Shown here: positions 1 to 40,984 of the stretch, piece after piece
Layout of the letters: every line of letters begins with the position of its first letter
Numbering within the stretch: position 1 is the stretch's first letter
Origin: Methylacidimicrobium tartarophylax
GTDB taxonomy: Bacteria; Verrucomicrobiota; Verrucomicrobiia; Methylacidiphilales; Methylacidiphilaceae
Reading direction: 5' to 3'
Length of the DNA: 40,984 nucleotides
Assembly (NCBI RefSeq): GCF_902143375.2
Contig: NZ_CABFVA020000034.1
Location: 1-40,984, forward strand
The notes under the pieces: model-generated
What the model saw: the letters and a program-made list of their open reading frames with translations, nothing else
What the model was told of the DNA's origin: nothing
The model's database searches: none
Program-made: the position numbers and the translations under genes

Positions 1-2
1 TT

Positions 3-239
3 CCCGGAACCATGTTCCGGGTGGAGTTGGACGAGAGCCAGCACCAGGTTCTTGCGCATATTTCCGGGAAAATGCGAAAGCATTTCGTTCGACTGACATG
101 CGGCGATCGGGTCAAGCTGGAAATGTCCCCGCACGACCTGACCAAAGCTCGCATCCTCTACCGGCTGGATCGTCCTTCTCAAGACAGGCGCCCCGCGCGA
201 AGGACCCAAAGATTCCGACGCGGGGGTCGTCGGCACTAA
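3..239 (+). CDS. infA: Translation initiation factor IF-1, 5' end outside the window
   Basis: IF-1 is a small OB-fold protein that binds the 30S A site during translation initiation. The reading frame is open from the left edge and begins PGTMFRVEL, the usual IF-1 core, so the true start lies upstream. The motifs [16 protein letters not shown] and [21 protein letters not shown] follow the family closely. The C terminus runs about 25 residues past the usual YR(Y/L) end and is rich in Arg (ending RRGGRRH), an extension not found in the 72-residue enterobacterial protein. The next gene starts 21 bases downstream on the same strand. Identity is clear; only the N terminus is missing. Confidence 0.95.
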
Positions 240-260
240 ACCAAAGCACCTCCTTACACG

Positions 261-1130
261 GTGCACAGTTCCAAGCCGCCAAAGAAGGGATATCGCAATT
301 TTCTCTTAGATGTCTTGTTGCCTTCGCTCTTCGTCCGGCGAGGCGGCGTTCGTCTCTCTCCTACCTTCCCTGCTCTCTCTGAAGGTCAAGTCTGCCTGAC
401 ATGGGTTGGGCATGCGTCTTTCCTCATTCAAACGCCGCGGCACAATATCCTGATCGATCCGAACTGGGCCAATTGGATGCTCGTGATCCGCAGGCTCAAA
501 CGAGCAGGCATCGCCATCCGTGACCTGCCGAATATCGATTTGGTGCTCATCACCCACGCTCATTTCGATCATCTCAATCGGAAGTCCCTTCGAGAAATTG
601 CTGCCCGGCAGCCCGTACTCGTCCCGTCCGGAGTCGGCAACCTGGTGCATGACCTGGGTTTCGAGCAGGTGCGGGAGATGGCCTGGTGGGATCGTTGGGA
701 GTTGCAAGGGCTTTCGATGACGTTTACACCCGCGCATCATTGGGGCGCGCGGTATCTCGCGGACAGACATCGCGGCTACGGCGGCTATTCCCTCACCTAT
801 GGCGGGCGCACCGTCTACCATTGCGGGGACACCGCCTACTTCAAGGAGTTCCCGGAGATCGGGAGGCGGCTCCGGCCGGAGATCGTCCTCATGCCGATCG
901 GCTGCTACGATCAGCCTTCGAAACGAGTGTCCCATATCACCCCGGAGAAAGCCGTCCAAGCCTTTCTCGAACTACAGGGCAAGATTCTCATCCCCATGCA
1001 CTTTGGAACATACCGGATGAGCTACGAGCCCCTTCATGAGCCTGCCCACCGGCTATTGGTTGCCGCGAGCCGCGCGGGCGTCCTTTCGCAGGTCCATTTT
1101 TTACACGAAGGGGTTCCGCAGGTCTTTTGA
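261..1130 (+). CDS. MBL-fold metallohydrolase, NAPE-PLD/UlaG-like
   Basis: Predicted metallo-beta-lactamase-fold hydrolase of 289 residues in the COG2220 group, which includes N-acyl-phosphatidylethanolamine phospholipase D and UlaG. Visible metal-site motifs are WVGHASFLI near residue 48, HAHFDH at 99-104, a TPAHHWGAR segment, CGDTAYF, and IPMHFGTYRMSYEP near the C terminus, all in the expected order. The start is a GTG with no clear Shine-Dalgarno sequence. I see no signal peptide, so it is probably cytosolic. It lies 21 bases after infA. The substrate cannot be read from sequence; phospholipid or lactone hydrolysis are both possible. A second member of the same family lies at 38045-39040. 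Confidence 0.85.
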   Translation: MHSSKPPKKGYRNFLLDVLLPSLFVRRGGVRLSPTFPALSEGQVCLTWVGHASFLIQTPRHNILIDPNWANWMLVIRRLKRAGIAIRDLPNIDLVLITHAHFDHLNRKSLREIAARQPVLVPSGVGNLVHDLGFEQVREMAWWDRWELQGLSMTFTPAHHWGARYLADRHRGYGGYSLTYGGRTVYHCGDTAYFKEFPEIGRRLRPEIVLMPIGCYDQPSKRVSHITPEKAVQAFLELQGKILIPMHFGTYRMSYEPLHEPAHRLLVAASRAGVLSQVHFLHEGVPQVF

Positions 1131-1344
1131 GCAAGCGGAATCGAAACAGAAGCGCGGCAAGCACTCCGTCCGGGCAGGAAACCTGCTCTCGCGGCTTGGG
1201 CCGCATCTGCGGACGAAAAGTCAGGCAGATTTCCATTGTCACTCTTGCGAAGGGTAGAATATGGTGACAAACCATCCAAGGGATCGGAATCCCGGCGAAA
1301 CTTCCTCTCCTCCATTCGGAAGAGGGATGCTTCGAATAAACCAG

Positions 1345-1418
1345 GGAGCCATAGCTCAATTGGTTAGAGCGCTGCCCTGTCACGGCAGAGGTTGCGGGTT
1401 CGAGACCCGTTGGCTCCG
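1345..1418 (+). tRNA. tRNA-Asp (GTC)
   Basis: The 7-bp acceptor stem pairs 1345-1351 with 1411-1417, followed by discriminator G1418. The anticodon stem CTGCC/GGCAG encloses the loop CTGTCAC, giving anticodon GTC at 1379-1381. The T-arm contains GGTTCGA. The 3' CCA is not encoded. A possible -10 hexamer TAGAAT lies at 1255-1260 without a convincing -35. The next gene starts only 16 bases downstream. Confidence 0.97.
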
Positions 1419-1434
1419 GTTTATTTAACGACCT

Positions 1435-2247
1435 ATGCAGCTAAAGCCATCGCCCGGCTCGGAGCGCAATTCCGCCTTCTGCAAGCGAACCTTGCGCCGA
1501 GGAAGATGGCTGGTTCGCGCGTTCCTCCTGCTCTTCCTCCAATCTCCCTTTCTTTTCCTTGCCCAGACTGGACACGCTGCGGCTCCGAGCGTCTTGATCC
1601 GATGGTATGGCCACGCTTTCGTCTATCTCATCGCTTCTTCCGGCATCCGAATTGCCATCGATCCTTTCGGCGACGAAACGGTCCACTATCGCTTTCCTGG
1701 CTCTCTCCAGGCCGATGTCGTTTTGATCAGCAACGAAGCGAACGATCGTTCCGCAGGAGAACGCATCCAGGGAACGCCACAGATTTTTCGCAGCGTCGCG
1801 GCTCTCGGCACGAACAATGCCCGTGGCCTTCTCTTCCGAGGCATTCTCTGCTTCCGCGACAAATCTCAAGGGAACATTCACGGGCATAACACCGCTTTTG
1901 TTTTCAATCTGGATGGGATCCGTTTTGCCCACCTCGGTGACCTGGGACATCCTCTGAGCCCGGAATTGCTGAACGAGTTCGGTACCGTGGACGTTCTCTT
2001 TCTTCCGGTTGGCCGAGACGGTCTGCTCGTCTCCGAGCTCGACAAGATCGCTGCCGATCTTTCCGCACGAATCATCGTTCCTATTGCCTATCGAACCGAA
2101 TTGAGCGGCGACCTGGAATTACGAACTCTCGCCAGCTACTTGGACAACCGATCCAATGTCCGGTGGATCGACGGTTCGGAGTTTTCTCTCTCCGCGGCGG
2201 AACTTCCTCCCTCCCCCATGATCTACGCATTCCGAGGTACTCCATGA
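1435..2247 (+). CDS. Exported MBL-fold protein with degenerate metal-binding motif
   Basis: A 270-residue protein with a basic N terminus and a long hydrophobic stretch (about residues 26-44, cleavage plausible after GHAAA), so it is probably exported. The body resembles COG2220 MBL-fold proteins: IRWYGHAFVYL, IAIDPFGDE, ADVVLIS, GHNTAFVF, HLGDLGHPLS and VDVLFLPVG. The HxHxDH metal site is replaced by NEANDR at 100-105, and the usual late histidine segment reads VPIAYRTEL. It is therefore likely a pseudo-enzyme or a protein with a changed function. It follows tRNA-Asp closely and its TGA overlaps the purD ATG by 4 bases (ATGA), suggesting translational coupling. Confidence 0.75.
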   Translation: MQLKPSPGSERNSAFCKRTLRRGRWLVRAFLLLFLQSPFLFLAQTGHAAAPSVLIRWYGHAFVYLIASSGIRIAIDPFGDETVHYRFPGSLQADVVLISNEANDRSAGERIQGTPQIFRSVAALGTNNARGLLFRGILCFRDKSQGNIHGHNTAFVFNLDGIRFAHLGDLGHPLSPELLNEFGTVDVLFLPVGRDGLLVSELDKIAADLSARIIVPIAYRTELSGDLELRTLASYLDNRSNVRWIDGSEFSLSAAELPPSPMIYAFRGTP

Positions 2248-3578
2248 AAGTTTTGGTCATCGGCGGCGGCTCCCGCGAGCACGCCCTCTGCTGGTCGCTC
2301 CGGCAGGACCCGGAAGTCGAAAAGCTTTACGCGGCTCCCGGCAACGCCGGAACGGCGTTACATGCCGAAAACCTACCGATCGCCGCCGACGATATCGACT
2401 CGCTCAGTCTCCTGGCTCAAGAACTGAGGCCGGATCTGACCGTGGTCGGCCCCGAAGCCCCCCTCTGCGCCGGCATCACCGACGCCTTCGGACGGCATGG
2501 TCTTTCGGTTTTCGGCCCGTCCGCTCGATCGGCGCGGCTCGAAGGCAGCAAGGTGTGGACGAAGGATCTCGCAAAGCGCTACGGCATTCCCACGGCGGAA
2601 GCCCGTTCTTTCGACGACCCCCGTGAAGCGACTTCCTTCAGCCGGGGGTTCCCCTTTCCGCAAGTAATCAAGGCCGATGGCCTTGCATCCGGTAAGGGCG
2701 TCTTCATCGTGACAGACTTCCTAGAAGCCCAGAAAGCGATCGCTTCCCTGATGGATCGGCGGCTTTATGGAGCGGCCGGGCAGCGGATCTTGATCGAGGC
2801 CTTTCTGGAAGGAGTCGAGCTTTCCGCATTCGCGCTTTTTGATGCCAACCAGTATTCCCTCCTGGGCGTCGCGCACGATTACAAACGGATCGATGATGGC
2901 GACCGAGGTCCGAACACGGGAGGCATGGGAGCCTTTCTGCCAAGTCCGTTCGTCTCTCCGGCCTTGCTACGGCAAATCGAAGAATCGATCTTCTCCCGCC
3001 TGCATGCCGCCTGCACTGGAGAGCGCCTCGACTACCGCGGCGTTCTTTACGCCGGCCTGATGATCACGCAAGACGGCCCTTTCCTCTTGGAGATCAACGT
3101 CCGCCTTGGAGATCCCGAGGCGCAGGTCCTCCTCCCCACTCTGAAAACCCCTTTGAGCGAAATCGCGGGCGCGACCTGCCGCGACGAGCTGGGACAGCTC
3201 CATCTCCTCCGGCACCGGCGCTCCGTCGTCGGGGTTGTGATCTCCTCCTCAGGCTATCCCGAAAACCCGCGTCTCGAGGACCGCATCATCCTCTCCGAAG
3301 CGAAAGCTCCCGCTTCCGAAAGGCAAGGTCTTCTCTTCTACGGCGCCACGAAGCAGACCCAAGGGATTCTTCGAACTTCAGGGGGAAGAGTTTTCACGGC
3401 GGTCGGCTGGGGGGATCGCCTCGCCGAGGCGCGGAAACGCGCCTACGAACAAGTAAACGCGGTTACCTTCCCCGACATGCATTTCCGCAAGGACATCGCC
3501 TCTTTCCTTGCCGGCCGGCCGGTTCCGGAGCCGGAGGGCGAGCACGGCTTGCTTTCTAGGTTCGAGCCATTATACTAG
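2244..3578 (+). CDS. purD: Phosphoribosylamine--glycine ligase (GARS)
   Basis: ATP-grasp enzyme that joins 5-phosphoribosylamine and glycine to give GAR, the second step of purine synthesis. The protein has 444 residues, within the usual 420-440 range plus a little. It opens MKVLVIGGGSREHAL, followed by APGNAGT, GPEAPL, FGPSA, SKVWTKDLAKRYGIPTA, VIKADGLASGKGV, GPNTGGMGAF and EINVRLGDPEAQ, all hallmark PurD motifs in order. The open frame extends upstream, but the ATG at 2244 overlaps the previous stop and gives the canonical N terminus. The stop (3576-3578) overlaps the possible GTG start of htpX. Confidence 0.97.
   Translation: MKVLVIGGGSREHALCWSLRQDPEVEKLYAAPGNAGTALHAENLPIAADDIDSLSLLAQELRPDLTVVGPEAPLCAGITDAFGRHGLSVFGPSARSARLEGSKVWTKDLAKRYGIPTAEARSFDDPREATSFSRGFPFPQVIKADGLASGKGVFIVTDFLEAQKAIASLMDRRLYGAAGQRILIEAFLEGVELSAFALFDANQYSLLGVAHDYKRIDDGDRGPNTGGMGAFLPSPFVSPALLRQIEESIFSRLHAACTGERLDYRGVLYAGLMITQDGPFLLEINVRLGDPEAQVLLPTLKTPLSEIAGATCRDELGQLHLLRHRRSVVGVVISSSGYPENPRLEDRIILSEAKAPASERQGLLFYGATKQTQGILRTSGGRVFTAVGWGDRLAEARKRAYEQVNAVTFPDMHFRKDIASFLAGRPVPEPEGEHGLLSRFEPLY
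3549..3576 (+). promoter_or_regulatory. Possible htpX promoter, leaderless spacing
   Basis: TTGCTT at 3549-3554 and TATACT at 3571-3576 are separated by 16 bp and sit inside the end of purD. The -10 ends 7 bases before ATG 3584, so transcription would start at about the first base of htpX. There is no Shine-Dalgarno sequence upstream of that ATG, which fits a leaderless mRNA. Seen by eye only. Confidence 0.4.
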
Positions 3579-3583
3579 TGGGC

Positions 3584-4492
3584 ATGATGAAGCGCATTTT
3601 TCTTTTGACGGTTACTAACGTCGCAGTCCTGGTACTGCTGACCGCCGTCATCTCTCTCTTGCACCTCGATCGCTGGCTGACGGCGGCGGGCATCAATTAT
3701 CCGCTTCTGTTGGTCTTCTCCTTGGTCGTCGGTTTTTCGGGAAGCTTTATCTCTCTGGCCATCTCGAAGTGGATGGCCAAGATGGCCTATCAGATTCAGA
3801 TCATCGATTCCCCTCAGACCGAAGGGGAAGAATGGCTCCTGAATACCGTACGATCCCTCGCGGCTCGCGCCCGGATTGCCATGCCGGAGGTCGGTATCTA
3901 CCAGAGCCCGGAAGTCAACGCGTTTGCTACGGGACCGTCCCGCTCCAACGCACTGGTCGCGGTCAGTTCCGGCCTTCTCTCCCAGATGAATCGTCGTCAG
4001 ATCGAAGGAGTCCTCGGTCACGAACTCACCCACGTTTCGAATGGTGACATGGTCACCATGACACTTCTGCAGGGGGTGGTGAACACCTTCGTGGTCTTCC
4101 TCTCCCGAATCATCGGTGTTGCCGTGGATAGTTTCCTCAATCGGGACAATGACGAGCGTCGAGGCATGGGCATGGGATTCTTCATCGGTATGTTCCTTTC
4201 CGAGATCGTCTTAGGGATTCTCGCCTCTTTCATCGTCGCGTGGTACTCGCGGCAGAGGGAGTTTCGGGCAGACGCGGGGAGCGCCCACATTGCCGGGCCG
4301 GACGCGATGCTTTCGGCACTTCGCGGGCTTCAGGCTCTCAGCGAGGGCGGGCCGGTGATCGACGAGCGATCGGCCAGTCTGAATACATTAAAGATCAACG
4401 GCAAGCCAAGCGGCTTTCTCTCCCTCCTGGCCACCCATCCTCCTCTCGAGGAGCGGATTGCTGCTTTGGAGCGGCTCCAGGTTGCGGCTTGA
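3584..4492 (+). CDS. htpX: HtpX family zinc metalloprotease
   Basis: Membrane-bound M48B protease that degrades misfolded membrane proteins. The protein has 302 residues from ATG 3584, which gives the usual MMKRIFL N terminus. A GTG at 3578 would add two residues and overlap the purD stop. Hydrophobic segments lie at about residues 5-25 and 38-60. The HExxH zinc site is H146-E147-x-x-H150 within GHELTHVSNGD. Two further membrane segments follow near residues 165-185 and 192-218, and FRADAGSAHIAG supplies the third-ligand region. TLKINGK and LLATHPPLEERIAAL are typical of the HtpX C terminus. The downstream gene is convergent. Confidence 0.95.
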   Translation: MMKRIFLLTVTNVAVLVLLTAVISLLHLDRWLTAAGINYPLLLVFSLVVGFSGSFISLAISKWMAKMAYQIQIIDSPQTEGEEWLLNTVRSLAARARIAMPEVGIYQSPEVNAFATGPSRSNALVAVSSGLLSQMNRRQIEGVLGHELTHVSNGDMVTMTLLQGVVNTFVVFLSRIIGVAVDSFLNRDNDERRGMGMGFFIGMFLSEIVLGILASFIVAWYSRQREFRADAGSAHIAGPDAMLSALRGLQALSEGGPVIDERSASLNTLKINGKPSGFLSLLATHPPLEERIAALERLQVAA

Positions 4493-4508
4493 TCGGCCGA
4501 TCCCTCGG

Positions 4509-4526
4509 TTGGCAGAAGGCTGCCGG
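4509..4526. terminator. Weak stem-loop between convergent genes
   Basis: TTGGCAG-AAGG-CTGCCGG can form a 7-bp stem (5 Watson-Crick plus two G-T pairs) between the convergent stops of htpX and the oxidoreductase gene. There is no clear T tract on either strand, so a bidirectional terminator is only possible. Confidence 0.3.
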
Positions 4527-5501
4527 CTAGGTGCATGCGGGCGGTACCAGGACGATTTTTCCGGAAGCTCCCGGTTCCATGACCAGCCGTTGTGCCTGAG
4601 CCGCGGCCGACATGGGCAGGATGGTTCGAATCACGGGTCGCAAAAGTCCTTTTTTCAAGCGTGCCGCCACCGCGGCCGCGATGATCTGCCGCTCCTTGGG
4701 AGAAGCAGCGGAAAGCGACATTCCGAAGACGGAAAGGTCCCGGGAGATCAATCCCCGCGGATCGATCTCCACCAATCCCCGGGAGCCAATCACGACCACC
4801 TTTCCCCCCGTGGCAGTGATGTCAAAGTCCTTTCCCAGATTAGCGTTCGCCAGCATCTCCAATACGATGTCCACTCCCTGCCCTTTGGTGATCTCAAGGA
4901 CGTGGCGAAAATGCTCGGGCGAGCGATGATCCAAGGCATGGTGAGCTCCTTCCTCTACGATGCGTCTTCTCCCCTCTTCATCGCCCGCGGTGCCGATGAC
5001 GGTCAGTCCGGCGGCTCGCGCGAGCTGAACAGCGGCCAGCCCGACGCTTCCGCTCGCCCCATGAATGAGGACGACGTCTCCTGCCGCAGCCCCTGCGCGT
5101 AGAAAGAGCGCTCGGTACGCCGCACTACAGGGGATTCCAATGGCGGCTCCTTGTACAAAATCCAGAGCATCGACCAGTCGTTCCGCCTCGTGCTCGCGGC
5201 AGACGATCCGCTCTGCATAGGCTCCGGTATTCTTCCAGAGGGAAAAATAGACACGGTCTCCCGGGCGAAATCGACACACCCCCCGGCCAACCTCTTCCAC
5301 GACGCCGGCTCCATCCACGCCCGGGACAAACGGCAAGAGCGAGGGATCGTGTCCTCCCGACCGGAGGTAGACGTCGCCCGGATTGACCCCTGCCGCCCGC
5401 ACGGAGAGGAGCAGCTCGGCCGGACCCGGCCGGGGATCCCGACACTCTTCCCAAGATAAAACCTCCGGCCCGCCGTAAGCCTTGACCACAATGGCATGCA
5501 T
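4527..5501 (-). CDS. Zinc-independent MDR oxidoreductase, NADPH:quinone reductase-like
   Basis: A 324-residue medium-chain dehydrogenase/reductase of the quinone oxidoreductase (zeta-crystallin) branch. It has the N-terminal GroES-like substrate domain (AAGVNPGDVYLRSG, PGVDGAGVVEEVG) and a Rossmann domain with VLIHGASGSVGLAAVQLA for NADPH. The cysteine/histidine zinc ligands of alcohol dehydrogenases are absent. The start at 5501 gives MHAIVVKAYGGPEVL and has an AGGA Shine-Dalgarno sequence nine bases upstream. The open frame continues 46 codons further upstream, but that stretch runs through an IS remnant and looks non-coding. Probably a soluble NADPH-dependent reductase of quinones or enones; the substrate is unknown. 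Confidence 0.88.
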   Translation of the reverse strand: MHAIVVKAYGGPEVLSWEECRDPRPGPAELLLSVRAAGVNPGDVYLRSGGHDPSLLPFVPGVDGAGVVEEVGRGVCRFRPGDRVYFSLWKNTGAYAERIVCREHEAERLVDALDFVQGAAIGIPCSAAYRALFLRAGAAAGDVVLIHGASGSVGLAAVQLARAAGLTVIGTAGDEEGRRRIVEEGAHHALDHRSPEHFRHVLEITKGQGVDIVLEMLANANLGKDFDITATGGKVVVIGSRGLVEIDPRGLISRDLSVFGMSLSAASPKERQIIAAAVAARLKKGLLRPVIRTILPMSAAAQAQRLVMEPGASGKIVLVPPACT

Positions 5502-5932
5502 AGCGCTAGATCCTGACGCCGGACCCGGATCGGGGCAAGGACTGCGCTTCGCATCTTCTTGAGAGGCGTCTGTTTTTTTCCCTTCTCCCGGGTGCCCGCG
5601 TACTGCTCTCATGTCAACGCCGATTGAAAATTGACCCACTTGTATTCTGAAACTTTAGGGATGGGTTCCATAGAACGGGAGCGGGCTCAACCCATGGAGG
5701 ATGCGGGTTGTTCCGGCGGCGGCAGTCCAGGGCGGCGCGAACGACACCGCGGTGATCCTCCGGATCCAGAAGAATCTCTCCATCGTCGCGATCGTGACCA
5801 ATGGGTCGACAAGGGATCTCGATCCTCGAGGTCGACAAGAGATTCTGCGCCGTCTTCCAGCCTTCGAACGACCTTCTTGCCTTAGCGGAATAGGGCACGG
5901 ACGCCGTTGGCGGTCTCGTGAGACATGCAGGC
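5502..5932. other. 431-bp gene-free stretch with an IS remnant
   Basis: No convincing gene lies here. It holds the upstream region of the oxidoreductase, an IS21-like terminus (5612-5660), and a 10-bp direct repeat GGTCGACAAG at 5804-5813 and 5830-5839. Short open frames on both strands have no recognisable family and no good ribosome binding site. It may be a scar from an element that was mostly deleted. Confidence 0.6.
5612..5660 (+). mobile_element. Solo terminal remnant of an IS21-family element
   Basis: The stretch starts TGTCAACGCC and continues GATTGAAAATTGACCCACTT, which matches the terminal repeat style of IS21-family (istA/istB) elements, whose ends start TGT and carry repeated TGACCCAC-like boxes. 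No istA or istB frame is visible on either side and I see no second end, so only a scar remains. The assignment rests on recall of the family's ends. Confidence 0.5.
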
Positions 5933-6604
5933 TTAGGCCAGAAGGTTCTTGGGTCCGAGCATGGCTGCGACCTCGCGGCAATATCCCTCGATGTCTGCTG
6001 CCTGCAAAATGGCGGAGACCATCACCACCCGATCGGCTCCCGCGCTCAAGACCGCCGGCAAATTCGGCTTGCGGATTCCTCCGATACAGAAGAATGGCTT
6101 CTTCAGGCATCCGCGCACCTCCCCGATCAAACGCAGACCAACAGGCTTGGCCTCTGGTTTTGTCGGCGTGGCAAAGACGGGGCCGACTGCAATATAATCG
6201 GCTCCCTCCCGTTCCGCGGCTAAGGCCTGTTCCAGCGAGTGAGTCGATTTCCCGATCAGTTGCGCATCGGCAAGGATTTCCCGTGCCTCCGCAATAGGCT
6301 GGTCTTCCTGTCCGAGATGGACACCGTCTGCTCCCACTCGCCGAGCCAAAAGAGGCCAATCGTTGATCAGGAAAAGAACTCCGGCACAGTCGGCCAGTTC
6401 CCGTAAGGAGAGGGCAAGCGCCTCCAAGGATTCCGGCGTACGGCCTTTTGCGCGAAGCTGAAGGATTTCGACTCCGCCGGCCACCATCTTTTCCGCAGTA
6501 GCCGCAGGATCCATGTCCCCCAGCACTCCCAAGTCGATGATCCCGTAAAGACGCGCTTGGCGAAGCCGCATCTTTCGAAGCCATAGCCGCTCTTCGCCGT
6601 CCAT
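5933..6604 (-). CDS. thiE: Thiamine-phosphate synthase
   Basis: TIM-barrel enzyme joining HMP pyrophosphate and the thiazole phosphate to give thiamine monophosphate. The protein has 223 residues. Characteristic motifs are LQLRAKG, NDWPLLARRVGADGVHLGQED, IGKSTHSLEQA, ADYIAVGPVFATPTKP and CIGGI. The ATG at 6604 lies 4 bases after the accC stop; a GTG at 6625 overlapping accC is the alternative. It is downstream of and probably co-transcribed with accC, an unusual pairing with no other thi gene nearby. I saw no TPP riboswitch in front of it, which fits transcription from an upstream promoter. Confidence 0.95.
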   Translation of the reverse strand: MDGEERLWLRKMRLRQARLYGIIDLGVLGDMDPAATAEKMVAGGVEILQLRAKGRTPESLEALALSLRELADCAGVLFLINDWPLLARRVGADGVHLGQEDQPIAEAREILADAQLIGKSTHSLEQALAAEREGADYIAVGPVFATPTKPEAKPVGLRLIGEVRGCLKKPFFCIGGIRKPNLPAVLSAGADRVVMVSAILQAADIEGYCREVAAMLGPKNLLA

Positions 6605-6608
6605 GACG

Positions 6609-7970
6609 CTACGTCTTTTCCGCACCCTTAGCGGCCAGGAGTCTGGGCAAAAAGGTGGTGGAATAATCCCCTCTGCGGAAATCGGGATCGCGGAGGATCG
6701 CCTTGCCCAGCGGCACGGTCGTCTTCACCCCTTCCAGGACCAGCTCGTCCAGGGCTCGTCCTAAGCGCGCCAACGCCTCTTCCCGTGTCTGACCGGAGGC
6801 GATGACTTTTGCGAGCAGCGAGTCGTAGTAAGGGGGGATCGTCGCGCCAAGAACCAGGTGAGAGTCGACGCGGACTCCCGGCCCGCCGGGGAATTGAAGC
6901 GCCTCGATCCTACCCGGGGAAGGACGAAAATCTTTCCAGACATCCTCGGCATTGATTCGCATCTCCACCGCGTGTTGCACGGGCTCTCGGCCATCCCAAT
7001 TCTTGTCGAGTGGATAACCCGCTGCGACCTTGATCTGCTCCTTCACTAGATCGATCGCGTAAGCCTGCTCGGTGACGGGATGCTCTACCTGGATGCGGGC
7101 GTTCATCTCGATGAAGTAGAAAGCGCCGCTCCCATCGACGAGAAATTCGACGGTTCCCATGTTTTCGTAATGAATCGATTCGGCCAAACGGACGGCTGCT
7201 CGCCCCATCTTCTTGCGAAGTCCGGCATCCAGGATCGGAGAAGGCGATTCTTCCAGAAGTTTTTGATTCTTCCTCTGGATCGAGCAGTCCCTTTCTCCAA
7301 GGTGGATCACCCGTCCCCGCTGGTCCCCGACGATTTGAATCTCCACATGGTGGGGGTCTTCGATCAGCTTTTCCACGTAAAGGCCCCCTTCTCCAAACGC
7401 CTTTTCCGCCTCGATGCGCGCAGCATGAAACCCTTGCACCAAGCTCACGTCGTTATGGGCGACACGCATCCCCTTTCCCCCACCCCCTGCCACGGCCTTC
7501 AACACGACCGGGAACCCAATCCGACGAGCGGCCTGCAAGGCTTCTTGCTCATTCTCCACGATCCCTTCGCTCCCTGCCGGAACAGGAACCCCGATCTTTC
7601 GCGCATGAAAGCGAGCCTGGACTTTGTCCCCTATCTTGGCGATGGCGGAAGCGGACGGCCCGATGAACTTGATATTACAACTTGAGCATATTTCGGCGAA
7701 GTTTGCATTTTCCGCGAGGAAACCATAGCCGGGATGGATGGCGTCCACGTCGCCGATCTCCGCAGCACTGATGATTCTGTCGGCGCGCAGGTAGCTGGAC
7801 ATCGCCGGCCCGGATCCGATGCAGATCGCTTCGTCCGCCATTCGGACGGCCAAGGAATCTCGATCCGCGTCCGAGTAGACCGCCAAGACTTTAACGCCGA
7901 GTTCGCGACAAGCCCGGATGACCCGGACGGCGATCTCTCCTCGATTCGCGATGAGAACCTTGCTAAACAT
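6609..7970 (-). CDS. accC: Acetyl-CoA carboxylase, biotin carboxylase subunit
   Basis: ATP-grasp enzyme that carboxylates biotin on the carrier AccB in fatty-acid synthesis. The 453-residue length is standard. The start MFSKVLIANRGEIAVRVIRA is canonical, so the 38 upstream codons of the open frame were left out. Further motifs are VLKAVAGGGGKGMRV (ATP binding), QIVGDQRGRVIHLGERDCSIQR, EMNARIQVEHPVTE and RINAEDVWKDFRPSPG. accB is not adjacent here; instead tsf and rpsB are upstream and thiE is downstream. A GGAAGGG stretch lies a few bases upstream of the start. Confidence 0.97.
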   Translation of the reverse strand: MFSKVLIANRGEIAVRVIRACRELGVKVLAVYSDADRDSLAVRMADEAICIGSGPAMSSYLRADRIISAAEIGDVDAIHPGYGFLAENANFAEICSSCNIKFIGPSASAIAKIGDKVQARFHARKIGVPVPAGSEGIVENEQEALQAARRIGFPVVLKAVAGGGGKGMRVAHNDVSLVQGFHAARIEAEKAFGEGGLYVEKLIEDPHHVEIQIVGDQRGRVIHLGERDCSIQRKNQKLLEESPSPILDAGLRKKMGRAAVRLAESIHYENMGTVEFLVDGSGAFYFIEMNARIQVEHPVTEQAYAIDLVKEQIKVAAGYPLDKNWDGREPVQHAVEMRINAEDVWKDFRPSPGRIEALQFPGGPGVRVDSHLVLGATIPPYYDSLLAKVIASGQTREEALARLGRALDELVLEGVKTTVPLGKAILRDPDFRRGDYSTTFLPRLLAAKGAEKT

Positions 7971-8084
7971 CCCTTGCGCCCTTCCGCGCCTTCTTTTCAG
8001 GCTTCCGGATCGAATGCTTCCGATCCTTCCGCCCGGAATGAACTGATCTCTCCCGGGAAACGCACCCTTCGTCTCCCTTCGCAA

Positions 8085-8687
8085 TCAGTGCAAAGGTTCA
8101 CCCAACTGGTATCGCACAAACCGACGGATCACGATGTTTTCCCCAATTTGGCCGATCTTTGCCGCCAGCACATCGCGCACCGTCGCGTTCTGATCCTTGA
8201 TAAAGGTCTGTTCCAGGAGACAGTTCGTCGCAAAATACTTTTCCAGCCTCCCCGCGACAATTTTATCCAGGATCGCCTGAGGCTTGCCGACGATCTCCTT
8301 CGCGATCGCCTGGCGTACGCGCTCCACATCCTCCGCCGGAACCTGATCACGGGTGATATACTGAGGGTTTGCCGCAGCAATTTGGAGAGTGAGATCCTTG
8401 ACCAGCTCCCGAAAAAGGGCATTTCGGGCTACGAAATCGGTTTCGCAATTCACCTCGACAAGAACGCCTACCTTATCGCCCACGTGAATATAGGATGCGA
8501 TGACGCCTTCCGGCGTCTCCCGGGCCGATTTTTTTTGAGCCTTGGCAACTCCACGCTTCCAAAGCCACTTTTCGGCTTCTTCCAGGCTTCCGCCCGACTG
8601 CTCGATCGCCCTCTTGCAGTCCATGACTCCCGCCCCGGTCTTCTCCCGAAGCTCTTTAATTTGCTCCAGCCCGATCGGTTCTTTCAT
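8085..8687 (-). CDS. tsf: Elongation factor Ts, short form
   Basis: Nucleotide exchange factor for EF-Tu. From ATG 8687 the protein has 200 residues, much shorter than the 283-residue E. coli protein and close to the compact Thermus type. The N-terminal domain is clear (IKELREKTGAGVMDCKRAI, EAEKWLWKRGVAKAQKKS) and so is the core (GVLVEVNCETDFVARN, FRELVKDLTLQIAAANP). The C terminus (LLEQTFIKDQNATVRDVLA) is also typical. The open frame begins 14 codons further upstream but the chosen ATG fits the family. It lies 58 bases downstream of rpsB, the usual rpsB-tsf order. Confidence 0.95.
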   Translation of the reverse strand: MKEPIGLEQIKELREKTGAGVMDCKRAIEQSGGSLEEAEKWLWKRGVAKAQKKSARETPEGVIASYIHVGDKVGVLVEVNCETDFVARNALFRELVKDLTLQIAAANPQYITRDQVPAEDVERVRQAIAKEIVGKPQAILDKIVAGRLEKYFATNCLLEQTFIKDQNATVRDVLAAKIGQIGENIVIRRFVRYQLGEPLH

Positions 8688-8745
8688 GTTTCCGCCACCC
8701 CTTCCCGGCTGCCTCGGCGCCGGACGCAATTCCCTGTCAAAGCCC

Positions 8746-9525
8746 CTACGTCAACGCGGCACCCGCGAACGGCACGTGGGATGGCACCTGCGAAGCCTGT
8801 TCTTCGCCGGAAGCCGCCTCGTCCACAGGAAGGGCGGGGCTCCATCCCAGCCTCGTCTTCCCCTCGATGATCGACTGGTTGAGCTCCCGAAGAATCAGGC
8901 GAACCGAACGGATGGAGTCATCGTTGGCTGGAATCGGGTAGTCGATCGCTTCGGGATCGGCGTTCGTATCCACGATCGCCACGATGGGAATTCGCAGCTT
9001 CCTGGCTTCGGAGACAGCAATCGCCTCCCGCACGACATCCACCACGATCAACGCTTCAGGACTTTTCTCCATTCCCCGGATTCCCCAGAGATGCCGACGA
9101 AGCTTCCCGTACTCCCGACGGAGAACAGCAACCTCCTTTTTCGGCATCCGATCCATCAGGCCTTTTTCCTCAAGATGGTCGATCCACCGCATCCGCTCCA
9201 CCGATTTTCGGATGGTAACCAAGTTGGTGAGCGTGCCGCCAAGCCAGCGGTGGCTGACGTAAAAAGATTCGCTGGCCGCCGCGCACTCCTCGACGTTCGG
9301 CGCCGCTTGTCGTTTGCAACCGACAAAAAGCACCTTACCGCCCTCTCCCGACAGCTTTTCCAGAAAGCGTGATGCGTTTTCCAACTGCTGCCTCGTCTTC
9401 TCCGGATCGATCCAATGGATCCCGCCTCGTGATCCGGCGAGATACCGCTTCATCCGAGGATGCCACTTGTCGGTTCGATGTCCGAAGTGCACTCCGGCCT
9501 CAACCAATGCCTTTACGTCGACCAT
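8746..9525 (-). CDS. rpsB: 30S ribosomal protein S2
   Basis: Small-subunit protein bound at the head/platform junction. The protein has 259 residues; MVDVKALVEAGVHFGHRTDKWHPRMKRYL is the standard N-terminal region. Other S2 signatures are FVGCKRQA, HRWLGGTLTNLVTIRKSVERM, LIVVDVVREAIAVSEARKL and PIVAIVDTNADPEAIDYPIPANDDSIRSV. AAGGA lies six bases upstream of the ATG. The acidic C-terminal tail varies between species. First gene of a probable rpsB-tsf-accC-thiE transcript. Confidence 0.97.
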   Translation of the reverse strand: MVDVKALVEAGVHFGHRTDKWHPRMKRYLAGSRGGIHWIDPEKTRQQLENASRFLEKLSGEGGKVLFVGCKRQAAPNVEECAAASESFYVSHRWLGGTLTNLVTIRKSVERMRWIDHLEEKGLMDRMPKKEVAVLRREYGKLRRHLWGIRGMEKSPEALIVVDVVREAIAVSEARKLRIPIVAIVDTNADPEAIDYPIPANDDSIRSVRLILRELNQSIIEGKTRLGWSPALPVDEAASGEEQASQVPSHVPFAGAALT

Positions 9526-9901
9526 CTCCTATCCTTGCTTTGCTGTGCGGGCTTTTCCGTTAAATTCCACTTCGTGCACGGGCATGTCGCGCCTGCTGCC
9601 GTAGTCTGCTGTAAAACCGTTCGCAAATCATAGAGGGCAGGCCCCTTTTCCGCCCGGCCCCAAACATCCGCCATCCCAATTCGCCACCCCGCACTGCCCG
9701 TCTTTCTTCTGCGGCTCTATTTTGCGGCTCTACCTGCTGGTTTCCGTGCGAAATATCAACACTACGCGCTGGTGCCGGTTGCCGCCAAGCCAAATCGCAA
9801 GAATACGCGCTTTCTCCGGAAGAAACCGGCTTGCGTTCTTCTCTTTCGAGGAATGAAATTGACAGAACGCAACGGGAAGGCTAGCAGGAACTGAACTTCC
9901 C
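9526..9901. other. 376-bp divergent intergenic region (rpsB leader side)
   Basis: No gene is supported here. Divergent promoters for rpsB (-) and the gene at 9902 (+) should lie here. On the minus strand TATGAT at 9627-9632 could be an rpsB -10, which would leave a leader of about 95 nt, but no good -35 is seen. On the plus strand TTGACA at 9859-9864 is followed 17 bp later by a poor -10 (TAGCAG). An rpsB leader of this length could carry S2 autoregulation, which I cannot confirm by eye. Confidence 0.45.
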
Positions 9902-10666
9902 ATGAAGAAAGCGACCTTGCCCGCCCCGAGGCCCCTGTCCGCCCTTGTCGCTTCCCTGGCCGCCGGTCTGCTCTTGACGTTCTGCACGGGCTTCCCCGCG
10001 GAAGCTGCTTCGGAAAAGACATCGTACCCTTGGCACAAGAGCATCGTCACGACCGTGTTCTGGATTGGACAGGGAAGGACTCCCATTAGTGCGGCCACGA
10101 ATGTCGCAAGCGCTTGGGACGTCCACTGGACTCGAAATTATGGCGGACTCGATGATCCAAGCCGCCGCGTCGGTTTCCTGCCACGACGCTTCGCCGCCAC
10201 TCTGAATCCCTTCTACGTCGCATTGCCTTTTAACGACGTGGCCTATCCGGATCTCGCCCGGCGATGGATCCCCTGGTACCGCGAACCCTCCCGCGGCAAT
10301 CGCTATGTCTCTCAGTGCAAAGGTCGCTGGGTGCAAATCCGACACAAAGGGAAAGTCGCCTATGCACAGTGGGAAGATGTCGGGCCGTTGCGCGCCGACT
10401 TTCCTTCCTACATCTTCGGCTCCGATCGACCCCATCTCTACAACGGAGCAGGACTCGATGTCTCGCCCGCGGTGCGGGATCTTCTCGGCTTGCATGGTCT
10501 AGACCTTACGGATTGGCGATTTGTCTCCGAGGAGGAGGTTCCGACCGGCCCGTGGATGAAATACGGAGAGCAAGCCATTCTTCTTCGCGCAATCTTGAAC
10601 GAGGAGCGAAGGGCGGCGCAATCTTCCGGGTTATTCGCGCCGGCGCTCTTCCCCGCGAAGCGGTGA
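9902..10666 (+). CDS. Secreted protein of unknown function, possible double-psi beta-barrel
   Basis: A 254-residue protein with a clear signal peptide: a basic start, hydrophobic residues about 13-30, then FPAEAASEK. The mature part has IGQGRTPISAATNVASAWD, FYVALPFNDV, and a segment CKGRWVQIRHKGKVAYAQWEDVGP that leads to GLDVSPAVRDLLGL and TDWRFV. This last part recalls RlpA/3D-type double-psi beta-barrels, where an Asp in a GLDVSPA-like segment is conserved, but I do not claim an enzymatic function. AGGAA lies about 12 bases before the ATG. It is transcribed away from rpsB. Probably periplasmic or envelope-linked. Confidence 0.75.
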   Translation: MKKATLPAPRPLSALVASLAAGLLLTFCTGFPAEAASEKTSYPWHKSIVTTVFWIGQGRTPISAATNVASAWDVHWTRNYGGLDDPSRRVGFLPRRFAATLNPFYVALPFNDVAYPDLARRWIPWYREPSRGNRYVSQCKGRWVQIRHKGKVAYAQWEDVGPLRADFPSYIFGSDRPHLYNGAGLDVSPAVRDLLGLHGLDLTDWRFVSEEEVPTGPWMKYGEQAILLRAILNEERRAAQSSGLFAPALFPAKR

Positions 10667-10830
10667 TCCGGCCCTTTCCGCCTTCCACATCCGTTGCGGG
10701 TTCGAGATTGGATTCCGGATAAAACCGTGCTACGGTGACGACCTTTCTCGCCTGCGTGCGGCGCAAGGGGAACGAGCCGAAAGAGAGCCCGCAAGCCCTG
10801 ATGTAGCCCACCAGAACGGATACACGAGCG

Positions 10831-11376
10831 ATGATGAATCTCGTCTATTTTGACCTCGAAACCCAGAAGGGGGCAAACGAAGTCGGAGGATGGCGCAACA
10901 AGAGCGCCATGCGCATGTCTCTGGGCGTGACCTACGGAACCGCTCGGCAGGGTTATCGGATTTATTTGGAAGGGGAAGTCGAAGCTCTTCTCCAGGAACT
11001 GCGAAGCGCAGACCTGATCGTCGGCTTTAACATCCTTGGTTTCGATTTTCCTGTTTTGGAGGCCTATACGGTGTTCGACCTCCGAGACTTGCCCGCGTTG
11101 GATCTTCTCCGGGACGTAGAAGCCCAGACCGGGAGACGCATGAGCCTGGAGAGTCTCGCTCGCGCTACCCTAGGCATCGGCAAGACAGCGGAAGGAGTGC
11201 AGGCTCTTCGCTGGTGGAAAGAGGGCAAGCTCCTCCAGATTGCCGAATATTGTTGCTACGATGTCAAGGTCACCCGCTTGCTCCACGAGCATGGAGTCCG
11301 CCACGGAGAAATCTCCTATTTCAACGAACAAACTCAGCGTAAGGAGTCCCTTTCCGTCCCCTGGAAGCCTTCCTGA
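10831..11376 (+). CDS. Predicted DEDDy 3'-5' exonuclease, RNase H-like
   Basis: A 181-residue stand-alone exonuclease-like protein. Exo motif I is YFDLET with D8 and E10, motif II is GFNILGFDFPVL with D72, and motif III is Y140-CCY-D144 (YxxxD), which together make the DEDDy set. It resembles the RNase H-like domains of YprB and of viral/bacterial DnaQ-like nucleases. No other domain is present, so it may act alone on DNA or RNA ends. The substrate is unknown. The fur-family gene follows 17 bases later, so the two are probably co-transcribed. The ATG at 10834 is an equal alternative start. Confidence 0.8.
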   Translation: MMNLVYFDLETQKGANEVGGWRNKSAMRMSLGVTYGTARQGYRIYLEGEVEALLQELRSADLIVGFNILGFDFPVLEAYTVFDLRDLPALDLLRDVEAQTGRRMSLESLARATLGIGKTAEGVQALRWWKEGKLLQIAEYCCYDVKVTRLLHEHGVRHGEISYFNEQTQRKESLSVPWKPS

Positions 11377-11393
11377 GACAACAACGACTCGGC

Positions 11394-11771
11394 ATGGAAA
11401 GGATCACGCAGCAAAAACTTGCGATCGCCGCCGTACTCGAGGCTGCCGAAAGCCCGCTCACCCCGCCGGAAATTCTCTCCCGGGCAGCAAAGGCCGTACC
11501 GCACCTCGGTGTGGCGACCGTCTACCGGGCTTTGCGGGCTCTGCGTAAAGACAGAAAGATCGTCATCGTCGAGATTCCCGGCGAACCCCCCAGGTACGAA
11601 ACCGCAGCCCGAGGCCACCACCATCACTTCTTCTGCAACGGCTGCCGCAAGGTCTTCGAGGTTCCGGACTGTGCTGCACAATTAGCCGAGCTGGCCCCGC
11701 CAAACTTTCAAGTCCTGGATCACGAGATCATCTTGTATGGAAAATGCCCCGAGTGCCAAGAGGAGCAATAA
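11394..11771 (+). CDS. Fur-family metal-dependent transcriptional regulator
   Basis: A 125-residue Fur/Zur/PerR-type repressor. The winged helix covers residues 1-65, with PHLGVATVYRALRAL as the recognition-helix region. The dimerisation domain starts with the HHHH cluster at 75-78. Two CxxC pairs, C81/C84 and C118/C121, form the structural zinc site seen in Fur, Zur and PerR. Which metal is sensed cannot be told from sequence. It sits 17 bases after the exonuclease gene and converges on the NtrC-type gene. No obvious iron or zinc transport gene lies in the window. Confidence 0.9.
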   Translation: MERITQQKLAIAAVLEAAESPLTPPEILSRAAKAVPHLGVATVYRALRALRKDRKIVIVEIPGEPPRYETAARGHHHHFFCNGCRKVFEVPDCAAQLAELAPPNFQVLDHEIILYGKCPECQEEQ

Positions 11772-11794
11772 CTCTTCTCGCCGGAAGAAACCGC

Positions 11795-13261
11795 CTACTC
11801 CCGGGGTATTTGCGGCATGGCGAGCTTCCGCAAATCCGCCAAGCGCAAGCCGAGCGCCTCGGCAGCCTGCCGCTCATCGCCCCCCTGCTTCCTCTTGATC
11901 CTCTGGACGAGACGACCCACGAGCTTTTGGATTAAATCGGTCGCGCCGTTTTGCAACACGAGGTCGCCTAAAATCTGCACCGTCTCCTCGAGCGCACGTT
12001 CTTCCGCCGAGCGCCGCCCCTCGGAATGGGTGGAAAGTTCCTCCTGCATTTCCTCCGGGAGGTTGCTTATCTCAATGGTGCTGCTGGCCGCCAAGACCAT
12101 GGCGCGCTGAATGACGTTTTCGAGCTCCCGGATATTGCCTGGCCAAGAATAGGCCTGCAGCAGCTGCATTGCATCCGGTGCAATTCGTACCGCAGCCTGG
12201 GGAAGATAGCGCCGATGCTTCTGGAGGAAGTGCGCCGTAAGATCAGGAATATCCTCGGCCCGGTCCCTCAGCGGAGGCAAGGAAACCCGAACGACGTTCA
12301 GGCGATAAAAAAGGTCGGCGCGAAACTCCCGGCGTTGCACCGCTGCAGCCAGATCCTTGTTGGTCGCCGCGATGACGCGGACATCCGTTCGGATCGACTC
12401 GTTGCTCCCCAACCGAGAAACCTCGCCTTCCTGAAGGACCCGCAAGATCTTGCTCTGGGTCGCCAGGGGCATTTCCCCGATCTCGTCCAGGAAAATCGTC
12501 CCGCCGTCGCCCTGTTCAAACTTTCCAATGCGTTGAGCCATGGCCCCGGTAAACGAACCCCGCTCATGTCCAAACAACTCGCTTTCCAGGAGATTCTCCG
12601 GAATCGCAGCGCAATTGATCGCAATGAAAGGCTTATTGGCTCGCATGCTGTGCTGGTAGATCGCGCGGGCGATCAACTCCTTCCCGGTTCCGCTCTCCCC
12701 GGTGATCAGCACGGTCGCATTGGTCTTTGCCACCTGGCCGACCAGCTTGTAGACCTTCTGCATCCGGACGCAGTCTCCGACGAGCGCCAACCCCTGCCGA
12801 TCGGCCGTACCCGCCGTTGTCTGACCCTCTTCCTGAGCAAGACGAGCGGCCTCCAACAATCGCTCGATCAGGTGCCGGAGATCGGGAATGTCGAACGGCT
12901 TCAGGATATAGTCGTAGGCACCCAACTTCATCGCTTCGATGGCGGTATGGGATGTGCCGTAGGCGGTCATCATCAGGACGATGAGCTTCGGCGCAATGCG
13001 CTTCATCTCCCGGAGCGTCTCCAAGCCATTCTTGCCGCCCATCCGGATATCCATGATGACGACTTCGGCGGGCTGCTTCCGGAGCAGTTCGATGGCCGCC
13101 TCACCCGATTGAGCAGCCCGCACATCGATCGGCAGATCTTCCAGCAACCTCTGGAATGAGTAGTGGACGTCCTGCTCATCGTCTACGACGAGAATGGAAC
13201 GCCGGAGGACGGGCTTTTGCTCCTTCGTCGCTGATGGATCCGTCTGTTTAGCTATGGTCAC
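11795..13261 (-). CDS. Sigma-54-dependent response regulator, NtrC family
   Basis: A 488-residue two-component activator. The receiver domain (about 22-135) has D27/D28, phospho-acceptor D71, T99 and K121. The AAA+ domain (about 155-390) has Walker A GESGTGKE at 188-195, the sigma-54 contact loop as GSFTGA at 235-240 in place of GAFTGA, Walker B TIFLDE, and FRADLFYRL with the arginine finger. The C terminus ends in AAEALGLRLADLRKL, a Fis-like helix-turn-helix. The start is a GTG right after an in-frame stop. No histidine kinase gene is nearby, so it is an orphan regulator. I saw no -24/-12 promoter in the window to name a target. Confidence 0.95.
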   Translation of the reverse strand: MTIAKQTDPSATKEQKPVLRRSILVVDDEQDVHYSFQRLLEDLPIDVRAAQSGEAAIELLRKQPAEVVIMDIRMGGKNGLETLREMKRIAPKLIVLMMTAYGTSHTAIEAMKLGAYDYILKPFDIPDLRHLIERLLEAARLAQEEGQTTAGTADRQGLALVGDCVRMQKVYKLVGQVAKTNATVLITGESGTGKELIARAIYQHSMRANKPFIAINCAAIPENLLESELFGHERGSFTGAMAQRIGKFEQGDGGTIFLDEIGEMPLATQSKILRVLQEGEVSRLGSNESIRTDVRVIAATNKDLAAAVQRREFRADLFYRLNVVRVSLPPLRDRAEDIPDLTAHFLQKHRRYLPQAAVRIAPDAMQLLQAYSWPGNIRELENVIQRAMVLAASSTIEISNLPEEMQEELSTHSEGRRSAEERALEETVQILGDLVLQNGATDLIQKLVGRLVQRIKRKQGGDERQAAEALGLRLADLRKLAMPQIPRE

Positions 13262-13357
13262 GCACTAGAAAAATGGAGCCCTTTGCCGTCGGAGCCAAGA
13301 GCAAAATCCGCTTTTGCCCGCTCCATCTCGGTTGCTCTTCGAGAATCACCTGCGCAT

Positions 13358-13386
13358 TTGCCAAAGATCGAAGCCCTCTGTATTGT
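13358..13386 (+). promoter_or_regulatory. Possible promoter with leaderless spacing, thioredoxin gene
   Basis: TTGCCA at 13358-13363 and TATTGT at 13381-13386 are separated by an optimal 17 bp. The -10 ends 7 bases before ATG 13394, so the mRNA would start at about the start codon. No Shine-Dalgarno sequence precedes the ATG. The same geometry occurs at htpX. Confidence 0.4.
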
Positions 13387-13393
13387 CAGCCTC

Positions 13394-13888
13394 ATGGACT
13401 TCGCATGCGCCGCCCGGCGGCTTCAAAGTGGACGGTTGGCCCTTGTCCTCGGTTGGATGGTTCCCCTGCTTTTTTCCGCAGCGGCCTTCGCTGGATCTGC
13501 CAATTGGACGACGGATTATCCCAAGGCTCTCAAGGAAGCCAAAGCCCAAAAGAAGCTGGTGCTGGCAAACTTTACCGGTTCCGACTGGTGCCCGTGGTGC
13601 CAAAAGCTCCAGCGCGAAGTGTTTTCGACCCCGGAGTTTCAGCAGTACGCCAAGGAACATCTCGTGCTGCTTGAGCTCGATTTCCCTCAACGCAAACCGC
13701 AAACGGAGGCTTTGAAGCAACAGAACAAAGAGCTCGCGGACCGATACCACGTCGACGCCTTCCCGACCATCCTGCTGCTGGATCCCGAAGGGCAAGAGGT
13801 CGCCTCCATGGGTTACATGCCAGGCGGAGCCAAGCCGTTCTTGGACAAAGTCGAGCAGCTTCGTCAGAAAGCAACTTCCGGAGGTTGA
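13394..13888 (+). CDS. Exported thioredoxin-family protein
   Basis: A 164-residue protein with a signal peptide (basic start, hydrophobic about residues 15-31, cleavage near AFAGS) and a thioredoxin fold. The redox pair is C66-PW-C69 within FTGSDWCPWC, followed by KLQREVF and FQQYAKEHLVLLELDFP. DAFPTILLLDPEGQEV holds the cis-proline. This variety is common in Verrucomicrobia and Planctomycetes, and it probably works as a periplasmic disulfide reductase or isomerase. The frame extends 37 codons upstream, but the chosen ATG gives the signal peptide. It is divergent from the NtrC-type gene. Its partner proteins are unknown. Confidence 0.85.
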   Translation: MDFACAARRLQSGRLALVLGWMVPLLFSAAAFAGSANWTTDYPKALKEAKAQKKLVLANFTGSDWCPWCQKLQREVFSTPEFQQYAKEHLVLLELDFPQRKPQTEALKQQNKELADRYHVDAFPTILLLDPEGQEVASMGYMPGGAKPFLDKVEQLRQKATSGG

Positions 13889-14058
13889 CCTGCGTATCTC
13901 ACCAAGTGCATAGCCGAGGCACGGCCAATGGGTTCCCGCGCTCTCGGAGACGAAGCGCGCCTGAATCGCGACCTTACCCGGAGCCGAAAGAAAATCTTTC
14001 CTGAAGTCGCTCCCAAGTCTAGCATTCGCACACAACTGCTTCCTTACATCCAACGAAT

Positions 14059-14442
14059 ATGAAACGAACATGGTCCACAGGCGCGAAGGCACTCTCGGTG
14101 AGTGCACTGGCTCTCTTTCTCTCCTCCCCATTGCATGCCCAGGATTCTTCGTCCTCCTCCCAGGAAGCCGAGTCCCAGGCCGCCACGCCGGAGAACCATC
14201 ATCATCACCACCCAATGCACCGGCAGGTGCGGGAAAATCATGAGAAGATGCGGCGTCTCATGGAGCGCCAAGACGCCGAGTTGCGGCGTCTGACGGAAGA
14301 AATGAACCAGGCTCCTTCCGACAAGAAGCTCGATCGGGCCTGCGCCGTGATCAACAAGCTCGTCGAACAGCGGAAGGAAATGCACGACGCAATGGAAGGC
14401 ATGCATCAAAAGTGGATGCATCAGATGGGTGAAGGGAAATAG
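14059..14442 (+). CDS. Small secreted His/Met-rich helical protein (paralog 1)
   Basis: A 127-residue protein with a signal peptide (residues 1-27, ending LHAQ) and a Ser/Glu linker with HHHHH at 47-51. The rest is predicted helical and rich in Met, Glu and His, including MHDAMEGMHQKWMHQM at the end. The core at 69-109 aligns without gaps to residues 73-113 of the protein at 14633, with 18 of 41 positions identical by eye (shared DKK(L/I)D and EQRK). I do not recognise the family. His and Met clusters suggest periplasmic metal binding, perhaps copper given the oxidase gene nearby, but that is inference. A Spy/CpxP-like chaperone is another possibility. Confidence 0.75.
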   Translation: MKRTWSTGAKALSVSALALFLSSPLHAQDSSSSSQEAESQAATPENHHHHHPMHRQVRENHEKMRRLMERQDAELRRLTEEMNQAPSDKKLDRACAVINKLVEQRKEMHDAMEGMHQKWMHQMGEGK

Positions 14443-14632
14443 GTTTCGTCCCGCTACTCGGCTTCAAAGACGATACGCAGCCTGGATTTCAAGGGGTCGC
14501 ATTTGACCGGCGGATGGAGCAACCTCCCCTGGATATTCGGGCTCTCATAGCGTTCTTGTCGCTTGCAGTCCGGGTGACCGGCAGCGCGCGTTCGTTTTCT
14601 TTCGAACGTCGTCCTCTTCCCCCTCCTTTCGC

Positions 14633-15142
14633 ATGAGCCCTTTCCTCCACCGACGAGCCTTCCGTCCGTCGACATCTGCCTGGGGCCGCGCCGTACGGCT
14701 TGGTCTAGCCGGAGCCTTTTTCGGCACAATGTTCGCCCAATTGCGCCCGGCAGCGGCACAGCCCGTTGCCTCGCCAGTGCTCGCTCGGCCTAGTTCCGCA
14801 CAACAGCGGCAGATTCAACAGATGCAAGAACGTTTGCGGAAGATGACCCGCGAGCAAGACGACGAACTGGAGCACCTCCTAGGCGAATTGAACGGGGCTT
14901 CCCGCGACAAGAAGATTGATCTTTTGACCCGGATCGTGACCCGCCTGATCGAACAGAGGAAGGCCTTTCACCAGGAGAGTGAAGCCGTGCGTCTAAGGAT
15001 TCTCGATATGCAGAATCCGCCCGCCCCCCTGCCTCGAGCCATGGCTCCTCCACCCCCTCCTGCGCGCGCCATCGAGAAGTCGGACTCCTCGGAAAACCCG
15101 CCGGCGGCTTCCGAACAAGGTTATTTGCCCCAGCAGCAGTAA
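14633..15142 (+). CDS. Small secreted helical protein with Pro-rich tail (paralog 2)
   Basis: A 169-residue protein with an Arg-rich start and a hydrophobic stretch ending LRPAAAQP, so it is probably exported. The helical core at residues 55-125 (QMQERLRKMTREQDDEL and further) matches its neighbour at 14059. The tail is rich in Pro and Ala (APPPPPARA) and ends in QQQ. It has no His cluster. The 190-bp gap to the previous gene suggests separate expression is possible. The function is unknown; a paired role with the His-rich paralog is my inference. Confidence 0.7.
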   Translation: MSPFLHRRAFRPSTSAWGRAVRLGLAGAFFGTMFAQLRPAAAQPVASPVLARPSSAQQRQIQQMQERLRKMTREQDDELEHLLGELNGASRDKKIDLLTRIVTRLIEQRKAFHQESEAVRLRILDMQNPPAPLPRAMAPPPPPARAIEKSDSSENPPAASEQGYLPQQQ

Positions 15143-15193
15143 CACGCGAGTCCGCACCCAAGATCGCCGCCGGTCAGCGTCCACCACCCCAGC

Positions 15194-15340
15194 CGACCTC
15201 TCTCACAAACTTCGTGCCCGAGGCGGGGCGCAGGTTTTCCCCTGGAGTTGGTTGACGACATACTGCACGAAGACAAACCAAGTCCTAACGAGGCAGAACG
15301 GCCCATTTCGCAAGCCGCAGGAGAACGCTTGGGGACAGGC
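15194..15340 (-). repeat. Decayed copy of the MITE-like repeat (copy C)
   Basis: It matches copies A and B over most of its length, including AGGTTTTCC, CCAAG and CAAGCCGCAGGAGAA. About 25 bp is missing between two short GAGGCG repeats present in the other copies, as expected from slippage. The terminal repeats are eroded. It lies between the convergent genes at 15142 and 15344. Confidence 0.7.
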
Positions 15341-15343
15341 AGG

Positions 15344-15571
15344 CTAAGTTTCGGCGTCGACTTCCTCGACAATATCCTGGTTGAGAAACTCCGCGTAGGC
15401 CGGCGGCGGAGTTCTCTCCCGCTTCAGCAGGCGGTAGCCCGCCCAGACGAAAGCTCCCACAACGCCGATCACGAGGGCCAGCAGGAACAATCCTGCAACC
15501 AACCCGGCCCGTTCCGCTTGGGTTCCGACCGGCGCAGAAATCGCTTCGGGAGTTAGGAGCGTGTTCAGCAC
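15344..15571 (-). CDS. Small single-span membrane protein downstream of oxidase subunit I
   Basis: A 75-residue protein with one membrane helix at about 23-48 (AGLVAGLFLLALVIGVVGAF) and a charged tail. It starts with GTG behind a GAGAGCAGG stretch. It follows subunit I by 87 bases on the same strand. Size and position suggest a small accessory subunit such as a subunit IV or CcoQ-like protein, but no family is recognised. Confidence 0.6.
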   Translation of the reverse strand: MLNTLLTPEAISAPVGTQAERAGLVAGLFLLALVIGVVGAFVWAGYRLLKRERTPPPAYAEFLNQDIVEEVDAET

Positions 15572-15658
15572 AACCTGCTCTCGCTTTCCAATATCTCGTA
15601 TTGCCGCCCCGACCGCTTTCTTCGCCGCTCGATCCCGGCCAACGCGTCGCCGCTTCCG

Positions 15659-17500
15659 CTAGACATGCACCTTCTCGGCGGGTGCCTTTTCCTCCGCGGT
15701 CGGCTCCCACTGAGGGAGGAAATCCCGCTCAGCCCCTGGGACGCTATACTCGTAGGGACCGCGATAGACCGTGGGAGCCACGGGAAAGTTCCCATGTCCA
15801 AGCGGGGGAGTGGGAGTCGCCCACTCCAGAGTGGTTGCTTGCCACGGATTGTCGGATTTCACCTTCTCTCCGTATTTCGCACTCCAGAAAAAGTTGATGA
15901 TAAACGGAATTTGTGCGAGTGCCAGCAGCCAGGCCGAGATCGACATCACATGGTTGAGCCAAAGGACGTGCTGCGCGTACTGCCAGCCGGCTCCCCCGTC
16001 GTACCAACGCCGGTGCATCCCGTTCATCCCCTGGATCAGCATCGGGAAGAAGATGCCGTTGAAAAAGAGGAGCGTCGGCCAGAAATGGAGCTTCCCAAGG
16101 AAGTCGTTCATCATGCGGCCCGTCACCTTCGGATACCAGTAGTAGATCCCGGCGAAGAGAGCCATGAGCGAGGTCGGCGCCATCATGTAGTGGAAGTGGC
16201 CCACGACATAGTAGGTGTCGTGAAGGACGAGGTCCGAGGAACTCCAGCCGTTCGGAAGCCCGGTCAAGCCGCCGATGGCGAAGAGAGGAAGCCAAGACAA
16301 GGCGAAGAGCATCGGCAGGTTGACGCGGATCGACGCTCCCCAAAGGGAAAGAAGAAACACCGTTCCAATGAGCACCGAGGGAATCGAGATCAGCGTGGTG
16401 AAGATCTGGAAAAAGGTCGTCACGCCTTGGCCCATGCCCGTCATGTACATGTGATGCGCCCAGACGACCATCCCGATCAATCCGATGGCGATCTCGGAGT
16501 AGACGATCGCCCGGTAGCTCCAGAGTGGCCTGCGGGTATTGTTCGTCCAAATCTCCGCAATGATGCCCATGGTGGGGAGGATCTGGACGTAGACCTCGGG
16601 ATGCCCGAGAAACCAGAAGAGATGTTGCCAAAGGAGCGGAGCGCCGCCTCCGCTGACCGCCACCCGCTGTCCTCCAACGATCAGGCCGTCGGGGGAAAAG
16701 AAGCTCGTTCCGGCGAGCCGATCCATGAGCTGCATGACGGCGGCAGACTCGAGCGGCGGAAAGGCCAGGAGCATGAGGAAAGCGGTAACAAGTTCAGACC
16801 AGACGAAGATCGGGAGCCGCATCCAGCCCAGCCCCGGCGCCCGGAGCTGGAAGATGGTCGTGATCATGTTGATGGTCCCCAGCAGCGAACCGGTGATGTT
16901 GAAGGCCATCCCGAGCAGCCAGAGGGTCTGACCGTTGAGAACCGGGTGAAATCCCGGACCGGAGTCGGCAAGATCCGCCAGCGGAGGATAGGAGGTCCAT
17001 CCCGACTTTGCCGCACCTCCCGGCACAAAAAAGCTCGCGACCATAATGACGACACCCACGAAGAAGCACCAGAAGCTCGCCATGTTGAGCCGAGGGAAGG
17101 CCATGTCGGGAGCGCCCAGCTTGAGAGGAACGATGTAGTTGCCGAACCCCGCAAAAAGCGCGGGCACGAGCGCCATGAAGATCATGATGGTCCCATGGAT
17201 CGCCCCGAATGAGTTATACAACTGCGGCGTCATGACTCCGCCCGGAGCCATGTTCGATCCGAAGACCTGCTGCATCAGGTGCGCAAAAATGGGCACGGGC
17301 TTTCCAGGATAGGAGAGCTGCCAGCGCATGAAAATCATGAGGACGAACCCGAAGAGACCCATCAGCAGCGAGGTCACCATGTACTGGATACCGATCACCT
17401 TGTGATCAACGGAGAAGACCCACCGTTTCCACCAGGGCAAAGGCTCCCCGTGCCCATGTTGCCCCGGTTCCACAGGATTTTCGGTCATATGGCTGTCCAT
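15659..17500 (-). CDS. ctaD: Cytochrome c oxidase subunit I, A-type heme-copper oxidase
   Basis: The 613-residue catalytic subunit has about 12 membrane spans. Seen residues are H102 (heme a), CuB ligands H300 in HPEVY with Y304 for the cross-link and H349/H350, H435 (heme a3) and H437 (heme a) in HDTYYVVGHFHY. D-channel residues N121, D132 and N139 plus E302 are present. The K-channel lysine of the usual PTGIKVF segment is replaced by Ile (I378 in PSVLIGTVF). AGAGGG and GGAGG precede ATG 17500. Subunits II and III are not adjacent; only the small membrane protein follows. Terminal quinol or cytochrome c oxidase of the inner membrane. Confidence 0.95.
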   Translation of the reverse strand: MDSHMTENPVEPGQHGHGEPLPWWKRWVFSVDHKVIGIQYMVTSLLMGLFGFVLMIFMRWQLSYPGKPVPIFAHLMQQVFGSNMAPGGVMTPQLYNSFGAIHGTIMIFMALVPALFAGFGNYIVPLKLGAPDMAFPRLNMASFWCFFVGVVIMVASFFVPGGAAKSGWTSYPPLADLADSGPGFHPVLNGQTLWLLGMAFNITGSLLGTINMITTIFQLRAPGLGWMRLPIFVWSELVTAFLMLLAFPPLESAAVMQLMDRLAGTSFFSPDGLIVGGQRVAVSGGGAPLLWQHLFWFLGHPEVYVQILPTMGIIAEIWTNNTRRPLWSYRAIVYSEIAIGLIGMVVWAHHMYMTGMGQGVTTFFQIFTTLISIPSVLIGTVFLLSLWGASIRVNLPMLFALSWLPLFAIGGLTGLPNGWSSSDLVLHDTYYVVGHFHYMMAPTSLMALFAGIYYWYPKVTGRMMNDFLGKLHFWPTLLFFNGIFFPMLIQGMNGMHRRWYDGGAGWQYAQHVLWLNHVMSISAWLLALAQIPFIINFFWSAKYGEKVKSDNPWQATTLEWATPTPPLGHGNFPVAPTVYRGPYEYSVPGAERDFLPQWEPTAEEKAPAEKVHV

Positions 17501-17781
17501 CCCTCTTCCCCCTCCGCTTCCTAAAGATTCGTTGCGCCGGATCGAGGCGCAGCCCGCGGCCGCGCGGCGGACTGTTCCCTTCCCTCTTTTCCCGTACCTG
17601 TATCACGCTAATCCATAGCTGCTCGCAGGACTATCCTGGTGCTCTCCTCGCCGTTCACCCCGAAGAGGCCCGTGCAGATTGCCCGGGGAAGATCGGGATG
17701 GATACCCGCTTCTTGCTCATAAGGCGACGTACCAAAAAGGAACGCTGGGAGGGAACTGCCGCAAACCGCTACCGACGGCTG

Positions 17782-18606
17782 CTATCCGCGGGCGAGAGAC
17801 GTAGGAGAGGCTTCGGTGCCGAGCGGTGGCTGTTTGCCGAACTCGCGCTCGTAGAGCTTGGCATAACGAACGAAAGTCGCCAGAGCGGTGACCGTGGCGA
17901 TGTAGAGACCGGGAAATCCATCCAAAAAGCCTAAGCGGAAGACATACCCACGCAAGAAGCGCCACAGAGGTCGAAGGAGAAGGTCCCTCCATTGAAAGCC
18001 GAGACCCTTGCTTTGCCGCTCTTCGGCAAACGCCGCTGCGAAAGCGGGAATCTTTCGCACATTGTCTTCCACCGTAGGGAAAGAATAGTGGAGCAGCTCT
18101 GCGCGAATTCTTTTCACCCGACCGTCCAGGATGAGCTTGTCATGCTCGCGATTCCCCCCCCAACGCCCACGCTCACGCCGAAAAAGCCGAAGGTTGTAAT
18201 CGGGATACCAATCTCCGTGAGTGATCCAGCGGTTGAGAAACCAGGTCTTGCGGCGGAAGGACGCGCCATCGAACTTTCTCTCGGCTCCGGAAAAGAACTC
18301 TTCGACCGCCTTTCGCATCTCCAGGGAGACTTCCTCATCCGCATCCAGCCCCAGGACCCAGGGCTGGATGGCGAGCCCGAGCGCCACATTCTTCTGATCC
18401 CGACGACAGGTCCAGGCGCGTTCCTCTACGCGGGCTCCAAACTCCCGCGCAATCTGCGGCGTCCGATCGGTGCAATCATTGACGACAACGATGATCTCTT
18501 CCACCCATCCGGCAACGCTTCCGAGGCTTCTTGGCAGGTTCCGCGCCTCATTGCAGGCGATCATCGCCACGGAGATCGGCAGCTTCCGTGTCCGCTCTGT
18601 TTGCAT
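17782..18606 (-). CDS. Family 2 glycosyltransferase, WaaE/KdtX-like
   Basis: A 274-residue GT-A glycosyltransferase. SVAMIACNEARNLPRSLGSV binds the nucleotide sugar, and VLGLDADEEVS is the DxD region. FLNRWITHGDWYPDYNLRLFRR and NREHDKLILDGRVKRI match the WaaE/KdtX lipopolysaccharide core glucosyltransferases. The C terminus has a hydrophobic helix-rich portion (FLRGYVFRLGFLDGFPGLYIA) that may touch the membrane. It follows the deacetylase gene by 21 bases, so the two form a transcript. Likely acts on lipid A-core oligosaccharide at the cytoplasmic membrane face. Confidence 0.88.
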   Translation of the reverse strand: MQTERTRKLPISVAMIACNEARNLPRSLGSVAGWVEEIIVVVNDCTDRTPQIAREFGARVEERAWTCRRDQKNVALGLAIQPWVLGLDADEEVSLEMRKAVEEFFSGAERKFDGASFRRKTWFLNRWITHGDWYPDYNLRLFRRERGRWGGNREHDKLILDGRVKRIRAELLHYSFPTVEDNVRKIPAFAAAFAEERQSKGLGFQWRDLLLRPLWRFLRGYVFRLGFLDGFPGLYIATVTALATFVRYAKLYEREFGKQPPLGTEASPTSLARG

Positions 18607-18627
18607 GCGTTCGCTCGTGCTTCCGAT

Positions 18628-19401
18628 CTAGCCCGGCATGAGGCCGAAGAGGGTTCTTAGCGTGCGGGGAGGGCGGCAGGCCATGATCCGTCGAAGGAGG
18701 AACGGGTCATCCCCTACCTGGTTGATGCCCCGCTCCACCGTGCATGCCGTCCGATAGCCCGCTTCAGCCACAAGATCGCGAATCTGCGGATTCCAATCTC
18801 CATACGGGTAGGAAAAGTGGTCGATGGAACGCCCGAAAAGATCCTCCAGCTTCTTCTTGCCGTCGACGATCTCCCGGCGCGCTTCGGGAAGCGTCAACCG
18901 CACCAGGGACGGATGGCTCAGGGTATGGCCGCCGATTTCCTGACCGGCTTCTATCCATTCTTGGATCTGTGTCCGATCCATCAAGGCCGCCGGCTTTTCC
19001 CCGATTGCAGTATCCCAATCGTTCGAGCCGCCGATTCGATCGGCAATCAAGAAGACGATGGCTCGAAAACCGATCTCGCGCAAAAGGGGGAGCGCTTCCT
19101 CATGAAGACTGGCGTACCCATCGTCGAACGTCAGGCCGACGCGCCGCCGCATCGGCACGGCGGGCTCGATAAATTCCTCGAGGCTCACGGACGTCCAGCC
19201 CGCCGATTTCCATTCGCACAATTGTCTGGCCAAAAGCCAAGTGGGAAGGTAGAGGCCGCGGAAGCGCGTCCCAAACGGAGGAGAGCCAACCTTGTGATAC
19301 ATCAGGATCGGGGCTGCCTCGGCAAAACGTTTCCGATAGGCCCAGAGATTCGTATAAGGAGGAAGCGCGTCCGGCGATGGAAGAGGACGGGATGGGGCCA
19401 T
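18628..19401 (-). CDS. Polysaccharide deacetylase (NodB homology domain)
   Basis: A 257-residue carbohydrate esterase family 4 protein. TFDDGYASLH gives the catalytic Asp-Asp pair and GGHTLSHPSL gives the two zinc-binding histidines. FSYPYGDWNP and ILMYHKVGS are typical of the group found in polysaccharide assembly clusters. There is no signal peptide, so it is cytosolic or uses another route. The start codon at 19401 shares bases with the start of the opposite-strand glycosyltransferase (CATG palindrome, 19399-19402). Probably removes N-acetyl groups from a glycan precursor, judging by its glycosyltransferase neighbours. Confidence 0.88.
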   Translation of the reverse strand: MAPSRPLPSPDALPPYTNLWAYRKRFAEAAPILMYHKVGSPPFGTRFRGLYLPTWLLARQLCEWKSAGWTSVSLEEFIEPAVPMRRRVGLTFDDGYASLHEEALPLLREIGFRAIVFLIADRIGGSNDWDTAIGEKPAALMDRTQIQEWIEAGQEIGGHTLSHPSLVRLTLPEARREIVDGKKKLEDLFGRSIDHFSYPYGDWNPQIRDLVAEAGYRTACTVERGINQVGDDPFLLRRIMACRPPRTLRTLFGLMPG

Positions 19402-20491
19402 GTTCGGAAACACTCTAGATGAAGAAGGTTTCGAATCGCAAATCTCCGCTCTGTTTTGCCAGGATTTCTCCGTGGAGGACGGAGCGGCCGGATGCGAAGC
19501 ACCCGGCACGATTCCGCCGACCGATGGCCCACAGGGTGCCGCGGAGAGGAACCCTCTGGTCTCGATCATCATCGTCACCAGGAATACTCGCGATCTTCTC
19601 CGCGAAGCCATCCGTTCGGTCGAAGCCAGCCGGACCTCTTTTCCAACGGAGTTGGTTCTTGTAGACAACGGATCCACGGACGGCACGGCCGAGGAGATTC
19701 CTCTCGCCTTCCCGAAGGCGGTCTACTTGCGCTCATCCCGCAACCTGGGTTTCGCCGCAGCGGTCGACCGAGCGGCGAAAAGAAGCCGGGGAAAATATCT
19801 GTTGTTGCTGAACAGTGACGCGCGTCTGGAGCCGGACGCGCTCGAACGCGCCGTCCGATGGATGGAAGCAGCTCCCCAATGCGGGGTAGCCGGAGCTCAA
19901 TTACACAACGAGGACGGCAGCCTGCAGAACTCGATCGCCAACTTTCCGAGCCTCTGGACCGAGCTCGGCAATCGGTCGCTCCTCCGCCGTTTCTTTCCTG
20001 CGCGATTCCCCGGGAAGGAACGCTCCGTAGATCATCCGACGGTCGTCGATTCGGTGATCGGGGCCTGCTTCCTCACGCGCGCCGACCTTTGGCAACGGCT
20101 GCACGGAATGGACGAGGGCTTCTTTTTCTTCCTGGAAGAAACGGACTTCTGCTATCGGGCACGGCAGGCCGGTTTTCTCGTCTATCACCTTCCCGACGTT
20201 CACGTCTGGCACGGCCAAGGTCGAAGCGCGGCCGCCTCTCCCGCGGCGGCGCGAATCGAATACTGGCGATCCCGTTATCGCTACTTTGCCCTCCATGCTC
20301 CGCGATCGCACCAGATTTGTCTTCGCATCGCCCTCCCGATCCGCCTCGTCGCCGAGCTGGCCGGCGACCTTTTGATCTTTCCCTTCCAGCGAACTCGACC
20401 CCGCTTCCGGGAGCGGCTCGGTGTCCGCTGGTCTCTCTTGCTCTGGCATTTGGCAGGCAGGCCGGAACGAATGGGGCTCCCTCGTGAGTAA
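19400..20491 (+). CDS. Family 2 glycosyltransferase, rhamnosyltransferase-like
   Basis: A 363-residue GT2 protein. NPLVSIIIVTRNTRDLLREAI opens the GT-A domain at about residue 51. VLVDNGSTDGTAEE, NLGFAAAVDRAAKRSRGKYLLLLNSDARL (DxD region) and GACFLTRADLW follow. MDEGFFFFLEETDFCYRARQAGF is the acceptor-binding ED motif of O-antigen and rhamnan transferases. The first 50 residues match nothing I know, and a GTG at 19472 could be the real start. If ATG 19400 is used, the gene overlaps the start of the deacetylase. It overlaps the next gene by 8 bases. Confidence 0.85.
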   Translation: MFGNTLDEEGFESQISALFCQDFSVEDGAAGCEAPGTIPPTDGPQGAAERNPLVSIIIVTRNTRDLLREAIRSVEASRTSFPTELVLVDNGSTDGTAEEIPLAFPKAVYLRSSRNLGFAAAVDRAAKRSRGKYLLLLNSDARLEPDALERAVRWMEAAPQCGVAGAQLHNEDGSLQNSIANFPSLWTELGNRSLLRRFFPARFPGKERSVDHPTVVDSVIGACFLTRADLWQRLHGMDEGFFFFLEETDFCYRARQAGFLVYHLPDVHVWHGQGRSAAASPAAARIEYWRSRYRYFALHAPRSHQICLRIALPIRLVAELAGDLLIFPFQRTRPRFRERLGVRWSLLLWHLAGRPERMGLPRE

Positions 20492-21626
20492 CGCCATCCT
20501 TCAAGTCGATTCTCTGCTCAGCGGCGGAGGAACAGACGTGCAAGCGATTCTCCTGGCTGTCGGGCTGAAGCGTCTGGGATGCTCGGTCGCCTTGGCCGGG
20601 CCGCCCGGAGGACCTCTGTCGCATGAGGTCGAAAAGCGAGGGATCAAGATTCTTCCCCTCCCACGCGATAAGACGGGTCTCGTGCTCGCTCTTGCGAGAT
20701 GGATCCGTCGCGGCGGCTTCTCTGTCATCCACGCGCATCATGGCCGGGACTATTGGCCCACCATCCTGGCTGCGCGTCTGGCCGGAGGCCGGGCTTCCGC
20801 TCTCCTCACGCGCCACATGGCGAAAAGCCCAAGCTCCTGGCCGAGCCAACGATTTCTCCTGAATGCCTCGAGCGGCATGATTGCGGTATCGCAATTTGTC
20901 TATCGCGTATTGACGGTAGGCGACTATGAGCCGGATTCGACCGAATGGGAGCGCCGCGCCCGCCCGCCGATAAAAGGAGATCTCTCCAAGATCCACATGA
21001 TCCCGCCTGGGATCGAGGTCGAGCGATTCGTACCGAGGGAAGAGACCGGGGAAAGGCTTTCCTGGGGATTTGGACCCGAGCATCGGATCTTTGCCCTGGT
21101 CGGAGGCTGCTCTTTTCCCTATGGCAAAGGGCAAGAGGTCTTTCTGCAAGCTGCCGCCCTCGTGCATGCGCGTCTGCCACAGACCCGCTTCCTCCTCTTG
21201 GGCAGCGGCAACATGCAGGGCTATCTCGCGGAGAAAGTGCGGACCCTGGGACTGCAGGGGAAGGTCCTTCTCCTCCCCCATTGCGACCGAATGCCGGAAT
21301 TCCTGAATGCGATCGACTGCCTGGTGCGGCCCGGCGTAGGAACCGAGGCCCTAGGACTGGCGATCCTGGAGGCATTGGCGTGCGGCAAGCCCGTGATCGC
21401 CGGGGCGATCGACGGGATCCCCGAAGCCTTTGTTTCCGAAGGCTGCGGCAAGCTCTTGGACCAGTCTACGCCTGAAACGCTTGCCTCGGCCATGGAGGAG
21501 ATCGCCCGGCGGGAGTCCCTTGCCCTCGCCGAGCGCCTGGCTCTTCACGAGCAGGTCGCCCAACGGTTTTCGTCCGAAATCCTGGCGGAACGGACCCTCG
21601 CGCTCTACCGCCGGCTTGCCTCTTGA
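20484..21626 (+). CDS. Family 4 glycosyltransferase (GT-B)
   Basis: A 380-residue GT-B retaining glycosyltransferase. The acceptor domain starts VSNAILQVDSLLSGGGTDVQ, and the donor domain has ALVGGCSFPYGKGQEVFLQAA, FLLLGSGN and the E-x7-E type motif EALGLAILEALACGKPVI. GTG 20484 gives a family-like N terminus and overlaps the stop of the GT2 gene (GTGAGTAA), consistent with coupling. An ATG at 20421 further upstream is less likely. With the GT2 gene it probably builds an envelope glycan such as LPS core or O-antigen; sugar and acceptor are unknown. Confidence 0.88.
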   Translation: MSNAILQVDSLLSGGGTDVQAILLAVGLKRLGCSVALAGPPGGPLSHEVEKRGIKILPLPRDKTGLVLALARWIRRGGFSVIHAHHGRDYWPTILAARLAGGRASALLTRHMAKSPSSWPSQRFLLNASSGMIAVSQFVYRVLTVGDYEPDSTEWERRARPPIKGDLSKIHMIPPGIEVERFVPREETGERLSWGFGPEHRIFALVGGCSFPYGKGQEVFLQAAALVHARLPQTRFLLLGSGNMQGYLAEKVRTLGLQGKVLLLPHCDRMPEFLNAIDCLVRPGVGTEALGLAILEALACGKPVIAGAIDGIPEAFVSEGCGKLLDQSTPETLASAMEEIARRESLALAERLALHEQVAQRFSSEILAERTLALYRRLAS

Positions 21627-21663
21627 ACGATTCGACGGGACGGCTTTCCAAAAAAGAGACCGT

Positions 21664-22926
21664 TTACTGGGTAATGGCCTCGTCGGCTAAGAGCCACACG
21701 GTGATCGTCTGATTATGATGACCGATGGTTCCCGCAACCGTCGTGCCGGTTTCCCCGTATGTGGATGCCCCAACGACCGCGACGTGCTCCCCCAATTCTT
21801 CGCGAATCGCCCGCACCTCGTCCGTCCCGGAGCCCAAGCAGAGCGCCTGCTGATGACAAAGAATGCAATTAAAGACGACGACCGCCGCTACTCTTTTCGG
21901 GCTTCCCGCGTCGGCCAGCGCCCGCCGGACTGCCAAGCGAACCGATTCGACACGGCTCGACGCATCCGCCTCCAGCAGGGTCAATCCACTGCCCTTGGGA
22001 ATGGCGGAAAAGAAGACAATGGAGCCGTCCTCCTGAATTAGGGCCGGGCTGCGAACCTGCCAATAGCCTGCCGTAACCTCGATGATCCCCATCGGATTGC
22101 TGCTGAAGCGCTGCTGCGCCTCCCTCCAACTGGAGGCGCCGATCAGCTCCGCATAAACATCGGCCGCCGGACGGTGGTTCAGGGTTTTGACCACCCTGCC
22201 CTCGCTCTCGGTGACGAAGGCTCCCTTGGCGTCCATCGGACGAAAGGCGTTGGCCATGCCGACTCCATTCTTCAGCGTCGTGGCGATGCCCAAAAGAGAG
22301 AGCCCTCCCTTGTCGATCACCCCATCCCCGTGGGCATAGGTTTCCGTGATCCGATCGAGATAGAGTCGGTCGGCTGCCGTCCCTCCCACGACACGGGCCC
22401 CTCGACCCACCGCCCGAGAGATGCCCCGCAAGACGGCTTCCTCCGTTCCTACACTCGAATGGCCGACGAGCAGAGTAAATGGATTGGCTTGCAGCATCTG
22501 CGAAGCGCGCTTGCCGGTAAAGCCGATGTAGAGCAACTCGGGACTGAAATCAGCCCCGTCGAAAGCCTGTCGCGTCAACTCCTGCGCCCTCTCCTCCTCT
22601 TGCCCGTCGATCTTCCCCATCACCACGCAGGGAGCGAGCACATCCCCGCGCTGCTCGATCGCCAGAAGCAGAATTCCCTCCGTAGAAAGGTTCCCCTGCT
22701 CGCCATTGAAATGGCCGGCACAGGACAATCCCCAGGAATGACCGCCCAAGACACTCTGGATTTCCTTGGCAATCTCGCCCTGGTCCAGCGAACTTGCCGC
22801 AAAGAGGAGCGTCAACGTCGGGCTCTGAACTCCCTGTCGCCGCAACTTCTCCAACGCTTCCTGCACGTCCGCCCCGTAGGCCACGGTCGTGCGGACGTAA
22901 CGGGCCGAATCCATTTCCTGGTACAT
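21664..22926 (-). CDS. FIST-domain sensory protein
   Basis: A 420-residue protein with FIST_N (about 35-230) and FIST_C (about 235-400). VLGGHSWGLSCAGHFNGEQG, GKIDGQEEERAQ, VGHSSVGTEEAVLRG, RGARVVGGTAADR and AVVVFNCILCHQQALCLG are the visible motifs; the last carries the conserved Cys-rich ligand-site segment near the end of FIST_C. FIST domains are thought to bind small ligands such as amino acids. No kinase, cyclase or methyl-accepting domain is fused. GAGGAG lies seven bases before the ATG. It is probably a soluble sensor whose partner is encoded elsewhere. Confidence 0.88.
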   Translation of the reverse strand: MYQEMDSARYVRTTVAYGADVQEALEKLRRQGVQSPTLTLLFAASSLDQGEIAKEIQSVLGGHSWGLSCAGHFNGEQGNLSTEGILLLAIEQRGDVLAPCVVMGKIDGQEEERAQELTRQAFDGADFSPELLYIGFTGKRASQMLQANPFTLLVGHSSVGTEEAVLRGISRAVGRGARVVGGTAADRLYLDRITETYAHGDGVIDKGGLSLLGIATTLKNGVGMANAFRPMDAKGAFVTESEGRVVKTLNHRPAADVYAELIGASSWREAQQRFSSNPMGIIEVTAGYWQVRSPALIQEDGSIVFFSAIPKGSGLTLLEADASSRVESVRLAVRRALADAGSPKRVAAVVVFNCILCHQQALCLGSGTDEVRAIREELGEHVAVVGASTYGETGTTVAGTIGHHNQTITVWLLADEAITQ

Positions 22927-23031
22927 TAAGCCACTCCTCGTTATCTCGGTTTGTGTGAAGGGGATGTCCGGTCTCCGGACTCAGGCTCGACCGCTGTCGC
23001 GAAGTAAACTCGATCACCGATCGTTCTTTTC

Positions 23032-23796
23032 CTACGGACCGAGCGCATAGCCCAAGCCTACCACCACGTTGTTGCTCAGCATATGGCCCGCTACGACCTC
23101 ACCGGAAGGATAGGAATATGAAACGGATCCTGTCCACCCAAAGAAGGACTCGAAGCGCAAGGACCAGCGCGCGTCGATATGATAGCGCATGCCGACATCG
23201 ACGAGCAAGACAGGCACAATGGCAACCGAGGATGCCTCGGTCCGACTCTCCGACGTGAGAAAGCCTGCGCCGGCTCCGAACCCGAGAATCGGCTCCCAGG
23301 CTCCCATCCGATAGCCGACCGTGCCAAAAAGGACGGTAAATCCGCCGCTCAGCGCATCGGCACGGCCCCGATCACCGATCTGGGTCGAAATTCTTTGCAC
23401 GTTATAGGCGCCGGTCAACTCGAGGGTGAAGCTGAAGTGGCCCATCTTCCGAGGGTCATACCAGTAGTATCCGCCGGTCGGGGAAAGGATGGTTGTGGCA
23501 TCGTCTTCGGAACGAACCGGAGCCCCGGAAGCAGGGACAAATCCAGAAGAGAAGCGATTCCACTGGGGCCCGACAAATCCAGCGACGAACCACGAGTTTC
23601 CTTGGTCGCCTCGGGATCCCTGCGCGGCTGATTCCTGGGTCAAAATCACTCCTTCCCCTCCCTCTCCGTTCCAACAGAGAGCGCCATTCGCTCCGACCGC
23701 AGAAACAGCAGCCCACAAAAGCAGGCGTTTGCAGAATCTCCCCGACCAATCGAGTAGACGCCCTACGCTCCGCCTTGCGCCGAAAAGACGCTCCAT
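23032..23796 (-). CDS. Outer-membrane beta-barrel protein
   Basis: A 254-residue protein with an Arg-rich n-region and hydrophobic stretch about residues 24-38 (LLLWAAVSAVGANGA). The remainder alternates aromatic and polar residues (GGYYWYDP, FSFTLELTGAYNV, GGFTVLFGTVGYRMG) and ends NVVVGLGYALGP, as barrels do. The final residue is not aromatic, unlike most porins. It resembles OmpA/OmpW-type small barrels but no specific family is recognised. It lies between panB and the FIST gene on the same strand, with gaps of 172 and 105 bp. Confidence 0.7.
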   Translation of the reverse strand: MERLFGARRSVGRLLDWSGRFCKRLLLWAAVSAVGANGALCWNGEGGEGVILTQESAAQGSRGDQGNSWFVAGFVGPQWNRFSSGFVPASGAPVRSEDDATTILSPTGGYYWYDPRKMGHFSFTLELTGAYNVQRISTQIGDRGRADALSGGFTVLFGTVGYRMGAWEPILGFGAGAGFLTSESRTEASSVAIVPVLLVDVGMRYHIDARWSLRFESFFGWTGSVSYSYPSGEVVAGHMLSNNVVVGLGYALGP

Positions 23797-23968
23797 TCTG
23801 CTCTCGTCCGGAGCATTCCGCGGGCCAACGGCGGTTTCCTTCCCGCTTTCGCTCTCCGGCGGGAGCGCCTCCGCGTCCGGATGGCGGACGGAGGCTGTCT
23901 CAAGAAAAGACAGTCGCTCTGCGCTCCGGCAAGGAGCCTGCCACTTGATTCTGTTTCAAAGACCTCTC

Positions 23969-24769
23969 TCAGAGCCGAGAATCCCTTTGGGGGGCCGGCG
24001 ATGCCTTCCCCTGGGTCTCCGCAAGAAAGAGGCGGGCTGCCTCCCGAATCAGTGGGGCAAGATCTGCCTTGGGCTCCGCAAAACGGGGCCGAAACCAGGG
24101 GAAGAGGCCGACCAGGTCGTGAAAAACCAGGATCTGACCGTCGCACGCCGAGCCTGAGCCGATCCCGATCGTAGGAATCCGCAGACACCGGGTAATTTCC
24201 GCCGTCAGCCCCGCATCTGCCGCTTCCACGACGACGCTGAATGCTCCTGCTTCTTCCACCGCACGCGCATCCGCGAGAATCCGTTCCCTCTCCTCCGACT
24301 GACGACCGACCTTGCGGAACCTCCTGCCTGCACTCTGAGGCAGGAGTCCGATGTGGGCCATCACCGCAATTCCGGCTCCGACGAGCGTCCGAATCGCATC
24401 GCTCGCCTCTACTCCTCCCTCAAGCTTCACCGCTTCGGCTCCGGCTTGCACCAGGGCCTTCCCGGTGACGAGGGCTTCGGCCGGAGTCCGATAGGTTCCG
24501 GAAGGAAAATCGGCAATAACCAGAGCCCGCGGCTTCGCCCGCGCCACGGCGGCAAGATGCGGAAGGAACTCCTCGAGCCGAAGGGAGGTGGTGTCCGCAT
24601 AGCCCAAGACAACCATCGCCAGCGAATCCCCGACCAGGAGAATCGGAATCCCCGCTTCATCGAGCAGCCGGGCCGTCGGAAAATCGTAGGCGGTCAGCGC
24701 AGCAATCTTCTGGGCAGCGTCCTTTCTGCTTCGAACCCATTCAGGAGTGATCTTGGATAAGTCGGTCAT
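23969..24769 (-). CDS. panB: 3-methyl-2-oxobutanoate hydroxymethyltransferase
   Basis: First committed enzyme of pantothenate (vitamin B5) synthesis; transfers a hydroxymethyl group from methylene-THF to alpha-ketoisovalerate. The protein has 266 residues. AALTAYDFPTARLLDEAGI, LLVGDSLAMVVLGY, KLEGG, MAHIGLLPQS and GIGSGSACDGQILVFHDLVGLF match the family. A strong AAGGAG lies four bases before the ATG. The folK stop overlaps its start by 29 bases, so the two are on one transcript. Confidence 0.96.
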   Translation of the reverse strand: MTDLSKITPEWVRSRKDAAQKIAALTAYDFPTARLLDEAGIPILLVGDSLAMVVLGYADTTSLRLEEFLPHLAAVARAKPRALVIADFPSGTYRTPAEALVTGKALVQAGAEAVKLEGGVEASDAIRTLVGAGIAVMAHIGLLPQSAGRRFRKVGRQSEERERILADARAVEEAGAFSVVVEAADAGLTAEITRCLRIPTIGIGSGSACDGQILVFHDLVGLFPWFRPRFAEPKADLAPLIREAARLFLAETQGKASPAPQRDSRL

Positions 24770-25220
24770 AAAGCTCCTTTACCGTGCGGGAGAAACCTGA
24801 AAGGCGGAGGTGCGGGTTGATTTCCGCAAGCGGACCCAGCACAAAACCCCGGCTGATCAGCCGTGGATGCGGCAAGGTCAATTCGGGAGAGTGTCGAACC
24901 AGATCTCCGCAATAGAGGAGATCCAGATCGATCGGGCGAGGCGAGTTCCTCTGCCGCTTTTCGGCAGGCAATCGGCCCGCTCTTCTCTCGAAGGCCAGCA
25001 AAGAAGCCAGAAGATCCTCGGGAGAACCATCCCAGTCGATCTCGGCAACCGCGTTCAAGAACTCGCCGGAATCCGGAGGGCAGTCGACCGGTTCGCTTTT
25101 CCAGAGCGAGGAGCGGAGGAACCGACCGCTCTTTGAGAGATTTCGAAGGAAGGAAAAGGCCTCTTCCATCCTGGCTTCCCGCTCTCCCAGATTGGACCCT
25201 AGGGCAATTCCTGCGCGCAT
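24741..25220 (-). CDS. folK: HPPK, folate pathway pyrophosphokinase
   Basis: Transfers pyrophosphate from ATP to 6-hydroxymethyl-dihydropterin in folate synthesis. The protein has 159 residues from ATG 25220. GIALGSNLGEREARM opens it, and PRPIDLDLLYCGD and LPHPRLISRGFVLGPLAEI are signature motifs. An alternative ATG at 25229 has GGGGG five bases upstream. It overlaps panB by 29 bases. Both products feed the folate-dependent supply for pantothenate synthesis, which may be why they are paired. Confidence 0.95.
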   Translation of the reverse strand: MRAGIALGSNLGEREARMEEAFSFLRNLSKSGRFLRSSLWKSEPVDCPPDSGEFLNAVAEIDWDGSPEDLLASLLAFERRAGRLPAEKRQRNSPRPIDLDLLYCGDLVRHSPELTLPHPRLISRGFVLGPLAEINPHLRLSGFSRTVKELYDRLIQDHS

Positions 25221-25365
25221 GGCGATCATCCGGCCCCCGAACTGCGTCCCGTTTCCTGCCAGAGCATCACTCTCCAAGGCTTGCGAATTTTTTCATCTTG
25301 GGCAAGCTGCTCCGGATGGGAATCTTCGTTTTCTCCTCCGATTCCCACCCATACTCAGACTGCCT

Positions 25366-25410
25366 GTCGCACCAGCGTTCCCCTGCGGCTTGCAAAAGGG
25401 ACTCGGCTGC
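25366..25410 (+). repeat. End fragment of the MITE-like repeat (fragment D)
   Basis: About 45 bp matches one end of copies A/B, including CCCTGCGGCTTGCAAAAGGG against CTCCTGCGGCTTGCAACATG in copy B. It ends a dozen bases before the gmhA ribosome binding site. Only by-eye evidence; a chance match is possible because it is short. Confidence 0.4.
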
Positions 25411-25422
25411 GAGAGGGGTGAC

Positions 25423-26049
25423 GTGAACGAGATTAAATCCATCCTGCGCGCCAGCAAGAGAGAGCTCGAGGAAACGCTGCGTCGGGCGGAAGAAACCTTT
25501 CCCGCTCTGGAGAAGGTTGCCGTCCTTTGCGTCCAGTGCCTGCGACAAGGAGGGACCATCTTTACGGCGGGTAACGGCGGCAGCGCGGCGGACGCACTCC
25601 ATCTCGCCGAAGAACTCGTGGGTCGTTACCGCACGACCCGCGATCCTCTCCCCGCCGTCTCGCTCTGCGCCGATCCGACGGCGCTGACTTGCATCGCGAA
25701 TGATTTCGGCTTTTCCGAGATCTTCTCCCGACCGTTGTCTGCCCTCGCCCGGCCTGGAGATCTCTTTCTCGGTTTTTCGACCAGCGGCTCTTCCGCCAAT
25801 ATCCTTTCGGCACTGCGCCTGGCGAGAAGTCGCTCGATCCGCTCGGCTGCTTTTCTCGGAAAGGACGGGGGTCAGGCCGCTCCGGAGGCGGATGTCTCCT
25901 GGATCGTTCCGAGCCACTCCACGGCACGGATCCAGGAACTCCATACCTGGGGTTTGCACGTCATCCTCGAGTGCGTGGAAAAGGCGATGGGCAACCAAGA
26001 GGAGCCATGGAGATCCAAAGCCAGTCCGGAAAGCAGGGAAGGCGACTGA
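25423..26049 (+). CDS. gmhA: Phosphoheptose isomerase (sedoheptulose-7-phosphate isomerase)
   Basis: SIS-domain enzyme that converts sedoheptulose 7-phosphate to glycero-manno-heptose 7-phosphate for LPS core. The protein has 208 residues. GNGGSAADALHLAEELVGRY, IANDFGFSEIFSRPL, GFSTSGSSANILSALRLAR and ELHTWGLHVILECVEKAMG are signature segments. GTG 25423 has GAGAGGGG five to six bases upstream, and the long N-terminal open frame before it looks spurious. The glycosyltransferase block lies about 4 kb to its left. Its presence implies heptose-containing LPS. Confidence 0.92.
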   Translation: MNEIKSILRASKRELEETLRRAEETFPALEKVAVLCVQCLRQGGTIFTAGNGGSAADALHLAEELVGRYRTTRDPLPAVSLCADPTALTCIANDFGFSEIFSRPLSALARPGDLFLGFSTSGSSANILSALRLARSRSIRSAAFLGKDGGQAAPEADVSWIVPSHSTARIQELHTWGLHVILECVEKAMGNQEEPWRSKASPESREGD

Positions 26050-26073
26050 CGGCGCGAGCAACCCGCAGGGCGG

Positions 26074-26149
<76 letters not shown>

Positions 26150-26231
26150 ATCTCTCCGCCCTTTGTCGGCGGAAGCTGCATTCTCTCGCGAAGGAGAAGA
26201 AAGTCAACGCTCTGCCTCCCCTTCATGCCCG

Positions 26232-27002
26232 CTAGGCGATGCGTGGAGCGCCCAGAAGATTGGAGATCGTAGCGAATTCAAATCCCCGCTCCAAAAGTCC
26301 ATCGAAAATCCGTCCCACCACTTCGGCGGTCTGCAGGTGGAGATCGTGCATGAGCACGATCGATCCTGGATGAGTCTGCGTTAAAACAGTCCCCAAAATT
26401 CGCTCCGTTCCCGGCCGCGCCCAGTCACGTGTGTCGACGCTCCACAAGACCACGCCCAGCCCCTCTTGCGCAGCGAGCGGAGCTTGGACTGGATGGAAGG
26501 AACCGTAGGGCGGTCTCATCCAGCAAGGCCGAAACTTGGTGGCCTGCTCGATTGCCTCCTGTGTCTTCTGGAGTTGCGCCAGAACTTGTGGAGCGGGCAT
26601 TCGTCCGAGTTGGGGATGCGTGTACGAATGGTTGCCGATCTCATGCCCTTCCTCCCGAACGCGACGAGCCAAAGAGGGGGCTGCCGTTACGCGTTGCCCG
26701 ATCATAAAGAAGGTCGCGGAGAGATGCCGTTCTCGAAGAGCGGCCAGCACCTTTTCCGTCACCCCTGGGGTCGGACCGTCGTCAAAGGTGACGGCGACCC
26801 TTCGGCCGAGCCCCGGGCCATGATTGAAAAAGTGAATACCGCCCGCCCCCTGCCCGGCGATCGCGGTGGCGCGCCGGATGCTTTCGGCTCCGGGCCGGCC
26901 GGCGCTCTGCCCGGTCTGAGCAGCCCGACTCAGCGCCGGGGCGGCCATGCCGGCGCTCAAAAGGCCCAGTTTTTGCAAGAAAACGCGGCGAGAAATATCC
27001 AT
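26232..27002 (-). CDS. Tat-exported polysaccharide deacetylase
   Basis: A 256-residue CE4 (NodB) deacetylase. The start MDISRRVFLQKLG carries a twin-arginine motif (SRRVFLQK), and a hydrophobic region with cleavage near ALSRAAQ follows, so export through Tat is likely. The catalytic domain has TFDDGPTPGVT, HSYTHPQL, RPPYGSFHP and IVLMHDLHLQT. CE4 enzymes act on peptidoglycan, chitin oligomers or similar glycans; the substrate here is unknown. The chosen ATG fits the Tat signal; the longer frame runs through the MITE and was rejected. Confidence 0.88.
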   Translation of the reverse strand: MDISRRVFLQKLGLLSAGMAAPALSRAAQTGQSAGRPGAESIRRATAIAGQGAGGIHFFNHGPGLGRRVAVTFDDGPTPGVTEKVLAALRERHLSATFFMIGQRVTAAPSLARRVREEGHEIGNHSYTHPQLGRMPAPQVLAQLQKTQEAIEQATKFRPCWMRPPYGSFHPVQAPLAAQEGLGVVLWSVDTRDWARPGTERILGTVLTQTHPGSIVLMHDLHLQTAEVVGRIFDGLLERGFEFATISNLLGAPRIA

Positions 27003-27372
27003 AGGTAAAGCAGGTGCTGAAAGCGACCGTAACAGGTCCCATCCCTCCTTGGCAATCCCGCTCTCCCCCGCCCGTTTCTCGCTGCCATTTCTCGCAAATT
27101 TCGTGGCCGAGGCGCCGCAAATGGGCTTGGATGCGAGGCGCGGCGCAGGTTTTCCCCCGGAGCTGTATGAGGACAACCTGCAAGGAGGGAAAACCAAGAC
27201 CAACGAAGCAGACGAGCCCATTTTGCAAGCCGCAGGAGAAAGCTTGCGAGAAATGGCGGCCAGGACTGGAGCCTTGCCCGTCGCAACGAGTCTTGGTAGG
27301 TTGCAAGCCACGTTACGACAGGAAAACGACACCAAGTCGGATGCCGCCTAGAGAGCGAAATGAGGCAAAACG
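27003..27372. other. 370-bp divergent intergenic region, half MITE
   Basis: No gene is supported. It holds MITE copy A (27084-27257) between the deacetylase (-) and the citrate synthase (+) genes. The remaining 115 bp before gltA ends in AATGAGGC, with GAGG as a possible Shine-Dalgarno sequence. No strong -35/-10 pair was seen. Confidence 0.6.
27084..27257 (-). repeat. MITE-like repeat, copy A
   Basis: A 174-bp element with terminal inverted repeats: GCCATTTCTCGCAA at the left end and TTGCGAGAAATGGC at the right end. Copy B is the same sequence in opposite orientation with about 14 differences by eye. Open frames run through it in several frames in each copy, and none looks like a gene. No clear target-site duplication is seen. 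Confidence 0.85.
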
Positions 27373-28500
27373 GTGACAGAACAAAAAAATACCAGCGGCC
27401 TGGAAGGAATCACTGCGGGAGAGACTGCTTTAAGCACGGTCGGCAAGGAAGGACTCGACCTAACCTACCGGGGCTATTCCATTCGTGATCTGGCTTCGTC
27501 GTCTTCCTTCGAGGAAGTCCTCTACCTTCTGGTCTACGGAGTTCTGCCGAGTCGGCCGGAGCTGGACCGCTACCGCAATCTGCTGATCTCCCTCCGAGAC
27601 CTGCCGCCGGCGCTGAAGACTATACTGGAGCAGCTTCCTCCCACGGCCAATCCCGTGGACATTCTCCGCACAGGCTGCTCCGCCTTGGGGACCATGGAGC
27701 CGGAAGGGGAAGACCGCGATGCTCACGCCATCGCCGGTCGGCTCTGCGCCTGTTTCCCTTCCATGCTGCTCTATTGGCACCAATTCCATCGGGACGGGAG
27801 GCGGATCGAGACGAGGGCCGAAGAGCATAGAACGGTTGCCGATCAGTTTCTCTACCTATTACGAGGAGAAGCTCCTTCGCCACTGCATGTCCGAGCACTC
27901 GATGCGGCGCTCATTCTTCACGCCGAGCACGAGTTCAATGCGTCGACCTTTACCTGCCGCGTGATCGTTTCCACCCTTTCGGATTTCTATTCCGGCATCA
28001 CCGGAGGAATCGGGGCGTTGCGCGGGCCTTTGCATGGGGGGGCGGACGAGGCGGCGATGATGCTCCTGGAACGCTTTTCCACGCCGGACGAGGCGGAAGC
28101 CGGCATCCGGAAGATGCTCGAGAAGAAAGAAAAAGCCATGGGCTTCGGCCACCGCGTCTATAAAAAAGGAGATCCCCGGGCGCCGATCCTAAAAGCCCTG
28201 GCCAAGCAGCTCGCGCAAGAGGCGGGCGACCGGTCGCTATTCCCGGTCGCAGAGCGAATCGAAAACCTTCTTCTTTCGGAGAAGGGTCTCTATCCCAATG
28301 TGGATTTCTATAGTGCCGTCGTTTACCACTTCCTCGACATTCCCACCTTTTTCTTCACCCCGCTCTTCGTGATTGCCCGAACTTCCGGATGGGCCGCCCA
28401 TATCCTCGAGCAGCGAGCGAACAATCGCCTGATTCGGCCCTTGGCTACCTATATCGGCCCGGCGCCTCGACCGTTTCCGAAGATCGACGAGCGAGGATAG
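27373..28500 (+). CDS. gltA: Citrate synthase / 2-methylcitrate synthase
   Basis: A 375-residue enzyme condensing acetyl- or propionyl-CoA with oxaloacetate. The catalytic triad is H221 in PLHGGAD, H260 in FGHRVYKKGDPRA, and D311 in YPNVDFYSAV; H186 lies in HAEHEFNAS. The N terminus (GITAGETALSTVGKEGLDLTYRGY) is closer to the PrpC-like 2-methylcitrate branch, but prpB and prpD are not nearby, so citrate synthase is the safe call. The start is GTG with GAGG eight bases upstream. Cytosolic TCA-cycle enzyme. Confidence 0.92.
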   Translation: MTEQKNTSGLEGITAGETALSTVGKEGLDLTYRGYSIRDLASSSSFEEVLYLLVYGVLPSRPELDRYRNLLISLRDLPPALKTILEQLPPTANPVDILRTGCSALGTMEPEGEDRDAHAIAGRLCACFPSMLLYWHQFHRDGRRIETRAEEHRTVADQFLYLLRGEAPSPLHVRALDAALILHAEHEFNASTFTCRVIVSTLSDFYSGITGGIGALRGPLHGGADEAAMMLLERFSTPDEAEAGIRKMLEKKEKAMGFGHRVYKKGDPRAPILKALAKQLAQEAGDRSLFPVAERIENLLLSEKGLYPNVDFYSAVVYHFLDIPTFFFTPLFVIARTSGWAAHILEQRANNRLIRPLATYIGPAPRPFPKIDERG

Positions 28501-28569
28501 CGGTCGTTCGGATCCGAGGAAGCCTCTTCGCCCCCGTCAAACGGGACTCGGGTGCGAACTTCATGAGAC

Positions 28570-30591
28570 ATGCAGGTTAATCCGTTCTGGCCAACTTTCG
28601 TCGTCGATCCGCGCAAAATCGACCCGGCATGGCGGCCTCTTTTTTCCGAAGTCCTCCAACGAATCTTAAGCGAATTCGACCACCGCTTCCCAAGGACGGA
28701 AAACTCATGGCCGCCCGGCGGCAATTGGCGGGAGCACCAGCCGCTTCTTCTGGCCGGTTCGAACGCTTCCGGCGGAGGGATGACCACCTTGATTGGAACT
28801 CTTTTTCGGTTGATGGAGGGGAGAGCCTTTCCCTTCTATATCCGCCCCTTCCGCAATCCTCTGGCTCCGTGGAAGGCGCTGCTTCAGGCTTTTGGAATGG
28901 AGCTGTCCCTCCCCGATCGCTCCCGCGCGATCCACCGATGGCCCGAAGAACCGAGCCGGATCCAAGTCTTCGCCAACGAGATTCTCGGATCCCTGGCCAC
29001 GCGGCTCGTTGACCAGGGGAGGATCCGCGACGCCAGGCTGCGCTCGGCCGTTCGCTTTTTGCGTCGCCATCCGTCCAAGGTCTTGCTCGAAGGACTCGTC
29101 CCGGAATGGGTCCAATGGCTCCGCCAAGACTATGCCAGGATCATTCCCTTCGCCGAAGAGTTGCTTTCGGAGCTTGGACTGTTGGGGGATCAGCTCCCCA
29201 ATTGGCTTTGGGCGATTCACGGCTTGGCTGTTCGGACGGAGGATCGAGTCATCCAGGAAGCGTGTCGCCGTTGGATTTTCGGTGAGCCCATCGATTGGTC
29301 GCAGGCGATCCGCGCGAACCTTGCGGTCGCGCCTCGGGAGCAGGCGATGGAAGCTCTTGAGAGTGACGAAGAACTCTGCCGAAGGCATGTCGAGAATCTT
29401 CTCCGACTCAGCAAGCTTTCCAAGCCGTTCCTTCTCGCCTTTGACAACGCGGACGCTTGGGGAGCGGAGCCGGCGTTGGCCGCGTCCGCCGGGGACCTTC
29501 TCCAGGCCCTGAGCGAAGGTCCGCCGGTCTTTGTCTTGCTGGGCGCACGCCTCCCGCATTGGAACACCTCGGTTCTTCCTCACTGGTCCGAAAAGCAGCG
29601 AAGCCTTCTCTCTGCGCCTTTTTTGCTCCGCGAGATCGAGAAATCGGAAGCGGCGGAACTCCTCGAAGCACGACTTTCTCGATTGGGGCGGCGGCGATCG
29701 GCGATCTCTCCCCAGTGGCTCGAAAGCGCTTACCAGAACCGGAGTTCCTTGCCGCCACGCGCTCTGCTCCTTTCCGTTGCCGTTTCCTGGGACCAACAGC
29801 AGTCGGCCGATCCCAATCCCTCTTCGATCGGAACTCGATGGCTCTTCGACGCAAAACTCCAGTGGGAGATCTCCCGCCCGAATCTCCCTTTTGGCTGGAT
29901 CGTGGAATGGGCTTTGTTGCCTCTGGAACCGCCCGCAGACTTTGCCTGGCAAAGAGAAGAGATCCGCCCCTTCACGCTCTTTTGCGCGCGAAGGAGGCAA
30001 TCGGAAGCGGATCTTTTCCTCTTTCCGCAGCCTCAAGCCCGCAGAACCGACGAACGGGCCTTTCTCTCCTACCTCGAAAAGGCAACGGATGCGGCAAAGG
30101 CGGACAGCCGCTCGTTCCAGCCCTATGGGTTGGTTTTCGAACAGGAGGAGCCGCGTGCACTCCCCAGCCGGAACTGGACCGAGCAACGGTCTCCTGGCTT
30201 CTCCCTTCTCCTTCTCTCGGCCAAGGAAATGCTCGACCTGTCCGCCGCCGTCTCTCTCTTGTTTTCCTTTCGCCACGACCCAGGTCTTTCATCGATCGAA
30301 GAAGAGATCCACGAGAGGGCAAAAGGGATTCTCGCTTCCTGGCGCGCCCGACTCCCGATTCCTGACCCCGCTCCTCCGGATCGACACAGATCCGAGAGTC
30401 TCTCCTTGCCGCTCATCGAGTCGATCCGCGACTCGATCCGTGCGAAACAAGTCCTTCCCTTGACGGCGCTCCTCCAGCGCCTTCCTCGACAGGTCGACCG
30501 GGAACAGGCCCTGTCTGCGGCGGCCACCCTCTCCGAAGTCCAAATCCGAACGGGCCCGAAGGGGGAACCCCTCTTTTGCTGGCAATCGTAA
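28570..30591 (+). CDS. AAA/STAND-like ATPase with degenerate Walker A, unknown role
   Basis: A 673-residue protein with a P-loop-like N terminus. NASGGGMTTL (65-74) lines up with GPPGSGKTTL, with Met in place of the Walker A lysine (M71). FLLAFDNADAWG (287-298) fits a Walker B with DxxD-like acid residues, and PVFVLLGARLPHW fits sensor 1. The C terminus (LIESIRDSIRAKQVLPLTALL, IRTGPKGEPLFCW) looks like a winged helix. This arrangement is ORC/Cdc6- or STAND-like. ATP hydrolysis is doubtful. It lies 69 bp after gltA, and is convergent with the TPR gene. I do not recognise the family. Confidence 0.7.
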   Translation: MQVNPFWPTFVVDPRKIDPAWRPLFSEVLQRILSEFDHRFPRTENSWPPGGNWREHQPLLLAGSNASGGGMTTLIGTLFRLMEGRAFPFYIRPFRNPLAPWKALLQAFGMELSLPDRSRAIHRWPEEPSRIQVFANEILGSLATRLVDQGRIRDARLRSAVRFLRRHPSKVLLEGLVPEWVQWLRQDYARIIPFAEELLSELGLLGDQLPNWLWAIHGLAVRTEDRVIQEACRRWIFGEPIDWSQAIRANLAVAPREQAMEALESDEELCRRHVENLLRLSKLSKPFLLAFDNADAWGAEPALAASAGDLLQALSEGPPVFVLLGARLPHWNTSVLPHWSEKQRSLLSAPFLLREIEKSEAAELLEARLSRLGRRRSAISPQWLESAYQNRSSLPPRALLLSVAVSWDQQQSADPNPSSIGTRWLFDAKLQWEISRPNLPFGWIVEWALLPLEPPADFAWQREEIRPFTLFCARRRQSEADLFLFPQPQARRTDERAFLSYLEKATDAAKADSRSFQPYGLVFEQEEPRALPSRNWTEQRSPGFSLLLLSAKEMLDLSAAVSLLFSFRHDPGLSSIEEEIHERAKGILASWRARLPIPDPAPPDRHRSESLSLPLIESIRDSIRAKQVLPLTALLQRLPRQVDREQALSAAATLSEVQIRTGPKGEPLFCWQS

Positions 30592-30600
30592 GAGGGCCCA

Positions 30601-33135
30601 TCAACCGCCTTCCTCAAGGAGAAAGTGATCCCGACGGAGTCGATTGACGGTCTCGTGGAATTCCTCTCGGGTAGGTCCTCCCAACTTTTCCATCTTTCGA
30701 TAAATGGTCACGGCCCCTCTCCAATCCTGAGCCTTTTCCTTGAGCGCAGCAGCCTGAATCCCGGCTTCGATCCGCCAGCGAATCTCCGGGGCGACCCGCT
30801 TTCCTAAACCTTCTTTCGCGACGCCCAGGCGGCCATCCAGGACATCCAGGTAGACCGAGAGGGCGTCTTCTTCGCGTCCTTGCTTTTGCAAACAGACTCC
30901 CAGCTTGAAACCTGCCTCGTCCCGCTCCGCCGGATCGGCCTCCTTTTCTTTCAAGACCGCGGCAAACGCCTTTCCGGCTTCTCCATAGCTCTTTGGCGTT
31001 CCGGAACCCTCTGCGAAGAGGCAGTCCCCCTTTCGCAGCAGGGCCTCGGTTCGGATCGGTCCGGACGAGTTCTCCTCCAAGACCGCATCGAAAAGAATCA
31101 TCGCATTGCCGTATTCCGCCAGCTCCTGATCGATCTTCCCTTGCAAAAGTCTAGCCTCCGCTTTCCACGCTGAACTCTCGGGGATTCGATCCAGCAGGTG
31201 GAGCGCATCCAGAAGGTCATGGCGGCCGACTGCGGCCTTCGCCGCCCAGTAGTAGGCCGAATCCGCCAAGGGGTTCTGGGGGTAGTCCTGGGCGATACGC
31301 TCAAAACCAGCCTGAGCGTCGGCATAATCTTGGGCATTGTAACAAAACTGGGCGGCCCCGAAGAGCGCCTTCGGGGCGAGGGGACCAGCCGCTTTGTTCG
31401 CAGCGAGATCCGCTAACCGCTGCCTTGCCTCGGCATCGGTCAGCCGCCCACTGTGGTTTCCGGCAAAGGCTCCCCGGTAAAGCGCTTCCGGTACCAGCGG
31501 GTCATTGGGGAATTCCTCGACTAGCCGCTCGTAATAGGCAAACGCCCTCGCATCCTCTCCTTCTTCCGCATAGAGGTCGGCGAGCTCCAGAAGGAGCTGC
31601 GGCCGGCTGGATCGCAGCCCTGGCTCTCGCAGGCCTGCTTCCAGCACCCGTTCCGCCTCCCTCGGTCGCCTGACCTCCCGAAGGAGCTCTGCCTCCAGTA
31701 ACAGCAGACGAGACCGCAATGAACTCTGGGGAAAACGCTCGACAAAGATCGTTTTTGTCTTTTCGAACTCCTCAAGCCGCTTTTCCCGTGCCAAGGCGAT
31801 CAGACGATTGTAGAGGCTTTCCTCCGGGAAAACGGCGGCTCCCTCCGCCAAGTGAAAACTCTCCTCGGCAGAAGCCGCGTTCCCTCGAACCAGAGCAATC
31901 TCGCCCAAGCGAAAGGCGGCATAGGGCGCCAAAACCCCGCCCCCCTTCTCGACCAGAAGAAGGGATCGCGCCGCAGCATCCCAGGCTTCATCCTCTTGAT
32001 ACATCCGGCCAAGCGCATAACGGATCGCCGAGCCCGACTCGGGTCCAAGCTTCCGGCGAGCGGTTTCTTCCAGGAGAGCTTCCGCCCCTTCCCTATCGCC
32101 GCTTCGACTGCGCGCCTGCGCCATGGCGAAAGCAAGCCGCGCTTCCCATTCGCGGCCGTTCCTGCCCTGCTGCATCTCGCCCAGTTTCCTTTCCGCCTCG
32201 GGAAGGAGCTGGAGAGACGCCGCACTCTCCAAATAGCGCTCGCTGATCCGGAGCCAAAGACTCCCCTTCTCCTCGAACGCAAGCGCTCTTTCCAGGGCGG
32301 CCATCGCCTTGGCGCTCTCGCCCAGCTTCTCATACGCCTCGCCCAACCCTAGATAGGTCTGCACCAGAAGCTCCCTTGGGCATCTCGCTGTCCTGGCCAC
32401 CGCCTCATAGAGGGAAATCGCTTGAGCGGGATCGTCCGCTCGATGAAGCTCCGCCAGCCAAAAACGCGCCTCGCAGAGAGCGTCTTCCATCCGGTCTTCC
32501 CCTTGAATCAGTTGACCGAATCGTGCCTCCGCTTCCTCACGCCGTCCCAGGGAGAGGGCCATCCGAGCTTGGAGGAGAAGGGCTCGCGTCTGCGTCTCAC
32601 CCGCAGAACCATGAGCGAGAGTTTCCAACACCGATTCCGCCTCCTGCACTTTCCCCGCGCGCCACAAGCACCAACCAAGAGCGAGCTGCGCCCTTTGCGT
32701 CAGCGGCCCTGCCGGAAGTCTGGCCAGAGAAGCACGGTAGTCCTGAATCGCTTCCGACCATCGTTGCAAAGCGCAAAGACATTCGGCTCGCCAGAAAAGA
32801 GCCTCTCCCGCCGCGGCTTTCGGCAGCCGAGCTCGGATCAGTGGAGCCAGTCGTTCCTCCGCCGCCCGGTAACGGCCAAGGAAGTAGAGCGCTTTCCCCT
32901 CGAGAAGACTCGCGCTCGAGGTGAGGGAGCTATCGGGGAAATGCTTCCGAAAGCCCTCGACCTCCTGGACGCAGCGCTCGCAAAGCCCATCCTCGAATGC
33001 GGTGAGAGCCGGCGCCAGCGCCTCCTCTTGGGCAACGGCTTCATGGAGTCCGCCGACCCAGAAAAGGAAGCCCAGGGAGATCCCAAGACGGGCTATTCCG
33101 AAGCCGCTTCTCTTGAGCGATCGTTCTCCCCTCAT
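30601..33135 (-). CDS. Secreted tetratricopeptide-repeat protein
   Basis: An 844-residue protein with an N-terminal hydrophobic stretch (about 14-34, ending HEAVAQEE), so it is likely periplasmic or exported. Many TPR-like repeats follow, for example LFWRAECLCALQRWSEAIQDY, AAFRLGEIALVRGNAASAEE and SAYYWAAKAAVGRHDLLDAL. Its repeats resemble those of BamD/YbgF-type proteins, but no PDZ, lipobox or enzymatic domain is visible. The ATG overlaps the uvrA stop by 4 bases (ATGA), so it is translationally coupled to uvrA, which is functionally surprising. Function unknown; scaffolding is likely. Confidence 0.8.
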   Translation of the reverse strand: MRGERSLKRSGFGIARLGISLGFLFWVGGLHEAVAQEEALAPALTAFEDGLCERCVQEVEGFRKHFPDSSLTSSASLLEGKALYFLGRYRAAEERLAPLIRARLPKAAAGEALFWRAECLCALQRWSEAIQDYRASLARLPAGPLTQRAQLALGWCLWRAGKVQEAESVLETLAHGSAGETQTRALLLQARMALSLGRREEAEARFGQLIQGEDRMEDALCEARFWLAELHRADDPAQAISLYEAVARTARCPRELLVQTYLGLGEAYEKLGESAKAMAALERALAFEEKGSLWLRISERYLESAASLQLLPEAERKLGEMQQGRNGREWEARLAFAMAQARSRSGDREGAEALLEETARRKLGPESGSAIRYALGRMYQEDEAWDAAARSLLLVEKGGGVLAPYAAFRLGEIALVRGNAASAEESFHLAEGAAVFPEESLYNRLIALAREKRLEEFEKTKTIFVERFPQSSLRSRLLLLEAELLREVRRPREAERVLEAGLREPGLRSSRPQLLLELADLYAEEGEDARAFAYYERLVEEFPNDPLVPEALYRGAFAGNHSGRLTDAEARQRLADLAANKAAGPLAPKALFGAAQFCYNAQDYADAQAGFERIAQDYPQNPLADSAYYWAAKAAVGRHDLLDALHLLDRIPESSAWKAEARLLQGKIDQELAEYGNAMILFDAVLEENSSGPIRTEALLRKGDCLFAEGSGTPKSYGEAGKAFAAVLKEKEADPAERDEAGFKLGVCLQKQGREEDALSVYLDVLDGRLGVAKEGLGKRVAPEIRWRIEAGIQAAALKEKAQDWRGAVTIYRKMEKLGGPTREEFHETVNRLRRDHFLLEEGG

Positions 33136-36008
33136 GCTCTCACGGCCCTCTCCTCCGCTGCCCTCGATCCTGCATCTCTCTGCTCCCGAAGAAAGCGGCC
33201 GGTCCAGCTCGCCGGCTCCTTGGCCACTTGCGCAGGCGTCCCTTGAGCGACAACCTGCCCTCCGCCCTCTCCCCCCTCGGGCCCCAGATCGATCAAGTAG
33301 TCGACGCGCTGCAGAACGCGCAGGTTGTGTTCGATGAGGATGATGGTGTTGCCCGCGTTTCTCAACAGGATTAGGACCTCCATTAGCTTTTCGATGTCCG
33401 CGAGATGGAGGCCGGTCGTGGGCTCATCGAGGATATAGAGCGTTCTTCCCGATGCCTGCCGGCCGAGCTCCGCCGCAAGCTTGACCCGTTGGGCTTCTCC
33501 ACCCGATAGGTTTGTTGCCGATTGGCCGAGACAGAGATACCCGAGCCCCACCCTCGCCAGGGTATCGAGCCTGTCCCAGATGGCGGGAACCGGACGGAAA
33601 AACTCTCGGCCTTCGTCCACCGTCATTTCGAGTACCTCGGCAATGCTCTTTCCCCGGTAAGTGACTTCCAACGTTTCCTGGTTAAACCGCTTCCCGCCGC
33701 AGGACTGGCAGGGCACGTAGACAGCGGGCAGGAAACTCATTTCGACCTCGATCACCCCTTGTCCTTGGCATCGCTCGCATCGTCCTCCGGGGACATTGAA
33801 GCTGAACCGATCCGGCCCATATCCCCGCACGCGGGCGGCAGGCAGACGGGCGAAAAGCAGCCGAAGCTCTTGAAAGGCTCCGGAAAAGGTCAAGGGATTC
33901 GATCGGGGCGAGCGACCGATCGGTTCTTGATCGACGATCACCAACCGATCCACTGCTTCGGCTCCTTCGATGCGTTCATGTGCTCCCGGCTCCGTTCGCC
34001 CGCCGTGCAATCGTCGCTGCAACGCGCGGCTCAAGACGTCGTTGACGAGCGTGCTCTTCCCGGAGCCGCTCACCCCCGAGACGGCGGTCAGGCACCCCAG
34101 CGGAAAGCTCACCGTGATGTTCCGAAGATTGTTTGCCCGGGCACCGACCACGCGCAGCCACCCCGCGCCGGGCGCTCTGCTGCTGCCCCCTCCCGGGACC
34201 GCCGGCTCGCGCAGACAGGCGCCCGTGATCGAGCGGGGGAGGCTCAAAACTTCCTGGGGAGAGCCCGTGCCGAGCACGCGGCCCCCCAGCGGGCCCGCAC
34301 CCGGCCCCATCTCGATGAGATAATCCGCGCCGAGGATCGTCTCCTCGTCGTGCTCCACGACCACCACCGTGTTGCCCAAATCGCGCAATTCGGCCAAGAG
34401 ACCCAGCAGCCTCCGATGATCGCGCGGGTGAAGCCCTACGCTCGGCTCGTCCAGAACGTAAACCACCCCGCTCAAGCGTGCTCCCATCTGCGTCGCCAGC
34501 CGAATGCGCTGGACTTCCCCTCCCGAGAGCGTGCGCGTTTCCCGATCGAGAGTCAGGTAACCCAATCCGGCTCTTCGCAAAAATTCGAGGCGCTGGCCGA
34601 GCTCGCGAAAGATGTCGGCCGCCACCGGCTCCTTTTCCCGAGGAATCGGGATTGCTTTCAGCCAGCGCTCCGCCTCGTCGACCGAAAACAGGGTAAACTC
34701 CCGAATATTGCGCGGAGGCCAGCCGTCTGCCTGGATCGTCACCGCCAGGACTTCCGGACGCAGGCGGGCACCCCCGCACGAACGGCAGACGCTGCGAGCC
34801 AGAAAAGGGCGAAGCCTGGCGCGCAGAGCCGAAGAACGCGCCTCTTGATACATCCTCTCCAACCCGGGAAGAACCCCCTCGAATGGGCTCTTCTGCTTGC
34901 TCCTTTTGGGCGCCGGGCCACCTTCGATCCCGGATCCGTGCAGGACGACTTCCCGGAAACGTTCCGCGCACTCCTGCCAAGGCCGGCTCATCTCCTCGCC
35001 GAATTCTTGTGCCAGCCTTTCGAGCTCTTGGTGACAAACCGCTTGGAGGGCCTTGCCCAATCTACGCCATGGGGCAATCGGCATCTGCGCAAGAGGAAGC
35101 GAGGGATCCGGCACGACCGCGTCCGCATCGAAAGCGAGTTCGGTGCCCAACCCGTGACAGGCCGGGCAAGCCCCGAGGGGATTGTTGAACGAAAAATGGC
35201 GAGGGGAATAATCGGGAAATCGAAAACCCGTCTCCGGATCGAAGTGACGGTCGCTGAAAAGACGCTCGCCGGCCTCCCCCTCCGGGGTCTGGTAGAGCAG
35301 AAGGACCACGCCATCGCCCGTTTTGATCGTCAGTTCCAGGGAGTCGTGCAATCGGCTTTTTGCTTCCGACTCGCAACGAAGACGATCGACAAGGGCATCC
35401 ATCGTGTACGGTCCCTTGCCGCTCAAGCTTTCCGCCTCTTCCAACTCGAGAAGATTCCCGTTCACTCGGGCCCGGACAAACCCGCGCTGCCGCATCCGCT
35501 CGACCGCCTGACGAAACTCCTTTCGCCCTCCCCCGCGGATCACCGGGGCCAACAGTTGAATCGACGTCCCGGGAGGCAGGGCCAGAATCTCGCCGATCAT
35601 CTCCGGCACGGTGTATCGCCGCAGCGGCTTTCCGGTCTGCGGATGATGGGGAATGCCGAAGTGCGCAAAGAGAAGGCGCAGAAACTCATAGATGTCGGTT
35701 GCCGTGGCAACCGTCGACCGCGGACTGCTTCCCGATGTCCGTTGCTCGATGGCAATGGCTGGGGAAAGCCCCTCGATTCGGTCGACCTCCGGCTTCTCCC
35801 ACGCGCCCAGGACCTGCCGGGCGTAGGTCGACAAGCTCTCGACATAGCGGCGCTGCCCCTCGGCATAGAGCGTGTCGAAGGCGAGCGACGATTTTCCCGA
35901 ACCGCTCACCCCCGTGATGACAATGAGCCGATTACGCGGGAGATCGACGTCGACATTCTGCAGGTTGTGCTCTCGCGCCCCGCGTATCTGGATCCACTTT
36001 CCTGCCAT
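33132..36008 (-). CDS. uvrA: Excinuclease ABC subunit A
   Basis: Damage-recognition ATPase of nucleotide excision repair. The protein has 958 residues (typical is 940-970). It opens [20 protein letters not shown], with Walker [17 protein letters not shown]; the second half has [18 protein letters not shown] signatures are [12 protein letters not shown] and [12 protein letters not shown], with Walker [12 protein letters not shown] and DEPTTGLH. Zinc modules CPACHGLG...CRSCGG and CERCQGQG...CQSCGG are intact. No truncation is seen. An inverted repeat lies about 65-95 bp upstream. No uvrB or uvrC is in the window. Confidence 0.97.
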
Positions 36009-36070
36009 TCCGATAGGGCAGCCACCACGCGCCGCCGGGATATGAATCAGCTTACCATTGCCTCTAAGCG

Positions 36071-36102
36071 GGTCAACTCTCCAGGGGCGTCAAGAGTTGA
36101 CA
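36071..36102. promoter_or_regulatory. Inverted repeat upstream of uvrA, possible operator
   Basis: GTCAACTC (36072-36079) and GAGTTGAC (36094-36101) form a perfect 8-bp inverted repeat with a 14-nt spacer. A second GTCAA at 36089-36093 makes an inner pair with TTGAC. It lies 63-94 bp upstream of the uvrA start. It could bind a dimeric regulator, but it does not match the LexA boxes I know. Confidence 0.35.
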
Positions 36103-36149
36103 GGCAGCGGCTCCCGCGCACGGGACGATCGAGAAGGGAATGCAGACTC

Positions 36150-36329
36150 ACCGCCATTTCTCACAAGCTTTCTCCTGCGGCTTGCAACATGGGCTCGTCT
36201 GCTTCGTTGGGCTTGGTTTTCCATCCTTGCAGTATGTCGTCATACAACTCCGGTGGAAAACCAGCGCCGCGCCTCGCATCCAAGCCCACTTGCGGCGCCT
36301 CGGCTACGAAATTTGCGAGAAATGGCGGT
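36150..36329 (+). repeat. MITE-like repeat, copy B
   Basis: A 180-bp element with terminal inverted repeats ACCGCCATTTCTC (36150-36162) and GAGAAATGGCGGT (36317-36329). It is the reverse complement of copy A apart from about 14 differences. It sits between uvrA and the toxin-antitoxin cassette. No transposase frame is in it. Confidence 0.85.
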
Positions 36330-36448
36330 TAACGGAGTCTCCGGCGGCCGAGACCGAATCTCTTGCCTGCGGGAAGGCCGATGCTGGAAATTCCCGATCT
36401 CCCGATCCGGCCGGGTCCCTACGCCCGGATGGGATGGGAAGCGGTAGC

Positions 36449-36488
36449 AACGCTTTTCGATGGACTGGAGCAGGATTTGGCGGAAGTC
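36449..36488 (+). repeat. 40-bp direct repeat, left boundary of toxin-antitoxin cassette
   Basis: It shares 36 of 40 bases (by eye) with 37153-37192, starting AACGCTTTTCGATGGACTG and ending GGAAGTC. Its last two bases are the first bases of the toxin stop codon (36487-36489). Confidence 0.75.
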
Positions 36489-36813
36489 ACTCAAAGATCG
36501 TGACGGTCTTCGCCAGAACCTCATCCAGGATGGCCGAGGGCAAGCTTTCCACCTTGCGCCCGTTGCGGGCCGTCAGATCAAGGACACGGGGCTGATCGCA
36601 GCGCACGACCCCGGTTGTCTTTGTTCCGGTCAGCGGCACAGCAAAGCCGATGCGACGGGCGAATTCGCCGCCCTTCGTGATGGGTAGAATGACCGGCAGT
36701 CGGGTTGCTCGGTTGAAATCGTCGGGCGAGACGATGAGCACCGGGCGATGCCCACGCTGTTCCCGGCCTTGCGTCGGTTCCAGATCCACCATGTACACGT
36801 CGCCGCGCCTCAT
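36487..36813 (-). CDS. MazF/PemK-family toxin (mRNA endoribonuclease)
   Basis: A 108-residue protein of the CcdB/MazF fold, probably a ribosome-independent mRNA interferase. MRRGDVYMVDLEP, GREQRGHRPVLIVSPDDFN, LPVILPITKGG and TGVVRCDQPRVLDLTARNG are signature segments; Arg and Thr of the catalytic region are visible. Its ATG (36811-36813) overlaps the antitoxin TGA by 4 bases (ATGA), so the toxin is translationally coupled to the antitoxin. It is closer to ChpB/PemK than to MazF itself by its DQPRVLD segment. Confidence 0.9.
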   Translation of the reverse strand: MRRGDVYMVDLEPTQGREQRGHRPVLIVSPDDFNRATRLPVILPITKGGEFARRIGFAVPLTGTKTTGVVRCDQPRVLDLTARNGRKVESLPSAILDEVLAKTVTIFE

Positions 36814-37067
36814 ATCAGCTCGTCGCCCACGGCCGGGGCATCCACCCATTCGCGTTCCTCCGCCGGCTGCGGTTGCGAATAGTCGGATGCGGCCAACAAC
36901 TCGGCCATCGTGTAATGAGGCCGTGCCGCCGGCTCGATCACGAGGCGACCGTGATCGACGGACAAGCCGACCTTGGCACCGGCTTGCAGGTGCAGAATGT
37001 CGAGCAGCGCGCGGGGGACGGCCAGCATGACCGACCCGCCGACCTTACGCAGATTCGTGGTGTGCAT
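36810..37067 (-). CDS. MazE/PemI-type AbrB-fold antitoxin
   Basis: An 85-residue protein with an AbrB/SpoVT DNA-binding domain: NLRKVGGSVMLAVPRALLDILHLQAGAKVGLSV. The C-terminal half (about 55-85) is acidic and unstructured-looking, ending APAVGDELI, as expected for the toxin-binding tail. GGGAGA lies about five bases before ATG 37067. It should bind and block the toxin and also repress its own promoter. Confidence 0.9.
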   Translation of the reverse strand: MHTTNLRKVGGSVMLAVPRALLDILHLQAGAKVGLSVDHGRLVIEPAARPHYTMAELLAASDYSQPQPAEEREWVDAPAVGDELI

Positions 37068-37082
37068 TGGCGTCTCCCAAGA

Positions 37083-37099
37083 ATTATATCCATATATAA
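37083..37099 (-). promoter_or_regulatory. AT-rich promoter and operator of the toxin-antitoxin operon
   Basis: On the minus strand TATAAT (37083-37088) lies 15 bases upstream of the antitoxin ATG. It overlaps a perfect inverted repeat TTATAT-N4-ATATAA (37084-37099). This fits autorepression by the AbrB-fold antitoxin. The stretch is unusually AT-rich for this chromosome. No good -35 was found. Confidence 0.6.
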
Positions 37100-37152
37100 C
37101 TTCCGGCAGCCGATCTTTCAAGGCTTTCGTTGGCGCGCCGTCAAGGCGGCGG

Positions 37153-37192
37153 AACGCTTTTCGATGGACTGTGGCAGTATTTGGTGGAAGTC
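37153..37192 (+). repeat. 40-bp direct repeat, right boundary of toxin-antitoxin cassette
   Basis: Same orientation as the copy at 36449-36488, with 4 mismatches in 40 by eye. It lies between the antitoxin promoter and the methyltransferase gene. Just beyond it is a 7-bp hairpin CTCTCTC (37215-37221)/GAGAGAG (37235-37241). Confidence 0.75.
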
Positions 37193-37297
37193 CCAGAGGG
37201 TCCTGCTTACCCTCCTCTCTCGATCGCCAAGGTTGAGAGAGAAGAAGCGATCGAAGCCCCTGACCCGGCGGCAATCGCGGCCTTTTGCATGCAACCG

Positions 37298-37954
37298 ATG
37301 AAAAGGATCGTCGAGCCCGAGTGGATCGATCGACTGGATCCCGAGAGTCCCGAAGCACAACGGAGCCGACGAGAGTTGCGGCGAATGAACGCCTTGATGC
37401 GGAATTTCGACTGGTTCCGGACCCGGCTTGCCGAAGACACCTCCGGCTCATGGCAAGGCTTGGAGATAGGAGCGGGAGATGGGGCCCTGGGCGCCCATCT
37501 CTTTGCCGACCAGAAGACTCGACGGCGCATCGAGTTCGCAGGAATCGACCGCATCGGCAGACCCGCCTCTTGGCCGACAAGCTGGCAATGGGTGCAGGAA
37601 GATATTCTGCAGTTTCAAAGATGGAAGGAGTTCCCTCTTCTCATCGCGAACATGGTGCTCCATCATTTTTCGGAAGACGAACTCGTGCGGCTGGGTGTCC
37701 AAATACGGGAATCCTGTCGCTTTCTCTTCGCGCTGGAAACTGCTCGGAGCCCACTTCACCTCGCCCAAGCGCGCGTCCTGCGAACTCTCGGCGCCTTGGG
37801 ACCCGTCGGCTACCATGATGCATCCACAAGCATCCGCGCGGGCTTCGTCGGAGAAGAGCTTCCGCAGTTTCTCGGTCTACGCTCCAGCGAGTGGCGCTGG
37901 AGGATCCGTTCGACCTTCTTCGGGGCTTATCAGTTCGTCGCCGAGAGGCGATAG
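37298..37954 (+). CDS. Class I SAM-dependent methyltransferase
   Basis: A 218-residue protein. MKRIVEPEWIDRLDPESPEAQ and RSRRELRRMNALM make an N-terminal segment seen in a group of small bacterial methyltransferases. LEIGAGDGALG (residues 55-65) is the SAM-binding motif I, and ANMVLHHFSEDEL fits motif III/post I. The open frame extends 56 codons upstream, but it runs through the direct repeat, so ATG 37298 is preferred; ATG 37289 is also possible. There is no clear Shine-Dalgarno sequence. The substrate is unknown. The MBL gene downstream is convergent. Confidence 0.8.
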   Translation: MKRIVEPEWIDRLDPESPEAQRSRRELRRMNALMRNFDWFRTRLAEDTSGSWQGLEIGAGDGALGAHLFADQKTRRRIEFAGIDRIGRPASWPTSWQWVQEDILQFQRWKEFPLLIANMVLHHFSEDELVRLGVQIRESCRFLFALETARSPLHLAQARVLRTLGALGPVGYHDASTSIRAGFVGEELPQFLGLRSSEWRWRIRSTFFGAYQFVAERR

Positions 37955-38009
37955 TCAGCCCGCCCGACACGGATTGGGATGGATGGCATTCCCTTCTCCG
38001 CTCCCTCGG

Positions 38010-38045
38010 ACAAGCCGCAGGAGCACGTTTGAGAGAAAGGCAGCC
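38010..38045 (-). repeat. End fragment of the MITE-like repeat (fragment E)
   Basis: ACAAGCCGCAGGAGCACGTT followed by GAGAGAAAGGCAGCC resembles the right end of copy A (CAAGCCGCAGGAGAAAGC, GAGAAATGGCGGC). It lies between two convergent genes and overlaps the last base of the MBL gene. Short and imperfect, so uncertain. Confidence 0.4.
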
Positions 38046-39040
38046 TAGAGGCGAATGGTCTCCCCGAACTTGGGCGCCCGGAAGGAGTCTTCCGACAGGC
38101 CGAAAAGCTGCCGGGCGTCGGCAAGGAGCCGGAGCGGCTCCTCCCATGGTTCGTCGGAGAGGCGGAAGGTTCCCCAATGCATGGCCAGTGACATCCCGGA
38201 CTTGAGATCCCGATGCAATTGGGCCGCCTCCATGGGATTGAGGTGAAGTGGTTGCTGCAACCACGAGGGCTCATAGGCCCCGATGGGAAGCAGGGCAAGC
38301 TCGACGGGTCCCAGAAGCTTGCCCAAGTCCGCATGAAAGCGAGCATAACCGGTATCGCCCGCGAAAAAGATCCGGCGGCCGCCCGAGGAAAACAGCCAAC
38401 TGCACCAGAGAACGCGGTCGCGATCCAGTGGACTTCTCGCCGAAGCGTGCTGCGCGGGGAGACAGAGGAGCTTCCACGAACCGTCGGCGATGAACTCTCC
38501 CCATCCGAATTCTACGACCCGGCGGAACCCCCATCGCGCGAGGAGCGGCCGAAGACCCATCGGACAGCAGACAAGAGTCGCACGAGGAAGCTGCTGGAGG
38601 CTGGCGCGATCGCAATGATCGAAGTGGGAGTGGCTGAGGATCACTAGGTCGGGAGCGGGGCTTTCCTCGAGACGGAAAGGGGAGGGGCGCCGGCGGCGGA
38701 AACCCGGAATGGGCCAGGGTGCGCAGTACTCTCCGAAGAGAGGATCGGTGAAGACGGTGAGTCCACCAAGTTGAAGAAGAAAAGTCGAATGACCAAGCCA
38801 AGTGGCCACGATGCGCTCCGGTGGCGGATTGCGTAGCGCCGGCCAGTCGACGAGAACTTCTTCCGGGAGGCAGGCTGCGCCGTGGCCTCCGTCTCGGCCC
38901 CTCGGAGACCGGCTGGCAAGCTTCCAACGAAAGACATCATTCCAGCGGGGAACCCATGGCGAGTCGATGTTTTGGAAACGGCCCTCCTTCCTGCTGGCGT
39001 TCCAAGGAAATCCGGGCAGGCGTTCCGGTCTATACCCCAT
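38045..39040 (-). CDS. MBL-fold metallohydrolase, NAPE-PLD-like
   Basis: A 331-residue COG2220 protein. WLGHSTFLLQLGGLTVFTDPLF, HSHFDH (137-142), PAQHASARSPLDRD, FAGDTGY and AMHWGTFRLSDEP carry the expected zinc ligands. The N-terminal ~50 residues (GYRPERLPGFPWNASRKEGRF) are typical of the phospholipase D-like group. ATG 39040 overlaps the stop of the upstream membrane-protein gene by 11 bases, so it lies in the same operon; GGAAGG is two bases before the ATG. Family substrates include N-acyl phosphatidylethanolamines; here it is unknown. Confidence 0.87.
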   Translation of the reverse strand: MGYRPERLPGFPWNASRKEGRFQNIDSPWVPRWNDVFRWKLASRSPRGRDGGHGAACLPEEVLVDWPALRNPPPERIVATWLGHSTFLLQLGGLTVFTDPLFGEYCAPWPIPGFRRRRPSPFRLEESPAPDLVILSHSHFDHCDRASLQQLPRATLVCCPMGLRPLLARWGFRRVVEFGWGEFIADGSWKLLCLPAQHASARSPLDRDRVLWCSWLFSSGGRRIFFAGDTGYARFHADLGKLLGPVELALLPIGAYEPSWLQQPLHLNPMEAAQLHRDLKSGMSLAMHWGTFRLSDEPWEEPLRLLADARQLFGLSEDSFRAPKFGETIRL

Positions 39041-40421
39041 GGCCTTCCGAAGGCTCCCGCTCTCCTCGAAGCAAGGCAAACAGCCATGAGAGGGAAACGG
39101 CGGTCATGCAAACGCCGCCCGCCGCCCGCAGAAAATAGAGCCAGCGTACCTCGGTCGCATGGTGCCACAGCCATCCGGGTGCCCGCACCTCGTTCCATCC
39201 CGTGGCGCTGAGAGCCAGGAGATGGAGGAGGAGCCCCGCATGCCACAAAGAGAAGCGTATCGGCTCCCCCAGGAGGCCCGGGTTTCCGGGAACTCCTCGG
39301 GCTAATTGCAAGAGCAGCAGCATGTTCAGACTGGTCAGCATGCCGGCCATCGCAATATGCGCATGGGCGACAAGCAGATGGGAATACTTCGCGGTATCAA
39401 GAATTCCCGGCAGGAAAAAGGTGAAGCCCGTGATCACCAGGGCCGCCCACCACCCGGCGAACGAAATACCCCAGAGGCGCGAGCCGTCCGCCCAAGCGAA
39501 GGAGTGCAGATAGAGAGGCAGCAGGGGAATCCAGATCAGGAGGCCTGCCAATCCGCCGATCTGCTTCCAGTCCCGGTTCGACTGGTCACCATGATTGAGC
39601 AGCAGGTAGAGGATGCTCTCTACCACGAAGATCCCCCAGAATGGACGTACCATCCGCCGATTCCGGCGTGGGATCTCCAGAAAGGCGGGAAGGAGCCCGA
39701 GGATGAGGATAACCGCTAGGGTAGAACCAAGAAGATTGGTACCCGTCGGCCCCCCGCTTTCCGGATTGATGGGTGGATAAAGCTGGGGTTTGCTTGCATT
39801 CCAGATCGCCAGGGGGACGGTGCCGAGCCCAGCAAGCAGAAGCCAGTCGAACATCGAGGGCGCCCGGATCGAGCCCTCGCTCTGCTCACCGCTCTTTTTG
39901 CCCCGGAACCCGCGGAGCAGAGAGTAGGCCAGTAGACCCCAGAGCCCGACAAGAACCGCAACGAAGCAGATCCGGGACAGACCGGACCAATCCAGGAAGA
40001 GCTTGCCGCTGCTCTCCCCTTCGAGCCACCAGGCGCCGCCCAGCCCGAGAGCCCATGACCAGAGGACAAAAGACCAGCGCGCCTGGAGCAGCGCATCGGA
40101 TCGGCGAGGAAGCCATCGGCTCAAGAGAACGCCGACAACCGGGAGAGAGCACCAGCCATAGAGTTGCCAGTTGAGATGGAGCGCCATCCACCTCCCATAG
40201 CCCGCAGGACCGGACACGGCTCCCACCTCCGGCCAGCAGAGGAGAAGCGCGAGCCAGAGTCCGACGAGATTGGCGGCGCTCAGCCAGAAGAGGCTGAAGC
40301 CGGCGGTAAGCCGATAAAGTCCGGTCTGAAACCCGACCGGGTTTTGCTGCTCGCCGAGGAGGACATTCATCGCACTGGCCCGGGAGGGCGATCCGTCCTC
40401 CAGGACGGGACGGACCGCCAT
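39030..40421 (-). CDS. Heme-copper oxidase-like polytopic membrane protein
   Basis: A 463-residue protein with about 12 predicted hydrophobic helices. MALHLNWQLYGWCSLPVVGVLL resembles the heme-binding helix of CcoN/NorB-like proteins, and LLVAHAHIAMAGMLTSLNMLLL provides further histidines. The HPEVY and adjacent His-His CuB motifs are not seen, so oxygen or NO reduction is unlikely; heme binding is possible. The start at 40421 has GGGAGGA next to it; ATG 40370 is an alternative. It sits 27 bases after the YceI-like gene and overlaps the MBL gene, so the three are likely one operon. Confidence 0.65.
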   Translation of the reverse strand: MAVRPVLEDGSPSRASAMNVLLGEQQNPVGFQTGLYRLTAGFSLFWLSAANLVGLWLALLLCWPEVGAVSGPAGYGRWMALHLNWQLYGWCSLPVVGVLLSRWLPRRSDALLQARWSFVLWSWALGLGGAWWLEGESSGKLFLDWSGLSRICFVAVLVGLWGLLAYSLLRGFRGKKSGEQSEGSIRAPSMFDWLLLAGLGTVPLAIWNASKPQLYPPINPESGGPTGTNLLGSTLAVILILGLLPAFLEIPRRNRRMVRPFWGIFVVESILYLLLNHGDQSNRDWKQIGGLAGLLIWIPLLPLYLHSFAWADGSRLWGISFAGWWAALVITGFTFFLPGILDTAKYSHLLVAHAHIAMAGMLTSLNMLLLLQLARGVPGNPGLLGEPIRFSLWHAGLLLHLLALSATGWNEVRAPGWLWHHATEVRWLYFLRAAGGVCMTAVSLSWLFALLRGEREPSEGHGV

Positions 40422-40448
40422 TCCTCCCGAGAGTCGCAACAGGTCCGG

Positions 40449-40984
40449 TTACGGGAGAATGAAGGCAAACTGATATTCGATGGGCAACGTGGTGCCGACC
40501 GTCATGAACGATTTCTTAATCTGGGGCAGGTCGAATTGAAGCGTATCGAGCTTTGTCTTGCCCGAGACCATGATCCGTTTTCCTTCCTGCCACCAGAGTG
40601 CGTCACCGTTCAGCGGATGTCGCGCTCCATTCAGATCGAAAATACCGGAAACCGAGACGTGAGCCGGATCCTGGGCCGTGGCGGTCGAACAATTGCCGGA
40701 GAGCACGCGGATTCCCTCACATCGAAACGAGGCTTGCGGGTGAAGCTTGGCATGAAGCCAGTGGAACATCTCCTCGTCCCGCTTCTTGTGGAAGGTCGTA
40801 AGGCCCGCGATCGGGAAGACCAACACGGCCTTCTGGATCGACGGGGTTGTCGCGGCGTCCCAATCCGCGCTCCCCGTGATCCGGGTTTCCGCGCCGTGGA
40901 AGTCGTGAAGGAAGGAGTCCGCGACAAATTTCACGTAGCTTTTGCTGCTGTCGACCGGCAGCGAGACGGGCTGGGCCGAGGCCC
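40449..40984 (-). CDS. YceI-family periplasmic protein, 5' end outside the window
   Basis: About 178 residues are visible on the minus strand; the frame is open to the right edge, so the start is missing. The visible start reads ASAQPVSLPVDSSKSYVKF, which looks like the end of a signal peptide. VKFVADSFLHDFHG, SIQKAVLVFPIAGLTT, MFHWLHAKLHPQASF, VSVSGIFDLNGARHPL and PIEYQFAFIL match the YceI lipocalin-like family, which binds isoprenoids such as polyprenols or quinones. First visible gene of the probable three-gene set with the oxidase-like membrane protein. Confidence 0.88.
   Translation of the reverse strand, partial: ASAQPVSLPVDSSKSYVKFVADSFLHDFHGAETRITGSADWDAATTPSIQKAVLVFPIAGLTTFHKKRDEEMFHWLHAKLHPQASFRCEGIRVLSGNCSTATAQDPAHVSVSGIFDLNGARHPLNGDALWWQEGKRIMVSGKTKLDTLQFDLPQIKKSFMTVGTTLPIEYQFAFILP

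Follow-up and report, generated by a model that had tools for sequence, protein, structure and literature searches.

A tandem pair of small, probably secreted helical-hairpin proteins in acidophilic verrucomicrobial methanotrophs belongs to an undescribed, copper-linked protein family

The window analyzed here is a stretch of 40,984 nucleotides, contig 34 of the 2.33-Mb genome of Methylacidimicrobium tartarophylax, an acidophilic verrucomicrobial methanotroph. Two small genes in tandem, here called P1 and P2, lie between genes for an exported thioredoxin and a cytochrome oxidase subunit (Table 1). Both products start with signal peptides that look classical by eye, ending in ...PLHA-Q in P1 and in ...PAAA-Q in P2. 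Mature P1 contains 10 His, 9 Met, and 1 Cys in 99 residues, and mature P2 contains 15 Pro, 2 His, 4 Met, and no Cys in 126 residues.

Table 1. Features of the P1/P2 locus (positions in the window)
Feature	Position	Strand	Description
Exported thioredoxin, CPWC	13283-13888	+	DsbH-like, under that model's cutoff; directly upstream of P1
P1	14059-14442	+	127 aa; putatively secreted His/Met-rich helical-hairpin protein; signal peptide ~1-28; predicted helices 51-84 and 87-124
P1 residues 71-111	14269-14391	+	Ungapped 41-residue core common to P1 and P2
P2	14633-15142	+	169 aa; Met-poor P1 paralogue; signal peptide ~1-43; predicted helices 55-88 and 91-127; Pro-rich tail
P2 residues 75-115	14855-14977	+	Counterpart of the P1 41-residue core
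Cytochrome c oxidase subunit I	15659-17500	-	Downstream neighbor of P2

By three alignment measures, the similarity between P1 and P2 is not a chance effect. The best ungapped 41-residue match has 18 identities (14 at most in 1,000 shuffles), the mature parts score 128 by Smith-Waterman, a value reached by none of 5,000 shuffles (highest, 71), and BLASTP aligns the two proteins with 21/59 identities (E = 1e-11). The dN/dS ratios of P1 and P2 were 0.09 to 0.20 in nine comparisons with congeners, and therefore both are genuine genes. The original prediction of a tandem pair of related exported proteins thus holds, with the open reading frames in place, signal peptides recognizable by eye, and homology beyond that of shuffled sequences; its ungapped 41-residue core with 18 identities was reproduced exactly. 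What it said of the differing tails holds in part: P1 is indeed His/Met-rich and P2 Pro-rich, but the HHHHH run emphasized in P1 is confined to this species, its congeners having HLHHH, HPHHH, HSAHH, or QSVHP. The His run varies among P1 proteins, whereas the Met columns stay conserved. We also considered a shared regulatory site 5' of P1, where seven congeners all have the same TCTA box ahead of the start, and found it unconvincing.

Among the 60 genomes of the order that were searched, P1-like proteins occur in 12 of the 13 Methylacidiphilaceae genomes, with two matches per genome, and are absent from the other 47. The 13th Methylacidiphilaceae genome (G008) has a single divergent relative, matched with P2 at an E value of 1e-4. 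This relative, the sole family member of the third methanotroph genus (L053:6979-7350), lies near a gene for an MntH Nramp manganese transporter. Further weak P2 matches in congeners (E values of 3e-5 to 0.008) were not counted as family members; two of them (L055 and L056) encode helical, secreted proteins that lack the family motif, and a third (L054) was likewise left out.

A block consisting of a Fur-family regulator, a response regulator on the opposite strand, the thioredoxin, P1, and P2 is conserved across both pair-bearing genera and was seen at each of the 11 loci set beside that of the window. The thioredoxin is DsbH-like (139.8 bits against a cutoff of 190). An exported thioredoxin and an oxidase had been pointed out near the pair, and both are present; the thioredoxin is a conserved neighbor, but oxidase subunit I follows P2 in this genus only. 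In the two Methylacidiphilum loci that were read, the oxidase slot is taken by unrelated open reading frames or by glycosyltransferases, which were recognized by eye and in one case by similarity as well; we therefore rejected the cytochrome oxidase as a functional partner with a conserved link to the pair. The gene after oxidase subunit I (15344-15571, minus strand) encodes a 75-aa protein that matches no Pfam or NCBIfam model and is retained in the genus, and a FIST-domain protein is encoded farther along the window (21664-22926, minus strand).

In Methylacidiphilum, the two reading frames overlap, P1 running into the beginning of P2 (by 8 nt in L048, L041, and L052, calculated from coordinates), which suggests that the two genes share one transcript there. 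In a core tree of 54 rows and 75 columns (midpoint root only, many forks open, L101 left out), the 12 P1 rows form one group and the 12 P2 rows another, and the two groups are sister to each other once the divergent G008 row is set aside. As far as a tree with so few columns indicates, P1 and P2 are old tandem duplicates, and the duplication predates the split of the two genera.

P1 and P2 belong to an undescribed family of Met-rich, probably secreted two-helix hairpins. Neither protein matches a Pfam or NCBIfam model at its cutoff, in keeping with the original statement that the family was not recognizable; the same is true of the broader members scanned singly, and alignment-wide scans against these libraries gave weak E values only. 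The profile search proposed at that time led to an unnamed Met-rich family that reaches other Verrucomicrobiota, Kiritimatiellae, and Desulfobacterota. With P1 as the sole query, two relatives were found elsewhere in the phylum (L025 at 1.5e-13 and L026 at 2e-8), and a scan of genome contigs from these two seeds returned 14 loci, of which 10 lie outside the methanotrophs. The resulting profile, A2, scores P1 at 1.5e-42 and P2 at 1.8e-43, both proteins being rows of that profile, and its core QDxxL..MNxAPxDKKxD....LVEQR, located between the two predicted helices, was present when P1 and P2 were tested for membership. A2 matches are sparse: they occur in 8 of 387 genomes in a sample of the phylum (six of the eight being Methylacidiphilaceae), in 11/293 and 11/239 genomes of the orders of G443 and G445, and in 2/297 genomes of the phylum of G440. 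No match was found by tblastn in plasmids with P1 or with one broad member, and none of 181 pattern stretches in viral contigs was confirmed. A small literature search yielded no paper on the family, and proteins of the P1/P2 type go unmentioned in the available portions of PMC8498564 and PMC6688271.

The typical broad member is exported and Met-rich, shares the hairpin core, carries a Cys in its first helix, and has a Cys-Pro-Met-Met (CPMM) tail. An automatic split placed both Cys features in 20 of 30 broad members, neither in 6, and only one in 4. The script put L104, which carries both features, in the wrong class, and the L101 and L032 sequences are truncated or broken; the divergent members L103 and L107 stay in the family counts. 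P1 lacks the CPMM tail, and its helix-1 Cys is replaced by His.

The wider family is tied to copper. In a clustering of the neighbors from 30 broad loci, the largest groups were P-type ATPases and CopA-type multicopper oxidases. Of 10 neighboring ATPases tested, 9 had a copper or heavy-metal model as their top match, as did that of L115. The ATPase at L034 is of the calcium type and was not counted. Gene proximity was evaluated at 31 loci, comprising all A2 matches outside Methylacidiphilaceae (from the phylum sample, the orders of G443 and G445, and the phylum of G440) and the genomes of L028 to L037. Within 6.5 kb of the family gene we found a CopA-type gene at 7/31 loci (0.085 expected), a copper P1B-ATPase gene over the cutoff at 10/31 (0.165 expected), and either one at 14/31 (0.25 expected; P = 2e-22), where the expected counts assume uniform placement and metal genes cluster. 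Since related species are not independent, we also removed five redundant loci, which left 9/26 against 0.20 expected (P = 1e-13). Copy numbers of the copper genes came from whole-genome searches of 28 genomes, with only ATPase matches over the cutoff included; most CopA-type matches fell under that model's own cutoff, yet had E values below 1e-70. CusA-type pumps, many per genome, were kept out of the statistic, and the loci of G444 and G447, which lack a contig number, were scored as having no copper gene nearby on the basis of L034 and L037. Several of the 17 loci without a copper neighbor lie on short contigs, and some lie on long ones. The family gene at L037 comes after a CusA/CzcA-type pump, and a remnant of a CopA-like multicopper oxidase, 113 N-terminal residues long (L104:7749-8090), lies 165 bp past another family gene.

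The pair itself has no such neighbors. Queries for the copper ATPase, CopA, CusA, and YHS-like proteins gave no tblastn match anywhere in the window, at any of the 11 further loci that carry the pair (10 to 16 kb each), or at L053, and the same queries recovered their kin in four control loci. A copper gene within 6.5 kb is a trait of 14/31 broad loci, but none was found near the pair in 12/12 methanotroph loci, and the three outside relatives that the tree places closest to the pair (L036, L100, and L102) are likewise without a copper neighbor. The copper link belongs to the wider family and, on present sequence evidence, extends to the pair by homology only. The original suggestion that the set could bind or buffer a metal such as copper is therefore partly supported, through the copper-linked relatives outside the methanotrophs; against it stand the variable His run, the genus-specific oxidase, the ligand-poor P2, and the lack of copper genes at all 12 pair loci.

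AlphaFold predicts a helical hairpin for each protein; the pLDDT exceeds 90 in the core and is low elsewhere, and the pTM is 0.52 for P1 and 0.45 for P2. Foldseek returned nothing at an E value of 0.001 or below among 114 matches for P1 and 258 for P2. VIA-align gave a tied list of generic helical hairpins at Z scores of ~9, and the tool's own note classes scores below 13 as uninformative for such hairpins. Solved structures sought by sequence (best E values of 0.0055 for P1 and 0.084 for the profile) were rejected as unrelated helical proteins or alignments starting at the His run.

Met residues common to P1 and the broad family lie at P1 positions 64, 68, 82, 108, 115, 119/120, and 123, although position 119 is Trp in the P1 of the window. 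The P2 proteins of this genus have Leu, Leu, Phe or Tyr, Val or Ile, and Ile at positions 64, 82, 108, 115, and 119, and these columns are therefore probably packing positions. Arithmetic on the predicted helix ends indicates that the stripe 108-112-115-119 faces residues 52 to 63, including His 54 and His 61. The position of His 54 is Cys in 22/29 broad members, and wherever a P1 row has a residue in column 50, 54, 61, 109, or 116, it is His (or Met/Cys).

Several known systems resemble the pair in part. Metal_resist (PF13801), whose members we take to be CnrX/ZraP-like helical hairpins, is alike in comprising exported helical-hairpin metal proteins. It gave weak subcutoff matches to one A2 member (E = 3e-4) and to the P2 of L041 (E = 0.008); however, P1 and P2 of the window have no match at E values up to 10, and the gathering score was not reached. 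No curated Spy/CpxP/ZraP (LTXXQ) model was among the Pfam and NCBIfam matches of P1 or P2. As described in the accessible part of PMC5008109, SilE and PcoE are also small exported Met/His-rich proteins, encoded beside Cu/Ag ATPases and RND pumps, and SilE folds upon metal binding. Proteins of the SilE/PcoE type bind several Ag(I)/Cu(I) ions. SilE, however, is disordered without metal, whereas a hairpin is predicted for P1 and P2, which have no pump neighbors; neither name appeared among the P1, P2, and family matches, in libraries that may hold no SilE model. CopM (DUF305) of Synechocystis is, according to the excerpt of PMC4335983, a periplasmic Met-rich copper binder with relatives near RND pumps and copper ATPases; it is similar in type, but P1 and P2 have no DUF305 match at E values up to 10. 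Csp1 stores Cu(I) for the pMMO of a methanotroph in a helical bundle (PMC10155185, in the part available), and this four-helix bundle is lined with many Cys residues, in contrast to the single Cys of mature P1 and none in P2. SilE, CopM, and Csp1 fulfill the kind of role proposed below with different sequences. The family probably works like the known periplasmic copper sponges.

On balance, by a narrow preference, we favor a role for the pair in periplasmic copper handling, with P1 binding or buffering Cu(I) and P2 serving as its structural partner. The exported hairpin would probably dimerize, P1 with P1 or P1 with P2, into a four-helix bundle, and Cu(I) would be taken up by the conserved Met side chains on the packing face and by Met and His at the open end, so that copper could be buffered in the acidic periplasm. 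P2, in which most Met positions are ordinary hydrophobic residues, would be structural. At low pH, His is protonated and a poor metal ligand, and thioethers are unaffected. Judging from the relatives, one or both proteins probably bind copper outside the cell membrane. Some features speak against the copper reading: the conserved Met may be mere packing residues, the pair loci and those of L036, L100, and L102 are without copper neighbors, P1 lacks the CPMM tail and has His for the helix-1 Cys, and His would be protonated at low periplasmic pH.

Alternatively, the pair may have left copper work and now act as a Skp- or Spy-like periplasmic chaperone or envelope-stress protein, assisting folding in acid with the exported thioredoxin. 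The conserved neighbor is indeed a DsbH-like thioredoxin gene and not a copper gene, Skp is among the tied structure matches, and one alignment member has a weak Spy match (E = 0.061). The Skp tie lies in the uninformative range of Z scores, however, no Spy/CpxP or Skp model was among the Pfam and NCBIfam matches of P1 and P2, and the conserved Met columns are common to the copper-linked relatives; we consider the chaperone explanation unlikely. That the proteins bind no metal, being small secreted structural helical proteins with a neutral Met and His composition, would agree with the ligand-poor P2 and its hydrophobic residues at the Met columns, but it is improbable given purifying selection and full His/Met conservation at several P1 columns.

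It is quite improbable that the pair binds a metal other than copper (Zn, Mn, Fe, Ni, or a lanthanide), with the His-rich start of P1 as the site. The columns that have His (or Met/Cys) in all filled P1 rows, the Nramp transporter near the lone member of the third genus, and the Fur-family regulator within the conserved block would all be in line with it. On the other hand, the relatives are linked to copper genes, the His run itself is variable, and the opposite-strand response regulator and the thioredoxin stand between Fur and the pair.

If the preferred copper reading is correct, the pair hints at how copper-requiring methanotrophs of low-pH environments might hold copper where His ligands work poorly, and it offers a natural, testable comparison, P1 having the Met positions that P2 lacks. 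The known periplasmic copper-handling proteins would gain a family that has no Pfam or NCBIfam model and a strong gene-neighborhood signal. Methylacidiphilum strain Kam1 is copper-dependent (PMC6688271, in the sections available). We speculate further, and with considerable doubt, that Met-lined secreted hairpins are a general copper sponge of Verrucomicrobiota and their relatives and that the duplicated, tail-less pair of the acidophilic methanotrophs serves the copper-dependent methane monooxygenase and the oxidase as an acid-proof store or carrier of Cu(I), with thioethers in place of the thiols of Csp1.

The loci of the broad family show several other features. Genes for small secreted Cys proteins of a YHS/TRASH-like kind are repeatedly found close to family genes (L115:6551-6898, L113:7761-8027, and L030:3169-3483; weak Pfam matches, under the cutoff), and a small Trp/Gly-rich single-helix membrane protein seems, by eye, to come after several family genes (L032:7473-7733, L031:7532-7828, and L034:3488-3748). 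Family genes in two phyla (L028 and L029) lie near Fe superoxide dismutase genes, with a bacterioferritin-like gene also at L028 and an alpha/beta hydrolase in both cases (by eye). At L099 (G563:C144), one copper P-type ATPase gene is flanked by two family copies, and at L103:6569-7540 the family hairpin is fused behind an N-terminal domain without a Pfam match and a Met/Gly-rich stretch (GMMGRQGMMGGG).

Follow-up and report, generated by a model that had tools for sequence, protein, structure and literature searches.

A conserved gene cluster linking a YceI protein to a predicted haem-copper-oxidase-fold protein without CuB ligands in Methylacidimicrobium and other bacteria

The YceI-CoxL-MBL block and the cluster it closes

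The stretch of DNA analysed (the window) comprised 40,984 nucleotides of contig NZ_CABFVA020000034.1 from Methylacidimicrobium tartarophylax. Three genes lay on the minus strand next to the window end, which is also the contig end: the 3' part of a gene for a YceI-family periplasmic lipocalin-like protein (40449..40984; ORF 40449-40982), open at the contig end; a gene for a membrane protein predicted to have a haem-copper-oxidase fold without CuB ligands, here called CoxL (39030..40421); and a gene for a NAPE-PLD-like hydrolase of the metallo-beta-lactamase fold (MBL; 38045..39040). Alternative TTG starts were present at 40439 for CoxL and at 39079 for MBL. When the ATG starts of both genes were used, the YceI stop and the CoxL ATG were 27 bases apart (40422..40448, minus strand), with a GGGAGG box resembling a ribosome site ahead of the ATG, and the CoxL stop overlapped the MBL start by 11 bases (39030..39040, minus strand). 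All three ORFs were on the minus strand and the junction sequences agreed with the initial annotation, which had described three leftward genes spaced by 27 and -11 bases. No sigma-70 promoter-like site or terminator was found near the MBL end, an uninformative result. Two of six congeners had the block in this order, with CoxL 74-82% identical; the YceI orthologues in genomes G002 and G005 were 80-89% identical. The dN/dS ratios across YceI, CoxL and MBL were 0.12-0.32, indicating that the three ORFs are real constrained genes under purifying selection and not chance ORFs.

The identities proposed earlier for the two outer genes held up. YceI matched the Pfam YceI family with 49.1 bits against a cut-off of 23.7 (E 1.1e-12). 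MBL matched Pfam Lactamase_B_2 (E 6.1e-36) and carried the HxHxDH motif of NAPE-PLD/UlaG-like hydrolases as HSHFDH; its closest solved relative was NAPE-PLD (PDB 4qn9, E 1.9e-54 over 313 residues). A distant MBL paralogue, 34% identical, was located at 387-1085 (plus strand) of the window and occurred in 13 of 13 Methylacidiphilaceae genomes searched. To the left of the block, a MazF/PemK-like toxin gene was found at 36487-36849 (minus strand; Pfam E 5.6e-27), its start overlapped by a MazE-like ORF just upstream (36810 to ~37080).

The remaining genes were on another contig (C40) of the same genome (G000), the end of which shared 12 bases with the window end. C40 supplied the start of YceI with a signal peptide (MSIRPNRSILRPLSLLLLTALAGTGWASA; the signal-peptide-like start was read by eye), and the reading frame continued from one contig into the other. 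It also carried genes for a polyprenyl diphosphate synthase, a LolE/MacB-like permease, a LolD-like ATPase, a DUF4345-like protein and an MFS-FixO-cytochrome c fusion. The contents of C40 together with the contig overlap showed that YceI-CoxL-MBL closes, on its 3' side, a larger cluster of eight genes on one strand. The gene set upstream of the MFS-FixO fusion was the same as in G005, and in both congeners YceI was preceded by a gene for a single fused protein, made up of an MFS-like domain, a FixO (CcoO) domain and another cytochrome c. The FixO domain of the G005 fusion was recognised with E 9.1e-27. Both CxxCH motifs of the fusion were conserved, as were methionines at the ligand positions, and its predicted model had a pLDDT of 81.

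The MFS-FixO gene of the window's own genome was interrupted by a frameshift, located at a GGGC repeat (L046:1480-1530, G000:C40), which may be real or an assembly error. A fused NrfD-ActD gene (ActC-ActD of alternative complex III) adjoined the cluster on the other strand in two genomes of the genus (L046:6452-8500 in G000:C40; L006 ~12030-14172 in G005).

Fold and haem ligands of CoxL

CoxL of the window alone gave no match in Pfam, NCBIfam or PDB sequence searches, and COX1 was matched by 14 of 35 members of its family; the family was recognised only through these relatives and through its fold. The AlphaFold2 model of CoxL had a pLDDT of 88.5, and Foldseek placed it closest to CcoN (3mk7, E 6.7e-10) and then to cNOR (3o0r, 4xyd), with a VIA Z of ~27. 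On this model, CoxL is a protein of the haem-copper-oxidase subunit I fold, with those of CcoN and cNOR as the nearest folds. It formed its own clade against CcoN sequences (support 100/100).

H88 in TMII and H359, the first histidine of the TMX HxH motif, were present in every aligned member that covered them. H361 was kept except in three Acidobacteriota (L142, L143 and L146), in which the motif reads HSF and H361 is replaced by F. By analogy with known oxidases, we take H88 and H361 to be the ligands of the low-spin haem and H359 that of the high-spin haem; CoxL probably binds haem, and one b haem may be absent in the three Acidobacteriota. The copper site was different. The TMVI CuB histidine was gone in all inspected members, the GHN of CcoN being TGTN in the window CoxL, and the TMVII histidine pair was absent in the window CoxL; one of its two positions was widely kept in relatives and is N288 in Methylacidimicrobium. 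The ligands of the cNOR FeB site, three histidines at the same positions as those of CuB, were likewise absent. These results bore out the initial description of a 12-helix protein with oxidase-like histidines and no CuB ligands; the histidines are H88, H359 and H361. With the CuB site missing, CoxL has no oxygen-reduction site and should not be an oxygen reductase. R83, K146, K351 and R438 were conserved, indicating that CoxL is not simply a decaying oxidase.

An ordinary cbb3 oxidase or NO reductase was considered as an identity for CoxL and was ruled out by the missing CuB and FeB ligands.

The genome carries pmoA, which marks the host by gene content as a verrucomicrobial methanotroph, and it encodes several oxidases. 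One of these, at 15659-17500 (minus strand) of the window, is a COX1 of the ordinary type in which the copper ligands are complete (HPEVY, HH, HFH). A CcoN-like protein of the host (L105; G000:C65:60330-61490), encoded beside a FixO-like gene, had no TMII His and no GHN, HH or HxH ligands, although a review of verrucomicrobial methanotrophs credits them with a cbb3 oxidase in addition to alternative complex III (PMC8498564).

Conservation across genomes and the transporter swap

Loci were gathered from genomes of the phylum, from a named genome collection and from the phyla of two outlying matches, leaving 60 CoxL loci after removal of four known duplicates. They spanned Verrucomicrobiota, Acidobacteriota and one other MAG, and most kept the gene set. 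YceI and the FixO/cytochrome c protein were each found near CoxL in 53 of the 60 loci, the synthase and the MFS domain each in 50, the ABC permease in 48, the DUF protein in 45 and MBL in 13; these counts were lowered by contig ends and, as some loci are close relatives, do not represent independent events. The commonest order was YceI-synthase-permease-ATPase-CoxL-DUF-MFS/FixO, whereas the arrangement in Methylacidimicrobium differed, with CoxL between YceI and MBL. Conservation of the three-gene order in other genomes had been proposed as a check; the association of the genes was kept across phyla, but the exact order YceI-CoxL-MBL was confined to Methylacidimicrobium. Full-length members were found in 8 of 396 sampled genomes of Acidobacteriota (the phylum of L064), in the same order as the commonest one. 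Among the genomes sampled from the phylum of the 'Deltaproteobacteria' MAG, the only full-length member was in that MAG itself, and its locus is possibly a case of misbinning. Plasmid and viral collections contained no relative at the sensitivity used. The cluster is common to bacteria of at least two phyla and is apparently undescribed.

Within Methylacidiphilaceae, the YceI gene was found only in three genomes, those with CoxL, and the close MBL orthologue in the same three, plus a contig-edge fragment in a fourth. In Acidobacteriota, MBL stood directly after MFS/FixO in three loci and YceI took that place in three others; MBL adjoined YceI in L060 and L098. A further MBL-YceI pair (G269:C14:50184-52246) lay, by its coordinates, apart from CoxL, which suggests a link between MBL and YceI that is independent of it.

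Six loci without the ABC pair carried an RND protein of the HpnN/BstA/MMPL kind, its gene located behind MFS/FixO or MBL. The ABC pair (48 loci) and the RND protein (6 loci) were mutually exclusive, and none of the 60 loci had both. All three RND proteins scanned against NCBIfam matched TIGR03480 (E 1e-92 to 1e-104), with scores of 310-349 bits, below the HpnN equivalog cut-off of 751.85, and are thus homologues only. This exclusivity and the recurrence of MBL and YceI in varied arrangements both speak for a lipid function.

Possible function and relation to known systems

Our preferred reading, a quite possible though tentative one, is that the cluster encodes an isoprenoid-lipid-linked electron-transfer module of the cell envelope. 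The polyprenyl diphosphate synthase would make a short-chain isoprenoid, and the LolDE/MacB-like ABC pair, or the HpnN/BstA-like RND protein in other lineages, would deliver an isoprenoid lipid into the periplasm-facing side of the envelope; there YceI would carry it and MBL may trim a lipid. CoxL, CcoN-like and CuB-less, would be loaded with b haem and would join the FixO/cytochrome c domains in a complex that moves electrons between the lipid, the presumed substrate (or the quinone pool), and periplasmic cytochromes. The parts fit a unit for electron transfer rather than an oxidase, with a presumed path from the cytochrome c domain through the FixO haem to the b haem(s) of CoxL. YceI proteins bind isoprenoids or ubiquinone and have a cytochrome b561 as partner, and in Burkholderia the cytochrome b561 LcoA and the YceI protein BcnA form a lipid-peroxyl detoxification system, for which quenching of lipid peroxyl radicals by YceI-bound ubiquinone has been proposed (PMC9113575). 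The module may work like LcoA and BcnA, except that a b/c cytochrome of the respiratory type would replace b561.

This module is favoured because the cluster was kept in 60 loci, because the ABC pair and the HpnN/BstA-like RND protein exclude each other, and because CoxL has the CcoN fold with H88 and H359 invariant and the CuB ligands lost. The conserved CxxCH motifs and methionine ligands of the fusion, the tracking of CoxL by YceI and the close MBL orthologue in Methylacidiphilaceae, and the known YceI ligands and b561 pairing (PMC9113575) argue for it as well. Against it count the replacement of H361 by F in three Acidobacteriota, the presence of MBL in only 13 of the 60 loci and the absence of quinone-biosynthesis genes from the cluster. 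It also counts against the module that LolD/MacB-like and RND proteins transport lipoproteins or drugs too. The initial annotation had covered only the end of the cluster when it suggested a lipid- or quinone-linked redox system; that suggestion fits, and it is strengthened by the polyprenyl synthase, the lipid-type transporters and the FixO/cytochrome c fusion encoded upstream, outside the window.

The electron-transfer module was ranked above three other functions. CoxL could itself be an enzyme, in which a copper-free b3-type haem reduces peroxide, lipid hydroperoxide or NO with electrons from FixO/cytochrome c, while YceI, MBL and the transporters handle a lipid substrate or product. This would agree with the retention of the presumed high-spin ligand H359 also in the members that lack H361, the presumed low-spin ligand, with a fold near cNOR as well as CcoN, and with the polar or histidine residue at position 288, in the lost CuB region, of most relatives. 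However, there is no second metal site, residue 288 is N in Methylacidimicrobium, and we know of no activity for a haem site of this copper-free type, so that such an enzyme appears somewhat unlikely. The parts for lipid handling (synthase, ABC/RND lipid transporter, MFS domain, YceI and MBL) are more numerous than the cytochromes, and an HpnN/BstA-like protein replaces the ABC pair, as might be expected if the cluster served mainly isoprenoid or lipid export and remodelling, with cytochromes that only supply a redox step or energise the process and with CoxL as a structural subunit. We regard this as unlikely, since CoxL and FixO/cytochrome c were as constant as any part and kept their haem ligands, while the type of transporter varied.

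An OmpR-type regulator and a HAMP sensor kinase stood beside the cluster in many loci, and CoxL with FixO might, as a haem complex, sense a gas or the redox state and pass the signal on to them. The kinase, however, carries a periplasmic sensor region of its own, the regulators lie outside the cluster in Methylacidimicrobium, and sensing needs no synthase, YceI or transporters, making a sensor very unlikely. Least probable is a divergent cbb3 subunit beside unrelated YceI and MBL genes: the exact three-gene order was limited to one genus and distant MBL paralogues are common, but the idea is contradicted by the conservation of the cluster across phyla, by the lack of CuB ligands in CoxL and by the tracking of CoxL by YceI and the close MBL orthologue within the family. 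Chance neighbourhood was ruled out by the cross-phylum conservation.

Put more broadly, and again tentatively, CoxL may stand for an undescribed haem-copper-oxidase branch that has lost its copper site and, with its MFS-FixO-cytochrome c partner, forms in several phyla an electron-transfer or peroxide-reducing complex acting on isoprenoid lipids from dedicated transporters and a YceI carrier. If this is true, a lipid pathway of the envelope has taken over the fold of oxygen reductases, stripped of its copper, and cytochrome b561 is no longer the only redox partner of the widespread YceI lipocalins, the second being of the respiratory type. Because ABC and HpnN-type transporters replace each other, lipid transport is an idea that lipidomics of culturable Opitutaceae or Acidobacteriota could test.

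All components fall into known families or superfamilies, and the copper-free branch and the cluster are apparently new: no description of either was found in open-licence literature, an absence that is weak evidence, and the passages of the methanotroph review that list cbb3, aa3 and ba3 oxidases do not mention the CoxL cluster (PMC8498564). CoxL resembles the cbb3-type (C-type) oxidase CcoN/CcoO/CcoP in its CcoN fold, TMII His and TMX HxH, in a partner with FixO and cbb3-type cytochrome c domains, and in having a gene for a c-haem partner, CcoO (FixO), close by in 53 of 60 loci; it differs in the lack of CuB, in its own clade, in the fusion of FixO to MFS and in partners that are isoprenoid/lipid genes. 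It shares haem ligands with cNOR (NorB), the second-closest fold (3o0r, 4xyd), but has no FeB histidines and no NorC. The RND protein in the six loci without the ABC pair recalls the HpnN/BstA hopanoid and sterol transporters, although its score does not reach the family cut-off, genes for hopanoid synthesis were not seen, and Methylacidimicrobium uses the ABC pair. MBL matches NAPE-PLD (4qn9) but is bacterial and linked to YceI and CoxL. Like LcoA-BcnA (PMC9113575), the cluster links a YceI protein genetically to a membrane b-type cytochrome; unlike LcoA, CoxL has a CcoN fold, a c-haem partner and no Pfam b561 match, and a synthase, transporters and MBL are added.
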